Of a DNA stretch of 64,000 nucleotides, positions 1 through 64,000 are shown in pieces. Made by a program: the position numbers and the translations under genes. Within the stretch, counting starts at the first letter, position 1. Each line of letters starts with the position of its first letter. Under the pieces are notes generated by a model. That model ran no database searches. It saw only the letters and a program-made list of their open reading frames with translations, and was not told the DNA's origin. Source of the DNA: Verrucomicrobiales bacterium (GTDB lineage: Bacteria > Verrucomicrobiota > Verrucomicrobiia > Verrucomicrobiales > V1-33); the NCBI GenBank assembly GCA_028293125.1, contig JAQGPJ010000038.1, forward strand, positions 1-64,000. Reading direction: 5' to 3'.

Positions 1-111
1 CTGCGGATCAAGGAATGGCGCGGAATCGCCACGCGTTACGCAAAGCGTGCGGCCTCGTATCTGGCCGCCGTCCAGTTCCGTTGCGCCATTTTATGGGCTG
101 CTATCTCATGA
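1..111 (+). pseudogene. C-terminal end of an IS5-family transposase (cut by window edge)
   Basis: Frame 1 is open from the first base to a TGA at 109-111 and encodes 36 residues containing RIKEWRGIATRYAKR, then SYLAAVQFR and a final ILWAAIS. This matches the conserved end of IS5-type DDE transposases, where a 'R..k..R.IATRYdK' motif follows the catalytic glutamate. Only the end is inside the window, so it cannot be said whether the element is intact. No cargo gene is visible. Confidence 0.7.
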
Positions 112-121
112 CGACACACTC
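1..121 (+). mobile_element. Right end of an IS5-like insertion sequence, partial
   Basis: After the transposase stop, the sequence ATGACGACACACTC (about 108-121) is followed by TAG at 122-124. IS5 elements of the IS427 group end close to the transposase stop and duplicate a TNA target, so this would fit a right terminal repeat plus target duplication. The left end lies outside the window, so the inverted-repeat assignment is inferred. Confidence 0.45.
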
Positions 122-220
122 TAGGCAGCCAAGGAGAAAGGGAAGGGAAAAAAGGAGGGAATTGCAGGAGTTTTTGGGCCGTCGGCCTTTGGAACGTTGT
201 CCCCCGGGAAGCTTCAGGCA

Positions 221-254
221 TAAAAAGGCCCCGGAAGCTGAAGACCTCCGGGGC
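221..254 (-). terminator. Rho-independent terminator of the PEP-CTERM gene
   Basis: GCCCCGGA (228-235) pairs perfectly with TCCGGGGC (247-254) across an 11-base loop. Read on the minus strand the stem is followed by CTTTTTATG. It lies 60 bases after the stop of the minus-strand PEP-CTERM gene. Confidence 0.8.
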
Positions 255-312
255 GGAAAACCAAAACAATCCTGCTGGAATCCATCCAGCCGGGCGAAGT
301 GAAACGGGCGGA

Positions 313-984
313 TCAGTTCCGGCGGCGGCGGGCAAGCAGTCCCAGACCGGTCAGGCCGAGCAGGGCGGCGCTGCCGGTTTCCGGAACCACGGTGAGAACT
401 CCGCCGCCGACGGGGGTGCCGGCACTGCCGATCCCACCGCCGGACGTCTGGAGGATGGCATCACCGATCTGCATGCTGTTGGCACCGACCTCGTTCTTCA
501 CGGTGGGGAAGACGAGCAGATAGGTGTTGTAGGCGTTGGTGTTGGTGAAGGTGACCCCACCTCCGACGGTCAGACGCTCCGCAGGCAGGCTCAGCGTTCC
601 TCCGGCAATCTGCGTGAAGCTGGCCGAGACATCCAAAGTGGAGCCTGCCACGTCGCTGACGATTGCAGAATTGCTTCCAAGGAGAATGTAGGAAGCCGGA
701 TCGCGGTCCACGGCGTCATTGGCCGTGGTGAAATTGATACCGGTGACGACGGTTCCCGCTGTGGAGGGAGTGAACACGAGGCCGGTGTTCAGTTTGGCGA
801 AATTGAGGTATTTGGTGCCGGGAGTGCCATCCACTCCGAAAGCGGGGGCTTCCCCGGCCGGCCAGTTGTTGGTGCCGCCAGTGGTTCCGGCGGTGCCGAT
901 GGTGAACAGCACCTGCGCTTTGGCTTCCTGAAGGGAAGCTGCAGCGAGTGCCAGACCCGCAAAAAGGATGGGTTTCAATGTCAT
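313..984 (-). CDS. PEP-CTERM sorting domain protein
   Basis: A secreted protein of 223 residues with unknown biochemical role. A signal peptide (about residues 1-23, ending in AKA) is followed by a beta-rich, Gly/Thr/Ala-rich body of low complexity. The C-terminus has the full sorting signal: VPETG, a hydrophobic helix (ALLGLTGLGLL) and an ARRRRN tail. PEP-CTERM proteins are processed by an exosortase/archaeosortase and are usually linked to extracellular polysaccharide or surface display. No exosortase is encoded in this window. The gene is monocistronic, with its own terminator downstream and a 389-base gap upstream. The VPE variant of the PEP motif is common. Confidence 0.85.
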   Translation of the reverse strand: MTLKPILFAGLALAAASLQEAKAQVLFTIGTAGTTGGTNNWPAGEAPAFGVDGTPGTKYLNFAKLNTGLVFTPSTAGTVVTGINFTTANDAVDRDPASYILLGSNSAIVSDVAGSTLDVSASFTQIAGGTLSLPAERLTVGGGVTFTNTNAYNTYLLVFPTVKNEVGANSMQIGDAILQTSGGGIGSAGTPVGGGVLTVVPETGSAALLGLTGLGLLARRRRN

Positions 985-1373
985 AATGGTTTGGAGAAGG
1001 GTGACGGTAAAGTTAGAGAATACCTCCGGACTTCGGGGAAACTCTTATGCAAACCGGGATGGCTGCAACTGTTTTTTCATTTAAGTCCAAGGTTTTACCG
1101 TATGGCCATCGGGGAAAGAGCTGTACTTTTAGAAGGTTAACCAGCATTTTTAAAATCCTTGGAGAAACAGGAGTTTCAGGACATCCGAGACAGGGCTTTA
1201 ATTCTTCATAAAAGGATATTTTTGGAGCCGCTCCCATGCTGCCGATGACGTATTGTGGAAAGGCGGACTCCTCTCAAAAACAAAAAGCCGGAGCCGCCTC
1301 CAGGGGGCGGCTCCGGCATTTTTGCAGATTTGAATTGGGAGCACCGGCGGAAGGCCCCGGTTTCCGGCTCCGC
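985..1373. other. Intergenic region, upstream of the PEP-CTERM gene and downstream of sodA
   Basis: The stretch holds the sodA terminator (1281-1325) and, from about 1000 to 1240, AT-richer sequence that presumably contains the PEP-CTERM promoter. A 74-codon minus-strand reading frame exists here but has no recognisable features. I see no RNA gene. Confidence 0.5.
1281..1325 (-). terminator. Strong rho-independent terminator after sodA, possibly bidirectional
   Basis: GCCGGAGCCGCC (1287-1298) pairs with GGCGGCTCCGGC (1306-1317) as a perfect 12-bp stem with a 7-base loop. A-runs on the left and TTTTT on the right give a U-tract on both strands. It lies 49 bases after the sodA stop. Confidence 0.85.
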
Positions 1374-1976
<603 letters not shown>

Positions 1977-2131
1977 AGGTTTCGGATGGATAGGGGTGGT
2001 GAGGTTTCAGCCATCCGCCCAGTGAAGTCACTGTTCGGAAGGCCGCCTGGACCCGGAGCCGGAAGCGCCGGGATTCCAGTATTACTGGAAACGTGGTCCT
2101 GACGGATGCAAGAAGCGTTTTGCGGGGAGGC

Positions 2132-2626
2132 TCAAAAACCGGCGGTATCAGCAATCCGGCCCGGGGTGTAGCCAGAGGGGATTTCGATGTCCGGATTCTG
2201 AATGCCGGTGAGCCGCCAGCTCCATGGGGTCCAGGAGGCGCGCTTCCAGATGAAGCGGGTGTTTTTCAGGGTGGCGGCCTGGGTTTGCATGCTTTCAGCA
2301 GCGGGTCCCTGGCCTTTGACCGTCAGCAGGGTCTCCACCACGCCGTTGTCCGCGTCGATGTGCGGTTCGCGGGCGGTGATCTCCAGAACCGGGGCCAAAG
2401 TCCGCAGATCCTGAAGGATGCCCGGCCAGTCTTTGGACTGGAACCCCCACTGATCGGAGTAGTTGGGATCGAGGAGCTTCCCAACCGTCTCCGCATTTTT
2501 GGAGGCAATGGCGGACAGCAGCCGGTTCTGCGAGGCCGCCAACTGCCGGGACGGGCTCAAAAAATGGAAGGCCACATAGATCAGGGCTGGCAGCAGAGCG
2601 AGCAGGATAAAGGTGCGTCGGGACAT
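2132..2626 (-). CDS. Small membrane-anchored protein, NTF2/SnoaL-like fold suspected
   Basis: A protein of 164 residues with one N-terminal membrane segment (about 6-23) and an exported domain. The segment SQNRLLSAIASKNAET, followed by a Tyr-x-Asp-x-Trp-Gly motif, resembles the start of NTF2/SnoaL-like small alpha+beta domains found in many uncharacterised verrucomicrobial proteins. No catalytic residues can be named. The start codon at 2626 is an ATG directly before the basic n-region MSRR. It lies downstream of, and on the same strand as, the DUF6807 gene (150-base gap). Function is unknown; the fold is inferred from the pattern only. Confidence 0.7.
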   Translation of the reverse strand: MSRRTFILLALLPALIYVAFHFLSPSRQLAASQNRLLSAIASKNAETVGKLLDPNYSDQWGFQSKDWPGILQDLRTLAPVLEITAREPHIDADNGVVETLLTVKGQGPAAESMQTQAATLKNTRFIWKRASWTPWSWRLTGIQNPDIEIPSGYTPGRIADTAGF

Positions 2627-2775
2627 AAAGGGGGGTGGGATTCAGGACCGAGTATCCGCATGGATGCGGTCCATGAAAGAGAATTCCGGAAGCCCAGCAG
2701 TGCCAACCGCCGGCTTCCATGGACAGGATGGCACTATCTATCTCCGCCCTGCGCCGCCCAGGCGGTGCCGATCTC

Positions 2776-3735
2776 CTATTTATCCCATTCCGCAGCCACT
2801 TGGTTCAGCAGTTCCGTGGGCACCGCGCCATCAAAGGTCACCACCCGGTAGCGCAGGCGCAGCGGCTCCCCGGCTTTCACCGTCACCGGGCCCGGCGCGG
2901 TGATGCAGGGATTCAGCATCCCGATACCGGTCACGATATGCCAGAGCGTCTTTGGATTGCCGGGATGATTCACAATGGCGGCTCCGGCTTTGGTTCCGTC
3001 CTTCAGCGCCAGCTCCAGGGCATACCAGGGTTTGGAGGGCCAGTCGTTCTCCGGCTTCAGGTGGGAGGGTGGCGGCAGCTTCACAGGCCCGGCGGGGTCC
3101 GCGGCGGTGATGGCGGCATCCTTCCGGGTACGCACCACAAAGCCGCTGAAGGCGTGCCGCGGCAGGGTGACATCCGTGGCGGTTTCGAATCTCCAGTCCA
3201 AATCAAGAACCCTGCCGCCGCTGCGGAAGGTCACTGTGGTCCGCAGATTTTCCCTCACCAGCGCCGTGCCGCCGGCCAGCCAGTCATTTTTCACGGTGAA
3301 GGTGGCGCTGTCCCCGGTGGCGGAGACGGATTCCACGGCCGCATTGCGGATCATCCGGTTCTCCAAGGGCGCATATTGTCCCCAACCCCAGAAATCCGCC
3401 GCATCCGCAGCGTCCCGCACCTCCAGCCAGGCGCAGAAGGCCCCGCGATGGTGCGGATGGTCATCCGGTCCCACATCCGTCAGCACCACGCCGGACGGTG
3501 TGGTCAGGGGGTGGAAATAACAGGCGCTGGGGGAAATGGATTTTGAGTCTGTTGCCTCTGTTGGCTTCGTAAGCAGATACCGGAGGACTGTTTTCTTTTG
3601 GAACACCACCTCCACCGCTTTGCCGTCCGCCGTGATGGAGACATCGTCGGCGGAGGCGGACTGTGCGGATTCCGCGCGGGCCGGGGAAAAGCTTAGTGCC
3701 AGAAGGGCGAACGAAGGAATGAGGCGGTAAAACAT
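2776..3735 (-). CDS. Secreted DUF6807 (PmoA-like) family protein
   Basis: A protein of 319 residues from the ATG at 3735, which begins a clean signal peptide (MFYRLIP... ending SPARA). A GTG eight codons upstream is possible but spoils the signal. The diagnostic motif DHPHHRG followed by a Trp-rich stretch (DFWGWGQ) is typical of DUF6807, often labelled 'PmoA family' although unrelated to methane monooxygenase activity. Such proteins are frequent next to sugar-utilisation and oxidoreductase genes in Planctomycetes, Verrucomicrobia and Bacteroidetes, and probably bind or act on carbohydrate. A second member lies at 36669-37703. Confidence 0.85.
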   Translation of the reverse strand: MFYRLIPSFALLALSFSPARAESAQSASADDVSITADGKAVEVVFQKKTVLRYLLTKPTEATDSKSISPSACYFHPLTTPSGVVLTDVGPDDHPHHRGAFCAWLEVRDAADAADFWGWGQYAPLENRMIRNAAVESVSATGDSATFTVKNDWLAGGTALVRENLRTTVTFRSGGRVLDLDWRFETATDVTLPRHAFSGFVVRTRKDAAITAADPAGPVKLPPPSHLKPENDWPSKPWYALELALKDGTKAGAAIVNHPGNPKTLWHIVTGIGMLNPCITAPGPVTVKAGEPLRLRYRVVTFDGAVPTELLNQVAAEWDK

Positions 3736-3866
3736 GGCGGCGGAAGGGTGGGGCTGCACAGCGGCGGTGATGAATGACCGTCAACCTACCAAACGCTGCG
3801 GCCTGCACCGGGGTATCGGCAAAATCACGGCTGTGCACGCCCCGCCGCCTCCTTGGACCGGATGAA

Positions 3867-6674
3867 CTATTCCGCCGGCAGCGGCTCCTTGTATTCCACC
3901 GACTCCACAAAATTGAAGTTCCCTTTGGCCACAGCCAGCGGGCTCAGATCCACGTTCAGTTTGCCCCGGTTCATCAGCTCCACAGACTCCATGATGCGCT
4001 TGGCGATGGGCGCGCTGGTGCTGCCGCCGGCTTTTCCGTTGGCAACCAAAATGGCAAAGGCAAAGCGGGGTTTTTCAAATGGTGCGAATCCGATGAACCA
4101 CGTATGGTTGTCGCCGATCCACTGCTTGCTTCCGGGCTTTACGCGCCAAGCCTGTGCGGTTCCGGTCTTGCCAGCCATGGTTATAAGGGAGCTGCGGGCT
4201 AGCTTGCCGGTGGCCCCCTCATCATTGACCGTTTTCCACATGCCCTCCCGTATGGCTTCCAATGTCTCGGCGGGAGTGCCTTCGGCCAAGAGGTCATGTT
4301 CCAATTCAGCAGTGGGCGACTGCCATTCGCCTTTTACCAGACTTTTGCTGACAATGTGCTGCTTCCAGATTTTTCCATCATTGGCCACCGCCGCCGCCAC
4401 CGTGGCCATCTGCAGGGGAGTGGCCTGCACCTCTCCCTGACCAATGGCGGCGTTGGCGGTTTTGGCGGAAGTCCAGGGTCCCCCGTTCTGTGTTGTCCAC
4501 CAGGCAGGCGAGGGCATGAAACTGGTGTTTATACTCTGATCCAGACCGGAGTTGGAGGGCAGTCCTATTCCGAGTTTTCCCGCCACCGTCACGATTGAAT
4601 CAATCCCCGCGGCATTCCCCGCCTGATAGAACCAGCAGTTGCACGAGCATTTCAGGGCGTCGCTCAGTCCCAGGGTGCCATGCGGGGCGACATGCTGCTT
4701 CACCGTCCAGCAGGCAAACGGCCGTCCGCCATAGGTCACTGTGCCGGAACAGTTGAAGCTTTTGCGCCATTGGTCGGAATCCCCGGCTGCGATGGATGTG
4801 ACCAGTTTAAAGGTTGAGCCAGGTGGTCTGCCGGCCAGAGCCCGATTCATCAGCGGCTGCGTGGCGTCGCTGTTCAGTTCGCTCCAGTCGGATTGCTCCC
4901 CGAAAGGCACCATCTGGTTGGGATCGAAATCCGGCACACTGGCCATGGCGAGGATGTCCCCGTTGGCCACATCCAGCACCACCGCCGCCCCGCGTCCAAT
5001 GCCGGCGTCCCGCAGGGCATTCTCGCTGATCCGCTGAATGCGCGCATCCAAGGTCAGCGCCGCGGCGGGTTGGGCTTTGCCATCAGAGGCAGGAACTGCC
5101 TGAAGAGCGTCATCCAAAGTTTTTTCCACTCCAGAAAGGACCTTGGTTTGAACAGTTTTGCTCTTCTCCGCACGGCTCCCGGCCTTGCTCCGGTTTTGAG
5201 TGGTTTCCTCCCTGCGGTTCAGCGCCGCATATCCCAAAACATGGCTGGCTGAGGCGCCAAGCGGGTATTGCCGGATTTCGTTGGCCCCAGTTTCACCAGC
5301 GTCCGGCAAATCCTTGCGGATGGATTCCGCCAGGACTACTCCATTCCGGTCTGTAATGGTTCCGCGCATCACCGGCACCGCGGCGTTCACCGCAGGTGCA
5401 GCCGTTTCCGGTGCTTGATTGGATGACGCGTCAGGGCGCGGCGCGGGGCTGTCCTCAGGCTTGAGAGTGGACTCGGCAGGCTGGGACTTTTTGGAATTCG
5501 TAGTTTGGGCAGGTGGATCCGTGGAAGCTTGGGTAAATGGAAGGGGAGTCTGACTTTCCGCGCGCTGCGGCACCAGCAGGAAAGGTGCCGCCGCCGCCAT
5601 CAGCAGCAAAGGAAGCACCGCCGCGGCCTGCACCCGCTGGGGCGGGCGGCCCGGCTCCAGCAGGCGCTGCACGCGGGCCAGAATCTGCCCGCCGCCCGCA
5701 GCCGGGGCCAGGGCGGCGGTATGCTGCAGCTGCAGTTCCGCCAGCCGGGCCAATGCCTGGGCTCCGGCGCGGCGGTTGCCGGTGATGCGCATGGCGGCAT
5801 CGTCGCAGGCCTGCTCGCGCTCGAAGCTCATGCGGCGGCTGACCCACCAGACCGCCGGGTGGAAGAAGAGGACCGTCTCCGCCAGGGATTGCAGCAGGCC
5901 TGTCAGAAAGTCCTGCCGCCGGAGGTGCGCGAACTCGTGGGCCAGCACAAAGTCCAGCTCCCTCGGCGAAAGCCCTGCCAGAGCAGAGGCCGGCAGCAGC
6001 AGCACCGGTCGCAGCACGCCCGCCACCGCCGGGGAGATCAGCCTCCCCGTGATTTTCACCAAAGGCGCGCGGCGCAGCCCGCAGTTCCGCGCCATCCGCT
6101 CCACCTGATTCAGCAGAGCCCCCGCCGCTCTCTCCGCGCGGTGAATCAGCCGGAAGGTTCCCCACAGCCCGCAGAGCCTCCAGACCCCCATCAGCGCCGC
6201 GCCGCCCAGCCACAGTCCGCCCAGCCAGTGCTGCCATAACGGAGCGGATGCTGTCTCCCGTTTGGAAGTCCTGCCATAAATGGCGGACTCATCCTCGATG
6301 AAGAGGCCTGTTCCGGGCCGCAAAGCCGGGTGTCCGGCCATGACGTCCAACTGTGGATTCTCCAAGCCTGACAAATCAGCACCGTCCGGGAAATCGGTCA
6401 CGGTCACCGCCTCCGGCAGCGTCAGGGTTCTGGGACCGGCATTCACCGGCACCGGCAGATACTGCCAAGTGATCACCGGAGCCGCCGCCATCAGCAGCAG
6501 GGCCACGCCGCAGAGCGCGTGCCGCAGCTCCGCCGTGCCCCGGCGGCAGATCAGCAGAAGCAACTGGAGTCCGGCCCCGATGGCCGCCCCCTGCCATAAA
6601 AAGTGCAGCGCGCACCAGCCAAGACGGTCGGTCAGGGACGCGGGTATGCTTGAAAACAAAGCGGTGAGGCTCAT
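3867..6674 (-). CDS. BlaR1/MecR1-like M56 sensor protease fused to a penicillin-binding transpeptidase
   Basis: A membrane protein of 935 residues that would sense beta-lactam or peptidoglycan stress and relieve repression by the BlaI protein encoded upstream. The N-terminal half has four likely membrane helices (about 18-44, 50-70, 150-175, 350-368) and the M56 zinc motif HEFAH at 246-250. A Pro/Ser/Thr-rich linker (about 372-433) follows. The C-terminal half is a PBP module: a dimerisation-like segment starting RGTITDRNG (437-445), the active-site tetrad STFK (620-623), SCN (677-679) and KTG (836-838). BlaR1 sensors are normally about 600 residues with a class D beta-lactamase-like domain. 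This one is much longer and looks like a full class B PBP. The start at 6674 (MSLTALF) was chosen because upstream codons in this frame are the shadow of blaI. It is 55 bases after the blaI stop, so it is probably co-transcribed. Confidence 0.9.
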   Translation of the reverse strand: MSLTALFSSIPASLTDRLGWCALHFLWQGAAIGAGLQLLLLICRRGTAELRHALCGVALLLMAAAPVITWQYLPVPVNAGPRTLTLPEAVTVTDFPDGADLSGLENPQLDVMAGHPALRPGTGLFIEDESAIYGRTSKRETASAPLWQHWLGGLWLGGAALMGVWRLCGLWGTFRLIHRAERAAGALLNQVERMARNCGLRRAPLVKITGRLISPAVAGVLRPVLLLPASALAGLSPRELDFVLAHEFAHLRRQDFLTGLLQSLAETVLFFHPAVWWVSRRMSFEREQACDDAAMRITGNRRAGAQALARLAELQLQHTAALAPAAGGGQILARVQRLLEPGRPPQRVQAAAVLPLLLMAAAAPFLLVPQRAESQTPLPFTQASTDPPAQTTNSKKSQPAESTLKPEDSPAPRPDASSNQAPETAAPAVNAAVPVMRGTITDRNGVVLAESIRKDLPDAGETGANEIRQYPLGASASHVLGYAALNRREETTQNRSKAGSRAEKSKTVQTKVLSGVEKTLDDALQAVPASDGKAQPAAALTLDARIQRISENALRDAGIGRGAAVVLDVANGDILAMASVPDFDPNQMVPFGEQSDWSELNSDATQPLMNRALAGRPPGSTFKLVTSIAAGDSDQWRKSFNCSGTVTYGGRPFACWTVKQHVAPHGTLGLSDALKCSCNCWFYQAGNAAGIDSIVTVAGKLGIGLPSNSGLDQSINTSFMPSPAWWTTQNGGPWTSAKTANAAIGQGEVQATPLQMATVAAAVANDGKIWKQHIVSKSLVKGEWQSPTAELEHDLLAEGTPAETLEAIREGMWKTVNDEGATGKLARSSLITMAGKTGTAQAWRVKPGSKQWIGDNHTWFIGFAPFEKPRFAFAILVANGKAGGSTSAPIAKRIMESVELMNRGKLNVDLSPLAVAKGNFNFVESVEYKEPLPAE

Positions 6675-6729
6675 GGTGGATATTGGGTTGGAAACAGGAG
6701 AAGGAAAAAAAATCAGGCATTCCCGGCGG

Positions 6730-7125
6730 TCAGTCCCCGCGCTCCAAGGCGTCCAGCGTGCGGCGGATTTCAGAGATCTCCTCCGGCGTGACCTTGCCGG
6801 AGCCCAGCGCCTGCTGCACCAGCGCCTGGGTGGACCCGGCGAACAGCCGCTGCACCAGATCCTTGACCATGGACCGCTGCATCTTCTCCGGCGGCGCGGC
6901 GGCGCGGTAAATGTGGGTGCGGGCGGACTCATCGCGCCGGACCAGCCCCTTCTCGGTCATGATCTGGAGGAACTTCAGGACGGTGGTGTAAACCTGCGGT
7001 TTACGGCGGCTCAGGTCCTCATGCACCTCCCTCACCGTGGCCTGCCCCTTGTCCCAGAGGACCCGCAGGATGGTGAGCTCGGCATCGGTCGGTCGCAGCG
7101 GGGAAGTCGTTTTTTTGGCGGACAT
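6730..7125 (-). CDS. blaI: BlaI/MecI family transcriptional repressor
   Basis: A winged-helix repressor of 131 residues. The N-terminal part (about residues 8-75) contains LRPTDAELTILRVLW and the recognition region REVHEDLSRRKPQVYTT, both characteristic of BlaI/MecI/CopY. The C-terminal part is the dimerisation helix pair (VQRLFAG..., EEISEIRRTLDALE). BlaI is cleaved when the membrane protease is activated. The start at 7125 (MSAKK) is preferred over the ATG at 7146, because a good promoter -10 box lies at 7132-7137 and places the transcript start at or next to this ATG, giving a leaderless mRNA. The ATG at 7146 would lie inside the operator. It heads an operon with the M56-PBP gene. Confidence 0.93.
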   Translation of the reverse strand: MSAKKTTSPLRPTDAELTILRVLWDKGQATVREVHEDLSRRKPQVYTTVLKFLQIMTEKGLVRRDESARTHIYRAAAPPEKMQRSMVKDLVQRLFAGSTQALVQQALGSGKVTPEEISEIRRTLDALERGD

Positions 7126-7131
7126 GCCGTG

Positions 7132-7159
7132 ATCATACGAAGTCATTCGTATTGATCAA
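7132..7159 (-). promoter_or_regulatory. blaI promoter, predicted leaderless
   Basis: On the minus strand TTGATC (complement of 7154-7159) and TATGAT (complement of 7132-7137) form -35 and -10 boxes separated by 16 bases. The ATG at 7125 begins seven bases after the -10 box, so transcription should begin at the start codon itself. No Shine-Dalgarno sequence is present before it, which agrees with a leaderless message. Confidence 0.65.
7137..7150. promoter_or_regulatory. Predicted BlaI operator 1 (ACGAA-N4-TTCGT)
   Basis: A perfect dyad ACGAA-GTCA-TTCGT, extended to ATACGAA/TTCGTAT at 7135-7152. It fills the spacer between the -35 and -10 boxes and overlaps the -10, a position where a bound repressor would block polymerase. 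Assignment to BlaI is by position and repetition. Confidence 0.65.
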
Positions 7160-7172
7160 CGAAAACTTTCGT
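7159..7172. promoter_or_regulatory. Predicted BlaI operator 2 (ACGAA-N4-TTCGT)
   Basis: A second perfect dyad, ACGAA-AACT-TTCGT, with the same half-sites and spacer as operator 1. It begins 22 bases from it (about two helical turns, so on the same face of the DNA) and abuts the -35 box. Paired operators are usual for bla and mec control regions. Confidence 0.65.
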
Positions 7173-7224
7173 GGATACGCGCAAAAAGAATCCAGCCACC
7201 GCTGATGCCGCCTGCTTACTCGGG

Positions 7225-7761
7225 TTATTTTCCTGTCGCCGGCTGTTCAGTTCCAGCAGGAACCGTCTCAAACCGCTTGGCGGCCACATTTTTCCGGGAA
7301 TGCGCGGGATCAAGGATCCGGCCGTTCATGGCCACATAAACGCCGGGCGGGAGGCATTGCACGGCGGCCACCGCGGCGCCGATATTGAACTCCGCATCGC
7401 TGACCCGGAACCGCGAGGGCTGCATGGAGCCGGTCAGCACGATGGTCCGCCCCTCCAGCCCGCGCAGGGCGAGGGCGGTTTCGATCATGGTGTCCGTCCC
7501 ATGAGTCACCACCACGCGGGGGCAGGGGTGGGCCGCGATCCGTTCGCGCACAGCCCCACGGTCCTCCGCCGTCATCTCCAGGCTGTCCTTCCTCACCACG
7601 GGCAGGATTTCATAACGGAGCGCGACATTCCCCTCCTCCAGGAGGATCCCCACCTGCGGCGGCCCCACCGCATACTCGCCTTTGGCGTCGAAATAGATCT
7701 TGTCGATGGTGCCGCCGCAGGTCACAAAAATCAGGTCGGGTGGAAGGGAGTCGTCGGGCAT
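7225..7761 (-). CDS. Single-domain asparaginase-like protein
   Basis: A protein of 178 residues covering only the N-terminal domain of L-asparaginases, which normally have about 330. The two nucleophile motifs are present: GGTID near the start and THGTDTM in the middle, followed by LTGSMQP. The C-terminal domain, which completes the active site between subunits, is absent, so activity on asparagine is uncertain. Short members of this kind occur as stand-alone genes in several phyla. The start at 7761 (MPDDS) was chosen because upstream codons in frame are not conserved-looking. It is divergent from the S46 peptidase gene and ends 100 bases before blaI. Confidence 0.8.
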   Translation of the reverse strand: MPDDSLPPDLIFVTCGGTIDKIYFDAKGEYAVGPPQVGILLEEGNVALRYEILPVVRKDSLEMTAEDRGAVRERIAAHPCPRVVVTHGTDTMIETALALRGLEGRTIVLTGSMQPSRFRVSDAEFNIGAAVAAVQCLPPGVYVAMNGRILDPAHSRKNVAAKRFETVPAGTEQPATGK

Positions 7762-7990
7762 CCGCCAGATTGATGCATGCTGCACGGGCCGTCCACTCCG
7801 GCTTTGCCGGCCTTCCGCGGCGCATCGGTTTATGATCCCGCCGCGGTCCCGCTTTATGGGAAAATCTGACCGTGCATCCACCCGCTATAATGTTGCGCGC
7901 CCCCGGATTTTCTCCCTATTGTCCGCCGGAGTCCGGGCCAGAATCCGACCGGGACCTCAAACCCCAGGCAAACTTTTTCTTTATTGCTTT

Positions 7991-10087
7991 ATGAAGAACT
8001 CCAAAAATTCCCTGCTGCGCACCGGATTGGGACTTTTACTGGCCGCGGTCCCTCTGCCGGCCATGGCCGACGAAGGCATGTGGCTTTACAATGATCCGCC
8101 GCGCGCGCAGCTGAAGGAGCACTATGGCTTCGAGGTGACGGACGCCTGGCTGGAGCACCTCCAAAAATCCTCCGTGCGCTTCAACAGCGGCGGATCCGGG
8201 GAATTCATTTCGGAGGACGGACTTATTCTGTCCAACCACCACGTCGGCGCGGACACCCTTCAGAAGTTGAGCACGAAGGAGAAGGACTATCTTCAGCAGG
8301 GATTTCACGCCAAAACCCTGGAGGAGGAGATCAAGGCTCCGGACTTGGAGCTGAACGTCCTGATGGGCATTGAGGACGTGACCGCGCGGGTGAACGCCGC
8401 CGTGAAGCCCGGCATGACCGATGACGAGGCCTCCAAGGCCCGCCGGGCGGTGATGGCGGAGATTGAAAAGGAGTCCAAGGACAAAACCGGCGAACGCAGT
8501 GATGTGGTGACCCTGTATCAGGGCGGTCTTTATCACCTTTACCGCTACAAGCGCTACACGGATGTCCGGGTGGTGTTCGCCCCGGAGCAGCAGGCCGCCT
8601 TTTATGGGGGCGATCCGGACAATTTTGAATACCCGCGCTTTGATCTGGACGTGTGCTTTTTCCGCGCTTGGGAGGATGGAAAGCCGGCAAAAATCCGGCA
8701 CTGGCTGAAATGGAGCCAGGAGGGGACGAAGGATGGCGACTTGGTTTTTGTGTCCGGCCACCCCGGACGCACCAGCCGCTCCCTCACCATGGCGGAGCTG
8801 GAATACGTCCGCGATGTGCAGCTGCCCCGCGGCATGCAGCGCCTCTACCGCGCGGAGACCATCCTGAGTGCCTTCAGTGCCCGCAGTCTGGAAAACCAGC
8901 GCCGGGCCAAGGACGAACTCTTCGGCGTGCAGAACAGCCGCAAGGCCCGCCGTGGCGGTCTGGCAGGCTTGCAGGATCCCGCGCTGTTTGGTAAAAAAGC
9001 AGCCGAGGAGAAGACGCTGAAGGAGAAAATTGCCGGAAGTCCTGAACTGAAGGAGGCGCTGACCGCTTACGACCGTATCGCCGCCGCCCAGAAGGTGATT
9101 GGTGAAAACGCCAAATTATACGGATTGCTGGAAGGCGGCGGCGCGTTCAACAGCGAGCTGTTCGGCATCGCCCGCACCTTGGTCCGCGCGGCGGCGGAAC
9201 TGCCCAAACCGAATGGGGAGCGCCTGCGTGAGTTCGCGGAGGCGGGCCTTGAATCCCTGAAGCTGAGCCTGTTCTCCAGCAAACCGATCTATCCGGATCT
9301 CGAGGAGCTGCAGCTGACCGACTCCCTGGGCTTTCTCATTGAGGAACTGGGCGCGGATGCGCCGCTGACACAGAAAATCCTCGCCGGCAAATCCCCCTCC
9401 GCACGGGCGGTGCAGCTGCTTGCGGGCACCAGGATGCTGGACGTGGCCTTCCGCCAAAAACTTTATGAGGGTGGCCAGGCCGCCATCGACGCCGCCAAGG
9501 ACGATCCCATGATCGCCCTCGTGCTGGCGGTGGACAACGAGGCCCGTGCGCTCCGCAAGATTATGGAGGCGCAGAGCGAGGCCAAACAGCAGGCCCACGG
9601 GCAGATCGCCAAAGCCAAATTCGCTTTACAGGGCACTGGCACTTATCCGGACGCCACCTTTACCCTGCGCCTGGCCTTTGGCACTGTGAAAGGGTATGAG
9701 GAGGGAGGCCTCACCGTGCCGCCGCACACCACCCTGGCCGGACTTTATGAGCGGTCGAAAGAGCAGGAGAACCGCCCGCCCTTCGACCTGCCGAAAACCT
9801 GGGAGACCGCGAAACCGAAGCTTGACCTCAATGTCCCCTACAATTTTGTTTCCACCGCCGACATCATCGGCGGCAACTCCGGCAGCCCGGTGGTGGACCG
9901 AAAGGGGGAGTTCGTGGGCATCATCTTCGACGGCAACATCCAGTCCCTCGTGCTCGACTACGCCTACAGCGACACCCAGGCCCGCGCGGTGTCCGTGGAT
10001 TCCCGCGGCATTGTGGAGGCCCTGAAAAATGTTTACGGGGCGGATAAGCTGCTGGGTGAAATCCGCACGGGGAAACTGACCGAATAA
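7991..10087 (+). CDS. S46 family dipeptidyl-peptidase (DPP7/DPP11-like)
   Basis: A secreted or periplasmic serine exopeptidase of 698 residues that removes dipeptides from the N-terminus of oligopeptides. A signal peptide is seen at 1-26 (ending PAMA), then the family start DEGMWL. The catalytic histidine lies in LSNHHVG (His84) and the serine in GGNSGSPVVD (about Ser630). The large helical insertion typical of S46 lies between them. Length agrees with the family (about 700). The ATG at 7991 directly precedes the basic n-region. The residue near the end that separates DPP7 from DPP11 specificity cannot be assigned by eye. Together with the OPT transporter downstream, it suggests peptide scavenging. 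Confidence 0.92.
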   Translation: MKNSKNSLLRTGLGLLLAAVPLPAMADEGMWLYNDPPRAQLKEHYGFEVTDAWLEHLQKSSVRFNSGGSGEFISEDGLILSNHHVGADTLQKLSTKEKDYLQQGFHAKTLEEEIKAPDLELNVLMGIEDVTARVNAAVKPGMTDDEASKARRAVMAEIEKESKDKTGERSDVVTLYQGGLYHLYRYKRYTDVRVVFAPEQQAAFYGGDPDNFEYPRFDLDVCFFRAWEDGKPAKIRHWLKWSQEGTKDGDLVFVSGHPGRTSRSLTMAELEYVRDVQLPRGMQRLYRAETILSAFSARSLENQRRAKDELFGVQNSRKARRGGLAGLQDPALFGKKAAEEKTLKEKIAGSPELKEALTAYDRIAAAQKVIGENAKLYGLLEGGGAFNSELFGIARTLVRAAAELPKPNGERLREFAEAGLESLKLSLFSSKPIYPDLEELQLTDSLGFLIEELGADAPLTQKILAGKSPSARAVQLLAGTRMLDVAFRQKLYEGGQAAIDAAKDDPMIALVLAVDNEARALRKIMEAQSEAKQQAHGQIAKAKFALQGTGTYPDATFTLRLAFGTVKGYEEGGLTVPPHTTLAGLYERSKEQENRPPFDLPKTWETAKPKLDLNVPYNFVSTADIIGGNSGSPVVDRKGEFVGIIFDGNIQSLVLDYAYSDTQARAVSVDSRGIVEALKNVYGADKLLGEIRTGKLTE

Positions 10088-10104
10088 TCAAAGCCGGCTG
10101 TTTC

Positions 10105-10509
10105 ATGACCCCGGCCGCCCTCAATCTTGTGGTTCTGCGCTGCTCCGATATGGCGCGGGCGGCGGATTTTTACAGCCGACTGGGATTGCAGTTTGTCCAG
10201 CACCGCCATGGAAATGGTCTGGAGCACTTCTCCGCCGATGCCGGGGAATGCGTCTTTGAGCTTTATCCCCGCACAGCAGGCGGCCCTTCCACGGAGGGGG
10301 CGCGCATTGGATTCCGCGTGGCGTCACTGGAGGCTGCCGCGGCGGCTTTCCATGATTTCCCGGACGCCATTCTTTCGCCGCCGGCGGATTCCCCGTGGGG
10401 ACGGCGCGCCGTCATTGCGGATCCGGATGGCCACCGTGTGGAACTGATTCAGCAGCACCTACCACCGCTATCTTCAGCAGACCCCATTTCAGAAACCAGA
10501 ATTCACTGA
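10105..10509 (+). CDS. VOC superfamily (glyoxalase/bleomycin-resistance-like) protein
   Basis: A small cytoplasmic protein of 134 residues with the beta-alpha-beta-beta-beta pattern of the VOC fold. It starts LNLVVLRCSDMARAADFYSRLG and ends with IADPDGHRVELIQ. Such proteins are metal-dependent lyases, isomerases or binding proteins, and the substrate cannot be assigned. It begins 17 bases after the S46 peptidase stop. Its TGA overlaps the ATG of the OPT transporter by one base (TGATG), which points to a three-gene operon with translational coupling. Confidence 0.85.
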   Translation: MTPAALNLVVLRCSDMARAADFYSRLGLQFVQHRHGNGLEHFSADAGECVFELYPRTAGGPSTEGARIGFRVASLEAAAAAFHDFPDAILSPPADSPWGRRAVIADPDGHRVELIQQHLPPLSSADPISETRIH

Positions 10510-12797
10510 TGAACAACAAACCATCCGACCCTCCGGCCTTCGAGCCCTACATTCCCGCCTCCTCGAAGCTGTCCGAGCTGCGGGCGCTGCCGATCATCGT
10601 GGGCACGGTGCTGGGCATGATCTTCGGGGCCTCGTCGCTTTACCTGGTGCTGAAGGTGGGGCTCACGGTCAGCGCGTCCATTCCCGTGGCCGTCATCTCC
10701 ATCGCGCTGTTCCGGGTGCTGTCGAAGTTCGGCATGCGCGACGCCACGATTCTGGAGAACAACATCGTGCAGACCGCCGGGTCGGCGGGGGAGTCCATCG
10801 CCTTCGGGGTGGGGGTGACCATGCCGGCGATTCTCATTCTGGGATTTGATCTGGAGGTCACACGGGTGATTCTGGTGTCGGTCCTGGGTGCCCTGCTGGG
10901 CATCCTGATGATGATCCCCCTGCGGCGCGCCCTCATCGTGCAGCAGCACGGGATTCTGAAATACCCGGAGGGCACCGCCTGCGCCGAGGTGCTGAAAGCC
11001 GGAGCCTCCCCTGAATCCCAGGCCGCCGCCGCTGAGGGCACGGGCAGGGACGTCAGCGCCTTGGCCGCCACCGCCACCACCGGGGCCAAAACCATCTTCA
11101 CCGGCTTCGCGCTGGGAGTGATTTACAATTTCGCCATGAAGGCCCTGCACGGCTGGAAGGACACCCCGGAGAAGGTCTTTAAAGCGCCGCTGGCCGGCGG
11201 CTCGGTGGCCTGCGAGGTCACGCCGGAACTGCTGGGCGTGGGTTATGTCATCGGACCGCGCATTGCGGCGGTCATGGCAGCGGGCGGGGTGCTGTCCTAT
11301 CTGCTGCTCATCCCGCTGATCAAGTTCTTCGGCGAGGGTTTGGCCGGCCCGCTGGCCCCCGGAACCGCCCTGATCCGGGACATGAGTCCCAACCAGATCC
11401 GCGCCGAGTATGTCCTCTATATCGGCGCGGGGGCGGTGGCCGCGGGTGGAATCATCAGCCTCGTGCGCTCCATTCCGCTCATCTGGAACAGCATCCGGGC
11501 CGGACTGCGCGACTTCAGCGGGAAAAAGGCGGATACCGAATCCGTGCCGCGCACAGACCGCGACCTGCCTATGAAGTTTGTCTTCATTGGCATCGCCGCT
11601 CTGCTGGCCGCCATTCTCTTCGCGCCCACTCTGCATATGAACCTGATCGGCGCGGTGATGATCATCCTCTGCGGGTTTCTTTTCGTCACCGTCTCCTCCC
11701 GCCTTACCGGTGAGATCGGCTCCAGCTCCAATCCGATCTCCGGCATGACCATTGCCACGCTGCTGTTGACCTGTCTGGCTTTCCTGGCTCTGGGATGGAC
11801 GGACCGAATGTATTACATCACGGCTTTGTCGGTGGGCGGTATTGTGTGCATCGCCTCCTCCAACGGCGGCACCACCTCGCAGGATTTGAAAACCGGCTTC
11901 CTCGTGGGCTCCACCCCGGGCCACCAGCAGATCGCCATTCTCATCGGAGCCCTGGCCTCCGCTCTCGTGCTGGGGCCCATCCTGCTGAAGCTGAACGACA
12001 CCGGCAAGGTATATGTGCCGGTGACCACAGAGATCCGCACCGATGTCTCCAAACTCACGGAAAAATCCTCACTCACCGGCCCGCAGGCCAAGAGCGACAG
12101 CAAAAGCTACTTCCTGTGGCATCAGGACGACGAGGCCGGCGGCACCTCCAAACAGTACTTGGTCGATGACACCGGCAAGGCGGTTTATCTGGTCGATCCC
12201 GGCATCAACGGCACTGTCACCCAGCGCCCGGATGGCAGCCAAGTGCAGAAATTCGACGCCCCCAAAGCCACCCTTGTCTCCTACATCATCAAAGGCATCC
12301 TCAGCCACAAGCTGCCGTGGGCGCTGGTGCTCTTCGGCGTCATGATCGCCATTGTGCTGGAGATGTCCGGCATTCCCTCCTTGGCTTTCGCCGTGGGCGT
12401 GTATCTGCCGCTGGCCACCTCCATGCCCGTCTTCATCGGCGGCCTCGTCCGCTGGATGGTCGATGGCAAACGCCGCAAGCACCCGGACTATGCCCACATG
12501 ACCGAGGAGGAGCATGTGGCTGAGGGCGACCGCAGCCCCGGCGTCCTCATGGCCTCCGGCTACATCGCCGGCGGGGCCATCGCCGGCATCGCCATCGCCT
12601 TCATGGCCGGCGTCCTCAGCGAAACCTACGACAAGCTCGACAAATGGGCCAGCGCCCACAATCCCTTCTACGCCCAGCTCACCCCCACCCAGATCTCCCC
12701 GGACATCCTGGCGCTCATCCCCTTCGCCATCATGGTTGGCATTCTCTACCTTACCGGACGGGGCAGAATCCTGGCTGGGCCGAAGGTGAAGATATAG
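10509..12797 (+). CDS. OPT family oligopeptide/metal-peptide transporter
   Basis: A polytopic inner-membrane protein of 762 residues, predicted to import oligopeptides or metal-chelate complexes by proton symport. It shows the family start YIPASSKLSELR...P.IVG..LG, then GLTVSASIPVAV and the ILENNIVQTAGSAGES segment, followed by many hydrophobic helices. A hydrophilic block of roughly 90 residues (about 498-594, charged and rich in Lys, Asp and Thr) separates the last helix groups and probably forms a soluble loop or small domain. It is translationally coupled to the VOC gene. The S46 peptidase upstream may supply its substrates (inference). Confidence 0.9.
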   Translation: MNNKPSDPPAFEPYIPASSKLSELRALPIIVGTVLGMIFGASSLYLVLKVGLTVSASIPVAVISIALFRVLSKFGMRDATILENNIVQTAGSAGESIAFGVGVTMPAILILGFDLEVTRVILVSVLGALLGILMMIPLRRALIVQQHGILKYPEGTACAEVLKAGASPESQAAAAEGTGRDVSALAATATTGAKTIFTGFALGVIYNFAMKALHGWKDTPEKVFKAPLAGGSVACEVTPELLGVGYVIGPRIAAVMAAGGVLSYLLLIPLIKFFGEGLAGPLAPGTALIRDMSPNQIRAEYVLYIGAGAVAAGGIISLVRSIPLIWNSIRAGLRDFSGKKADTESVPRTDRDLPMKFVFIGIAALLAAILFAPTLHMNLIGAVMIILCGFLFVTVSSRLTGEIGSSSNPISGMTIATLLLTCLAFLALGWTDRMYYITALSVGGIVCIASSNGGTTSQDLKTGFLVGSTPGHQQIAILIGALASALVLGPILLKLNDTGKVYVPVTTEIRTDVSKLTEKSSLTGPQAKSDSKSYFLWHQDDEAGGTSKQYLVDDTGKAVYLVDPGINGTVTQRPDGSQVQKFDAPKATLVSYIIKGILSHKLPWALVLFGVMIAIVLEMSGIPSLAFAVGVYLPLATSMPVFIGGLVRWMVDGKRRKHPDYAHMTEEEHVAEGDRSPGVLMASGYIAGGAIAGIAIAFMAGVLSETYDKLDKWASAHNPFYAQLTPTQISPDILALIPFAIMVGILYLTGRGRILAGPKVKI

Positions 12798-12899
12798 CTG
12801 GGGAAGACAACCGCCCGCAAAGGTTTGGGAAGAGCACGGCTTCCCGAACCGTCACGCCATGATCCGTTCAACAGAATTCCGCATTTTTGGAATTAACGA

Positions 12900-13271
12900 A
12901 TGTTTCGGAAATTATATTTTGTTTTATTATTCGCATCCGTTGTATTTTATATTTACCTGATGCTTCTGCCGGTGGCTGTTTTTGCCGAAGCTGCCGCAGA
13001 AGGCGTTTTGGCGGATCCATGGTTTGCGGGAGCAGCATTGGCTTTTCTGGTTTCCGCGCCAGCTCTCGCGTTCTTGAACGCCCGCTCCGGTCGCACTGGT
13101 GTCAGAAGCCTCATCGTGGTGCTGGTCGTGCTGGCCGGCTTTTTTCTGCTGAAAAGCTCCGTATATGACAAAACGGGTGGAGGAAAATTTTCATTTGATG
13201 TATTTCTGTGGATTTTACCTATTATAGTGATGCAATTTGATCCGGCACGCACACTTGGAAAGGAAAAGTGA
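12900..13271 (+). CDS. Small four-helix membrane protein, unknown
   Basis: A protein of 123 residues with four predicted membrane segments (about 5-25, 40-58, 68-86, 100-112). Charged ends and an MFRKLYF start suggest an N-in orientation. The DNA is clearly less GC-rich than neighbouring genes, especially at both ends, which may reflect transfer. I do not recognise the family. It follows the OPT transporter by about 100 bases on the same strand. No Shine-Dalgarno sequence is visible. Confidence 0.6.
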   Translation: MFRKLYFVLLFASVVFYIYLMLLPVAVFAEAAAEGVLADPWFAGAALAFLVSAPALAFLNARSGRTGVRSLIVVLVVLAGFFLLKSSVYDKTGGGKFSFDVFLWILPIIVMQFDPARTLGKEK

Positions 13272-13388
13272 ACCTCTCCGGCCATGAAGCCCGGATGGTG
13301 CCCCGCGTGCTGTAAATTAAAGCTTCTAAAACCCGGCAGGTTGAAGCCTTTTGGCCTTTCAGACAAAACCGGACATGCCGCCCGTCGG

Positions 13389-14633
13389 TCACTTCAGCCC
13401 CAGAAACGCCGCCAGCGACTTGAGCGCGGGAGCGGCGCTGTGGCCGCGCCGGACAGAGCGGTTCACCACCCGGAGCCTCCCGGCGGGGCGGTCGGCTTTG
13501 GGGTCGATGTGGCCGGCGATCTCCAAGCCGGAGAGCAGGGGCAGGGCATAGTAGCCCCGCAGGCGTTTTTCCAGTGGGGTGTAGACCTCCCAGATGTAGT
13601 CGAAGCCCCAGAGCCGGCTGGCCAGACGGCGGTCGTAGATCAGGGGATCCAGAGGGGCCAGCAGCAGGGGGCGGGTTTCCTCATCCTGAAGCTCTCCGCC
13701 CGGTGCATTCAGCAGAGGCACGTCGGCCCTCAGACAGTATAAGTTAGGAATCCCCTCTACGGTCAGAGGCTGCACCAGATCGGAAACCTGTGCCCGCTCG
13801 GCGGGGGAAAGCGTCATCAGCCGCCGCTGGCGCAGTTTGAGAAGAGTGATCCAGCGGGCGGTTTCCTCCTCCGTGGGCTCGGGCCGCGCCAGAATGGAGG
13901 CGGGAAGCACGTGCTCCGGTAGATCGTAATACCGCCGGTTGGCCTGCCTCCGGGAAATGAGCAGGCGGCCATGGAAAAAGAGTTTGTGTAGGGTAGTTTT
14001 CGTCAGCGAAGCCTGCGATCCCCAGCCATGGTCCACGCGCCGGATGTCCGTGTCCGCCAGATCCTCGGAGGACAGCGCGCCGCGTTCCGCTATTTCCCGC
14101 AGGATAACCCTGGCCAGCGCCTCCTGCTCCGGCTCCAGCCCTCCGGACCACGAACCCGTGCCCAGCGTCCGCCTCCGCATGGCCGACAGCAGAAAAGGCC
14201 AGGCGTCCAACGGCATGGCGGCCAGCACATGGCTGTGCGGCAGGTGGTGCTCAAAGGCGGTGCGGTCCTCCGCTGCCAAGGGAGCCTCCGCCGGGCCATG
14301 AAGCAGCCGCATCAGCCCGCCTTCCCGGTAATCCGCCACCCGGTTCCGGAGGATCAGATCGTGCATGCGCCCGCAGACATTGATGGGATCGATCTGGATG
14401 AACCCATGATGCTCCAGCGCTGCGGCCGCATCCGGCAAAGGCCGCGCCAGCCGCACCGCCCGGCGGTGGAGCAGGTGGGCTTCGGAAAGTGACAGGGATA
14501 TGGGCTGGGGCAGGCTCACATTCGGCACGTGGCTCGTTTCAGCGGCGCGGGCAAGCTCTTCATGCGCCTTTGGAGCCAATTTGAGGCCCGCCTTATCTGC
14601 TTGGCCGTAAATGGAGTCAGGGCAGGGAGACAA
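13389..14633 (-). CDS. YcaQ-like (crosslink repair) winged-helix DNA glycosylase
   Basis: A protein of up to 414 residues of the HTH_42/YcaQ (AlkX) family. E. coli YcaQ removes alkylated bases and unhooks interstrand crosslinks. The family's catalytic QxD motif is visible as FIQIDPINV, followed by GRMHDLILRNR. Winged-helix segments and the C-terminal LAPLDPLIYDR...LWGFDY...YTP..KR..GYY block are all present. The ATG at 14633 overlaps the 3' end of the upstream gene by 17 bases. GTG codons at 14528 or 14519, just before the conserved LSLSEAHLLHRR, are equally likely starts and would give about 376-379 residues. Confidence 0.87.
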   Translation of the reverse strand: MSPCPDSIYGQADKAGLKLAPKAHEELARAAETSHVPNVSLPQPISLSLSEAHLLHRRAVRLARPLPDAAAALEHHGFIQIDPINVCGRMHDLILRNRVADYREGGLMRLLHGPAEAPLAAEDRTAFEHHLPHSHVLAAMPLDAWPFLLSAMRRRTLGTGSWSGGLEPEQEALARVILREIAERGALSSEDLADTDIRRVDHGWGSQASLTKTTLHKLFFHGRLLISRRQANRRYYDLPEHVLPASILARPEPTEEETARWITLLKLRQRRLMTLSPAERAQVSDLVQPLTVEGIPNLYCLRADVPLLNAPGGELQDEETRPLLLAPLDPLIYDRRLASRLWGFDYIWEVYTPLEKRLRGYYALPLLSGLEIAGHIDPKADRPAGRLRVVNRSVRRGHSAAPALKSLAAFLGLK

Positions 14634-17600
14634 TCACCCGGTAAAAGGCGCGGCCTGCCGGGGGGGCGGGGTCGGTCAGCTCCAGGACTCCGTCCGCAAT
14701 GACAGGCCCGACGGACGCCACAGAGATCCAGAATCCGGACGCCGTGGCGGGGTTGCTGCTCCGGACGAGTTGATAGGCACGGCCCACCCTCCCGGGCATC
14801 GTGAGGGTGAAAGCCTCACCCTGTCTGCGGGCCGAGAATACTTTGAAGGTGTCCCCCCCGTCCTTCGGCAGAGTGCCGGCGGTGAATTCCTCCAGATTGG
14901 GGCTGCCGTCCCCGTCCGGATCGCTGGTGTCAGCGGCGTCGCGGGCGTTCTCCACCGTGCCGAAATGGGCAAGTCTCCACTGCTGAATGGAGACTGTATC
15001 GGGGCCCGTGGCGGTTTGGAAGATGTAGGCCGCACCGGCATCCAGGGCATTGTTGTCGGACTGGTCGCCGCCTATGCCTGTGGACGCGCTGGATTCGCCG
15101 GAGGCTCCGATGGCGATGGTGTCACCGGAAACAGCGGTGGCACGCCCAAAGTGGTCGCCAATTTCGGAATTGGAGGCTTTCAGCAAGGTATGCTGAATCC
15201 AGGTTGCCCCGCTCCGCTGGAAAACATACGCCATCTCACCGGCAGGAGGTCTGTGGGCTCCGGCAACAGCGGTGTCTCCGGAAATGGACACGTTCCATCC
15301 AAACGAGCCCCCGCTGATCCCGGTGGATAAAGTGCCGTTCGTGGCTTTCAGGTAGGCCTCCTGGCTCCAGTCAGAACCGGTCCGGACAAAGATATAGGCG
15401 GCGCCTGAATCGTAATAGCTGTTGTCCGTCTGATTGCCATTGACGCCGGTGGCTCTGCTGCGCTCATAGGGCGCGCCAATGATGATGGTATTTCCGGAAA
15501 TGGCGGCTGAATGGCCGAAAGTGTCATCGCGGTCAGTATTGGAGGCTTTGAGGTAGGCCTGCTGGCTCCAGGTGAAGCCGGTTTTGACGAAAACATAGGC
15601 GGCGCCTGAACCGATGCCGCTGTTGTTCGTCTGGATGCCATTGACGCCGGTGGCATTGCTGTCCTCTCCGGGAGCGGTGACCACCAGCGTAGTGCCGGAG
15701 ATTCCGACACAGTGACCGAACTGATCCTGGTAGGCGGTATTGGAGGCTTTGAGCCAGGCGGACTGTCTCCAGACCCTGCCCGTGCGCTCAAAGACATACA
15801 CGGCTCCGGAGTCGTAATAATTGTTGCTGGTTTGATCCCCGTTCACTCCGGTGGCATGACTGTCCTCCAGGCGGGCTCCCACTGCGGCAGTATTCCCGGA
15901 AATGGACACGGAATTTCCGAAAAAGTCGCCGGTCCCGGTGTTGGAGGCCTTCAGATAGGCCTGCTGGGTCCAGACACCCGCCGCTCGGGTGAAAACATAG
16001 GCGGCTCCGGACTTTGGCGCCTGGTCATTGGACTGATCCCCATTGAAGCCGGTGGCGGCGCTGCCCTCCCCGGAGGCTCCGACAATGATGGTGTCGCCAT
16101 CAATCGACACAGTGATCCCGAAGTGATCCCCGGAGCCGGCGTTGGAGGCCTTTAGTCGGGCCTGCTGAATCCAGCCGGTTTCCGATTTCACAAATACGTA
16201 GACAGCGCCGGAGTCCTGAAGGGTGTCGTCCTCCCCGGTGCCGGAACTGTCCTCATTGGGGGCTCCGACCACCAAAGTGTCGCCGGACACCGCGGTGCAG
16301 TCGCCGAAAAAATCCTCTCTGCCGCTGTTGGACGCCTTTATATAGGCCTGTTGGGAGAATGCGGCTGGAGCGACGCCGGTTCCGGTGAGATTCAGACGGT
16401 AAGGCTCCGGCAGCGGCCCGCTGGAGACCACGTTTATCCCGGCGTTCATGGGACCTGCCTCCCCGGGACTGAATAACACGGTGAAGGACGCGGTTTTCCA
16501 AGGAGCAATCGTGTCGGGAATGGAGTCTCTTTTCAATGAGAAAGCCATGGAACTGCCGGCTGAGAGTGAGACCGCCATGCTTTGAGGGACATCGCCGGTG
16601 TTCAGGATGGAGAAAACCTGGGTGATCGTGCTCCCGGCAAGGCCTGTGCCCATATTCAGAATGTCATTTTCCTGGACTGGCGCATCGCCGCGCAGAACGA
16701 CGAAGGGTCCGTTGAGACTGTCAAGGATGAGGCACCGGCGGTTATGCCAGAGGGGAAATGTGAATCCGGTGCGGCCGTCGGATATGAGGAGAATCAAATC
16801 GGCAGGCCCGCCAAACCCGGCTCCGCTCGTGGCGGGGGCGTTGCCTTCGAAAATAACACGCACCAAACCGGAGCAACCCGCGAAGACATTGCCTGACATG
16901 GATTTCACGCTGGCTGGAATCGTGATGCTGTCCGGAAGGCTGCAGCCGAAGAAGACGGAATCCCCAATGGCGATGACACCGTCGGGAATTCTGATGTCGG
17001 TCAGTCGGCTGCAGCCAGCGAAGGCATAATCCCCGATGGTGGTGACGCTTTCCGGAATTATTTTGCCGGTCAGACCGCTGCAGCCGGAGAAAGCGTGTTC
17101 TCCAATGGAGGTGACACCGTCCGGAATTCTGATGCTGGTCAATTGGCTGCAGCTGGAAAAAGCGCCGCTTCCGATGGCGATGACACTGTCCGGAATCGTG
17201 ATGCTGATCAAACTGCTGCAGTCTTGGAAGATCCAAGGCTCAATGGAGGTGATACCGTCAGGAATGGTGACGCCGGTCAGACGGCTGCAGCCAAGAAAGG
17301 CGGAATATCCAATCGAGGTGACACTGTCAGGAATCGTGATGCTGGTCAGACTGTTGCAGCCAAGGAAGGTGCCAACTCCAATGGAGGTGACACCGTCCGG
17401 AACCGTGACGACGGTCAGCCCGCTGCATTCGGAAAAGGCGTAAGCTCGGATGGAGGTGACCACTTCCGGAATGGTGACGCTTGTCAGACTGCTGCATTGA
17501 TAGAAGGCGTAAGCTCCGATGGAGGTGACCACTTCCGGAATGGTGACGCTTGTCAGACCACTGCATTGGGAGAAAGCGTAAGCTCCGATGGAGCTGACAC

Positions 17601-18303
17601 TGCCCGGAATCATTTTGCCGGTCAGACTGCTGCAGCCGGAGAAGGCGTGTTCTCCGATGGAGGTGGCCCCTTCCGGAATCCTGATGCTGCTCAGACGGCT
17701 GCAGCCGGCGAAGGCATAATCCCCGATGGTGGTGATTCCGTCCGGAAGGGTGACGCCGGTCAGATCGGTGCAGTCCTGGAAGATCAATGGTTCGATGGAT
17801 CGGACACCGTCGGGAATCCTGACGCTGGTCAGGCTGTCACATCCAAGGAAGGCGGAATATCCAATCGAGGTGACACTGTCCGGAATGGTGATGCCGGTCA
17901 GACCGATACATCCAAGGAAGGCGAAAGCTCCAATGGATTTGACACTGTCCGGAATTGTGACGCTGGTCAGACTGCTGCATTTGGAGAAAGCGTAAATTCC
18001 AATGGAGGTGACACCATGGGGAATGATTATTTCCGAGAGGTTATTTTTTTCCAGGAAAGATTCAGTACCGAGGGCCGTTACAGGCAGTTCATCTAACCTG
18101 TCAGGAATGACAAGCCTGGCCGCACTGCCGGTGTAGCCGGTGATGGTGGCGGTGCTTCCGATACGGATGAAGGTGAAATCGCCGGATTGCTCGCCCTTTA
18201 AGCAGGGCGTGAAGCAAAGAAAAAGGAGGAGGGCGGGGACCGCCACACTCCCCGGACGCATGAGGCCGGGGAAAATTTTTGGCAGGCAGAAGAAAAGGGA
18301 CAT
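14617..18303 (-). CDS. Secreted BspA-type leucine-rich repeat / FG-GAP repeat protein
   Basis: A surface or secreted protein of 1228 residues, probably adhesive; no enzyme motif is seen. The signal peptide is MRPGSVAVPALLLFLCF with start at either 18303 or the ATG at 18261. Residues about 99-489 are 17 tandem 23-residue BspA/TpLRR repeats (pattern TSIGxxAFxxCSxLTSVTIPDxV). Residues about 530-640 resemble an Ig-like choice-of-anchor/HYDIN domain (FSILNTGDV...). Seven FG-GAP-like repeats of about 60 residues follow (QQAYLKASNTGxxDxFGxxVSISGxT), of the kind found in integrin-type beta-propellers. The end has a calcium-binding DPDGDGSPNLEEF segment and a beta-rich terminal domain, a C-terminus shared in style with the giant protein at 52328-60583. 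Confidence 0.88.
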   Translation of the reverse strand: MSLFFCLPKIFPGLMRPGSVAVPALLLFLCFTPCLKGEQSGDFTFIRIGSTATITGYTGSAARLVIPDRLDELPVTALGTESFLEKNNLSEIIIPHGVTSIGIYAFSKCSSLTSVTIPDSVKSIGAFAFLGCIGLTGITIPDSVTSIGYSAFLGCDSLTSVRIPDGVRSIEPLIFQDCTDLTGVTLPDGITTIGDYAFAGCSRLSSIRIPEGATSIGEHAFSGCSSLTGKMIPGSVSSIGAYAFSQCSGLTSVTIPEVVTSIGAYAFYQCSSLTSVTIPEVVTSIRAYAFSECSGLTVVTVPDGVTSIGVGTFLGCNSLTSITIPDSVTSIGYSAFLGCSRLTGVTIPDGITSIEPWIFQDCSSLISITIPDSVIAIGSGAFSSCSQLTSIRIPDGVTSIGEHAFSGCSGLTGKIIPESVTTIGDYAFAGCSRLTDIRIPDGVIAIGDSVFFGCSLPDSITIPASVKSMSGNVFAGCSGLVRVIFEGNAPATSGAGFGGPADLILLISDGRTGFTFPLWHNRRCLILDSLNGPFVVLRGDAPVQENDILNMGTGLAGSTITQVFSILNTGDVPQSMAVSLSAGSSMAFSLKRDSIPDTIAPWKTASFTVLFSPGEAGPMNAGINVVSSGPLPEPYRLNLTGTGVAPAAFSQQAYIKASNSGREDFFGDCTAVSGDTLVVGAPNEDSSGTGEDDTLQDSGAVYVFVKSETGWIQQARLKASNAGSGDHFGITVSIDGDTIIVGASGEGSAATGFNGDQSNDQAPKSGAAYVFTRAAGVWTQQAYLKASNTGTGDFFGNSVSISGNTAAVGARLEDSHATGVNGDQTSNNYYDSGAVYVFERTGRVWRQSAWLKASNTAYQDQFGHCVGISGTTLVVTAPGEDSNATGVNGIQTNNSGIGSGAAYVFVKTGFTWSQQAYLKASNTDRDDTFGHSAAISGNTIIIGAPYERSRATGVNGNQTDNSYYDSGAAYIFVRTGSDWSQEAYLKATNGTLSTGISGGSFGWNVSISGDTAVAGAHRPPAGEMAYVFQRSGATWIQHTLLKASNSEIGDHFGRATAVSGDTIAIGASGESSASTGIGGDQSDNNALDAGAAYIFQTATGPDTVSIQQWRLAHFGTVENARDAADTSDPDGDGSPNLEEFTAGTLPKDGGDTFKVFSARRQGEAFTLTMPGRVGRAYQLVRSSNPATASGFWISVASVGPVIADGVLELTDPAPPAGRAFYRVIVSLP
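16836..18009 (-). repeat. 17-unit tandem array of 69-bp LRR repeats
   Basis: The array encodes the BspA-type leucine-rich repeats. Units are 69 bp with little length change. Unit types recur in the same order (SAFLGC, then IFQDC, DYAFAGC and EHAFSGC types), so blocks of several units have been copied. Units at 17435-17503 and 17504-17572 are nearly identical, which indicates recent duplication. Confidence 0.85.
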
Positions 18304-18610
18304 GGGGGGAAACAGATATCAGGGCGGGAGAAGGAGCTTGGGCTGATGCGAGGGAGACAGCAGCTGGAAAAGAGATTCTGCGTCTGGATTAACGGAATGT
18401 TCAAAAGTGAAAAACCGCACATTAACCCGTGATCCGCTTCCACGCAAAACTCCTTTTGTGGCGCAGCGGATTTTTGCACTCTGTTTGAGTCCGATTGCCG
18501 CCGGTGTCGCTGATAGACAGGCTGCCTGCCGCCCCGCCGCATCCGGGTATACACTCCTTGCTTTTCCCGCTCTGACGGAGGAGCCAGCCTGATTTTCGGA
18601 ACGAAACTTC
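18304..18610. other. Intergenic region upstream of the LRR/FG-GAP gene
   Basis: It contains no supported gene. It lies between the LRR gene start and the end of the broken terD gene. It should contain the promoter of the LRR gene, but no clear boxes or hairpin terminator were recognised. Confidence 0.4.
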
Positions 18611-19204
18611 CTAAAGATTCGCCACCTGCACCTGCATCAGCCGCCCGCCCGCATCCGGGCTCAGCAAAATCTGATGGCCCTCCCGCAGCTCGGTCATGGA
18701 GTTGGGCGGAATCGGGGTGTTGGTGGTCAGTTCCCGCATGGCGGGCAGCCGCCGGTTGATGAGATGCCATTTGCCGGCCCAGCTCGTATTTGCAGATCTC
18801 CGCCCCGGTAAGCTGGTCATAGATGCGGATGAAGGAATTCCGCACCTGCCCGAAGTTCTGCCGTCTGGCCTCGAAATTATCAATCGTGACCGTGAAGATG
18901 ATCTGCTCGATCCTGGGATCAACCAAGGCCAGCTCCACCTCCAAGGTCTCATCGTCGCCGCTGGAGTTGCCTCCCGTGCAGTCATCCCCGGAGGATTTGA
19001 TGCCTTTGTCCGGGGATTCCGGGTTGTTGTAGAACACAAAAAAGGCGGAGGACGGCACTTGGCCATCGGCTGCGGTCATGAAGGCGGAGGCGTCCAGATC
19101 ATAGTCGTGCGAGGAGGCGCTGGGATTCGGATCCCATCCGAGACCGACGCAGATTTTCTGGAGACCAATGTCAACACGCTGACCTTTGTGAGATTAATAA
19201 GCAT
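18611..19204 (-). pseudogene. terD: Frameshifted terD-like (tellurium/stress resistance) gene
   Basis: TerD-family proteins are calcium-binding cytoplasmic stress proteins. Translation from the ATG at 19204 gives MLINLTK. The expected continuation, GQRVDIGLQKICVGLGWDPN, is in another frame, entered by one missing base near 19182-19187. That frame holds the rest of a canonical TerD domain (YDLDASAF, FVFYNN, RRQNFGQVRNSFIRI, KYEL). Around 18780-18790 it breaks again: about 16 residues before the usual GEWKF-like segment are missing, and the reading moves to a third frame (GKWHL...) that ends at 18611 with 50 unrecognised residues. With two disruptions, decay is more likely than a sequencing slip. 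Confidence 0.8.
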
Positions 19205-19238
19205 ACTGCCGGATATTTAAAGAGGGATTAACAAAAAT

Positions 19239-20117
19239 TCAAGCGCCGGACCCGGCGGTTTTATTCTGAAAAAGCCCGATAAGGAGCCGGAAAGGCCAAG
19301 CCAGAATGCCCAGAATGGTGCCCGTGATCAGGGAATAAATTTTCAAGGGAAACCGGGCCGCTTTGAGGACCGGATCGGCAAGCTTCTGAAAGCCCGTCGG
19401 GGATTCAACGATTTTTTTGGGGCGGGGCTCATAGAGCAGTGTCAGGACGATGATGACGATGATGCCCAAGAATTTCTGAAAGGCGCTGACGTGGATGGAC
19501 GGCTGAAGCAGCTCCACGATCAGAATACAGCCCACAAACCCGATCAGCAGAAAGGCCGTGTGCTCCAGAATGGGAAACCGTGTGATCAGCCGGATGCAGT
19601 ATCCCGCCAGAAACCGGAGCGCCAGTATCCCAATGAAAACCCCCGCGCACACCACCCACAGGCGCGTGTCGATGGCCACGGCGGCGACCACATTGTCCAC
19701 ACTGAGGGTGAGGTCCAGAATCTCAATGGCCAGCACCGTCATCCAGAATCCCCGGCGCTTTTTGCCACCCTCCGCGTCATCATCATCCCCGCCCCCCTCC
19801 TTCCCTCCGCTGAAGTGCGAGGCCATCAGATGGATCAGATAGGCGGCTCCCACGATTTTCAGCCACGGGTTCGCAATGATCCAGGCGGCCCCCCACATGC
19901 AGAGGCCCCGGAATCCGTAGGCTCCGATAATACCGTATCTCAAAGCCTTTTGCTGCTCCGCCTCCGGAAGATGCCCGGCCAGCGCGGCGATGGCCAGCGC
20001 ATTGTCCACGGACAGCAGGCCCTCGATAATGACAAGGGAGAGGATAACAGGCAGAGCAGTGGAGATATCGCTCCAGCCGGGCAGGACGATGGCCAAAACA
20101 GGGATTGCGTCAAACAT
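19239..20117 (-). CDS. TerC family integral membrane protein
   Basis: A protein of 292 residues with seven to nine membrane helices. The two family signatures SVDNALAIA (in helix 2) and SVDNVVAAV (after the central loop) supply the buried acidic and Asn residues conserved in TerC/Alx proteins, which are linked to tellurite resistance and manganese export. A charged cytoplasmic loop (GGGDDDDAEGGKKRR) separates the halves. The stop of this gene is 35 bases before the start of the broken terD, so the two probably formed one transcript. An AT-rich stretch at 20140-20185, with TATAAAT and TATTAAT motifs on the minus strand, is the likely promoter region. Confidence 0.88.
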   Translation of the reverse strand: MFDAIPVLAIVLPGWSDISTALPVILSLVIIEGLLSVDNALAIAALAGHLPEAEQQKALRYGIIGAYGFRGLCMWGAAWIIANPWLKIVGAAYLIHLMASHFSGGKEGGGDDDDAEGGKKRRGFWMTVLAIEILDLTLSVDNVVAAVAIDTRLWVVCAGVFIGILALRFLAGYCIRLITRFPILEHTAFLLIGFVGCILIVELLQPSIHVSAFQKFLGIIVIIVLTLLYEPRPKKIVESPTGFQKLADPVLKAARFPLKIYSLITGTILGILAWPFRLLIGLFQNKTAGSGA

Positions 20118-20536
20118 GGGAATGATTTCCGCATGATGGTTATGGCATAAAATGAATTTAAAAATGAAAATTTATAAATATTAATATGGGGTGCGTTGCC
20201 ATAGGTTGAGCGGCTCGGTGGAACAGCCGTCCGGCTGCCCCGCCCGTTGCCGCTGCTTTTGCAGTTTTCAGAGCTTGGAAATCCAAAGCCTTATAGCATC
20301 CGTCTTTCGGAATTTGGCGAGGCTGCTCCGGACTCTGACAGCTGGAACTTCCGTGCTGTATTAAAGGAATACGGTTTGTGTATGCATGGCATCCGGGAAG
20401 AACGGAATGCTGGAAAGACCGGTTCTCCAGCACCGGGCCGGATGCCCAGGGGAGACAGCCGTTTCACATGGTTATCCAGCCGGCTTGCGCCGCATTCCAG
20501 TCCGGGTGTCAATCAGGCAGTTGACAGGGACGGCCG
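20118..20536. other. Intergenic region between terC and the C-methyltransferase gene
   Basis: The left end is AT-rich (20140-20190) and probably holds the terC promoter. The rest, 20200-20536, contains short open frames on both strands with no recognisable motif and may be degraded coding sequence. I see no structured RNA. Confidence 0.4.
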
Positions 20537-21718
20537 CTACAACGGAATCAGCTTCGGCTGGCACCCCAAGCTGGCGAGCGTGGCGCTGATTTCCGGCAGG
20601 TAATTGCTGTTGGCCACGAGGATGACGGGAATGGTTTTCACCTCCGGGGACTGCGGGGCGATCACGCGGATACCGGTGCCGGGCAGGAACATGCCCTGTT
20701 TGGAGGGATTGGAGTCGATGACAAATGCCGGCGGAGACTCCGTCAGCGCGTTGCCCAGCGACACTCCCTTGGCACCGGCGCCCCAGATCGCCCAGCCGCC
20801 GGCGGCACCGGCCTGGGCCAGTTTTTCAGTCACATCGCGCCGGGAGGCACTGAGGGCTCCGGCCAGGGTCTCCAGCTGTCCGGGCACCGGCTCCTGTCCG
20901 GGGTGGTCTGTTTTTCCACCGGGGGCAGGACGGATTTCCAGTGCCTGATACTGGCCGCCGAAAATCAGCCGATGGTCCAGCACTGCAAACCCCGCCAGCT
21001 CCGCCAGCCGCCGCAGGTTGTTCATAGGAAAATAATTGCAGTGCTCGTAAAAAACATCCCAGAACGCCTGATGCTCCACGATCCACTCCAGCGCCGGCGT
21101 CTCAATATAAACGGGCGCACCGCCGCCGGCCTCGGAGATGCCGTGCAGCAGCTTCATGAAATCCCCGATTTGGGGAACGTGCTCCACCACGTGCCGGCAG
21201 ATGATGAGGTCCAGTTTGCCGGTCACATCCTCCGGAGTGACATACCGCTGGAAGAAAGTGATGCCGCCATCCTCCGTGAGGCCGGGATGCTCGCAGGAGG
21301 TGTCGTAGCCCAGTCCCTGCGCCCCGGCGCGGCGGCACAGGATTTGAAGAAAATCCCCTTTGCCGCAGCCCACCTCCAACACGGTTCCCCTTGTGGTAAG
21401 ATATTTTCCGGTCAGGGAATCCGCAGTGTCCTGCAGCATGCCGAGAAAGCCCGCCGAGAAATTCTGGCGGTTCTCATAACGCTCGTCATACGGGATGGCG
21501 GCCGCGTCCAGAATGGCGTTGAAAACGAGGCCGCAGGTGTTGCATTCCCTCAGGTGCAGATCCCGCCGGGGAACGTTTTGGGCCTCCTGGGCGGAGCCGA
21601 AGCGGTAATTCAGAATGACGGGCTGCGCAGCCAGAAAAAGGCTGCCTCCAAGGCTTGAACCGCCGCAGCCTGGACACTGCGTCAGAGCGGGCGGGGAAGG
21701 GCTGGTGGCGGAGGACAC
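20537..21718 (-). CDS. SAM-dependent methyltransferase, sugar C-methyltransferase type
   Basis: A protein of 393 residues with the three-part layout of NDP-hexose C-methyltransferases. The N-terminal zinc-binding part has CPGCG and a later CNTCGLVFN. The central SAM-binding Rossmann domain has VLEVGCGKGDFLQ, with ICRHVVEHVP after it. The C-terminal domain carries a second nucleotide-fold-like glycine motif (WAIWGAGAKG). The family methylates sugar carbons in deoxysugar, surface polysaccharide or antibiotic pathways, but no other sugar-pathway genes lie nearby, so the substrate is unknown. The start at 21718 is a GTG; no Shine-Dalgarno sequence is obvious. Confidence 0.85.
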   Translation of the reverse strand: MSSATSPSPPALTQCPGCGGSSLGGSLFLAAQPVILNYRFGSAQEAQNVPRRDLHLRECNTCGLVFNAILDAAAIPYDERYENRQNFSAGFLGMLQDTADSLTGKYLTTRGTVLEVGCGKGDFLQILCRRAGAQGLGYDTSCEHPGLTEDGGITFFQRYVTPEDVTGKLDLIICRHVVEHVPQIGDFMKLLHGISEAGGGAPVYIETPALEWIVEHQAFWDVFYEHCNYFPMNNLRRLAELAGFAVLDHRLIFGGQYQALEIRPAPGGKTDHPGQEPVPGQLETLAGALSASRRDVTEKLAQAGAAGGWAIWGAGAKGVSLGNALTESPPAFVIDSNPSKQGMFLPGTGIRVIAPQSPEVKTIPVILVANSNYLPEISATLASLGCQPKLIPL

Positions 21719-21896
21719 GGCGCTCCCTAGGATGCCGGTCCCACCCTGTCAATAAGGAATCCTTCCCGGTGCGGGAGCAGTGGTATGAAGGCCGGGGGCA
21801 CCCCTTTCATCCGTGGGTTTCCCCGCTCATGGCACCCGGCGGCGGCGCGCCGGGAATGCTGTTGTGTTTGCGGAATTCCGCCCCACTCTCAGGGGA

Positions 21897-22871
21897 ATGG
21901 ATTACGATTGGAGCAGCCTTGAGGAACTGCGGAGCACTTATCTGGACGGCACCGCGGGAAAAGCGGATTACTGGTCGGGAGAGACGCTGCTGGCGGGATA
22001 TGATGTCACCTTTGCCCGGCGGATCGCCTGGAAATGGCACTTTGTGTTTCAGGATCTGGCACGGCTGGGTTGGACGCCCCCGCCGGAGTGCCCGGTGCTG
22101 GACTGGGGCTGCGGAACCGGAGTGGCCGTGCGTGAGTTTCTAAAGGCTTGGCCGGAGGCGGGCGGGGCGGGGGTGCGGCTGTTTGACCGGTCCCCGAAAG
22201 CCATGCGGTTTGCCTCCGGGGCCGTCAGCCGGGAGTTTCCCGATGTGAATGTCAGCCTGGGCGTGCCCACGGAAGACGGATTCATTTTGCTCCTCAGCCA
22301 TGTGCTGACGGAGCTCAGCGATCCTGCTGTGGCGGAACTTCAAAAGCTGGCGGAACGCGCCTCGGCGGTGCTGTGGGTGGAGCCGGGCACCAGCGCCGCC
22401 AGCCACCGGCTGGTGCAGGCACGCGAAAAACTGCGCGCCACCTTTTACCCCGTGGCACCCTGCACGCACTGTGAGGGCTGCGGACTGCTGGCCCCCGGTC
22501 ATGAGCAGGACTGGTGTCACTTTTTCGCCACGCCTCCCAGCGAGGTCTATACGGACGGGGAATGGGTGCGGTTCGGGCGTGAGATGGGGATCGATCTGCG
22601 CTCGCTGCCTCTGAGCTACCTGGTGCTGGACCGCCGTGCGCCCGCATCCGCCACATCCCTGCCGGATGGAACGGTCCGCGTGGTGGGACGCCACCGGCTT
22701 TACAAAGGGCATGCCCAGCTGGATGCCTGTGATGCCTCCGGAGTCCACGAGCGCCGCTTCACCAAACGCACGGATCCCGCCTTCTTCCGGGCCATGAACA
22801 AGCACCGCACCGGCACGCTCCAGCAATGGACCTTGGACGGGAATGAGGTCACATCGCTGAAAGAGCTGTGA
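21897..22871 (+). CDS. Rsm22-like ribosomal small-subunit methyltransferase family protein
   Basis: A cytoplasmic protein of 324 residues from the ATG at 21897 (MDYDWSS). The SAM-binding motif VLDWGCGTGVAV is followed, in the second half, by a cysteine-rich motif CTHCEGCG and DWCHF. Both are diagnostic of the Rsm22 family (PF09243), whose mitochondrial members are needed for ribosome assembly and bind an iron-sulphur cluster through these cysteines. Bacterial members are poorly characterised. It is divergent from the C-methyltransferase, and no operon partner is evident. Confidence 0.8.
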   Translation: MDYDWSSLEELRSTYLDGTAGKADYWSGETLLAGYDVTFARRIAWKWHFVFQDLARLGWTPPPECPVLDWGCGTGVAVREFLKAWPEAGGAGVRLFDRSPKAMRFASGAVSREFPDVNVSLGVPTEDGFILLLSHVLTELSDPAVAELQKLAERASAVLWVEPGTSAASHRLVQAREKLRATFYPVAPCTHCEGCGLLAPGHEQDWCHFFATPPSEVYTDGEWVRFGREMGIDLRSLPLSYLVLDRRAPASATSLPDGTVRVVGRHRLYKGHAQLDACDASGVHERRFTKRTDPAFFRAMNKHRTGTLQQWTLDGNEVTSLKEL

Positions 22872-23102
22872 GGGTGCCGGGCAGGCGGACGGTGCCAATG
22901 GCCGGGTGCGGCATCAGGTGATTTTGGGCCCTGTCACCGCGGTCAAGGATCAGACCCACGCAGATCAGCCGTGCGGAGCGAGGGAGTCGCTGGACAGAGC
23001 CATGCCGGCCACGCGGAACCCCATTTCCCAGCCTCCGCAGTCAGCCTGCCCAGTGGTTCACAGCGCATTGACGCAGTGGGCCCATTCATCTACTCTGCCA
23101 CT

Positions 23103-23375
23103 GTGAGCACCAAGCAAATCAACCTCCGTGAGTTTTGTGAGCATGCTCAGGACACACTTCAGGAAATGGAGAAAAACCAAGTCCTCCTCGAGCTTGTGCG
23201 CGATGGCGAGGTCATCGCTTATGTATCCCCCGCCGCCAAACCAAAAGGGAACACCAGCACGATGGCGGACTGGCTCGGCACAGGAGCGGGTTTCCAATTG
23301 GCTCCCGGATGCAGCTTGGAGGATCCCGCCTTTGAGCCGGGGGATTGGGAGGATTTTGCGGACTCGGACGACTGA
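23103..23375 (+). CDS. Antitoxin of a PIN-type toxin-antitoxin pair (Phd/YefM-like)
   Basis: A 90-residue protein from a GTG start. The N-terminal half (STKQINLREF...VLLELVRDGEVIAYVSP) fits Phd/YefM-type antitoxins, where the first beta strand and helices form the DNA-binding dimer. The acidic C-terminus (EDPAFEPGDWEDFADSDD) should wrap the toxin. It stands 14 bases upstream of a PIN-domain toxin gene. Other in-frame codons upstream are not conserved-looking. No Shine-Dalgarno sequence precedes the GTG. Confidence 0.7.
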   Translation: MSTKQINLREFCEHAQDTLQEMEKNQVLLELVRDGEVIAYVSPAAKPKGNTSTMADWLGTGAGFQLAPGCSLEDPAFEPGDWEDFADSDD

Positions 23376-23389
23376 CATTGCATTCTTTC

Positions 23390-23789
23390 ATGCAGTATCT
23401 GCTAGACACCAACGCGTGGCTTCGCTGGTTTCACAGGCCCCATGAGCTTTCCCATTCCGTCCGCCAGTTGTTGAGCGCACAACAATCGGTGGCCCTCTCT
23501 CTCGCCCATGAGCATCGTCGAGGTCGCTCAGAAGCATGATAAAGGAAAACTCGCCCTCCCCCTTCCGCTGCGGCAGTGGGTAATCCAATCGCTCCCCGCG
23601 GGCTGGGTCCATCTTCTGCCGATCACTGCCGAAGTCGCCCTTCGCGCCTATGCCTGGCCTGTGGATTTTCATGTTGATCCCGCGGACCGCCTGATTGCCG
23701 CCACCGCCGTGGAAAACCATCTCATCCTCGTGACCTCCGATGAGAAGCTTCTGGCAAGGGCCGACCTGAAAACAGTTTCCACCCGCTGA
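23390..23789 (+). pseudogene. PIN-domain toxin, frameshifted at a CT tract
   Basis: A PIN ribonuclease toxin (VapC-like) read in two frames. From the ATG at 23390, YLLDTNAWLRWF carries the first catalytic Asp, and this frame ends at 23539. The second frame, from about 23508, has MSIVEVAQKH (catalytic Glu), then DPADRLIAATA and LVTSDEKLL (further acidic residues). The break coincides with the tract (CT)4C at 23495-23503. One extra CT or TC unit would join the frames as ALSLSPMSIVEV. All active-site residues survive, so the shift is recent, a sequencing error, or a switch. As written, no full toxin is made. Confidence 0.75.
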
Positions 23790-23837
23790 CCACGCATGCC
23801 GTCAGCCATTGGTCCGCCAATGGCCCACCCTGCACCC

Positions 23838-25325
23838 TCACGCCACCACCTGCCGGATCACATTCCCCTCCACATTGGTCAGGCGGCGCTGGATGCCGTT
23901 GTGCTCGAAGGTCAGGCGCTCGTGATCCAGGCCGAGCAGGTGCAGGATGGTGGCGTTGAAGTCGTAGAGCGGGTGGATGTCCTGCACCGCCTTCTGGCCC
24001 AGTTCATCGGTGACTCCGTGGCTCACGCCGGGCTTCACCCCGGCTCCGGTGAGCCAGCAGGTGAAGCCGTCCGGATTGTGGTCGCGGCCTTTGGCTCCTT
24101 TCTGGAAGAAGGGCATGCGCCCGAACTCCGTGCACCAGACCACAAGGGTGTCCTCCAGCAGGCCCCGCGCCCGCAGGTCGCGGATCAGGGCGGCGGCGGG
24201 CTGGTCGAGGATCTCCGCATGGACATCATACTGCTCCTTCAGGGCGCTGTGACCGTCCCAGTTGAGCTTGCCGCCGCTGGCGTAGGCTCCGTTGAAAAGC
24301 TGCACGAAGCGCACGCCCTTCTCGATCAGCCGGCGGGCGAGGATGCAGTTTTTGGCGAAGGCGGCCTTGTCAGGATTCCCGGTGTCGTCCGCGCCGTACA
24401 TGCGGAGGATGTGCGCGGGTTCGGTGCCGAGGTCGCCGATGCCGGGCACGCTGAGCTGCATGCGGGCGGCCAGTTCATAGCTGGCGATGCGGGCCGCCAG
24501 CTTGCTGTCGCCGGGATTGGCCTCCAGATGGCGGGCGTTCATCCGCTGCAGCAGCGAGCGCCCGGCGTGGTCGGCGTCGCTGGAGACACCGGGGGCCGTC
24601 AGATGCCTGACAGGATTTTTCGAGCTGAGGGTTGTGCCTTGGAACGCCGCCGGGAGAAAGCCGGGCCCCCAGTTGTTCGACCCGTTCTGAGGCACCCCGC
24701 GGGGATCGGGAATGGCGACGTAGGAGGGCAGTTCCTGGCTTTCGCTGCCCAGCGCATAGGTCACCCACGATCCCAAGGACGGAAAGCCGTCCAACACAAA
24801 GCCCGTGGACAGGAAGTTCTCGGCGGGTCCGTGGGTATTCGACTTGCTGGTCAGGGAATGGACGAAGGCGATGTCATCCGTCAGCCCGGCGAGGTGGGGG
24901 ATGAGGTCGGACACCATCTTGCCCGTCCGGCCGCGCGGGCGGAATTCATACTGCGGCCGGGCCAGATTGCCGGCGGGCCCTTGGAAGGTCACCGCCGGTC
25001 CGTTGGGCAGCGGCTTGCCGTCCCATTTGATCAGCTCCGGCTTGTAATCCCAGGTCTCCAGCTGGCTCACGGCCCCGGCGCAGAAGATCACCACCACGTT
25101 TTTCGCTTTTCCCGCAAAATGGCCTAGTCTCGGCGCATAGGGTCTGGCGGAATCGATGACCGGGCCGTCGCCGCCGATGTGGCCGCCCTCCGCCAGAAGC
25201 CCGTCCAGCCCCAGCAGATTGGTCAGCGCGATGGATCCCAGCGCGGTGGCGCTGCTCGACAGGAAGCGCCGGCGGCTGAGCAACGCCTGTCCGGCGCTGG
25301 AGAGGAGTTCGGCGTGGTGGGTCAT
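23838..25325 (-). CDS. DUF1501 protein with Tat signal
   Basis: A protein of 495 residues exported by the Tat pathway. The signal is [14 protein letters not shown] near residues 18-31, followed by a hydrophobic stretch. DUF1501 proteins belong to the alkaline-phosphatase/sulfatase-like superfamily. Visible pieces are [17 protein letters not shown] near the N-terminus, and VVWCTEFGR and GRDHNP near the C-terminus, which hold likely metal ligands. They are almost always encoded next to a PSD1/DUF1549/DUF1553 cytochrome, as here, where the upstream gene's stop and this gene's ATG overlap by four bases (ATGA). The joint function is unknown, possibly in polymer degradation. Confidence 0.93.
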
Positions 25326-28177
25326 GGCGGGAAGAGAAACTCGTTGCTGTTGAACAGGGCGCGGCAGAGCAGGGCCAGCCCGTGCCGGCTGACGACCGTC
25401 GAGGCATCCTCCAGCTCCGCGCCGGTGGGCGCGCGGCTAAGCGCCAGTTGCCAGGCGCGCGTGACCTGCCGTGAAATGTCACCGCCCGCCTCCCTGATGA
25501 TCCGGGCGGCAAAGGCCTCGGACTGCTCCAATGTGAACCGGCTGTTGAAGAGATTGAGCGCCTGGATGGGCGTGGTGGAGGCGCGGCGGGCGGCGGTGCT
25601 CTGGCCGGCGTCCGGACAGTCGAACGCGCCAAAGACAGCCTCGGTCTCGCGCCGGACCTTGTGCGCGTAGATCATGCGGCGCAGGCCGTCGCCCGTGAAT
25701 GTCTCCACGGGGTTGAACCCGCTGAGCCCGCCGCGCTGGTTGAAGAGGTCGTAGCCGGGACCGTGCATTTTCAGATTCAGCAGGCCGTTGATGGCCAGCA
25801 TGGAGTCGCGGATGGCCTCCGCCTCCAGACGCCGGGAGGGGAAGCACCACAGCAGGCGGGCCTCCGCATCGACAGCGGCGGCGGGACTGCCCAGACTGGA
25901 GCCCGGACCGCTCTGCCCGTAGGTGCGGGACAGCACCATCAGCCGGTGCATGTGCTTCACGCTCCAGCCGCTGCGGATGAATTCGCCAGCCAGCCAGTCA
26001 AGGAGCGCGGGGTGCGTGGGCGGCATCCCGTTGTTGCCGAAATCGCTGGGGGTCTGAACCAAGCCGGTGCCGAAGTGGCCCTGCCAGAGGCGGTTCACCA
26101 TCACGCGGGCGGTGAGGGGATTCTCGGGACTGGCGATCCAGCCGGCAAGCGCCTGCCGGCGCTGCCGCTCGGGCGTGTCCCTTGCGAGGACGAGATCCCC
26201 CAAGGCGGCGGGCACGGCGGGCGGCACCTCCTCCCCCGGCTGTTCGGGATCGCCGCGGTTCAGCAGATGGATTTCATCCGGCTTGCGGAAAATGCCCGCA
26301 AAGACCTGCTGTGCGATGGCGGCAGCCCGCAGGGTGGCCTCCAGCGGTTCCTTTTCACGGATCAGTCGGCCCGCCTCCGCAGCCTCCTCCGCTCCCAGCC
26401 CGCCGGTGGTGAACACCCAGGGCTTTTCATCCTTGGGGTCAAATCTCCGACGGTCCTCCGCGTCGGCGACGGCTTTCCATTCCCCTGAGGCATCGGCCAC
26501 TTCTATCAGATAGTCGAGAGCCAGACGGTCGGTGAACTGCTCCTGCCGGTCGCGGCCCCAGAGCACGCGGTCAATGGACTCCTCCTGCGCGAACTCCACG
26601 GTCACCCGGCCTTTGCCGGTTTCATTTCCCATCCAGCTGCGGGCGTTGCCGTATTCGCCGTCGTTGAGGAATTTCAGACTGTGCCGGTCCGCCACCTCGG
26701 TGCTCCCGGAGGCACTGACCACCGCCCCGGCCCTGGCCAGCGCCACATTGGCACCGGCGACGGAGAGCACCTCCAACTCGTCCAGACAGGGCTCCAGGTT
26801 GTTGGTGGCACGGATGGTGAAGCGCAGACGCCTGGCTTTCACCGGCGCGAACCGGTCCACGTTTTCCCGGGCATTGATCATCGGGCGCCCGGCACCGCCT
26901 CCCGCCAGGGGAATAAAGCGGGTAAGCTCCCGGCTGATGCGGGCCAGTTGAAGTTTGGCTGCTTCCGCCTTCCGGCGCGCGGCTTCGGCCTCCGGGGTGC
27001 GGAGCTCCCGGTCCTCATATTCCACCCCAGCGACAAAGGCCTGCATGGCGTAGTAGTCCCGGGCGGTGACGGGGTCGAATTTATGATCATGGCAGCGGGC
27101 GCAGCCGATGCTGAGGCCGAGGAAGGTCTGACCGATGTTGTTCACGATCTCATCCAGCGCATCCTGCCGGGCCAGCCGCTTCGACGGCTCGTCCTGACCG
27201 ATCTGTCCGGGCAGCAGCACCGAGGCCGTCACCAGAAAACCCGTGGCTGCGTCCTTTCCGAGCGTGTCCCCCACGATCTGCTCCCGGATGAACCGGTCAT
27301 ACGGCGTGCCGGCATTGAAGGCATCGATCACATAATCCCGGTAGGGCCAGGCATTCGGGCGCTCGGTGTTGACCTCGAATCCGTGGGTGTCCGCATACCG
27401 CACCACATCCAGCCAGTGCTGCGCCTGGCGCTCGCCGTAGCGCGGGCTGGCCAGCAGGCGCTCCACCACACGTTCCATCGCGCCGGGCTGCGTGTCTTTG
27501 ACGAAATCCGCCACATCCTCCGGAATCGGCGGCAGGCCGGTGAGGTCGAAGGTCACGCGGCGCAGCCACGCGGTGCGGTCCGCCGGCGGTGAAAAGGCGA
27601 GACCTTTTTGCCGCAGGGAGGCTTCAATAAAGGTGTCGATCGACACTGGCACGGAGGATGATGGACCACCGGGCCCGGTTGGCGGCGGCGTCGCGGGCAT
27701 GGCGGGCGGGGCCGGGTTTGCCGCCAGAGGCTTGAAGCTCCAGTGGTCCCGTTTGTCCTTCAGTCTCACCGCGTCCCCCGGCCACACCGCTCCCTCATTG
27801 ATCCAAGTAGTCAGGATGCCAATCTGCGCGGGCGAAAGACCCTCACCATCCGGAGGCATCCTCTCCTCCTCATCCGCACCGGCGGCGGTGACGAGGTGAA
27901 TGAGCCGGCTTTCCCCCGCCTTCCCCGGAAGGATGTCCGGCCCATGCCTGCTGCCGCCCTTCAAAGCCTCCGGCCCGATATCCAGCCGCAGTCCCCCCTT
28001 CTGCTTTTTCTCCCCGTGGCATTCATAACAGTGATTTTGAAAAATCGGCCGCACGTCCCGGACAAAATCCACCGTCCCGGCTTCCGCCGCCCACGCCAGC
28101 CCCGCCATCCAGAGGAACACGGAAAGCAGGACGGGCTGGCAACGGAAGGTCACAGACGGCGGCAGGCGGACGGGCAT
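25322..28177 (-). CDS. PSD1-type cytochrome c with DUF1549 and DUF1553 domains
   Basis: An exported protein of 951 residues from the ATG at 28177, which starts a signal peptide (MPVRLPP... ending WAAEA). The N-terminal planctomycete cytochrome c domain has the haem motif CYECH (50-54), and Met in RMPPDGE is a likely axial ligand. DUF1549 follows ([11 protein letters not shown]... [12 protein letters not shown]). A central insertion of about 200 residues resembles a discoidin/galactose-binding fold ([22 protein letters not shown]). DUF1553 is at the C-terminus ([25 protein letters not shown]). It is coupled to the DUF1501 gene. The set resembles clusters used for sulfated or complex glycans, but no sulfatase is present here. 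Confidence 0.92.
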
Positions 28178-28316
28178 GGATACCGTGCTTATACGCGGTT
28201 CCGGCGGTGAAACTCGCAGGCACTTTGGAGAGAGGCTAAAGGGCTCAGGAGAGCCGCCGGGGATTTCTGTGCTGGAATTGGGAATCCAAGTTTTGGGATT
28301 TGATAGTTGAAAACCC

Positions 28317-29396
28317 TCAACCTCCCCCCACCCTCCGGGCGGTGGGCAGAAGATCCCGGATGCGGGTGAAAATCTCCGGAGGGAAACCCAGAGCGCGCTT
28401 GGCCTGATAGTCGCGCTCCAGCATGTTGGGCTCATCGCGCAGGAAGCGGGCCTGGACAGAGGTGATGAGGCCGCGCAGGCGGGCCCAGAGGGGCTGGATT
28501 GGGACGGGGAAATCGCTGCCGTGAAGAAGACGGCTGTGGTATTGCGGCAGGTGGAGGAGGCGGGTCAGGCCGGCGCTGCGGAGAGGGAGATTGAGGGCGC
28601 TGAGGTCACCATAAAGATTGGGCCAGCAGTCCATCATTTGAAGCAGGAGGGACAGGTAATCCGGATCGCCGAGGCCGCTTTTGGTGGCGCAGTGGGCGGC
28701 GATGACATTGACCCCGCACTCCAACGGCAGTTGGAGCCCGGCGGGGCTGGCGTGGGCGGGCTGATACTGGGGCACGGTGTGCTCGCCTCCGGTGTGGGCC
28801 AGCAGCGGCAGCCCAGCCTCGGCCAGGCGCTCCCAGAAGCGGCGGTAGGCCGGGCGGGAGCAGTCGATGTTCTGGCAATTGGGCAGGATTTTCAGCATGA
28901 CCGCACCCTGCGCCACACAGCGGTCCAGTTCATCCATGGCATCGGCCCGCGCCGGATGGATGGACACGGCGGGAAGAAAACCGGGATGGGCGGCGGCAAG
29001 ATCAAGGACATAGCGGTTGGGCACATGAAGGGAGCCGAAGTCCAGCCGTCCGCCTTTTTCGTCGTAAACCTCCTCGTGGGCGAGAATCACCAGATGGCTG
29101 AGGGAGGACGACTCCAGCCACCGGGCCAGCAGGTCCGCGTAGACGGCATCGAATTCCGGGGCATCCCAGCGGGTTTTCAGTCCCAGCTGGCGCAGCATGA
29201 AATCCGCCATCCACTGACGGGACTTCGACATTTTCAGCCAGCAGCCGCTGCCGGCTTTTCCATTGCCGACCACATGCACGTGCATGTCCACGGGGCCTTG
29301 CGGAGGTCTGACAGTGGAGGAGGCGGCGGGGGAGACATTGCCGGGACGGGTCCCCGCGTCCGGACGGGCGGCATTGGAGTGGGTGGTGGTGGACAT
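28317..29396 (-). CDS. Amidohydrolase family protein (Amidohydrolase_2 / TIM-barrel metal hydrolase)
   Basis: A protein of 359 residues with the signatures of the amidohydrolase-2 family (PF04909). HxH at His39/His41 (in VDMHVHV) provides two metal ligands. A later AHTGGEH holds a third histidine, AAHC a fourth, and HGSDFP the catalytic aspartate. Family members decarboxylate or hydrolyse ring compounds and lactones, and the substrate here is unknown. The first 30 residues are a low-complexity tail without a signal. It ends 139 bases upstream of the DUF1553 gene on the same strand, so read-through is possible. Confidence 0.85.
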   Translation of the reverse strand: MSTTTHSNAARPDAGTRPGNVSPAASSTVRPPQGPVDMHVHVVGNGKAGSGCWLKMSKSRQWMADFMLRQLGLKTRWDAPEFDAVYADLLARWLESSSLSHLVILAHEEVYDEKGGRLDFGSLHVPNRYVLDLAAAHPGFLPAVSIHPARADAMDELDRCVAQGAVMLKILPNCQNIDCSRPAYRRFWERLAEAGLPLLAHTGGEHTVPQYQPAHASPAGLQLPLECGVNVIAAHCATKSGLGDPDYLSLLLQMMDCWPNLYGDLSALNLPLRSAGLTRLLHLPQYHSRLLHGSDFPVPIQPLWARLRGLITSVQARFLRDEPNMLERDYQAKRALGFPPEIFTRIRDLLPTARRVGGG

Positions 29397-29469
29397 GCGG
29401 TCAAAACCTGCGCCTTTCCCGCAGCGGGAAAACCGGAAACTGACCGCCCCCAGGGAAAACCGCCGTCAG

Positions 29470-31230
29470 TCAGTTGGCGAGATGTTTGGAGGGATCGTAA
29501 AAGATGCGCACATCCGCGCGGGTGGTGCCCAGCAGGGACTGGGCGCGCTTGAGGGCATTGCGGGTGGAGAGATTGGGGTTCTGAGCGGAGCCGATAAAGA
29601 GGTTTTCGCGTCCGATGACGGGGATCATGCCGGCATTGCGCAGCACACGGTAAACCTCCTTGCTCAGCCCGCTGATGATGAGGTGCCGTTCATGCCCGCG
29701 CAGGAACTCCACCAGTTCCTCCAGCGCCATCACGCTGGTGGCGTCGAGATGGCGGGCATTTTTCATGCGCAGGATGATTACCCGCAGCTGGGGATCGGCG
29801 GCGGTCTGCTGGATCTGAGTGCGGAACAGCTCGGCGGCTCCGAAAAACAGGTCGCCCTCCACATGCACGATGGAGATGGCGGGGTTCTCCCGGTGCCGGC
29901 TGCCGGGGCGCTCGGTCAGCATGCCCTCCGGGGAGAATTCATACTCCACCAGACTGGGCCGGGAAGCCTTACGCAGATAGAGCACGATACTGGTGGCCAC
30001 GCCGACAAAAATGGCCACATACAGCGGCATCAGCAGGCTGCTCAGGAAGGTGACCACGACTGTGATGGCGTCGCTGCGGGTGGCCCGCAGGCAGATGCGC
30101 AGGTGCACGGGCTGGATGACGGAGAGGGTCAGGCACATGATCAGCGCCGCCAGCGCGGGGCGGGGGATCAGCGGCACTACATTCCCCAGAGCCAGCGCCC
30201 CCGCTGCGCAAAGCAGCCCGCAGAGCAGACTGCTGATCTGGGTGCGGGCTCCACTGGTGAAATTGAGCACACTGCGGGTCAGGCTGCCGCTGACGGGAAG
30301 GCCGCCGAGGAAAACGCTGCCCAGATTGGCCATGCCGCAGCCGAACATGTCCTGATTCAGGTCCGGACGGTCACCGCTTTTGCCGGCCAGGGATTTGGTC
30401 ATGACGGAATTCTCCAGCGCCGCCAGAAACGCCACGGCCAAGGCCGGGCCGATGAGCAGGGAAATGCGATCGTAGGTGGCGGCATCCATGAAATCCGGGA
30501 ACGAGGGCTTCAGTTCGCTGAGCGAAAAAGCGTGCAGCCGGGCCACCCGCCAACCATGGAAATCCATGAAGGCCGCCAGCCCCGACGCCATCACCAGGGT
30601 GATGGCGAAGCAGGGCAGGCGTTTCAGCCGTTTGCTCCGCGTCAGCAGGAAGTAAATCAGAATGGACGCGCCAGCGATCAGGGGGCTGGGCAGGGTGGCC
30701 TGACGCAGTCCCTTCACGGACTCCACCATCAGGGTGATGAAGGTCTGCGCGCGCCCGTGCGAGGGCTGGTGCGGGATGCCCAGGGCCTCCGGCAGCTGGC
30801 TGGCCATGATCAGCAGCGCCGCGCCGGTGAGATAGCCCACGATGACACTCCGGCTGATGTACTGGATCAGGTCCGCCATCCGCAGCAGGGCCCCCGCGGT
30901 CAGCGCCAGCGCGGCGATCAGGGTCAGGATCGGCAGCAGCACCGGCCGGTCCACCGCGCTGAAGGCCGCAAGGGAGCTGAACACCATGAGCGCCGTGGCG
31001 TTGGTCGGGCCCAGATTGGTGTGCCGGGAGTGGGCAAAGACCGGTCCCAGCAGCGAGCCGATGGCCGCGCACAGAATGCCCGTGGCCTCCACCGGCAGTC
31101 CGGCGATCATAGCACAGGCCATGCCCTGGGGAATGGCCAGCAGCGCCACATTCACGGCGGCCTTGCTGTCGGCGGCGAACTGCCCCGCCGTGTATTTCCG
31201 CAGCCGGTCCCCCAGAGGGAACAACCTCAC
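29470..31230 (-). CDS. SulP/SLC26 family anion transporter with STAS domain
   Basis: An inner-membrane carrier of 586 residues from a GTG at 31230, chosen because the conserved SulP start (LFPLGDRLRKY...) follows directly. A TTG at 31377 would add 49 unconserved residues. The transporter core shows NVALLAIPQGMA, the GLPVEATGI segment and GPTNATALM, then about ten further hydrophobic helices. The C-terminal STAS domain (about 450-560) contains AISIVHVEGDLFFGAAE and LDATSVMALEELV. Substrate (sulfate, bicarbonate or dicarboxylate) cannot be told. It precedes the amidohydrolase on the same strand by 73 bases. Confidence 0.88.
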   Translation of the reverse strand: MRLFPLGDRLRKYTAGQFAADSKAAVNVALLAIPQGMACAMIAGLPVEATGILCAAIGSLLGPVFAHSRHTNLGPTNATALMVFSSLAAFSAVDRPVLLPILTLIAALALTAGALLRMADLIQYISRSVIVGYLTGAALLIMASQLPEALGIPHQPSHGRAQTFITLMVESVKGLRQATLPSPLIAGASILIYFLLTRSKRLKRLPCFAITLVMASGLAAFMDFHGWRVARLHAFSLSELKPSFPDFMDAATYDRISLLIGPALAVAFLAALENSVMTKSLAGKSGDRPDLNQDMFGCGMANLGSVFLGGLPVSGSLTRSVLNFTSGARTQISSLLCGLLCAAGALALGNVVPLIPRPALAALIMCLTLSVIQPVHLRICLRATRSDAITVVVTFLSSLLMPLYVAIFVGVATSIVLYLRKASRPSLVEYEFSPEGMLTERPGSRHRENPAISIVHVEGDLFFGAAELFRTQIQQTAADPQLRVIILRMKNARHLDATSVMALEELVEFLRGHERHLIISGLSKEVYRVLRNAGMIPVIGRENLFIGSAQNPNLSTRNALKRAQSLLGTTRADVRIFYDPSKHLAN

Positions 31231-31705
31231 GCGGCGGGAGATGCCGCCCAAAAGAATAAGGTGGCCGCCTGCGGGAACCGAGGCGGAAGGGGACTCAATC
31301 GGAGGCTGGGAGGGCACGGCGGCAAAGGCGCGGGAAACACCCGCATCCCCCAATAACCACTGCCGGCCCGCCCGCAAAGCAAATCATTTGCCACAATAAT
31401 CCAAATAAAACCACCCGCCCGGCTGTCACGCCAGGCATTGATCTTTGCAGCATCCCGGGCCTTCCGTGATCCCGGGAATTCAGTGGTCAAACCTTCGGGA
31501 CGGCCATGGAGCGGACAAGGGCGGTTTCAGATCCTGAATCTCAAATTTGAAACTCCCGCAGCCGCCGTGGCAGGCCATCAGGCTTTGCGGCGTCCTCCGG
31601 CTGCGGAGGTCGGGTTCGAATTCATCCTTAGCTTTCTGAAGAGTGAATCCTGCCAAGGCGGAGGTGCCGACCGGTCCATCGGCAATACGGTGCCCGAGGC
31701 CCCGG
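31231..31705. other. Non-coding or uncertain stretch between SulP and the membrane-anchored protein
   Basis: It includes the possible N-terminal extension of the SulP gene (to 31377). From 31378 to 31705 I see no gene, repeat or terminator that can be supported, only short unrecognised reading frames. Confidence 0.35.
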
Positions 31706-32629
31706 TCACTTCGTCGTGGCAACGGTTGAGGGCACCGGAACCGTTCCCGCTTTTCCGGGAGCAGTTGGCCCGCCAAGAGCGGTGAGGACACCGGCAGGCT
31801 CTGTATCCGGATTTCCGCCACCGGGGCCGGCGATGGCCCCGAAGCTGTTGTCCGTGATAGGCAGTGGGGCTCTCAGATTCAGATGCGCGGGGGGGGCCGC
31901 CGTGAGGGTGATGCCCTTGGTGGCGTCCACCGTGTGCTCACCGTAGAGCAGGGGCACCACGGTGAAGACGAGAACATCCTCATTCAGCCGCTCGACATTG
32001 ATGACCGAGCTGTAGAGCCGGCGCTTCTTGCGGCGGCTGTCGATATCGAGCAGGTCCCCGGCGGAGAATTGCTGCTCGGGTTTGGCGTCCACAATGGTGG
32101 GCAGGACATACTCGATCACCACGTTGCGGTACTCCCGCTCGTCATCGGTCATGGCCACGGCGCGGGCCACCATGCCGGTGGTGAAGACGTCGCCCTTGGT
32201 CAGGGGCCGCGCGTGGACCACGCGGAAGCGGCCGCTGAGGTAGAAAGGCTTCTCGTCCTTGTTTTTATAGTTGGTAATGTAATTCCGGCGCAGCAGGGCG
32301 TTGTTGTCCTTCAGATTGCGGTCGCTCAGCGTGTAGAACTTCTGGTAGAGATCTTTGGGATTGTAGGTCCTGCCGGCGGGCACGGACTTCTCATCGAACT
32401 GCCTGATCTCCTCCAGCCGGTTCATTTTCTCCAGAAAGCTGTAGTTGAACGGCGTCTCCGGGTGGGTGAACACAAAAATGCTGAAGATCCATGAGAAGGT
32501 GGCCATGCCGATCAGCACGCTGATGCCGATGGTCCACCAGAACATGCCCCCATCGGTTTTGGGCATCGCTTGGGTGCTGTTATGGTCCTTGGTGTTCGCC
32601 CGCGACATGGAGCCGCGTGGGGCATTCAT
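31706..32629 (-). CDS. Membrane-anchored protein of unknown function
   Basis: A protein of about 307 residues with a single membrane helix (in MFWWTIGISVLIGMATFSWI) after a short hydrophilic N-terminus, then an exported mixed alpha/beta body and a Pro/Gly/Thr-rich C-terminal tail. ATG codons at 32650, 32629 and 32608 are all possible starts, and none has a clear Shine-Dalgarno sequence. The body (YLSGRFRVVHARPLTKGDVF, VVIEYVLPTI) looks like a beta-rich SAF- or ligand-binding-type domain, but no family is recognised. It is followed upstream on the same strand by the IscA gene 40 bases away, so the two could be expressed together. Confidence 0.75.
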   Translation of the reverse strand: MNAPRGSMSRANTKDHNSTQAMPKTDGGMFWWTIGISVLIGMATFSWIFSIFVFTHPETPFNYSFLEKMNRLEEIRQFDEKSVPAGRTYNPKDLYQKFYTLSDRNLKDNNALLRRNYITNYKNKDEKPFYLSGRFRVVHARPLTKGDVFTTGMVARAVAMTDDEREYRNVVIEYVLPTIVDAKPEQQFSAGDLLDIDSRRKKRRLYSSVINVERLNEDVLVFTVVPLLYGEHTVDATKGITLTAAPPAHLNLRAPLPITDNSFGAIAGPGGGNPDTEPAGVLTALGGPTAPGKAGTVPVPSTVATTK

Positions 32630-32689
32630 AAATTCAACGTGCGGACGCATCTGGATTTTTTCTTTTTTAAAGGAGGATGGAGGAATTTT

Positions 32690-33091
32690 TCAGGTGGCCG
32701 CAGTGCCGCAGGCCGGGCCGTCCGGCACCGGTGGGGGGACGGCCGGGGACGAGGACAAGGACGGCGCGGCGGGCTCGAACGAGGTTCCGCAGCCGCAGGA
32801 GCGGGCGGCGTTGGGATTGTGGATCTTGAATCCGCTGTCGTTCAGCGAGTCCTCGTAGTCCACGCGGGAGCCCTGCAGATACGGGGCACTGGCAGCGTCC
32901 ACGATGAAATTGACACCCTCATGCCCGACCACAGTGTCGCCTTCGGCGGGCTCGCCCAAGGTCATGGCATACTGGAGGCCCGCGCAGCCGCCGCGCTCCA
33001 CCAGCAGCCGCAGGCCGGCGCCGGCGGCGGCGTTTTTATCCACAAGAAGTTGGCGCAGATGGGCGGCGGCGGTGTCTGTGACCTCGATCAT
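32690..33091 (-). CDS. A-type iron-sulphur carrier protein (IscA/ErpA/SufA family)
   Basis: A cytoplasmic protein of 133 residues that would accept and deliver iron-sulphur clusters. The three family cysteines are present: Cys36 in RGGCAGLQY, and Cys99 and Cys101 in RSCGCGTSF. The conserved IDAASAPYL-like and FKIHNPNA segments are also present. The normal protein ends soon after the last cysteine at about 107. This one carries an extra 28-residue Pro/Ser-rich tail with a further cysteine, which is unusual and of unknown role. No other isc or suf gene is in the window. Confidence 0.92.
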   Translation of the reverse strand: MIEVTDTAAAHLRQLLVDKNAAAGAGLRLLVERGGCAGLQYAMTLGEPAEGDTVVGHEGVNFIVDAASAPYLQGSRVDYEDSLNDSGFKIHNPNAARSCGCGTSFEPAAPSLSSSPAVPPPVPDGPACGTAAT

Positions 33092-33217
33092 AGTCTTTAA
33101 ATAAGGGGGGACCGGACAGCGGACAGGGAATTACGGAAATCCTAAGTTTCCACGTTTCAAACCACAAGCAAATTTCCCCTGTCGCTTAGGGAATTTCCCA
33201 GTGCATTTATGCGGTTC

Positions 33218-35260
33218 ATGGCCATCATTCAAGTCCTCTCTGATCTTCTGGCGAGCCAAGTGGCCGCCGGCGAGGTGGTGGAGCGTCCGGCCTCGGTGGT
33301 CAAGGAGCTGGTGGAGAACAGTCTGGATGCCCGCGCCGCCACTATCTCCGTGCTGGCACGGCGTGGGGGATCCGCACTGCTGAGGGTGGTGGATGACGGG
33401 ATGGGCATGGATCGTGAGGATGCGGTGGCGTGCCTGCAGCGGCACGCGACCAGCAAGATACGCACCAGCGGTGATCTGGCCGCCATTATAACAAAAGGTT
33501 TCCGCGGCGAGGCGCTGCCCAGCATCGCCAGCGTCTCCAAATTCACCCTGTCCACCCGTCAGGCGGGGGCGCTGACGGGAACACGGGTAACGGTGGAGGG
33601 AGGCACGGTGACGGAGGTCTGCGATGCCGGCGACGCGCCGGGCACCCAAGTGGAGGTGCGCCAGCTGTTTTACAATATGCCGGCCAGGCGGAAATTCCTG
33701 CGGTCGGAGGACACGGAGTTCAGCCACATCGAGCAGCAGGTGAGGGTGCAGGCACTGGCGCATCCGGAGGTGGGTTTCAGACTGACAAGGGACGACCGCT
33801 GCCTGTTCCATCTGCCGCCCGGCGGGCAGTTGCTGGAAAGGATCGCGGGACTGGCCGGAGCGGAGCTGACGGAGCGGCTGCTGGAAATAACAGACATGGA
33901 GCGCGGACCCGTGAGGGTGAGCGGCTTTATCGGCGAGGCCGGTCTGCTGCGGAGCACCCGGTCCCTGCAGTTCACGTTTCTGAACCGCCGCCCGGTGGAG
34001 AGTCCGGTGTTCACCCAGGCGCTGCGGGGCGGTTATGGCGAGGCCCTGCCCCGCGGCCAGTCGCCGGTGGTCTTCCTGCGGGTGGAGATCGACCCCGCGG
34101 CGGTGGATGTGAATGTGCATCCCGCCAAGCGGGAGGTGCGCTTCCGTCATGGACTGGCCGTGCAGGGGGCTCTTACTGAAATCCTGCAGGAAACCCTGCG
34201 CCGGGGGCGGGCATTCAGAACCACGGTATCCTTGGCGGTGCCGGACCGTTTGCCAGGAAGCGGCGACGGTGCGGATGCCGGATCCACGGCCGGTGGCCGT
34301 CCTCCGACACCGGTGAGCGGTGGACACCACTTAGGCGGGAGTCCCGGACCCTCCCCCTCCCAGGAGGCTTTCGAAAACGGAAGCCGCCCCCTAGCCGGAG
34401 CAGAACTGGATCCGGATTTGAACCGGCGCTCCGCTCCGTCAGGCCGTCCCATGACGACGCCGGTGCCGGTGCCGCGCTGGCAGCCTCCTGCGGTGCAGCC
34501 GGCGCTGATTCCCGTGGAGGGAGAGCACGTAAGCCCTGGGGGAAACGGAGCCGGCGGGGCCAGCAGTGCCGGTCCGCACCCGGAAAACGCCGCCGCACCG
34601 TGCAACGGAACAGCGCAGGGCGGTGTCCCCGCGCCGCCGCCTCCGGATGCATCCGATGCCGTGGCCGTGGAAGGCAAGGTGCCGGAATTCCGGGTGACCA
34701 GCCTGCTGGGCGGCCAGTATGTGGTCATGGAAAGCGCGGAGGGTCTGGTGCTGATGGATCACCGGGCCGCCTGGGAGCGGGTGTTGTTCGAGGAGGCGCT
34801 GGACCGGGCCTCGCGGCAGGGCACGGGATCGCAGGCCCTGCTGACCCCACTGACGGTGCCGCTGAGTCCGCGGGAGTTTGATTTTCTGAAGCCCTGGATG
34901 CCGGCGCTGCGGCGAATGGGGCTGGGCGTGGAGGAGTTCGGCCCCAACACCGTGATGGTGGACAGCCTGCCGCCGTTCTGGAAATCCGACGGCGAAACCC
35001 CGGCGCTGCTGAGCGCCCTTCTGGACGATCTGCGCCATGCCGGCGACCGGGCTCCGGCGCGGCGGCTGGATGAGGAATCCATCGCGGCCGCGGTGGCCCG
35101 CCAGGCTGCCCGCCGCCAGGCTCCGCAGTCCGTGGAGCAGGCGGAGGAACTGGTGCGCCGGCTGCTGGCCTGCGGTATGCCCTACTGCTGCCCGGTGGGC
35201 AGACCGACGATCATCCAGCTGTCCTTTCAGGAGCTGGCGCGGAAATTCGGACGGATTTGA
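33218..35260 (+). CDS. mutL: DNA mismatch repair protein MutL
   Basis: MutL couples mismatch recognition by MutS to strand removal. The protein has 680 residues from the ATG at 33218; an ATG three codons upstream adds MRF only. The GHKL ATPase motifs are seen: AAGEVVERP, ELVENSLDA (Mg2+/ATP Asn), DDGMGMD and KGFRGEALPSIASV. NMPARRKF, FLNRRPV and VDVNVHPAKREVRF follow. A Pro/Gly-rich linker (about 360-490) leads to the C-terminal dimerisation domain, with an endonuclease-like DHRAAWERVLFEE (the canonical form is DQHA-x2-E-x4-E) and CPVGRP. Nicking activity is thus plausible, as expected where no mutH exists. It is divergent from iscA. Confidence 0.95.
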   Translation: MAIIQVLSDLLASQVAAGEVVERPASVVKELVENSLDARAATISVLARRGGSALLRVVDDGMGMDREDAVACLQRHATSKIRTSGDLAAIITKGFRGEALPSIASVSKFTLSTRQAGALTGTRVTVEGGTVTEVCDAGDAPGTQVEVRQLFYNMPARRKFLRSEDTEFSHIEQQVRVQALAHPEVGFRLTRDDRCLFHLPPGGQLLERIAGLAGAELTERLLEITDMERGPVRVSGFIGEAGLLRSTRSLQFTFLNRRPVESPVFTQALRGGYGEALPRGQSPVVFLRVEIDPAAVDVNVHPAKREVRFRHGLAVQGALTEILQETLRRGRAFRTTVSLAVPDRLPGSGDGADAGSTAGGRPPTPVSGGHHLGGSPGPSPSQEAFENGSRPLAGAELDPDLNRRSAPSGRPMTTPVPVPRWQPPAVQPALIPVEGEHVSPGGNGAGGASSAGPHPENAAAPCNGTAQGGVPAPPPPDASDAVAVEGKVPEFRVTSLLGGQYVVMESAEGLVLMDHRAAWERVLFEEALDRASRQGTGSQALLTPLTVPLSPREFDFLKPWMPALRRMGLGVEEFGPNTVMVDSLPPFWKSDGETPALLSALLDDLRHAGDRAPARRLDEESIAAAVARQAARRQAPQSVEQAEELVRRLLACGMPYCCPVGRPTIIQLSFQELARKFGRI

Positions 35261-35366
35261 GCCTTTCCCATCCGGGCCTCATGCGCGCCTGCGGATGAAG
35301 AAGTGAGGTCCGGTGCCTCGCATCGTGGAAAGGGCGGGGCGGATGCGGCCCGTATGGGTGCGTGTT

Positions 35367-36584
35367 ATGACAAATCATCCCCGATTGACCCGCGCTCTGC
35401 TTTTCCTGTTTCTGATGCCCATGATTCCTGTCCGCGCCGCTGATCCCATCAAAGTCGCGCTCTGGCCTGAAGGCGCGCCCGGAGCGACCGGGCAGGAGCC
35501 CGCCGACCAGCCGTGGGTGGATGTTTACCGCCCGGATGGCAAAGCGCCGGCCAATGGCTGCGCGGTGGTGGTCTGTCCCGGCGGTGGCTACGGCGGGCTG
35601 GCGGATGACCACGAGGGCATCCAGCCCGCGCGTTTTTACAACAGCTTCGGCGTGACCGCCTACGTGCTGCACTACCGGCTGGGCAGTCGGGGCTACCGGC
35701 ACCCGATTGAACTGGGGGATGCCCAGCGCGTACTGCGGCTGGTGCGCTCCCGCGCGGGAGTGGACGGGATCGATCCTTCCCGCCTGGGCATCATGGGGTT
35801 CTCCGCAGGCGGCCATCTGGCGGCGACGGCGGGCACGCATTACGATGCCGGGAATCCCGCTGCGCCCGACCCCGTGGACCGCCAAGGCTGCCGGCCGGAC
35901 TTTCAGGTGCTCTGTTATGGGGTGCTCTCATTTGACCCGGCCATCACCCACAAAGGCTCTGTGCAGAACCTGCTGGGTGACAAAAAGGACGATCCCGCTC
36001 TGATCACCCTGCTTTCCAATGAGCTGCAGGTCACGGACACCACGCCCCCGGCCTTCCTCTTCCACACCGCCGAGGACAAGGCGGTGCCAGTGGCCAACAG
36101 CCTGCGGTTTTTCGAAGCGCTTCAGAAGCACCGCGTTCCCTCGGAACTGCACGTCTATCAGGACGGACCGCATGGCGTGGGGCTGGCTCCCGGCAATCCC
36201 GTGACCGGCACTTGGCCGGACCTGCTGAAGGCATGGATGCGGCAGAATCAATGGCTGGGCCGCGCGCCGCGCACCGCCTTCTCCGGCCGGCTGACCTTCC
36301 ACGGCAAGCCGGTCCTGCGCGGCACCGTGACCCTGACGCCTCTGGACGGCAACCATCCGGTCACGAGTCTGACGGTCCGCGACGGCGCCTTCAAAACCGA
36401 AGCCGGCGACGGGCCGGTGGCGCTGCCCTCGGCGGTGACGGTGACGTATTCTGATGAATCCGATGCCTCCCTGTCCACCGCCACGGGTTTCACCACCACC
36501 GGCAGCCTCGACCGGGCGGCTCCTTCACCGCTGACCTGCCAGCCTTCCGGCGAGGCATCGGTGGTGTGGGACATCCGGAACTGA
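35367..36584 (+). CDS. Secreted alpha/beta hydrolase with C-terminal transthyretin-like domain
   Basis: A secreted esterase-type enzyme of 405 residues from the ATG at 35367. The signal peptide ends in PVRA. The hydrolase domain shows the oxyanion motif CPGGGYGG, the nucleophile in GFSAGGH, the acid in HTAEDKAVPV and the histidine in GPHGVGL. This is typical of the BD-FAE/acetyl-xylan-esterase-like group often annotated beside carbohydrate enzymes. After residue 310 an extra domain (SGRLTFHGKPV...GTVTLTPLDG) resembles the transthyretin-like domains common in Planctomycetes and Verrucomicrobia exported proteins. The next gene, a DUF6807 protein, follows in the same direction after 84 bases. 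Confidence 0.85.
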   Translation: MTNHPRLTRALLFLFLMPMIPVRAADPIKVALWPEGAPGATGQEPADQPWVDVYRPDGKAPANGCAVVVCPGGGYGGLADDHEGIQPARFYNSFGVTAYVLHYRLGSRGYRHPIELGDAQRVLRLVRSRAGVDGIDPSRLGIMGFSAGGHLAATAGTHYDAGNPAAPDPVDRQGCRPDFQVLCYGVLSFDPAITHKGSVQNLLGDKKDDPALITLLSNELQVTDTTPPAFLFHTAEDKAVPVANSLRFFEALQKHRVPSELHVYQDGPHGVGLAPGNPVTGTWPDLLKAWMRQNQWLGRAPRTAFSGRLTFHGKPVLRGTVTLTPLDGNHPVTSLTVRDGAFKTEAGDGPVALPSAVTVTYSDESDASLSTATGFTTTGSLDRAAPSPLTCQPSGEASVVWDIRN

Positions 36585-36668
36585 AGCGGGATCCCGCCTG
36601 CCCGCCGCCGCGCGATTGCGGACTGAAATTGAGCTTGTGCCGCGCCGCCGGAGCGGAGGAGTTAAGGG

Positions 36669-37703
36669 ATGATGATCCATTCCTGCCCTCCGCTCCGGCT
36701 TGCCATTGTCACTGTGGCCGCCGCCGTTGCCGCCGCTGCCGGTCATGTCAAGGCGCAGGAGGCGGCCGCGCCGGCTCCGGCAGCCGCCCAGGTGGCCACC
36801 GCCAAACTGGATGAAGTGAAAAAAACGGTGAGGGTGGAGATTGGAGGCTCGCTTTTCACAGAGCTGATCTACGCCGGTCAGCCGAAGCCGGTGCTGTTCC
36901 CGGTTGTGGGGCCGGAAGGCTTTTTGATGACCCGCCAGTGGCCCATTCTGCCCAAGGCACCCGGCGAGGAGACGGACCATCCCCATCACCGGGGACTGTG
37001 GTTCTCCCATGGGGCTGTGAACGGCGTGGACTTCTGGTCGGAGGTTCCCGGCGCTGGAAAGATCGTGGTGCAAGGACTGCCGGAGATCGTGCCGGGAGGG
37101 CCGGGCGGCAGTGTCACCCTCAAAACGAAGGAGGCCTGGGAGAAAACACCCGGCCAACCGGTGCTGCACTCCGCCACCGTCATCCGACTGGGGGCGGATG
37201 AAGGGGACCGGTATCTGGATTACACCATCACCCTGAACGCCGATCAGGGAGAGGTGCTGCTGGGCGACACCAAGGAGGGCACCATGGCCATCCGGGTGAA
37301 TCCCCTGCTGAACCTGAAGGGGGAGGTGGCCAAAGGATCCGCCGTGAACAGCGCGGGGAATGAAAACCTGACCGCCTGGGGCAAACATGCCCAGTGGGTG
37401 GACTACTGGGCCCCCACGCCTTCCGGAGTGATCGGGCTGGCCTGCTTCGATTCCCCGTCCAATCTCCGCTCCCCCACCACTTGGCATGCGCGGGACTACG
37501 GCCTCATCGCCGCCAATCCGTTCGGACTTCATGACTTTGAGAAGGCCCCCAAAGGGACGGGCGATTATACCATCAAAAAAGGGGAATCCCTGACCCTGCG
37601 CTACCGCTGGCTGTTCCACACCGGCAATGCCAAAACCGCCAAAATCGCGGAGCGCTGGAAGGCTTGGGCGGAGGTGAAGGGATTGATTGATCCCCTGAAG
37701 TGA
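36669..37703 (+). CDS. Secreted DUF6807 (PmoA-like) family protein, second copy
   Basis: An exported protein of 344 residues. An N-terminal hydrophobic signal (CHCxx-free, ending HVKAQ) is followed by an Ala/Pro-rich spacer. The family motif TDHPHHRGLWFSHG is followed by VDFW, as in the copy at 2776-3735, but the two are diverged rather than recent duplicates. A GGAGG-type Shine-Dalgarno sequence lies just before the ATG at 36669. It stands 84 bases downstream of the secreted esterase and probably shares its transcript, which supports a role in carbohydrate handling (inference). Confidence 0.85.
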   Translation: MMIHSCPPLRLAIVTVAAAVAAAAGHVKAQEAAAPAPAAAQVATAKLDEVKKTVRVEIGGSLFTELIYAGQPKPVLFPVVGPEGFLMTRQWPILPKAPGEETDHPHHRGLWFSHGAVNGVDFWSEVPGAGKIVVQGLPEIVPGGPGGSVTLKTKEAWEKTPGQPVLHSATVIRLGADEGDRYLDYTITLNADQGEVLLGDTKEGTMAIRVNPLLNLKGEVAKGSAVNSAGNENLTAWGKHAQWVDYWAPTPSGVIGLACFDSPSNLRSPTTWHARDYGLIAANPFGLHDFEKAPKGTGDYTIKKGESLTLRYRWLFHTGNAKTAKIAERWKAWAEVKGLIDPLK

Positions 37704-37845
37704 AGCGATGAGGAGCTGAGAGCTTTCAGCGGGTGGGGCTTTTGGGGCAGGCTCAGACGCCATGGTGGAAGCCACCGGAAAGAAATGTCAGGAATAATGA
37801 ATTTCCGGATGCGTTCCCGCGTTTCAGGCCTTTCAGAGTCTCCTC

Positions 37846-39813
37846 ATGGCTTGGCGTTTTACCCGATTTGTGCCCATCCTGCTGCCGCCTCTGGCGGCAG
37901 TGGTTTGTTTTGTATGGTCAGCACAAAGGCGGTCAGGGCTGGCCGGACAGGGCGGGGCCGGGGGCAGCGGACGGAGGGAGGCAGTTCCGGAACAGGCATC
38001 CGCACTGGCCGCGGGCGATTTGGAGACGCTGGGGAAATTGAGGCTGTTCGAGGCCCGGGTGGCCGCGGCACCGGATGTCCTAACCTTGACGGAGGTCTGG
38101 AGGGAGCTGCAGGATGGCGTCCCTGTGGATTGGATCAAAAACCGGCTGGGAAGTCGGATTTACAACCGCATGCTGGATCTGGATCCAGTGGCGGGCTGGA
38201 ACTGGGCGCAGTCCTTTCCGGGCGATAACCCGCCGGCCCTGATGGATTTTGTTCGGGTTTGGGGAGCCCGCGATCCAGCGGCGGCGGCAGCGGCGGTGAT
38301 GGCTTGGCCCGGGAATCATCAGCTCGCACTGGATCAGGTGGCGCAGGGCTGGGCCGGGGTGGATCCTGTGGGGTTTTTGAATGCCGGGACTTTGGATGGC
38401 TGGAAAATGATCGGAGGCCAGCCGATGGCGTTTGAGAGAGCCGCATTGGTTCCGCTGGCGGAGAGGGATCTCCCGCTGGCGCTGGCGCTGGCCCCGAAGC
38501 ACTGCCCGGATTACAACCACTTCGCCAAGGATGTTTATGGGATGCTGGCGGACCGCATGATGGAGGAGCGCGGCGTCGAGGGCGCGCTGGCCTGGGCACG
38601 GGAGCTCACGGATTACCCGGCTCCCCTGTATCGCAGACTGATCGCGGAAATCCTGCCAGTGCTGGCGCGCACCGATCCACGGCGGGCGGCCCGCGAATTG
38701 ACGGACGTGATTTCAGATGAGACGAAGGAGGCGGCCTCCCTCATTGCCGGACAGTGGGCGCCGAAGGAGCCGGTAGAAGCTTTGAAGTGGGCCACAAGCT
38801 TGCCGGAGGATGGGCCAACAAATGGTTTCAGCAGCAATGCCAACAGCCAGGCTGCCCTGACCAAAATAGGAGAGGTCATCGGGCCCGATGCTGCCAGGCT
38901 GCTGCGTGTGGCGGGGGAAATGAGCTTGGATCCGGCATTTCCCCCGAGCTTTGCATTACACAAACTGGCACCGCTGATCCTCGGAGCGGGCGGCGGAAAT
39001 CCGGCAAAGTTCACGGCGGACCTGGCTGCGGGTCCATCCGGCAGGTGGCAGGAGGCCTTGGTGGCGGCCAGTATGATGCATTGGTCCATCAGGGACGCTC
39101 CCGCGGCTTTTGCTTATTTATGGATTTTGCCGGAGAAGTTTGCGTCTCTGGCCCGCGAGGTGATGCCCGGAAATTTCATTGGCATATATCTTTCCAAGCT
39201 CACTGCGGAGCAGGCTGCGGAGTTTATTCAAATCCTGCGGGAGGATCCGGCTCGGGCTGATGTCAAAAGTCCGTATATGCAGAGTGAAGTATGGAAACAC
39301 ATGGCCATAAAGGATCCCGGGGCGGCCTTGGCTCTTTTGGCGGAATATTCTGAAAGAAGCGCCGATGGCGGAGGGGGAAAAGGAGTGGATGACCATTCCT
39401 GGAGCGCGGTTTACCGGGCTTGGGCGGACCGTGATCCACAGGCCGCCGCTGAACGGGCTCTCACGGTATCCGGGGAAAAACGCGCGGCGGCGATCAGCGG
39501 AGTGGTGGCTGGCTGGGCGGAGTTTGATCCCATGGCCGCGTCAGCGTGGGCCGGCACGCTGCCTGACGGGCCGCTCCGGCAATCAACCGCCGGCCTTCTG
39601 GCCAAGGCCCTGATTTGGGTGGAGCCGTCGTCGGCTTTTGCATGGGCCATCAGCATGGGTGAGGGGGACGACCGCAGCGGGATGCTGGAAAGCGCTCTGC
39701 AGGCCTTGGCGCGGGAGGATTTTGAGGCAGTCAGGAAGGCGCTCGAAAATCCGTCGCTTTCAGCAGGCAGCCGCGATCATTTTTCAAAAATTCTGGACCG
39801 TTTGCCGAAATGA
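37846..39813 (+). CDS. Exported helical-repeat protein, unknown (first of a coupled pair)
   Basis: A protein of 655 residues with an N-terminal membrane anchor or signal (about 8-25) and a long alpha-helical body. The body contains repeats of about 35 residues built on the pattern W-A-x-x-D-P-x-A-A-x-x-W-A (for example WGARDPAAAAAAVMAWPG, WAGVDPVGF, WADRDPQAAAERAL, WAEFDPMAASAWAG), resembling TPR/HEAT-type arrays. Such Asp-Pro repeat proteins are expanded in Verrucomicrobia; the function is not known. Its TGA overlaps the ATG of the next gene by four bases. Confidence 0.8.
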   Translation: MAWRFTRFVPILLPPLAAVVCFVWSAQRRSGLAGQGGAGGSGRREAVPEQASALAAGDLETLGKLRLFEARVAAAPDVLTLTEVWRELQDGVPVDWIKNRLGSRIYNRMLDLDPVAGWNWAQSFPGDNPPALMDFVRVWGARDPAAAAAAVMAWPGNHQLALDQVAQGWAGVDPVGFLNAGTLDGWKMIGGQPMAFERAALVPLAERDLPLALALAPKHCPDYNHFAKDVYGMLADRMMEERGVEGALAWARELTDYPAPLYRRLIAEILPVLARTDPRRAARELTDVISDETKEAASLIAGQWAPKEPVEALKWATSLPEDGPTNGFSSNANSQAALTKIGEVIGPDAARLLRVAGEMSLDPAFPPSFALHKLAPLILGAGGGNPAKFTADLAAGPSGRWQEALVAASMMHWSIRDAPAAFAYLWILPEKFASLAREVMPGNFIGIYLSKLTAEQAAEFIQILREDPARADVKSPYMQSEVWKHMAIKDPGAALALLAEYSERSADGGGGKGVDDHSWSAVYRAWADRDPQAAAERALTVSGEKRAAAISGVVAGWAEFDPMAASAWAGTLPDGPLRQSTAGLLAKALIWVEPSSAFAWAISMGEGDDRSGMLESALQALAREDFEAVRKALENPSLSAGSRDHFSKILDRLPK

Positions 39814-41465
39814 AACCCGCCACAAAGATCACCATACCGCTGGCTCTGAGCCTGGCGCTGGGCAGTGCCGGATGGTGGCTCGGATCGCGTTCCATAAAGG
39901 CGACTCCGGCACTTCAGTCCCCGTCCGAGGTGTCCGGCGCGGAACTGTCCCCCACAGCCTTGGAAAGGGAATTCCGGGAACTTCTCAAGCTGGCTCCCCA
40001 GGACTGGCCGGACCGCCTGCGCCGCGCCTTCAAACAGAAAAACAACGACGAAATCAAATGGGTCGCGGAGCGCTGGGCGGCGCACGACCCGGTCTCCCTT
40101 CTGGCCTTCACGCAGTCGGCGGAAGGCCTGGGATTCCACGGCGATTACGTGCCGGGCCGGATGATCGTTCAGGATTGCTTTGACGACTGGCTGCGCGGAG
40201 ACATGACCGGCGCTCTCGCCGCAGTGGAGCGCCTGACGGCGGAATTCCACAATTATGAGGACCCGATTTCGTTGGGCGTCTGGTTGGAGATCCTGCCTTC
40301 GCTGATGAGAGTGGATCCCACCCGCGGCATTCAGTTTCTTGTGGACCATCCTGACGTTATGGCCACCGGGGGGCTCAGCCTGGATGAGTATCGGAACTTG
40401 GCTCCCTTGGTGCCCGGCATGCCAGCCTGCGGGGGCCGCCCCCCCCTGATGCACAGTATTTTTTATGCCATCCGCCATGATCCCGAGAGGGAGAAAGGCC
40501 AAAAGGACGGACTGGCGTGGCTGGAAAAACTTGATCCGGTGCAACGTTTGGAGGCGGTGCCGGACCTGCCGTCTCTGGACCGGGAGTATCCGGACCGGGA
40601 GGAGGCTGAAAAAGTCCACAGCCTTCTGAAAAAGGCTTTTCCTCCGGAGGCCTTGGCCGCTCTGGATGGGAAAATTGACGGAATAGCCGAACCTAAAAAG
40701 ATCGGTTTGCTGGCCCAGTTACACGTTCTGCACGATCCAAAAGCCGCGATGGACTGGGCGGCCGGTCTGAAAGGGCAGGACAAATTAACGGCCTTGACCG
40801 GCATTCTGGAGGTCAATGTGCCGGACAAAGTGGAGGGAGCCGGGGCTTTTCTGGAACAATTTCCTTTGGGCCCCCTGCACAACCGCGCTCTGTCCAAGAT
40901 TATTTCAAATCTGCTTGCCGCCGCAGGGCCGCGGCCGGTGGCGGATTGGCTGATTTCTCTTCCCAACGCCCGCGACACCAATGCCGGCATCGCTCAGATG
41001 ATGGCCAATTGGACGCGGAACCAGCCTTCCGACTGCCTTACATGGGTTGGATCCCTTCCTCCCGGCCCTCTGCGGCTGAAAGCTGCCTCTGAAGTGTTGA
41101 ACGGCGTCCACAGCGACGCGGACAGACTCCCCATGGTCGCCCGCCTGCCGGAAAGCTTTGGGGTGGAGGTGTTGAATCATTTCTGGGGAAATCTCATGAG
41201 AGGCGATTTCCGCTCGCTTGCCGAGGCGGCCGCCCAGCACCCTCCCGGCCTCATCCGCGAGGCCGCCATGCTCAACGCCTCCCGTGGTGCCTACAGGGTC
41301 TTCTCCGGATACAACCAAGCCTGGCTGGACTGGGCCTCGGTCCTCCCCATGCCCGCCGACCGCGCCGCCGCCCTGCGCGGCGCTGAGGCAATAGGAGACA
41401 GTGCCTATTGGGGGGAAGGGATCCGGAAGAAAGCGGGACAGCAATTGATCGGCAACGGTTTGTGA
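39810..41465 (+). CDS. Exported helical-repeat protein, unknown (second of a coupled pair)
   Basis: A protein of 551 residues of the same family as its upstream neighbour, with an N-terminal hydrophobic segment (about 8-25) and the same Asp-Pro helical repeats (WAAHDPVSLLAF, VDPTRGI, HDPKAAMDWA, WLISLPNARDTNAG). The ATG overlaps the previous stop (ATGA), so the two proteins are probably made in a fixed ratio and may form a complex. No enzymatic motif is visible. Confidence 0.8.
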   Translation: MKPATKITIPLALSLALGSAGWWLGSRSIKATPALQSPSEVSGAELSPTALEREFRELLKLAPQDWPDRLRRAFKQKNNDEIKWVAERWAAHDPVSLLAFTQSAEGLGFHGDYVPGRMIVQDCFDDWLRGDMTGALAAVERLTAEFHNYEDPISLGVWLEILPSLMRVDPTRGIQFLVDHPDVMATGGLSLDEYRNLAPLVPGMPACGGRPPLMHSIFYAIRHDPEREKGQKDGLAWLEKLDPVQRLEAVPDLPSLDREYPDREEAEKVHSLLKKAFPPEALAALDGKIDGIAEPKKIGLLAQLHVLHDPKAAMDWAAGLKGQDKLTALTGILEVNVPDKVEGAGAFLEQFPLGPLHNRALSKIISNLLAAAGPRPVADWLISLPNARDTNAGIAQMMANWTRNQPSDCLTWVGSLPPGPLRLKAASEVLNGVHSDADRLPMVARLPESFGVEVLNHFWGNLMRGDFRSLAEAAAQHPPGLIREAAMLNASRGAYRVFSGYNQAWLDWASVLPMPADRAAALRGAEAIGDSAYWGEGIRKKAGQQLIGNGL

Positions 41466-41491
41466 CCGGCCCCGCCTGGCCCTGCCTCAAA

Positions 41492-42337
41492 TCACATGGC
41501 GGGGCGGGGGGTGCCAGGGGGGCTGCCTCCTCCTCCGCTCCGGTTCTCCTCCTCATCCTCGTCGCTGGGCTCATCCGGATCCTCCTCAATCTCCCGCTGC
41601 CACTTGCGGGAGATCCACGGCCGCACCAGTCCGTAGAACAGATAGCCGATGAAGATCACCGCCGGCATGACCTTGTATTTGTAAGCCACCAGGCTCAGCA
41701 CGAACACCGCCGCAAGGAACCACGGGATGGTGCGCTTGGTCCGCCAGGAGAGGCCTTTGAAGCTGGGATACTTCACGGTGCTCACCATCAGGAAGGACAG
41801 CAGCAGCAGCAGCGCGGGCAGGCACCACTTCCACATCCCAAGATCAATCTGCTTTTTGGTGAAGTCGTCCAGCAGCAAGGTCACGGAGCAGATGACACCG
41901 GCGGCGGCGGGGATGGGGCAGCCGGTGAAATCCTTGCTCGGCTTGCCGTTGGCGGTGGCGGCCACGCAGTTGAACCGGGCCAGACGGATGGCGCCGCAGA
42001 GCAGGTAGGCGAAGGCGATGAACCAGCCCGCGCGGTCATTGTCCATGTGGTCGAGCACCAGCTGGTGCATCAGAAACGCCGGGGCTACCCCGAAGCTCAC
42101 AATGTCGGCCAGCGAGTCGAATTCCCGCCCGAAGGGCGACTCCTCCCCCACGGCCCGGGCGATGCGGCCGTCCAGCATGTCAAAGAGGCAGGCCCCCAAA
42201 ATCAGCCAGATGGCCTTGTAAACCTCCTGCGGAGCCGGGTCGTGCCGCAGGAGCAGCATGGCATAGAAACCGCAGAAGAGGTTGCCGGCCGTCATGAGGT
42301 TCGGCCAGAAATGGATTTTGGGGAGGTCCTGATTCAT
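41492..42337 (-). CDS. pssA: CDP-diacylglycerol-serine O-phosphatidyltransferase
   Basis: This membrane enzyme makes phosphatidylserine, the precursor of phosphatidylethanolamine, from CDP-diacylglycerol and serine. The protein has 281 residues. The complete CDP-alcohol phosphatidyltransferase motif D-x2-DG-x2-AR-x8-G-x3-D-x3-D is visible in FDMLDGRIAR...FGREFDSLAD. Several hydrophobic helices follow and the start matches the family (LPNL-like WPNLMTAGNLFCGFYA). A charged Glu/Asp-rich tail (EEDPDEPSDEDEEE) and Gly/Pro-rich end are added. The start at 42337 gives the conserved N-terminus; longer in-frame sequence is the shadow of the rhodanese gene. Confidence 0.93.
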   Translation of the reverse strand: MNQDLPKIHFWPNLMTAGNLFCGFYAMLLLRHDPAPQEVYKAIWLILGACLFDMLDGRIARAVGEESPFGREFDSLADIVSFGVAPAFLMHQLVLDHMDNDRAGWFIAFAYLLCGAIRLARFNCVAATANGKPSKDFTGCPIPAAAGVICSVTLLLDDFTKKQIDLGMWKWCLPALLLLLSFLMVSTVKYPSFKGLSWRTKRTIPWFLAAVFVLSLVAYKYKVMPAVIFIGYLFYGLVRPWISRKWQREIEEDPDEPSDEDEEENRSGGGGSPPGTPRPAM

Positions 42338-42439
42338 TCGGAAAGAGCGGGGCGGTGAAGACGGCGGCGGAGTCGGGAAGCGGCGGCGGTTGACCTCATG
42401 GTAGGCGCGGCTAAGGTGGCGCAAAGAGGAATTTTTGTC

Positions 42440-43006
42440 ATGACCGCCGCACCCGCTTCCGCTCCCGCCATCCACCCTGATACGACCATGGGAGCTCTGC
42501 TCGACGCCTTTCCCGGGGCCCGCCGGGCGCTTTTCGCCAAGTACCATGTGGGCGGCTGCGCCAGCTGCGGTTATCAACTGGGCGAAACCCTGCGCGAGGT
42601 CTGCGCGCGGAATCCCGACATGCCGGTGGAGGAGGCCGTGGCCCATCTGGAGGCCAGCCAAGCCCATGATGCCGCCATGCAGATCAGTCCCGCGGACCTG
42701 AAGGCCGCCTTGGATTCACCGGAGCCGCCCCGCCTGCTGGATGTGCGGTCCCGTGAGGAGTACGAGGCCGTGCGGCTTCCCGGCGCGGATCTCATGACTC
42801 AGCCCCTGCTTCAGGAGTTTTTTCATCAGGGGGACAAAACCCGCCCCGTCGTGGTTTATTGCCACCACGGGCAGCGCAGTCTGGATGCTGCCGCCTATCT
42901 AATCGGCCACGGCTTCCAGGACGTCAAATCCTTGGCGGGAGGGATCGACGCCTGGAGCACGGAGGTCGATTCCACCGTGCCGCGCTACCGGCTGGAGATG
43001 GAGTAG
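42440..43006 (+). CDS. Rhodanese domain protein with N-terminal DUF1858-like domain
   Basis: A cytoplasmic protein of 188 residues. Residues about 10-60 form a small domain with GGCASCGYQLGETL, like the DUF1858/ScdA N-terminal domain seen in redox and metal-centre repair proteins. Residues about 80-185 are a rhodanese domain: LLDVRSREEYE, the active-site Cys141 in VVYCHHGQRS, and LAGGIDAWS. This suggests sulphur transfer or a redox role. A GAGGA Shine-Dalgarno sequence lies 10 bases before the ATG at 42440. It is divergent from pssA. Confidence 0.88.
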   Translation: MTAAPASAPAIHPDTTMGALLDAFPGARRALFAKYHVGGCASCGYQLGETLREVCARNPDMPVEEAVAHLEASQAHDAAMQISPADLKAALDSPEPPRLLDVRSREEYEAVRLPGADLMTQPLLQEFFHQGDKTRPVVVYCHHGQRSLDAAAYLIGHGFQDVKSLAGGIDAWSTEVDSTVPRYRLEME

Positions 43007-43036
43007 GGAAGGAGCGGTCGGCAGGACTTTTCCGCC

Positions 43037-43690
43037 TCAGGCGGCGGTGGGAGCCGCCGCAAAGTCGCTCATTGTTCGCAGGATGAGGGCGATGGAGCAG
43101 GCTCCGGCGTCGGGATGGCCGATGCTGGCCTGACCCAGGGTTTTGGCGCGGCCCAAGGTGGCGATCATGGCCTTGGAGGCGTCGCGGCCGGCTTCGGCGG
43201 CTTCGGCAGTGGCGGCGAGGGCCTCCGAAATCGGCAGGCCGGCGGACTCCACGGCTTTGGCGGCGGCGGGATGCAGGGCATCGATCATGGTTTTGTCACC
43301 GGGCTTGGCCTTGCCGCGGGCCATTACTCCCTCCGTGGCGGAGTGGAGCATTTTGCCCAGACCCTCGGAGTCAAAGGACTCCGCGGCGCTCAGGGCCTTG
43401 CCGCCCTCGCGGAACAGGGTGCCGAAGATGGCGCCGCTGGCGCCGCCCATGGAGGAGATCATGGCCATGCCGGCGGTGGAGAAAAGCTTGCCGATGCCCT
43501 CGGAGGGATCCAGAGGCTCCAGCTTTTCTTTCACCGCATTGAAGCCGCGGGCCATGCCCAGACCGTGGTCGCCGTCGCCCAAGTTCCGGTCGGCTTCGCT
43601 CAGATACGGTTCGGCGGCGATGACCGCGTCGGCGACGATGAGAAGCATGGCTTTGACCTGTGGGGCGTTGAGGGAGGTGGTGGACGACAT
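43037..43690 (-). CDS. DhaL-type dihydroxyacetone kinase subunit, orphan
   Basis: A cytoplasmic protein of 217 residues matching the ADP-binding L subunit of dihydroxyacetone (or tetrulose) kinases. Motifs are NLGDGDHGLGMARG (metal-binding aspartates), GGASGAIFGTLF, KPGDKTMIDAL, and IGHPDAGACS near the end. Length fits DhaL (about 210). DhaL needs a DhaK partner that holds the sugar, and normally dhaK lies next to it. No dhaK or PTS dhaM is seen in this window, so the partner may be elsewhere. Its product ends convergently with the rhodanese gene, 30 bases away. Confidence 0.88.
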   Translation of the reverse strand: MSSTTSLNAPQVKAMLLIVADAVIAAEPYLSEADRNLGDGDHGLGMARGFNAVKEKLEPLDPSEGIGKLFSTAGMAMISSMGGASGAIFGTLFREGGKALSAAESFDSEGLGKMLHSATEGVMARGKAKPGDKTMIDALHPAAAKAVESAGLPISEALAATAEAAEAGRDASKAMIATLGRAKTLGQASIGHPDAGACSIALILRTMSDFAAAPTAA

Positions 43691-43758
43691 ATCGGCGGCA
43701 TTCCTGGCGCGTGGGAGCGCGGGGGGGAAGAGGAAATTTTGGGGATTTCGCTTTGGAA

Positions 43759-43812
43759 GGGGAGGGGGCGCGGGGAGGAGAGGGAGGGGTTATTTGTTAT
43801 TGGTTATTGGGA
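43759..43812 (+). repeat. G-rich run plus TTATT motif, copy 1
   Basis: Five G-runs (43759-43789) able to form a G-quadruplex are followed immediately by GGTTATTTGTTATTGGTTATT. A similar composite occurs in the same orientation at 48034-48074. It lies in the divergent region between dhaL and rarA. Confidence 0.45.
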
Positions 43813-43899
43813 AGAGTGGATGGAAGGCGCAGGTTTTGGGGGAAGGGATTGGAATTGTTTTTCCCTTCCATAGAGGAGGTTTTGGCGGGACGCTGGGGG

Positions 43900-45276
43900 A
43901 TGGATGAGTTGTTTGAGAAGGAGGAGGAGGCCGCGCCGCCGGCGGTGGTTCCGCGGGGGCGGCATGTGCCTTTGGCGGCTCGGATGCGGCCGCGGACGCT
44001 GGATGAGTATGCCGGGCAGCAGCATGTGCTGGGGGAGGGGAAGCTGCTGCGGCGGGTGGTGGAGTCGGACCGGTTCACGTCCCTGATCTTTTTTGGGCCT
44101 CCGGGGGTGGGGAAAACCAGTCTGGCGCAGCTGATCGCGCAGCGCACCTCATCGCGGTTTGTGAATCTGAGCGGGGTGGAGAGCAATGTGGCAGACATCC
44201 GCCGCGCGGTGGAGGGAGCGGAGAGCGCCCGCCGGCTGCACGGGAAATCGACCACGCTGTTTGTGGATGAGATCCACCGGTTCAACAAAAGCCAGCAGGA
44301 CGTGCTGCTGCCGTGGATCGAGCGCGGCACCGTGCGCTTCATCGGGGCCACCACCCATAATCCGTTTTTCTATATCAACTCCCCGCTGGTCTCCCGCAGC
44401 CAGGTTTTCCAGCTGGAGCCTTTGGGCACGGAGGATGTGGCGCAGGTGCTGCGGGCCGCCCTGGAGGATGATGACCGGGGACTGGGGGCGGACAACATCA
44501 CGGCCACGGACGAGGCCCTGCACCATCTTGCTTTGATGGCTGACGGTGATGCCCGCAAGGCCCTGACCGCCTTGGAGACCGCCGCCCTGACCACGCCGCC
44601 GGACGCGGAGGGCCGGGTGCATCTGGACCTGACGGTGGCCGAGGACAGCATTCAGAAAAAAACCGTGGTCTACGATGGCGACGGCGACGCCCACTACGAC
44701 ACCATCAGCGCCTTCATCAAAAGCATCCGCGGCAGCGACCCGGACGCTGCGCTCTACTGGCTGGCCAAGATGCTCCACGCCGGCGAGGACTTCCGGTTCA
44801 TCGCCCGGCGCATCGTCATCGCCGCCAGCGAGGACATCGGCCTGGCGGACAGCGGCGCGCTGCGCGTGGCCATCGACGCCTGGCAGGCGGCGGAGTTTGT
44901 GGGTATGCCGGAGGCCCGCATCCCCCTGGCGCACGCCACCGTTTATCTGGCCACCGCTCCCAAGAGCAACAGTGCCTACGCCGCTCTGGGCCAGGCCATG
45001 GGCGATGTGCAGTCCGGCCGCACTCTGGCTGTGCCCCGCCACCTGCGCAGCAGCAACTACAAAGGCGCCGGCGACCTTGGCCACGGTGAGGGCTACAAAT
45101 ACGCCCACGACTACGAGGGCGGCTACGTCCCCCAGTCCTACCTCCCCGAGGGCCGCACCTACTACACTCCCACCAGCAACGGCCAGGAACTCCGCATCCG
45201 CGAACGCCTGGACCACTGGCGGCGGCTTTTTCAGGAAAGCGGGGGCGCCTCCGTTCCGCCGCCCGCCGCTGGGTGA
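43900..45276 (+). CDS. rarA: Replication-associated recombination protein A (MgsA/Mgs1/WRNIP1 family)
   Basis: An AAA+ ATPase of 458 residues that acts at stalled replication forks. It shows the RarA start PLAARMRPRTLDEYAGQQH, Walker A in FGPPGVGKTSLAQ, Walker B in LFVDEIHRFNKSQQD, and sensor 1 in FIGATTHNPFF. The family's C-terminal domain is also present (DPDAALYWLAKMLHAGED, RRIVIAASEDIGLAD, HLRSSNYKGAG). Length fits the family (about 440). The ATG at 43900 is preceded by a very G-rich leader, and upstream in-frame codons are non-conserved. It is the first gene of a block with an SH3 protein and priA. Confidence 0.95.
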   Translation: MDELFEKEEEAAPPAVVPRGRHVPLAARMRPRTLDEYAGQQHVLGEGKLLRRVVESDRFTSLIFFGPPGVGKTSLAQLIAQRTSSRFVNLSGVESNVADIRRAVEGAESARRLHGKSTTLFVDEIHRFNKSQQDVLLPWIERGTVRFIGATTHNPFFYINSPLVSRSQVFQLEPLGTEDVAQVLRAALEDDDRGLGADNITATDEALHHLALMADGDARKALTALETAALTTPPDAEGRVHLDLTVAEDSIQKKTVVYDGDGDAHYDTISAFIKSIRGSDPDAALYWLAKMLHAGEDFRFIARRIVIAASEDIGLADSGALRVAIDAWQAAEFVGMPEARIPLAHATVYLATAPKSNSAYAALGQAMGDVQSGRTLAVPRHLRSSNYKGAGDLGHGEGYKYAHDYEGGYVPQSYLPEGRTYYTPTSNGQELRIRERLDHWRRLFQESGGASVPPPAAG

Positions 45277-45372
45277 ATTCGGAATGTCCCAGCTACCCAA
45301 TCGGCCATCAGTGGTGAGAAGCGGCGCCTCATCCGGACTTGTGCGGAGAAGGGACCCGGATTCAGTGCCAGC

Positions 45373-45738
45373 ATGAATTCCTCCCCCTCCGCAGATGCCC
45401 CCACGCATGTGGCCAATGCCGATTACACGGTCGTGGACCGGTCCCCGCTGACGCTGGCCGCCGGGGAGACGGTCACGCTGGGGAACGAGGACAAAGCCTG
45501 GGAGGGCTGGGTGTGGGCGGTGACGGCGGAAGGCCGGGGCACCTACCTGCCGGTGAGCTTTCTGGAAAAGACCGGAGAGGAGCGGGCGCGTCTGCGGGAG
45601 CCTTTCGCGGCGGTGGACCTTTCGGTCAAAAAGGGGGATCCCATTGTCTCCCTGCGCGGGGTCAGCGGGTGGTTCTGGTGCCGGGACGCCAAGGGGTCGG
45701 AAGGCTGGCTGCCGGATTATGTCATGGCTCCCGCCTGA
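45373..45738 (+). CDS. Small protein with two SH3-like domains
   Basis: A 121-residue protein without signal peptide or membrane segment. It has two tandem SH3-like halves: residues about 18-66 (YTVVDRSPLTLAAGETVTLG, WVWAV, GTYLPVSFLE) and about 75-119 (VDLSVKKGDPIVSL, GWFWCRDAKG, GWLPDYVM). Each shows the Gly-Trp-hydrophobic and 'G(W/T)xLPxxYL'-like end of the fold. It is likely a protein-binding adaptor. The location between rarA and priA, with a 37-base gap to priA, suggests a link to replication restart, but this is inference only. Confidence 0.72.
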   Translation: MNSSPSADAPTHVANADYTVVDRSPLTLAAGETVTLGNEDKAWEGWVWAVTAEGRGTYLPVSFLEKTGEERARLREPFAAVDLSVKKGDPIVSLRGVSGWFWCRDAKGSEGWLPDYVMAPA

Positions 45739-45775
45739 CCGCACGTGTCCAACAGGGGAGGAACCACTTGCCATA

Positions 45776-48040
45776 ATGGAGGATGAACTGCCGCAGGGGA
45801 TAGGGGGGGGCGGGCGGCTGCCCATGGCTGCCCGGGTGCTGCTGGACGGCGCGGTGGCGGATCTGGAGTTCGATTACTCCATTCCGCCCGCCTTGGACGG
45901 TGTGGGGCCGGGCGCACGGGTGTCCGTGATGCTGCGGAACCGTCGCATGACCGGCACGGTGCTGGTGGTTTATCCTGCGGCGGAGGCGGAGGTGCCCCGC
46001 CTGAAGCCGCTGCTGGGCCTACTGTCAGAGCGGGTCATCATTCCGCCCGCCCTCATGGCGTTCGGGAAATGGGTGGCGGAATATTACTGCGCGCCCATGG
46101 AAAGCGTGATGCGCGCCCTGCTCCCGGAGGCGGTGCGGGAGGAGAAGCATGGCGAAAAACGTCAGCGCTTTGTCCGGCTGGTCAAAACCGTGAGTGACGA
46201 CGAGTTGGCCGCGTTGCGGAAAAAGGCCCCGGCGCAGGCCGGAATCGTGGACCGCCTGACCCTGCTGGGGAAGGAACCCGTGCCGGCCACCGCCTTTTCC
46301 CCGGCGGCCCTGAAGTCTCTGGCCGCCAAGGAGTGGATCGAAATCACGGAGGAAACCGTGGAGCGCGATCCCGACGGCGGGGAATCCTTTCTGGCCAGCC
46401 GGCCGCTTACCCTGAACGAGGCCCAGCAGCGGGCGCTCAATGCCGTGCTGGAGGCCGTGGCCCATCCCAAAGAGGCCAAGCCCATGCTGCTGTTCGGTGT
46501 CACCGGCAGCGGCAAGACAGAGGTTTACCTTCAGGCCGCCCAGCGCGTGCTGGACGGCGGGAAATCCGTGCTGGTGCTGGTGCCGGAGATTTCTCTGACG
46601 CCACAGACGGTGGAGCGGTTCAAGAGCCGTTTCGCGGAAATGCAGGATCAGGTGGCGGTGCTGCACAGCCACCTCAGCCAAGGCGAACGCTTCGACGAGT
46701 GGCACCGCATCCAGCGGGGCAGGGCGCGGATTGTCATCGGGGCCCGCAGCGCCATATTCGCGCCTCTGGAGGAGCTGGGGCTGATCATTGTGGATGAGGA
46801 GCACGAGGGCTCCTACAAGCAGGAGCAGCCGCCGCGCTATCAGGCGAGGGACGCCGCCGTGGTCCGCGCCTCTCTGGAGGGCTGCGCCATCCTGCTGGGC
46901 AGCGCCACCCCGGCGCTGGAGTCGTGGCACAACGCGCTGCGTGGCAAATATACCCTGCTGCGCCTGCCGGAGCGCGCGGACGACGCGAGGCTGCCGCTGG
47001 TCCGGGTGATCGACATGAAGCTGGAGAAGAACAAGGCCGGCAAGGGATCGCCCGCCATTCTCAGCGAGCGCCTGCGCATCGCCATCGACCAGCGGCTGGC
47101 GCGCGGCGAGCAGTCGATCCTGTTTCTGAACCGCCGGGGCTACTCCAGCAGCGTGGTCTGCCAAGCCTGCGGCAATGTGGTCCAGTGCCCGCACTGCACG
47201 GTCTCCATGACCGTGCACCGCGAGGCCGGGCGGCTGGTCTGCCATGTTTGCGGCTTCCAAAAGCTCGCGCCTCGCAAATGCCCCGCCTGCAACGATCCCG
47301 CCATTCTGCTGTCAGGCTACGGAACCGAGCGCGTGGAGGAGGTGCTGCGGAAGGTCTTCCCCACCGCCAAAACCGCCCGCGTGGATGCTGATGCCATGGC
47401 CCGCCGCCACACGCTGCGCGACACGCTGCACGCCTTCAAAACCGGCAAGCTGGACCTGCTGATCGGCACTCAGATGATCGCCAAGGGGCTGCACTTTCCC
47501 AACGTTACCCTGGTGGGCATTCTGAATGCCGATCTGGCGCTGCACATCCCGGACTTCCGCGCCGGGGAGCGCACTTTTTCCCTGCTTACCCAAGTGGCGG
47601 GACGGGCCGGGCGCGGCGAGTTGCTGGGCGAAGTCATCGTGCAGAGCTTCACCCCCCACCATCCCGCCATCCAGCACGCCCGGCAGCACGACTACGAGGG
47701 CTTCAGCGAGCAGGAGATGGAGTTCCGCCGCCATGGCGGCTATCCGCCCATCGCCCACGCGGTGCTGGTGACGGTGCGCGGCGAGCGTGAGAATCTGGCG
47801 GAGTTCACCCTGAAAACCCTGCACGCGCAGTTGCTCAAAACCCTGCCGCCGGATATCCTGATGGGCGAGCCCGCGCCCAGCCCGCTGGTGAAGTCCCACG
47901 ACCAGTACCGCTTCCAGATCCTCCTCCGCGCCCGCCACACCAGCCAGATCACCCAGCCCCTCATGGCGGTCATCAACGCCATGAAAATGCCCCCTGACAT
48001 CATCACCACGGTGGATGTGGATCCTGTGAATCTGGGGTGA
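45776..48040 (+). CDS. priA: Primosomal replication protein N' (PriA helicase)
   Basis: A DNA helicase of 754 residues that reloads the replisome at abandoned forks. Walker A is FGVTGSGKTEVY, and the DEEH box is IVDEEHEGSYKQ, followed by the family signature PRYQARDAAVVRA and SATPALESW. The eight zinc-binding cysteines are in CQACGNVVQCPHC and CHVCGFQKLAPRKCPAC. Later come the helicase motifs IGTQMIAKGLHFPNV and QVAGRAGR. The ATG at 45776 follows a GGGGAGGA Shine-Dalgarno sequence. It is downstream of the SH3 gene, with the G-rich/TTATT element just after its stop. Confidence 0.96.
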   Translation: MEDELPQGIGGGGRLPMAARVLLDGAVADLEFDYSIPPALDGVGPGARVSVMLRNRRMTGTVLVVYPAAEAEVPRLKPLLGLLSERVIIPPALMAFGKWVAEYYCAPMESVMRALLPEAVREEKHGEKRQRFVRLVKTVSDDELAALRKKAPAQAGIVDRLTLLGKEPVPATAFSPAALKSLAAKEWIEITEETVERDPDGGESFLASRPLTLNEAQQRALNAVLEAVAHPKEAKPMLLFGVTGSGKTEVYLQAAQRVLDGGKSVLVLVPEISLTPQTVERFKSRFAEMQDQVAVLHSHLSQGERFDEWHRIQRGRARIVIGARSAIFAPLEELGLIIVDEEHEGSYKQEQPPRYQARDAAVVRASLEGCAILLGSATPALESWHNALRGKYTLLRLPERADDARLPLVRVIDMKLEKNKAGKGSPAILSERLRIAIDQRLARGEQSILFLNRRGYSSSVVCQACGNVVQCPHCTVSMTVHREAGRLVCHVCGFQKLAPRKCPACNDPAILLSGYGTERVEEVLRKVFPTAKTARVDADAMARRHTLRDTLHAFKTGKLDLLIGTQMIAKGLHFPNVTLVGILNADLALHIPDFRAGERTFSLLTQVAGRAGRGELLGEVIVQSFTPHHPAIQHARQHDYEGFSEQEMEFRRHGGYPPIAHAVLVTVRGERENLAEFTLKTLHAQLLKTLPPDILMGEPAPSPLVKSHDQYRFQILLRARHTSQITQPLMAVINAMKMPPDIITTVDVDPVNLG

Positions 48041-48078
48041 GGGGGAGGGGTGGGGTTATTAATTACTGGTTATTCAGC
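48034..48078 (+). repeat. G-rich run plus TTATT motif, copy 2
   Basis: Four G-runs (48034-48055), the first inside the end of priA, are followed by GGTTATTAATTACTGGTTATT. It matches copy 1 in layout (G-runs directly followed by TTATTnnTTAyTGGTTATT) and orientation. The two bracket the rarA-SH3-priA block. Confidence 0.45.
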
Positions 48079-48235
48079 CAGGCTCATGAGCGCAGGGTAA
48101 TTGATTGGCGGGTCCCCGTTTGCGGCATGGGCCGACCGCTGATCATGCTGGCGAGGGCGCTGGCCACGCAGGGCAGATATTGGCCCATGGGGGCTTTCAA
48201 GTGTCACCGTTGATAATACTCTGAACTCCCCCGAT

Positions 48236-48619
48236 GTGTTTCTGAAGCTGGTCTGCTTGGACGGGCAGCGGGATTTTCCAGTCTGCGCGTGTTTCATTCC
48301 AAAGGGTTCGAGCTTCACCTTCAAAGGCGTGGTAAAGGGCAGATACGACGTTTGTTATCGAAGTTTGAGCCGCGGCAATTTGGCACGCACCGAGATCCTG
48401 CCAGTCGGGTCTGACATTGATGCAATTGGTCAGGAAGCCTTCAGCGTGCATCATTTTACGGTGATTTTTGACGATGTGGCGATGGTGCTTTTTCTGCTCG
48501 AAAACGAGGCCTTCATCAGCACTATGTCCCACTGGAACGAAAGCCCGCTGGATTCCGCGGCACGCAGAGGGATCAAGGATATGGTGGAGGCAATACAATC
48601 AAAAATGACGCTGCCATAG
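48236..48619 (+). CDS. Truncated small beta-sandwich-type domain protein, unknown
   Basis: Reading from a GTG at 48236 gives 127 residues. The coding signal continues upstream in frame (VTVDNTLNSPDVFLKL, back to about 48203) but reaches a TGA at 48140 with no start codon in between, so an N-terminal part appears to be lost. The piece (DVFLKLVCLDGQ, FIPKGSSFTFKGVVKGRYDVCYRSL, LARTEILPV) resembles a repeated beta-rich ligand or adaptor domain seen C-terminal to membrane anchors in other bacteria. It is either a shortened gene or a pseudogene; there is no terminator after it. Confidence 0.5.
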   Translation: MFLKLVCLDGQRDFPVCACFIPKGSSFTFKGVVKGRYDVCYRSLSRGNLARTEILPVGSDIDAIGQEAFSVHHFTVIFDDVAMVLFLLENEAFISTMSHWNESPLDSAARRGIKDMVEAIQSKMTLP

Positions 48620-48780
48620 TTGGCGCTTGTCAGTGTCTCCCGCCATATCAGTGGCAGGGCGCGTCATGAATCTGGAAAAATCGTCATGCATCCGGGGAAT
48701 TAATCCAGTGCTGATCTTTGTGCCTCAACCAGCCCAATAAGATAGTTGCATCCGGAAAAATCTCTGCTAAAAGCGCTCCC

Positions 48781-49581
48781 ATGAACAAGTCGGTTTCAGG
48801 AATTTTAATTGGCATTTCCCTCGTTTGCGGTGGTTGTGGGCCGAGCGCGACCGAGAGAACGGCGCTGAACGAGAACCGGATGCTCAAGGAACGTGTGTCC
48901 TCATTGGAGGAGGATGCCAAGCGGGATTCGGAGGCGGCAACTGCAGCCAGGGCGAGTCTGCAGCAGTTGAAGGGGGAGACGGAGAAAAAGGAAAAGTCGA
49001 CGGCTGCGGAGCGGGATGAGGCCAAAAAACGTTTTGAGGAGGTCAAAAAAGCGTTTGATGACTACCGGGCTAAATACCGCGTCACGGCCCGCGCTCCGGG
49101 TGTCAGGATCGCCAGGCTGGATCTGGGGCAGGACAAGGTTTACGAGAATGTGGAGATCATGGAGGTGACGCCGGGGGAACTGCGCTTCCATCATTCCTTC
49201 GGAACCGGGAAAGTGGCTCTGGGAATGCTGGAGCCTGCGCTGCGGGATCGGCTGGACTATGATGCCGAGGAGGCGGCGGTCTGGATGGCGGCCCATGCGC
49301 CAAAAGTGCCTTCCCTGGAGGAGGCGGAGACGGAAACGGACAGGCTGTTGCTGGCCTCTGTTGGGAAGGGGAACAGCGCTCAGAAAACCGCCGCCCAGCA
49401 GACTTGGAATGCCTCACGCCGCAAACGGCTTCAGACGGATCTGAATGGGCTTTATGCCTCCGCCCGCACGCTTCAGGCGGACCGGAACTGCTGTCCGGTG
49501 CACAAACGCTACCAGCTTGCCGAGTGGTCCCGGGAGGCTGATAAGTTGAAGAAGGCCATTGCGGCTATTCCTGCAAGTTGA
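48781..49581 (+). CDS. Putative coiled-coil lipoprotein, unknown
   Basis: A protein of 266 residues from the ATG at 48781. A short hydrophobic signal ends at a cysteine pair (CGGCG near residues 16-20) that could be a lipobox, though position -3 is not ideal. Residues about 25-95 form a charged coiled coil (ENRMLKERVSSLEED..., RDEAKKRFEEVKKAFDDY). A beta-rich segment (VRIARLDLGQDKVYENVEI), a helical region and two cysteines near the end (NCCPVHKRY) complete it. No family is recognised. It stands alone, with a hairpin terminator about 170 bases downstream. Confidence 0.65.
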   Translation: MNKSVSGILIGISLVCGGCGPSATERTALNENRMLKERVSSLEEDAKRDSEAATAARASLQQLKGETEKKEKSTAAERDEAKKRFEEVKKAFDDYRAKYRVTARAPGVRIARLDLGQDKVYENVEIMEVTPGELRFHHSFGTGKVALGMLEPALRDRLDYDAEEAAVWMAAHAPKVPSLEEAETETDRLLLASVGKGNSAQKTAAQQTWNASRRKRLQTDLNGLYASARTLQADRNCCPVHKRYQLAEWSREADKLKKAIAAIPAS

Positions 49582-49903
49582 TGCGTCTGATGCGTCCTCC
49601 GGTGGAGGTGGAGGAAGCGGGACGGATTCCTTGAACATTGCGCTGGCAGGCCGGGCCTTCAGCCCTCAAATTCTTTTGTTTCCGCGTTTCCTGAGGCGTT
49701 GCCTTAAACTAACATAGTACGGCCTTTCAGGCCTGAAAACGGATCAATCTGTATGCCCTGCACCTGCTTTGGCAGGCACAGGGCATATTTTCAGGTTACA
49801 TTGGCGTGAATAAGCAGCGGGGCAAATGTTCTGTTCCGGGGATTCCGGTCCAAATTACGTTTCCTGCGGATCAGGGTTAGCGGAAGTGAAAACAAAGGCA
49901 AAA
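49582..49903. other. Intergenic region with hairpins between two convergent genes
   Basis: It separates the coiled-coil protein from the convergent MFS gene. It contains a perfect palindrome TTTCAGGCCTGAAA at 49725-49738 and the larger hairpin at 49752-49790. No gene is supported. Confidence 0.5.
49752..49790 (+). terminator. Hairpin terminator between convergent genes
   Basis: ATGCCCTG (49753-49760) pairs with CAGGGCAT (49779-49786). Inside, across a symmetric CA/CA bulge, CCTGC pairs with GCAGG with a TTTG loop. The sequence after it on the plus strand is ATTTTC, a weak U-tract. Confidence 0.6.
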
Positions 49904-51256
49904 TCAGGCGCTGGCGGCCTTGGGTTTTTGTTTCATCTCCGGCAGGAACACGGTCAGAATGCCCATGAGGGGCAGCCAGGCGCAGATGTTGAAAACTTTC
50001 TGAATGCCAATGTGGTCCGCCAGAGATCCCAGCAGGGCGGAGCCGATGCCGGCCATGCCGAAGGCGAAGCCGAAGAACAGGCCGGCGATCATGCCCACCT
50101 TGCCGGGGACCAGCTCCTGGGCATAGACGAGGATGGCGGAGAAGGCGGAGGCCAGCACGAGGCCGATGATGACACTGAGCATCGCGGTCATTCCCAGACC
50201 CACATGGGGCAGGAGAAGGGTGAAGGGGGCGACCCTGAGGATGGAACCCCAGATCACCCGCTTGCGGCCGATGCGGTCCCCCACCGGTCCGCCCAGAATG
50301 GTCCCGGCGGCGACCGCGAAGAGGAACAGGAAAAGGTAAAACTGGGAGCTTCGGACCGACACCTGAAAGCGCTCCATCAGGTAGAAGGTGTAATAGCTGG
50401 TGATGGAGGTCATGTAGAAATACTTGGAAAAGATCAGCGCCGCCAGAATGCTGAGCGACATCACCACCTGCCGCACCGGCAGCGGGGGGGATACGGCGAC
50501 TGCCGCCTCCGCCACCGTCACGGCACTGGCACCTGATGCTGATCCACCGGCACCGGTTTTTGCGGCGGCGGGCTTGATGATGGAACGGCGGTGCTGCTTC
50601 TGCCAGGTGCCCAGCCTCCAGAGCACGATCACGCCGATCAGAGCCAGGAGGGAGAACAGGGCCACGGACTTCTGGCCGTGAGGCACAATGATCAGGGCCG
50701 CCAGCAGAGGTCCGGCGGAGCTGCCGGCATTGCCCCCCACCTGAAACAGGGACTGGGCCAGACCTTTTTGCCGGCCGGCTGCCATGTGGGCGATGCGGGA
50801 CGCCTCGGGGTGAAAGACGGATGAGCCGATCCCGATCATGGCCGCGGACACGAGAATCATGGGGTAGGTGCCAGCCTGGGACAGAAAGATCAGTCCCGCC
50901 AGCGTTACCGCCATTCCCACCGCGAGGGAATAGGGCTTCGGGTTTTTGTCCGTGTAAAGCCCCACCACCGGCTGAAGCAGGGAGGCCGTGACCTGAAAGG
51001 TGAAGGTGATGAAACCGAGCTGCTTGTAGGAAAGCTGATAGGATTTTTCCAGGATCGGATAAATGGATGGCAGCAGCGCTTGGATGACATCATTGAGAAA
51101 GTGGGCGGCGCTGATGGCGATCAGCACACTGAAAACCGTCGCTCCGGCAGCTCCGGTGGCAGCCGTCACGGGTGAGACAGAGGACGGGACAGGTTCCGCC
51201 GCCGGCGCGGCGGCGGCGACCGGCACAGCGGGGTCTTGCAGGGTTTCGGAGGGCAT
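49904..51256 (-). CDS. MFS transporter, fosmidomycin-resistance (Fsr)-like
   Basis: An inner-membrane protein of 450 residues with about twelve membrane helices and a central Ala/Gly-rich hydrophilic loop. The first helix region (HFLNDVIQALLPSIYP) and the sequence LTFGFQ-like ITFTFQVTASLLQPVVGLYTDK are characteristic of the Fsr branch, whose E. coli member exports fosmidomycin. GDRIGRKRV is the MFS motif A in the second half. The start at 51256 (MPSETL) gives a normal N-terminus; a longer start is unlikely. The AraC regulator gene lies 75 bases upstream on the same strand and probably controls it. Confidence 0.88.
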   Translation of the reverse strand: MPSETLQDPAVPVAAAAPAAEPVPSSVSPVTAATGAAGATVFSVLIAISAAHFLNDVIQALLPSIYPILEKSYQLSYKQLGFITFTFQVTASLLQPVVGLYTDKNPKPYSLAVGMAVTLAGLIFLSQAGTYPMILVSAAMIGIGSSVFHPEASRIAHMAAGRQKGLAQSLFQVGGNAGSSAGPLLAALIIVPHGQKSVALFSLLALIGVIVLWRLGTWQKQHRRSIIKPAAAKTGAGGSASGASAVTVAEAAVAVSPPLPVRQVVMSLSILAALIFSKYFYMTSITSYYTFYLMERFQVSVRSSQFYLFLFLFAVAAGTILGGPVGDRIGRKRVIWGSILRVAPFTLLLPHVGLGMTAMLSVIIGLVLASAFSAILVYAQELVPGKVGMIAGLFFGFAFGMAGIGSALLGSLADHIGIQKVFNICAWLPLMGILTVFLPEMKQKPKAASA

Positions 51257-51330
51257 AGGGCAGGGTTGCCGCCCAACCTGTCCTCCTTGGCACCGCCGCA
51301 CAAAGGCGGGGTCCGGTGTTCCCGGCGGTT

Positions 51331-52224
51331 TTAATGGTATTTTTCACGGATTTCCTGCCGGAAGGCCGCCGGGGTGCGTCCGTCCGCCCGGCGGAAAAAG
51401 CGGCTGAAATACGAGGGATCGGGAAAACCCAGCTGGTAGGCGATTTCCGCCACGCCGAGTTCGGAGTGCAGCAGCAGGCGCCGGGCATCCAGCAGAATTC
51501 TGCGTCGGATCAGTTCCCCCGCGCTGTGGCCGGTCTGCTCCCGCACGGTGTCGTTGAGGTGGTTTGGCGTCAGGTGCAGGTGCCGCGCATAGTCGGCCAC
51601 GGTCCATTTCTCCCGGAAATGATGCTCCACTGCCAAGGTGAATTGGCCGGTCACCTGCGAGGCCCGCGAATTCCCCGGATGGGGACGGGTCTCCAGTAGC
51701 AGCCGGTGAATGCGGACACACAGGACGAGCAGCAGGGCCCGCAGCATTTCCCCGGCTTTCGGCAGCGCACGGTCGTACTCCTGCTGCAGTTCCGCAAACA
51801 CCGGGGAAATCCCGTGGGTGTCCGGCTCCGGCAGCGGCAGAAAGGGTTCGGCTCCCGAGTGCAGCAGGAAGGGAAACTCCGTCAGCCCGCTGGGCGGCGG
51901 GGTGCCGTGGTCGAAAAAATCCTGGGTGAATGACACCTGCACACCCTGCATGCCCCCGCCGGGATGCAGAGTGTGGACCTGTCCCGGACTCACAAAAACG
52001 GCATTGGTGCCGGTCAGGTGGAACTCACGGAAATCATGCATCAGGCGGCAGGGCCCGACGATGCGGAAGACTTGGAAAAAATCATGATAGTGGGGCCGCA
52101 GCCGTCGGGGCTCCATGGCCACCGACACCTCGAATGGAATGGCCATCACCCCCTGCCGCCGCAGGTTTTCCTGACCGTAGTCATGGAATTCGTAGGAGGG
52201 AATGTCGCGTCGGTTCATGGCCAT
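51331..52224 (-). CDS. AraC family transcriptional regulator
   Basis: A protein of 297 residues (ATG at 52224 or 52218). The N-terminal cupin-type sensing domain (about 1-160) has HYHDFFQVF and SPGQVHTLHPGGG, as in sugar-sensing AraC proteins. The C-terminal DNA-binding domain (about 200-297) shows both helix-turn-helix units: TVADYARHLHLTPNHLN and GVAEIAYQLGFPDPSYFSRFFRR. The effector is unknown. The Fsr-like transporter downstream on the same strand is the likely target or operon partner. Confidence 0.9.
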   Translation of the reverse strand: MAMNRRDIPSYEFHDYGQENLRRQGVMAIPFEVSVAMEPRRLRPHYHDFFQVFRIVGPCRLMHDFREFHLTGTNAVFVSPGQVHTLHPGGGMQGVQVSFTQDFFDHGTPPPSGLTEFPFLLHSGAEPFLPLPEPDTHGISPVFAELQQEYDRALPKAGEMLRALLLVLCVRIHRLLLETRPHPGNSRASQVTGQFTLAVEHHFREKWTVADYARHLHLTPNHLNDTVREQTGHSAGELIRRRILLDARRLLLHSELGVAEIAYQLGFPDPSYFSRFFRRADGRTPAAFRQEIREKYH

Positions 52225-52327
52225 CCATCCGTGCCGGCAGGGAACGGTGAGCCAGGAAACAGGACGCCTGTGGCGGATTTTCAACCGGGCACGGATGGAT
52301 GGTGCCGGCTGAAGTTCCGCGCAGCCG

Positions 52328-55300
52328 TTATGGCCGCTCCACTTTCAGCCGCAGGTATTGGCGGGCGTTGCCGGAGGGGGAATTTCCGGGAATCACCGTC
52401 ACCTCCCGCCGGTTGAACACAGGGTCGCCGGCCACCACGGTGGCGGCGGGACCGCTGGGAGTGATCCATGCCGCGCCGGCGGGGGTTTTGGTGGCGATGG
52501 GCGTCCACGTGGAGAGATCGCCGGAGGCTTCGACCACATAGTTGATCCCCTCGCCGCCATAACCGCCGGCCTGCGCCGTGACCGGGACTTGGAAGCGGAT
52601 GCCCGTCCGGCCGCCGCTCTCCAAGCTCGGAGAGGGAGCCATGTCCGCTCCATCCCCGGGGGTATTGGCCAAGGGATTGGTGCCCAGGGCGAATTCCACC
52701 AGATTGGTCAGGCCGTCGCCGTCGGAGTCCAGAGACAGATCGCCGGTGGTGAGACTGTAATAATCCAGCCAGCCCTGCAGGGAGGCGGGTGCCGCCGCCG
52801 ATTCCGCGCCGGGACTGCCGTTGTCCGTGGCGCTGACACGCCACGCATTCCAGTCCTCCAAGTCTGGAAGGGCGGCATTCAGTTCGAAGGAACGTCCCTG
52901 CCCTTGGGTCAGAGGCTGCCAGGCGGGAGTGTAGTGGAAGGAGAAAACCCGCGCATTGAAGGGCTGGGGCAGGGAAAGGGCCAGTGTTTCTCCTGAATTA
53001 TCCAGCCGTCCGGAATAAACCCCTGCGATGACCGGGCCCGAACCGTAGCGCCGACTGAAGGCCGCAGCATCGGAAACCACCATCACCTGCGCGCCGGGAG
53101 GCAGGGTCAGGGCCGGGAAGGTGAACTGGATTCCCTCCGTGAAAACCAGCCCGGTGATATCCAGCCCGGCACTGCCGGTATTGGTCAGCTCCAGATACTC
53201 GTAGTCGTTCCCGTCGCGGGGATTGTACATGATCTCCGTCAGGCGCAGGCCGCGGAGGATGTTCAGCGCGTTAAGCCAGGCCGGCGAGTTTTCGGGCAGG
53301 TCAAAGCCAAGGGTGGGCAGGCTGACCCAGGAGGGAAGTCCCGCCGCATTCCGGGACTGGGAAACATCGCGCGTGGAGGGGCCAAACAGCACCAGGTCCT
53401 GCACCGCGCCGCCCAGTCCATAAAGAACAAGGGCCTCCTGCTCGGAATCCAGCGAGAAGCCAAGGTGACTGCCGCCCTGCTCCGGATTGCTGTCCGCTAT
53501 GAAGGCCGCATAACCGTTGCCGGCGATGTAGCTGTAAGGGGGCAGAATGTGGACGGGGGAGCCGGGAATGGTGTTGTCCGTGAGGCCAAGCCCGGAAAGG
53601 CTCACGGGCAGGGCGGTGGGATTCACCAGTTCCACCCAGTCATCCGCGAAGATCCCCCCGGAGGAGGCGAACCATTCGCTGATCCGGACTGCGCCGGGAT
53701 CGCCCATGACAACGGCGGCATTGACCGCTGCGGGCGTGGGCATACCCAGTGCCCAGGATTCACCGAACCGGCTAAGGGTGCGGTCCGCAACCTGCCGTCC
53801 AAAGACTTGGCTGTCCACCAGCGTGCCGGTGGCATTATAAAGGAGCACGCTGTCCCCGTCACGGTCCAGTCCGATCCTGGTGATCAGGGAGGGCAGATTC
53901 AGCCAGCCCCCGGCGGGAATGCCGGTGCCGGCCGGCATGGTGTAGCCGGGCTTGGAGGCATCGTCGGTCAGCCGCCATCCGGCGATGCTGACAGCGTTGG
54001 CCCCGCGGTTCACCAGTTCGATACTGTCCGGGGTGCCGAGGGCGCTGTCCGCCAGGATCTCGTTGAGCACCACCTCCGCAAACGAGGGATCCACCGTCCA
54101 GGTGCGCACGGTGGTGGCAGCCTGCGGGCCGGACTCCAAGGCAGGGTCGTTGTCCTGCCAATTGCCGGCCATGTCCTGACCGAGCACCTGCAGGGTGTGC
54201 AGTCCGTCGGCAAGAGCTGTCAGGTTCAGCACCGCCTGACGCACGGTGGAACCACTGCGCGGGAAAACGCCCCCAGCTCCGATAGTGACGGGATTGCTCC
54301 ATGGCCCGTCATCCAGCTTCCATTTGTAAGCCACCACGCCGGGACCGCCGATGGTGAAGGATGCCGTGGAGGAGGAGGTTTTGCCGTTGGGGCCTCCGAT
54401 GATCCAAGCCCATTCAGGAATGGTCGCTCCATAGTCCAGCCCGCCGGGACCCGTGCCCAAGGCGTCGGAGCCAGGCAGCAGGGTGAAATCCCCATTGTCG
54501 GGATCGGCAAAGCCGGGATTGCCCGGCCGGTTGCCGCCGTAGGCCGGGTCAAAGACCCCGCCTGGGTGATTGGCCCCCAGCTCCGTGGTGCCAAGCCCAT
54601 GGAAAAGGTTGGGGCCGAACTCCAGCTTGGTGGTCACGTTATGGATCACGTTGCCGCCGGACTTCCGGGAATCCGCGCCGCTGACCACGCGGGGCACCTC
54701 ACTGAAGATGTTCCACCCGATCCATCCGCCGTCACCCCGCGTGGGGTCAGACCCGTCCTCGGGAATAAAGACATTGATCGGTGCGCATTTCACGGCCTGC
54801 GTGAAGGGGGTGCCTCCCAGAGCGGTGCCTGAGTAATCGTAGTCCGGATGAAACCGCGCGACGGTATTGTGCTCGAAGATGGTGCCGGTGTTGGCTTTGA
54901 GATTGATGGCATGATCGAGGCCCGTGAAGACATTCCGCACCACCATGATGGTGGTGCCGGTGCCCTTGTCTCCGGAACTGATGGCATTTGAGTAGCCGGT
55001 GTCGGACGTCCACTGATCCTTGGTGGCGCGTTCGAAATAATTGGAGGCGATGTAGGCATCGCCGCCGAGGTCGATGTGCTCGTCCCCGGACAGGCCGTGG
55101 AAATAATTGTAGCGGCAGTCCAGCACAAACTGGCCCGGCTGGCCCCAGCGCCCGCTGTCGGCGTCGAAGACGTCGTTGTGGCCGCGGTTGCCGTGGAAGT
55201 CATTGTGATAAACCCGCCACCAGCCATTGCGGGGCTGTCCGTTGGTGAAATTGGCGCTGCCGGTGACCTCGGCATCCGTGGTGGGATACTCCACCTTCAG

Positions 55301-58300
55301 CGGCTCCTGACTGTTGTCGGCGGAACCCGGGAAGTCCGTGGTGTTTTCAATCCGGTTCAGGACCGGATCAAAGATAAACATGTCCGGGAAAGTGTTGCGC
55401 CGCACGGTCATTTTGGAATTCCGGCCGTAGCACATGCGCAGGTGGGTGCCGGCCCAGGTGCAGTGCTCCACCAGCCCCCAGGACCGGATAAAGCCCAGGC
55501 TGCCATAGTTGTCCTCACCCGCCGGGCTAATGCCTTGGGCATCAATGAAGTCCGCCCAGGCGACCACATTCTCCTGCGCCATGCTGTCGTAAATGCGCAC
55601 ACCGCCCCATTTCGGAGGACCGCTCTGAACCCCGTTTTTGACAGGATCGGCATCGCCGGTGGCCACGGAGCCCGGAACGGAACTGAAGATGATGCGGCGG
55701 GCGGCGGTGCCGGCGGCGATCAGATGGCCGCCGCGGACCGTGAGCCGGCAGTTCCGCTGGGCGAAGACGCTGACTCCCGGATCAATGCGGAGCGTGACCC
55801 CGGCGGGCACCGTGACATTGCCGGTCAGCAGATAGGGCGAGTTTTCCACCGTCCAGCGCAGTTCCCCGGGCGGGGCCGGCGCCGTCATGACGGGAAGAGC
55901 CCCCATGTCCGTGCGCGTGCCGTCGCTGTCCAAGGGCGAGGCGGGATCACCGGCATCGCGCGCCGGAGAATTGGCCAGCGGTGTCAGACGGTTTTGAGCG
56001 GCGTTTTCAAACCGCGGATCGGCGGTGCTGTTGCCGGTGCCCGGCCACGGGGCAGCCCCGGGAGTGTCGTCATCCTGCAGGATGCTGTAGGTGACCACTG
56101 TGTTGGCGGGATCGTAGGGGGAGTCTATTTTGACGGGCTCCTTGGCGCGGATGATGCAGTTGCGCGCTTCGATCAACAAGGTGGCTCCGGCATGGCTCTG
56201 CCCGCTCTTGTTCTGAGTGTAAAGCCCGGTGCTGGGGGTGTCGGGATCAGGATTGGAGGGCGGCACCGCGTAGCCCCATGGCGACGTGGAGGTATCGTGG
56301 TCCTGACAGAGAATGGTGCCATGATCCACCACCACCCGGCGGACCGTGGCGGTGCTGGACTTGGGCACGATGGCCTTGTCACAGTCCACAATGAGGGTGC
56401 GGGTCAGGATCAGGTCGTTGTTGAGCAGGCTCATGCCCTTGTCCCAGCCTTCGCGGAGAATGCTGTCCTCCACGATGATGGGGCCTCCGAGGCAGTCGAA
56501 GACATCATCCCCGCAGCGGGCGAGCACACTGCGCCGGACAGTGATGGGCCGGCCGGAGGGATTGTGGACATAAAGGCAGTCCTCATCGTCCGGGGCCGGA
56601 TCGTCGCTTTCCCGGTATTCGGGCAGGATCTCCTGAATGTTGGAATCCTCCATCAGCAGGGAGATGCCATCCTCCATTTCAGGACCGGTGATGGCACGGG
56701 CCACCAAGCACCGGCGCAGCACCAGATCCGCAATGCCGCTGGTGTAAATAGCCTTGGCGGGGCTGTCCCCCAGGGCACAGTCCTCCAGAGTAACGGCACC
56801 GGTTGCAATGCGCAGCAGCGGTCCTTTGCCGGTGTGGCCTTTGCCAAGGCTGCGGCCGCCCCGCGTGATGTGGGCATAGCGCAGAACAGACGGTGAGGCG
56901 TTCACAAACGCCAGCTCGCCCCACCGGGCGGAGGCATCGGAGCAGGTCACGGTCACGGGCTGCGCTGCAGTGCCGTTCACCATGAGGCTGCCGTTCACGA
57001 TCAGATCCGCACCTGTCGAATCACCGGGAATGCCATTGCCGTCCAACAGCACCACAGTGCCGGGAGCGATGGCTAAAGTTCCTCCGGCGGGCACGGTGAC
57101 ATCGCCAGTCACCCGGATCAGGCCGCTCCAAGCCACATTGGAGGCCGGCAGCACACCGGACACCTCCTGTGGGGCCAGGGAGCCCAGGCTGGTGAGGGAT
57201 TGAGTGGCGGTGACACCGTCCACAATGGCAGTGAGGGTAAAATTTCCGGGATCAGCGGCAGTGGCCAAGGCCTCCAAGGTGCAGTCGAAACTGAGGTCAT
57301 TAGTGCTGCTGGCGTTATGAACCTCCACCGCCAGGAGATTGCTCCCCGGACGCAGGAGTCCGGCGAAGGCGCTGATGTCATAGGTACGGATTTGCGACTC
57401 CGCATCCTGCAGGCGGCTGGAGCTGGCGGCGGTGGAGATATCCACGGCTCCGACCGGCATGTTGTCCCGGTAAACCTCGGTGCCGTTCAGGTAAAAAATG
57501 GCTCCATCATCCACCACGGCGCTGATTCTCAGTCCGGCAGGGGTAGTTCCGTCATGATTGAATGCATGGCGGAGATAAAAAGCGCGCCGGGAGGCGGAGG
57601 GAGTGGCGACCACGGTGCGCTCGTCCCCATCCCCGGCACCGGCCTGCAGCGGTCCCTGACGCCAGGAACTGTCGTCGTAGCCGGGATCCTTCCAAGACGA
57701 TCCCGGAAACACCCCGTTGTCCTGAATCCACCAAAGCGGGGCATCGGGATGGGGCGACTGCAAAGTGCCGCCGGCGGCAATCAGCGGAGTGCCGCTGCCA
57801 CCGGCGGCGGTGGAGCTGGCGGTGACCAGCGCGCTGCCCATGCCGTTGTACAGCGTGACGGTGGACGGCGAAAGGACCACACCGTTGGAGGCGGTCAGCG
57901 TGACGGTGCGGTTCCAGGCGGACCGCTCCAGAGCTCCGCCGGGAGCGAGAGCATCCACCCGCACCAGCACGGGCAGGCCGGGACGGTAAACACCGCCAAC
58001 CGTCAGGGAGACCGCATCCGGCACCGCCGTGCCGCTGAGCGTCCCGGACACGGATGTCATCGGCTGGCCTTCCGGGCCGGGATAATAAATATCGAGCTCC
58101 TCCTGATGGACGACGCTGCCGGTGCCGTTCGGTCCATCGTAAAAATTGGCGGTGGCATGCGTCAGTCCCCGGCTCAGAAAACCGGAGGCGGCCGCTGCTG
58201 AAAAGGTCCAAGTGCCCGCGGCTGCCGATCCCGCCGTGCGGTAATTCAGCGTGGCCGGCTGGCCGTTGATCCGCAGGGAGCGGGTTTCAGCCACGTGGAA

Positions 58301-60583
58301 GGCACCGCTGAACTGCACCGCACCATTGGCGCTTTCCAAATACCCTCCGGTGCCGGTGCTGAGATTGGTGGCGAGGCTGTAGGATTGGGGAATCTGGGAC
58401 AGCACATTGGCGCGGCGGGTGGCGATGTAGGCCTTCACCGCATTGGCGGTGGCCGGGGTGGTCCAGGGCAGGATTACCTCATCCACCAAGGGATTCAGCC
58501 GCTCCGGGGTCCAGACGTCATTCACCAGACGCAGCATTTGCTGATAATAAATGGGCACCAGATCCGGATGTGAGAACATCCGCCGCAGGCCGGCGACTCC
58601 GCCGCCGTCCGTGTCAAAACTCCAGATGGAGCGGGCCACCGGAGACTCCAGCCCATCGCCCGTGTTCAGATCGAAGCAGGTGTCGAAGTCATGCGGGATC
58701 AGCACAAAACGGGGGTCCAGCACGCCCCGGTAAATGACGCAGTCGTCGGCGCGCCCGGTGGGAAGTCCTCCCTCCTGGTTTCCGACCAGGGCATCCATGG
58801 CCAGATAGGTGAACCACTCCTCCACATTGATGACCTCCCGCACCCTTGCCGCATAATCGGCATCGCCGATGGCCGGTTGGGCCTCTGTTCCGCCATTGAC
58901 CGGAGCACTGACCACGCGGGTCAGGTTGATCAGGTCGGACCAGTCGTTCTCCTCTTGGTTGGACTGTTTCTCAAAGGTGTCGGCATAAGCCAAGGGATTG
59001 GTGCCCTCATAGCGGAATTCCCCGCTGCCCAGATCGCCGGGAATGCCGCCGCCGGGGTTGTGGTCATCCAGGCGGTAAAGATTGCCATCAGGATCCGCCG
59101 GAAAGTGGTTGGCTGTCCAGTACCCGTTCAATGACTCCACGCGGGCGAAGGTGCCGTACATGCGCGGGCCTGGCTCTGCCTGGTCGATGTTGTTGATGAA
59201 CAGCCGCGCCGGGCGCGCCTGCTGGACCGGCAGGCCCGCCAGTTCAAAGCAGTTGGCGGCCAGCACCTGGGAGTGCGGGTACCGGCAGTTCATCTGCATG
59301 CTTTCACGGCCGCGCCACAGGTCGTCGTGGCGGAATCCAAGGTTGAAATTGTTCGGCGGCCCGTTGCGGCTGCTGAAGCCGCGGTTCCGGACCGAAATTC
59401 GTTGTTTGACCTCAGTGCCCGCGCCATCCACGCTGATGAAAGCGGCGTTCATCTCCGCATCGCTATCGGCTGCCCCGGTGGTCTGTATGATGCGCAGTTC
59501 GTTCCTTTCGGCGGCGGTCATCACCAGACGGTAAACCGGACGGTTGCCGGGCGACCACGCCGGCGCGATGCCGGTGTCGCTGTCCACTTGGTAAAGCGCG
59601 TTGGCAGCCTGGGCGTAAACCGCCGGCTCCACCGCCGGTGCCGTGGTGCGGGCGGGGGCAGGCCAGGTGGCGGTTTCACCCAAGTCACCGGACGCCTGCA
59701 CATAATACTCCACAACAGTCCCAGCGGCTTGAGGGGGGATCACGCTTTGAACGGTGGTCTGGCGTTCCTGTCTCCATGTCTCTGTCATGGGAACCGCGGT
59801 AAAGGCGGACGCGCCATCCACACGCCAGAACAGGGTCTGCGACGGGGCTACTGTGCCGTCCATGGCATCATCCACCACGGCCTCCACGGTCACAGGCGCG
59901 GCGGGACGGGGAATAGCGGGAAAATGCCGGACATTCCGGATGCCGACCATCGGTGCCTGAACCGGGACGGTGCCCGGCGTGCCGCCCACGGTTCCGCTGA
60001 TACGCCAATTCTGCCCAAAATTGCCGGCCACGTCCAGTCTCAGGCGCTCGATCGTTTTCCCTCCGCCGTCCGCCGGACTTTCCCACACCCATCCTTGGCG
60101 GCCATAAATATCCCTCACCGGTCTGGCCCGCAGCGCCCAGTCCCCCTCGTCGGAATAAAAAATTTCATCCACCTTGCCGCCGGCGGCATCATCCAGCTGC
60201 ACGTTTTCCCCGGCATTGGAAAGCCTGCCAGTCCATCCTCCCATCACGGCTCCGGTGAATCCGGGATGCTCCATCATAAAGACAGCCACATCCGCCGCCA
60301 CGATCAGGGAGGTGTCCGGCGGCAGAACCGTGCCGTTCGGAAAAGTGAAGCTGACCCCTTTGGATATTTTCCAGCCGCTGAGATCAGCGTTGCCGGAATG
60401 GGAGGGATTTGAAATTTCCAGCCATTCCTGCCGGGTGTCCTCCGGCACGGAGACGGGATGGAACATGAGCTCTGAAATCACAGGAGCCGCCAGAGCGCCG
60501 TTGGTGGCGGTCACGGCGGTGATGAGGCGGGTCAGGAGCCGCAGAGCGCCGGCCCAGCCATGCGGAGGGGAGAGGGGAAACAT
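52328..60583 (-). CDS. Giant secreted protein with lamin-tail domains, CotH kinase domain and beta-helix regions
   Basis: A protein of 2751 residues from the ATG at 60583, which starts a signal peptide (MFPLSPP... ending ALA). In order: lamin-tail domain 1 (about 34-150, ISELMFHP...EWLEISN); a CotH-kinase-like domain (about 344-745) with VKQRISVRNRG and the putative metal motif IPHDFDTCFD (about 630); a beta-sandwich (about 830-950); a galactose-binding-like domain (about 945-1110, DDSSWRQG); two right-handed beta-helix regions (about 1130-1560 and 1570-2060, starting TGDVTVPAGGTLAI and TGNVTVPAGVTLRI); three more lamin-tail domains (about 2165-2275, 2300-2400, 2445-2560); and a calcium-binding DSDGDGLTNLVEFALGTNP C-terminus. 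It is likely an extracellular or cell-surface protein. CotH-type domains can phosphorylate proteins, and the partner is unknown. No sign of frameshift is visible. Confidence 0.9.
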   Translation of the reverse strand: MFPLSPPHGWAGALRLLTRLITAVTATNGALAAPVISELMFHPVSVPEDTRQEWLEISNPSHSGNADLSGWKISKGVSFTFPNGTVLPPDTSLIVAADVAVFMMEHPGFTGAVMGGWTGRLSNAGENVQLDDAAGGKVDEIFYSDEGDWALRARPVRDIYGRQGWVWESPADGGGKTIERLRLDVAGNFGQNWRISGTVGGTPGTVPVQAPMVGIRNVRHFPAIPRPAAPVTVEAVVDDAMDGTVAPSQTLFWRVDGASAFTAVPMTETWRQERQTTVQSVIPPQAAGTVVEYYVQASGDLGETATWPAPARTTAPAVEPAVYAQAANALYQVDSDTGIAPAWSPGNRPVYRLVMTAAERNELRIIQTTGAADSDAEMNAAFISVDGAGTEVKQRISVRNRGFSSRNGPPNNFNLGFRHDDLWRGRESMQMNCRYPHSQVLAANCFELAGLPVQQARPARLFINNIDQAEPGPRMYGTFARVESLNGYWTANHFPADPDGNLYRLDDHNPGGGIPGDLGSGEFRYEGTNPLAYADTFEKQSNQEENDWSDLINLTRVVSAPVNGGTEAQPAIGDADYAARVREVINVEEWFTYLAMDALVGNQEGGLPTGRADDCVIYRGVLDPRFVLIPHDFDTCFDLNTGDGLESPVARSIWSFDTDGGGVAGLRRMFSHPDLVPIYYQQMLRLVNDVWTPERLNPLVDEVILPWTTPATANAVKAYIATRRANVLSQIPQSYSLATNLSTGTGGYLESANGAVQFSGAFHVAETRSLRINGQPATLNYRTAGSAAAGTWTFSAAAASGFLSRGLTHATANFYDGPNGTGSVVHQEELDIYYPGPEGQPMTSVSGTLSGTAVPDAVSLTVGGVYRPGLPVLVRVDALAPGGALERSAWNRTVTLTASNGVVLSPSTVTLYNGMGSALVTASSTAAGGSGTPLIAAGGTLQSPHPDAPLWWIQDNGVFPGSSWKDPGYDDSSWRQGPLQAGAGDGDERTVVATPSASRRAFYLRHAFNHDGTTPAGLRISAVVDDGAIFYLNGTEVYRDNMPVGAVDISTAASSSRLQDAESQIRTYDISAFAGLLRPGSNLLAVEVHNASSTNDLSFDCTLEALATAADPGNFTLTAIVDGVTATQSLTSLGSLAPQEVSGVLPASNVAWSGLIRVTGDVTVPAGGTLAIAPGTVVLLDGNGIPGDSTGADLIVNGSLMVNGTAAQPVTVTCSDASARWGELAFVNASPSVLRYAHITRGGRSLGKGHTGKGPLLRIATGAVTLEDCALGDSPAKAIYTSGIADLVLRRCLVARAITGPEMEDGISLLMEDSNIQEILPEYRESDDPAPDDEDCLYVHNPSGRPITVRRSVLARCGDDVFDCLGGPIIVEDSILREGWDKGMSLLNNDLILTRTLIVDCDKAIVPKSSTATVRRVVVDHGTILCQDHDTSTSPWGYAVPPSNPDPDTPSTGLYTQNKSGQSHAGATLLIEARNCIIRAKEPVKIDSPYDPANTVVTYSILQDDDTPGAAPWPGTGNSTADPRFENAAQNRLTPLANSPARDAGDPASPLDSDGTRTDMGALPVMTAPAPPGELRWTVENSPYLLTGNVTVPAGVTLRIDPGVSVFAQRNCRLTVRGGHLIAAGTAARRIIFSSVPGSVATGDADPVKNGVQSGPPKWGGVRIYDSMAQENVVAWADFIDAQGISPAGEDNYGSLGFIRSWGLVEHCTWAGTHLRMCYGRNSKMTVRRNTFPDMFIFDPVLNRIENTTDFPGSADNSQEPLKVEYPTTDAEVTGSANFTNGQPRNGWWRVYHNDFHGNRGHNDVFDADSGRWGQPGQFVLDCRYNYFHGLSGDEHIDLGGDAYIASNYFERATKDQWTSDTGYSNAISSGDKGTGTTIMVVRNVFTGLDHAINLKANTGTIFEHNTVARFHPDYDYSGTALGGTPFTQAVKCAPINVFIPEDGSDPTRGDGGWIGWNIFSEVPRVVSGADSRKSGGNVIHNVTTKLEFGPNLFHGLGTTELGANHPGGVFDPAYGGNRPGNPGFADPDNGDFTLLPGSDALGTGPGGLDYGATIPEWAWIIGGPNGKTSSSTASFTIGGPGVVAYKWKLDDGPWSNPVTIGAGGVFPRSGSTVRQAVLNLTALADGLHTLQVLGQDMAGNWQDNDPALESGPQAATTVRTWTVDPSFAEVVLNEILADSALGTPDSIELVNRGANAVSIAGWRLTDDASKPGYTMPAGTGIPAGGWLNLPSLITRIGLDRDGDSVLLYNATGTLVDSQVFGRQVADRTLSRFGESWALGMPTPAAVNAAVVMGDPGAVRISEWFASSGGIFADDWVELVNPTALPVSLSGLGLTDNTIPGSPVHILPPYSYIAGNGYAAFIADSNPEQGGSHLGFSLDSEQEALVLYGLGGAVQDLVLFGPSTRDVSQSRNAAGLPSWVSLPTLGFDLPENSPAWLNALNILRGLRLTEIMYNPRDGNDYEYLELTNTGSAGLDITGLVFTEGIQFTFPALTLPPGAQVMVVSDAAAFSRRYGSGPVIAGVYSGRLDNSGETLALSLPQPFNARVFSFHYTPAWQPLTQGQGRSFELNAALPDLEDWNAWRVSATDNGSPGAESAAAPASLQGWLDYYSLTTGDLSLDSDGDGLTNLVEFALGTNPLANTPGDGADMAPSPSLESGGRTGIRFQVPVTAQAGGYGGEGINYVVEASGDLSTWTPIATKTPAGAAWITPSGPAATVVAGDPVFNRREVTVIPGNSPSGNARQYLRLKVERP

Positions 60584-60760
60584 AAAGGGGGTTGAGGGAG
60601 GAGGGGGAAATGGGGCCGCGCTTTCCCGGAGGACTGAAGCCATTGCGGCCAGCCGGGCAGGGATGCAAAATGCGTCAAGCGACGTTATAGTCAGAAGCGC
60701 CGCGGAAGTGAATGATAATCCCTCAATCCTTTCATGGAAAGATATCCGGAAAATACGCAT

Positions 60761-60789
60761 GCACCCCTCAGGGAAATGCTGAGGGGTGC
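60761..60789 (-). terminator. Hairpin terminator after osmC
   Basis: GCACCCCTCAG (60761-60771) pairs perfectly with CTGAGGGGTGC (60779-60789) around a 7-base loop. It stands about 90 bases beyond the stop of the minus-strand OsmC gene. The following minus-strand bases (ATGCGTATTTT) are a weak U-tract. Confidence 0.6.
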
Positions 60790-60880
60790 GGGCTCGGAGT
60801 CCGCAGACTGCGGTCGGCTTTTTAAGAATACGGGCCGGCAGGAGGCATTTGCCGACAGCTGTCAAGTGCCGGCGGGAAGC

Positions 60881-61309
60881 TCAGGCACCGGTTCCGGCTT
60901 CCCCGGTCCAGGCGAAAGTCTCCACCACCTCCACATCGGGGTGCAGACTGCGGCGCACCGGACAGCCATTGGCGGCGGCCTCCAGACGGGCGCGGTCCGG
61001 GTGCTGCGGGGAAAGGGGAATATTCACCTCCACCTCCAGCTTCGCGATTCGGCGGGGCGGCTCGGACGTCATGTGCTTGCGCACCTGGGCGGTGCTGCCC
61101 GCGAGCTCCACTCCGATCCGGGTGCCCATGATGGCCATGGTGGTCAGCACGCAGGTTGCCAGGGATGTGGCGGTGAGGTCGGTGGGCGAAAAGCGCTCAC
61201 CGCGCCCCATGTTGTCGGCCGGGGCGTCGGTTTCAATGCTGGACTGGGAGGGACCGTGCACGGCCCGGCAGTGCAGGCCGCCTTCGTATTGGATAGTGGC
61301 TTCAACCAT
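60881..61309 (-). CDS. OsmC/Ohr family peroxiredoxin-like protein
   Basis: A cytoplasmic protein of 142 residues from the ATG at 61309 (MVEATIQYEGG). It shows GRGERFSPTDL and TSLATCVLTTMAI, where the first reactive cysteine of OsmC proteins lies. The second, NGCPVRRSLHPDV near the C-terminus, matches the usual 'CPV...L' cysteine. The family reduces organic and fatty acid hydroperoxides. It fits with sodA as oxidative-stress defence. There is no operon partner, and the hairpin at 60761 terminates it. Confidence 0.9.
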   Translation of the reverse strand: MVEATIQYEGGLHCRAVHGPSQSSIETDAPADNMGRGERFSPTDLTATSLATCVLTTMAIMGTRIGVELAGSTAQVRKHMTSEPPRRIAKLEVEVNIPLSPQHPDRARLEAAANGCPVRRSLHPDVEVVETFAWTGEAGTGA

Positions 61310-61492
61310 AAAACAGGTGGGGGGTGGGGGGAGGGCCGCCGGTTTCCTCAACGGGCGGCTCTCACGGGGCGGGAGCTATCTATCCCCGGCTCCGCGATTT
61401 GAAAATGCGGAAAATCATCCGGATCCAGCCATCCATTCATCCTGATTGCACCGGGGGATTGAAAAACCCTCAAAACCGGTGCATGGACAAGG

Positions 61493-62077
61493 GTGTCCCA
61501 GCCCACTCCCCCTCAAGAAGTTCCTCCCGACGATGTCCAGGAAGTCATCCGCTCTGTCCAGCTCTGCCTGACCGGCACGGAGGTGCCGACCAAACTCACT
61601 TGGCGGATGGGGCTCTTTGATGCCTGGGCGAACCGGGTTTTCATCGCCAAAATCGCTCCGCATCTGCTGGCGGTGCGCAAAGCCGCGGACGCGGGGGATC
61701 TCAATGCCATCATCGCTGCGGACAACAGCCTGGGGGGCGGTGAGAACTCCGCTGCCGCCGGCCGCACCTGGCTGGGCCGCCAGCGGGGGGCCAAACACGC
61801 CAATCTGTTGCCGAATCTGGCTGCCGCGCTGGCCGCGGGGCAGGCGGTCGGGGAGTTCCACACGGTTCTCGCCCTTCAGGCGGCGAATTTTCATGTGGGG
61901 CATCTCCCCATGCTTCAGGCAGCGTTGTATTGTGAGTGGCGGGCCGCCCGTTCGGATTCCGGCACTCCTTTTTCCGTAGAAGAATTCCTGCGCCGCACAC
62001 GCTCTGTGATGAGCCAACTGCCTGCCCTCGTCACCGCCCATGTTCCCACCGCCCCCATCTCCGCGGCCGGACGCTGA
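61493..62077 (+). CDS. Unknown protein overlapping clpS
   Basis: A soluble protein of 194 residues from a GTG at 61493, mostly alpha-helical with Ala/Leu/Gly-rich segments (LLPNLAAALAAGQAVGEFHTVLALQAANFHVGHLPMLQAALYCEWRAA in pieces). I do not recognise the family. There is no signal or membrane helix. Its 3' end overlaps the clpS start by 38 bases, which implies translational coupling, and clpS and the DUF2017 gene follow. It is therefore probably part of that proteolysis-linked operon. Whether it interacts with ClpS cannot be told from the sequence. Confidence 0.65.
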   Translation: MSQPTPPQEVPPDDVQEVIRSVQLCLTGTEVPTKLTWRMGLFDAWANRVFIAKIAPHLLAVRKAADAGDLNAIIAADNSLGGGENSAAAGRTWLGRQRGAKHANLLPNLAAALAAGQAVGEFHTVLALQAANFHVGHLPMLQAALYCEWRAARSDSGTPFSVEEFLRRTRSVMSQLPALVTAHVPTAPISAAGR

Positions 62078-62399
62078 TCCCCTCAGACGGCTGCTCATCG
62101 CTCTGGCCTCCCTCCCGGACACGGTGGTGGCACCTGAAGTGCTGCCGGAGGAGGACACGGATCTCGACCAGCCGTGGCATGTCATTATCTTCAACGATCC
62201 GGTCAATCTGATGTCCTACGTCACCATGGTCATCCGCCGCATCTTCTCCTATTCCAAGGAGAAAGCGGAGACCATGATGCTGGACGTGCATCAGAAAGGG
62301 CAATGCATCGTCTGGACCGGCGGCAAGGAGCGTGCGGAGCTGTATGTCCGGCAATTGCAGGAACACCAACTGCTGTGCTCCATGAAAAAGGCCGGCTGA
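62040..62399 (+). CDS. clpS: ATP-dependent Clp protease adaptor ClpS
   Basis: A 119-residue adaptor that delivers N-degron substrates to ClpAP. The family core is visible from about residue 40: WHVIIFNDPVNLMSYVTMVI contains the Asn-Asp and Met residues of the degron pocket. MMLDVHQKG and the RAELYVRQLQEHQL helix complete it. Residues 1-40 are an added Pro-rich N-terminal extension, longer than usual. The start at 62040 overlaps the upstream gene; internal GTG codons just before the core are alternatives. A DUF2017 gene follows 39 bases later. Confidence 0.95.
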   Translation: MFPPPPSPRPDADPLRRLLIALASLPDTVVAPEVLPEEDTDLDQPWHVIIFNDPVNLMSYVTMVIRRIFSYSKEKAETMMLDVHQKGQCIVWTGGKERAELYVRQLQEHQLLCSMKKAG

Positions 62400-62438
62400 A
62401 CCTGTCCCGCCCGTTTCCGGGCATCCATCCAATTCACG

Positions 62439-63134
62439 ATGCGACTGCAAAAACTCAGTGACGGTGCCATCCGCCTCTCCCAACTCAATCCCTGGGAGGT
62501 CCAGACCTTCCGCAGCCTGCCGATACTGGCCGATTTTTCGGATCATGAGGCCGCCGAACGCCGCATGTTGCCCACTCCTGCTGTGGAGTCCGATCTGACA
62601 CCGGACATGGGCATGGACTGGGTGGAGTATGTCATGCCGGAACTGCGCGACAGCTTCGCGCGGAATCTCAGCACAGTGATGGAGGATCTGGAAAACCTGA
62701 AAACTCATTTTCCCGGCGATCCGGAGCCTGATGAAGCTGACAGGAGCGGGCATTCAGCATCCATCCTTGATGATGACGCGGACCCGTGGGGGTGGGATGA
62801 CGATGACGATGAGTCCCGGTCTCCTTCATCCTCCGGCACCGGCAAAAAGGAAAGTGGCCCCCCTCCGCAGAAAGCGGGGCCTGCCCGCAGCCAAAGCGGA
62901 CCGCCGCAGGAGTTGAATTACTCCGTCGATATCCCGTCGGAACATGCCGAGCTTTGGTTCCGCGCCATGAATCAGGCCCGGCTGGTGCTTTCCGCCAAGC
63001 ACGGGATCGATTCCGAGCATATTCCGGATCTCGCCACCCTGCTGACCTCCGGCAAACTGGAATACTGGTTCCAATACGAGCTTTTTGTCAGCCTTCAGGG
63101 CTGGCTGGTGGATGCTGTGTTGGACACCAACTGA
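62439..63134 (+). CDS. DUF2017 family protein, linked to ClpS
   Basis: A protein of 231 residues. DUF2017 genes next to clpS are well known in Actinobacteria and also occur in Verrucomicrobia. The C-terminal part (about 165-231) holds the conserved ELWFRAMNQARLVLSAKHGI and the final VSLQGWLVDAVLD. The first 80 residues (RLSQLNPWEVQTFRSLPIL) are also conserved-looking. Between them is an acidic, low-complexity linker (DDDADPWGWDDDDDE then Ser/Pro/Lys-rich), which may be disordered. It could regulate ClpS or a protease; this is inference. Confidence 0.8.
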   Translation: MRLQKLSDGAIRLSQLNPWEVQTFRSLPILADFSDHEAAERRMLPTPAVESDLTPDMGMDWVEYVMPELRDSFARNLSTVMEDLENLKTHFPGDPEPDEADRSGHSASILDDDADPWGWDDDDDESRSPSSSGTGKKESGPPPQKAGPARSQSGPPQELNYSVDIPSEHAELWFRAMNQARLVLSAKHGIDSEHIPDLATLLTSGKLEYWFQYELFVSLQGWLVDAVLDTN

Positions 63135-63189
63135 GCAGCCCCAGGCAGGAGTTTCCGGTGCCCCAATCCTGAAGCCGGCTCCGGGCACT

Positions 63190-63963
63190 CTACTGCAGCA
63201 CTCCCTCCAACAGATCCACCAAGGCTCCCGCCGCGCCGCGGCCCACCTCCATCACATCCGAATGGCTGAGCGGCCCGCTCATGCCGGAAGCCCAATTGGT
63301 GAGACAGGAGAAAGCGGCCACCTCCATGCCCAACGCCCGAGCCTGGATGGCCTCCAGCACCGTGGACATGCCCACGGCGTCCGCCCCCATGACACGCAGC
63401 ATGCGGATTTCCGCCGGGGTTTCGTACTGCGGCCCGCGCAGGCCGGCGTAAATTCCTACATGCAGCCGCACCGCGTGGGCCGCCGCCACTCCCAGAAACC
63501 GCGCCCGCAGGGAGAGTGTGTAAATTTCCGACATGTCCACAAAGTTGGGGCCGCCGGCCAAGGGGGATTCGCCGGTCAGATTGATATGGTCGGAGAGCAT
63601 CATCCACTCGCCGGGCCGGTAGGCCTCATTCAGCGTGCCCGCAGCATTTGTCAGGAACAGCTTTCCCACCCCCAGCGCACCCAACAGCCTCACTCCGGCG
63701 GTGACCTCGCGGGCTCCCCGATTTTCGTAGAGATGGGTTCTTCCTGACAGGACCGCCACGCGGGAGGATCCCACGGTGCCCAGCACCAGTTCGCCTTCAT
63801 GGCCGGGCGCTCCGCTATGGGGCAGGCCCAGCTCACTGTAGGGCACACGCTGGGAAACCTCCATACGGCGGGTGAAGCCGCCCAGGCCGGATCCCAGCAC
63901 CAAACCCACCGCCGGAGCGAAATTTCTGACGTTTTCCGTTAATGTGAAGTGATCCGTGCTCAT
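63190..63963 (-). CDS. Purine-nucleoside phosphorylase (PNP family 2)
   Basis: A cytoplasmic enzyme of 257 residues that splits purine nucleosides with phosphate for purine salvage. The trimeric PNP (family 2) motifs are seen: VLGSGLGGF at the phosphate site, LPHSGAPGHEGELVLG, RTHLYEN, LTNAAGTLN (canonical NAAGG), GPQYETPAEIRMLRVMGADAVGMS and CLTNWASG with the base-binding Asn. Length is close to the family's 270. The start at 63963 (MSTDHF) gives a normal N-terminus; sequence before it is not conserved. It is convergent with the DUF2017 gene. Confidence 0.93.
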   Translation of the reverse strand: MSTDHFTLTENVRNFAPAVGLVLGSGLGGFTRRMEVSQRVPYSELGLPHSGAPGHEGELVLGTVGSSRVAVLSGRTHLYENRGAREVTAGVRLLGALGVGKLFLTNAAGTLNEAYRPGEWMMLSDHINLTGESPLAGGPNFVDMSEIYTLSLRARFLGVAAAHAVRLHVGIYAGLRGPQYETPAEIRMLRVMGADAVGMSTVLEAIQARALGMEVAAFSCLTNWASGMSGPLSHSDVMEVGRGAAGALVDLLEGVLQ

Positions 63964-64000
63964 GGTCCACCCTGCCGCAGAAGCGGCGGGCCGCAAGCCG

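Follow-up and report, generated by a model that had tools for sequence, protein, structure and literature searches.

The 64,000-nucleotide stretch of Verrucomicrobiales DNA analyzed here, referred to as the window, encodes a protein in which an M56 protease of the BlaR1 kind is fused to a penicillin-binding protein (PBP) module of the PBP2 type. BlaR1-like proteins with such a PBP2 sensor are recurrent in Verrucomicrobiales and were not found described; no published account of an M56-PBP2 fusion was found in the open-access literature searched. The PBP2 module is usually dead in the fusions of related species, which suggests that these bacteria employ a PBP2 pocket to sense the cell wall or an antibiotic. 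The window protein is probably a membrane receptor of the BlaR1 type in which a captured and trimmed PBP2 paralogue acts as the sensor, with its own operon as the visible output. The features of this operon are listed in Table 1.

Table 1. Features of the blaI-fusion operon, in window coordinates
Feature	Position	Strand	Residues	Remark
M56-PBP2 fusion gene	3867..6674	(-)	935 aa ORF	same architecture in G001 and G002
HEFAH zinc motif, M56 protease	5925..5939	(-)	246-250	
Transmembrane helix 4	5574..5630	(-)	349-367	
EL1, predicted extracellular loop	6249..6440	(-)	79-142 (64 residues)	disordered in model
Pro/Thr/Ser-rich flexible linker	5376..5573	(-)	368-433	pLDDT <50 over most
Shortened class B PBP pedestal	5070..5375	(-)	434-535	Pfam, motif spacing and model
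Transpeptidase domain	3987..4991	(-)	562-896	Pfam, model and Foldseek
STFK	4806..4817	(-)	620-623	
SCN	4638..4646	(-)	677-679	
KTG	4161..4169	(-)	836-838	
Predicted PBP2-type zinc site	4641..4751	(-)	C642, C655, H665, C678	comparison with A. baumannii PBP2 (PMC9974482)
BlaI/MecI-type repressor gene	6730..7125	(-)		PF03965, E 3.8e-28
BlaI-type operator-like dyad 1	7136..7151			TACGAA-N4-TTCGTA; sequence scan
BlaI-type operator-like dyad 2	7158..7173			ACGAA-N4-TTCGT; 22 bp from dyad 1

The fusion protein was analyzed for its domain content. The length and the HEFAH protease given in the original prediction agree with the translation of the open reading frame and with a Pfam match to Peptidase_M56 (PF05569, residues 150-320, E 1.7e-26). 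The complete Transpeptidase profile (PF00905, 1-299 of 299) is matched at residues 562-896 with an E value of 3.1e-57, and the STFK, SCN and KTG motifs are intact, as had been claimed. Four long hydrophobic helices were located in the model of the fusion (residues 12-42, 48-72, 146-179 and 349-367), and AlphaFold predicts the PBP part with confidence (pLDDT 87.5, pTM 0.90). Besides the genome of the window (G000, 6.48 Mb), the same fusion is present in two other species of the genus (G001 and G002) with an identity of 53-56%. The fusion is thus real, as its recurrence rules out an assembly chimera or a chance fusion.

The best family for the C-terminal module is PBP2/MrdA (TIGR03423, E 1.7e-101), although the score of 340.6 bits is below the PBP2 equivalog cut-off of 455. 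The closest sequences in the PDB belong to PBP2 crystal structures (8yjx, 7kis, 8zpc and 7zg8), and the top Foldseek matches of the PBP model are PBP2 of Yersinia, Acinetobacter, Campylobacter, Pseudomonas and E. coli, with which the model aligns along its length. The match to blaR1_generic reaches 74.7 bits against a cut-off of 400, with its best stretch within the M56 part. Since NCBIfam, PDB and Foldseek all give PBP2 for the C-terminus, a class D-like sensor is ruled out, in agreement with the class B PBP of the original prediction. The assumption of a full class B PBP holds for the fusion itself and for the class, but not for its completeness. The spacing between the RGxIxDR and RxYP motifs is 29 residues in the fusion versus 139 in the genome's own PBP2 from the mre operon, so that about 110 residues of pedestal are missing relative to the latter. 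Of the suggested dimerisation segment only a remnant was located, with a partial PBP_dimer match (PF03717) at residues 464-526 that covers positions 104-160 of 180 of the profile in its best stretch. The membrane helix of PBP2 is absent, and helix 4 of the M56 part together with the disordered linker is found instead. The pedestal of PBP2 touches RodA and MreC (PMC9974482), and the head/anchor part that forms this docking face is mostly missing from the fusion. The canonical elongasome PBP2 is encoded by a separate gene (L043, G000:C37) near mreC and mreB. Based on the short pedestal, the absent helix and this second gene, the PBP2 part of the fusion is an additional, trimmed copy encoded apart from the elongasome operon and not a full PBP2. 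The short pedestal does not by itself exclude activity, because structures of such class B PBPs have been solved (Atopobium 4jbf, Eggerthella 4mnr, M. tuberculosis PbpA). Judged from its motifs, the window protein may also be a working transpeptidase.

The protease site of BlaR1 is formed by H201, H205, D210, E242, D246 and R294 (PMC9834060). In an alignment these correspond to H246, H250, D255, E287, D291 and R334 of the fusion, and all six are identical in 27 of 27 fusions as well as in 85 of 85 other M56 proteins. The HExxH zinc motif, which includes E247 of the window protein, is likewise kept in every one of the 27 fusions, and solved BlaR1 is matched directly by sequence (E 4.5e-4). A nearly invariant tyrosine of M56 proteins, which from the alignment is probably equivalent to Tyr261 of BlaR1, has given way to Gly in two and to Ala in one of the three fusions known from the window's genus; the window protein harbors Gly304 at this position (5763-5765). 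This replacement could weaken the protease in the genus. The genus concerned is also the one in which the fused PBP keeps its catalytic motifs.

The blaI gene is located upstream of the fusion gene on the same strand, separated by a gap of 55 bp. A longer version of its open reading frame, beginning at 7146, would run into the operator. The start of the G002 orthologue corresponds to 7125, which is likely the start of blaI. The tandem dyads upstream of blaI are also present in G001, G002 and G015, and weaker copies occur in G030. In the whole genome of the window the exact motif is confined to the blaI-fusion operon. One match with a single mismatch lies elsewhere, inside a glycosyltransferase-like ORF, and allowing up to two mismatches yields 27 matches, less than the 105 of a reversed-pattern control. 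With one mismatch allowed, the fusion operon is the sole site of the motif in G001 and G002. The search for a regulon in these three genomes, which covered assembled promoters and sites differing by up to two bases in G000 and by up to one in G001 and G002, revealed no operator beyond this operon and no beta-lactamase, PBP2a or other resistance gene under its control. Because the motif is confined to the fusion operon in all three genomes, the system appears to control itself alone. The type-B systems of G292 and G281 (L086, L087) carry a different operator-like dyad upstream of blaI, approximately GCGTTAA-N4-TTAACGC. Downstream of the fusion gene the window contains a DUF6807 gene (2776-3759(-)), and a similar-looking ORF is located downstream of the G001 fusion (L036:1-1403(-)) at another distance.

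A search profile built from ten fusions identified at least 27 full-span fusions and one damaged copy in four families among 387 genomes of the order. In a sample of 388 genomes of the phylum, fusions were seen in this order only. Two candidates per genome were scored in both searches, so that the fusion counts are lower bounds. With six candidates per genome scored, no fusion was detected in Planctomycetota (sample of 149 genomes) or in Acidobacteriota (sample of 149 genomes). Among the best 80 M56 loci listed in a scan of 84,980 species there was one such fusion, that of Verrucomicrobium sp. BvORR034 (G030). The absence from the Planctomycetota and Acidobacteriota samples, together with the literature search, is in line with the expectation that the fusion is not routine.

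Several related arrangements were observed. In G051 a stand-alone, dead PBP2 with a signal-peptide-like start lies beside a displaced blaI fragment (L096:2803-4368(+) and 4314-4982(+)), and this pair is apparently a split copy of the fusion. The type-B fusions of family f4 (L040:4137-7577(+), L041:822-4319(+) and their kin) continue for about 350 residues beyond the PBP module, and no Pfam match was found in this extension. The genome of the window encodes a further M56 protein of 1579 aa with a PSCyt2/DUF1549 domain after M56 (G000:C43, L049:3773-8512(+)). In other phyla, one M56 protein ends in a polysaccharide-deacetylase-like domain (L100:4956-7055(+)) and another in TPR and carboxypeptidase-regulatory-like domains (L107:1556-5026(+)). 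As these last two end in other domains, M56 seems to be combined with a variety of sensor modules.

The PBP tree joins the window's fusion and those of its two congeners to the stand-alone PBP2s of the same family (97/93; 100/97) and the f4 fusions to the PBP2s of f4 (93/90), while the fusions of G502 and G029 fall in a second PBP paralogue clade (100/100). The M56 domains form two types, separated at 98 in the M56 tree. A single origin of all fusions is disfavoured by the PBP clades and the two M56 types, although one origin for the main fusion set is compatible with the AU tests (p 0.08 and 0.105). Judged by these trees, PBP2 was likely captured by M56 repeatedly.

The catalytic residues of the fused PBPs are poorly conserved. 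Ser and Lys of the SxxK motif are both kept in 8 of 28 fusions; the remaining 20 lack at least one of them, whereas all 25 stand-alone PBP2s keep both (Fisher p 1.6e-8, with rows that are not independent), and the losses require at least six changes on the tree. Only the window's genus (3/3) and G502 retain the full set of three motifs. The predicted zinc-site residues, compared with the site of A. baumannii PBP2 (PMC9974482), are kept in 26-28 of the 28 fusions. As the protease is retained while Ser or Lys is lost in most members, catalysis is not the property under selection across the family. Fold, zinc site and protease are thus preserved and catalysis is given up, a pattern that would be expected of a sensory pseudoenzyme. 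In the window's genus acylation may serve for sensing, but it cannot be the general trigger, because most relatives lack the nucleophile. Acylation is impossible in these dead relatives, which therefore must sense something other than an acylating ligand, unless they are broken receptors. This strengthens the earlier suggestion that the sensor reports more than antibiotic, insofar as the dead relatives work.

The architecture, the catalytic and zinc motifs, the gene pair and the operator-like dyads restricted to this operon, all read from the sequence, are consistent with signalling by analogy to BlaR1. Four membrane helices would carry the M56 zinc protease facing the cytoplasm, and the PBP2 module would be placed in the periplasm, hung on the flexible linker. 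A ligand at the PBP2 active site, which might be a beta-lactam acylating Ser620 or else a stem peptide or precursor of peptidoglycan, would move the module with respect to EL1 and the membrane and thereby switch on the protease. The active protease would cleave BlaI, whose presumed binding to the two tandem operators would be lost, and the blaI-fusion operon would be induced. The visible output would thus be more receptor and with it more PBP2-like protein. In BlaR1, the beta-lactam displaces EL1 from its place in the cleft of the sensor (PMC9834060); in the model of the fusion EL1 is disordered, which speaks neither for nor against a place in the PBP cleft. Sensing by PBP domains has precedents in BlaR1 and in PbpP of B. 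thuringiensis, which senses beta-lactams for sigma-P and whose S301A mutant still activates the pathway when overexpressed (PMC8092216).

Three other readings of the PBP module were weighed. It is quite conceivable, if short of probable, that the module is a non-covalent binder of stem peptides, lipid II or a partner protein in the whole family, the window protein included. Catalysis and acylation would then be dispensable and the window's genus would simply not yet have decayed. The loss of Ser or Lys in fusions and not in stand-alone PBP2s, together with the kept zinc site and HExxH, points in this direction. However, all motif residues are kept in three species of the genus that are only 53-56% identical, which suggests that they are still needed there. 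A plain beta-lactam sensor, with ordinary BlaR1 function, another penicillin-binding module and unrecognised resistance genes reached via other sites, would account for the combination of M56, BlaI and an intact serine penicillin-binding fold. This reading is unlikely, given that the sole operator with up to one mismatch outside the operon lies inside an ORF and that looser matches stay below the control.

It is more doubtful still that receptor and enzyme are merged as in a combined MecR1 and PBP2a, so that a supplementary transpeptidase induces itself when PBP2 is inhibited. The complete active-site motifs of the window protein, its grouping with the family's own PBP2, the location of the only operators found at its own operon and the solved short-pedestal PBPs would fit such an inducible enzyme. 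However, it has neither the PBP2 membrane helix nor most of the pedestal head/anchor, through which PBP2 contacts RodA and MreC (PMC9974482), and the related fusions are mostly dead. Returning to the receptor with a captured PBP2 sensor, a more specific version is put forward tentatively. The M56-PBP2 proteins might form a distinct class of cell-wall sensors that arose more than once by capture of the host's own PBP2 and that read non-covalent occupancy of the pocket by a precursor or stem peptide. Catalysis would be free to decay and feedback would act on the own operon alone; the window protein would represent the intact form, which may also cross-link. Little is known in bacteria about direct sensing of the state of PBP2-driven wall synthesis, as opposed to sensing of antibiotic. 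The fusions link a PBP2 module and a transcriptional switch in one chain, and intact and dead versions both occur in nature. Their comparison would tell acylation and substrate sensing apart in receptors of the BlaR1 type, which is a general question for beta-lactam resistance signalling.

With the BlaR1/MecR1 and BlaI/MecI systems of S. aureus and B. licheniformis the fusion shares the M56 gluzincin with its catalytic residues, the predicted four-helix topology with a C-terminal serine penicillin-binding module, and the adjoining BlaI-type repressor gene with dyad operators. The sensor differs, as a class B PBP2 module of about 500 aa is found in place of a class D-like domain of about 255 aa. 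The bla and mec operators control a beta-lactamase or PBP2a gene, whereas none was found under the operator of the fusion. Unlike BlaR1/MecR1, many relatives of the fusion have a dead sensor site, and the nearly invariant tyrosine is replaced in the window's genus. With PBP2 (MrdA, the elongasome class B PBP) it shares the full transpeptidase domain, the three motifs, the predicted zinc site, the RGxIxDRNG and RxYP pedestal motifs and the grouping in the tree, but it differs in its shorter pedestal, its anchoring by M56 helix 4, its location outside the mre operon and its score below the equivalog cut-off. An Acidobacteriota protein (L104, Pyrinomonadaceae) resembles the fusion in having M56 followed by PF00905 in one chain, but is 699 aa long, has no pedestal match and shows about 23% identity to the PBP part. 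In the PbpP/sigma-P system of Bacillus thuringiensis a PBP senses beta-lactams and sets off the proteolysis of a transcription regulator, similar to what is proposed here for the fusion, but PbpP is separate from its protease and the regulator is an anti-sigma factor (PMC8092216).
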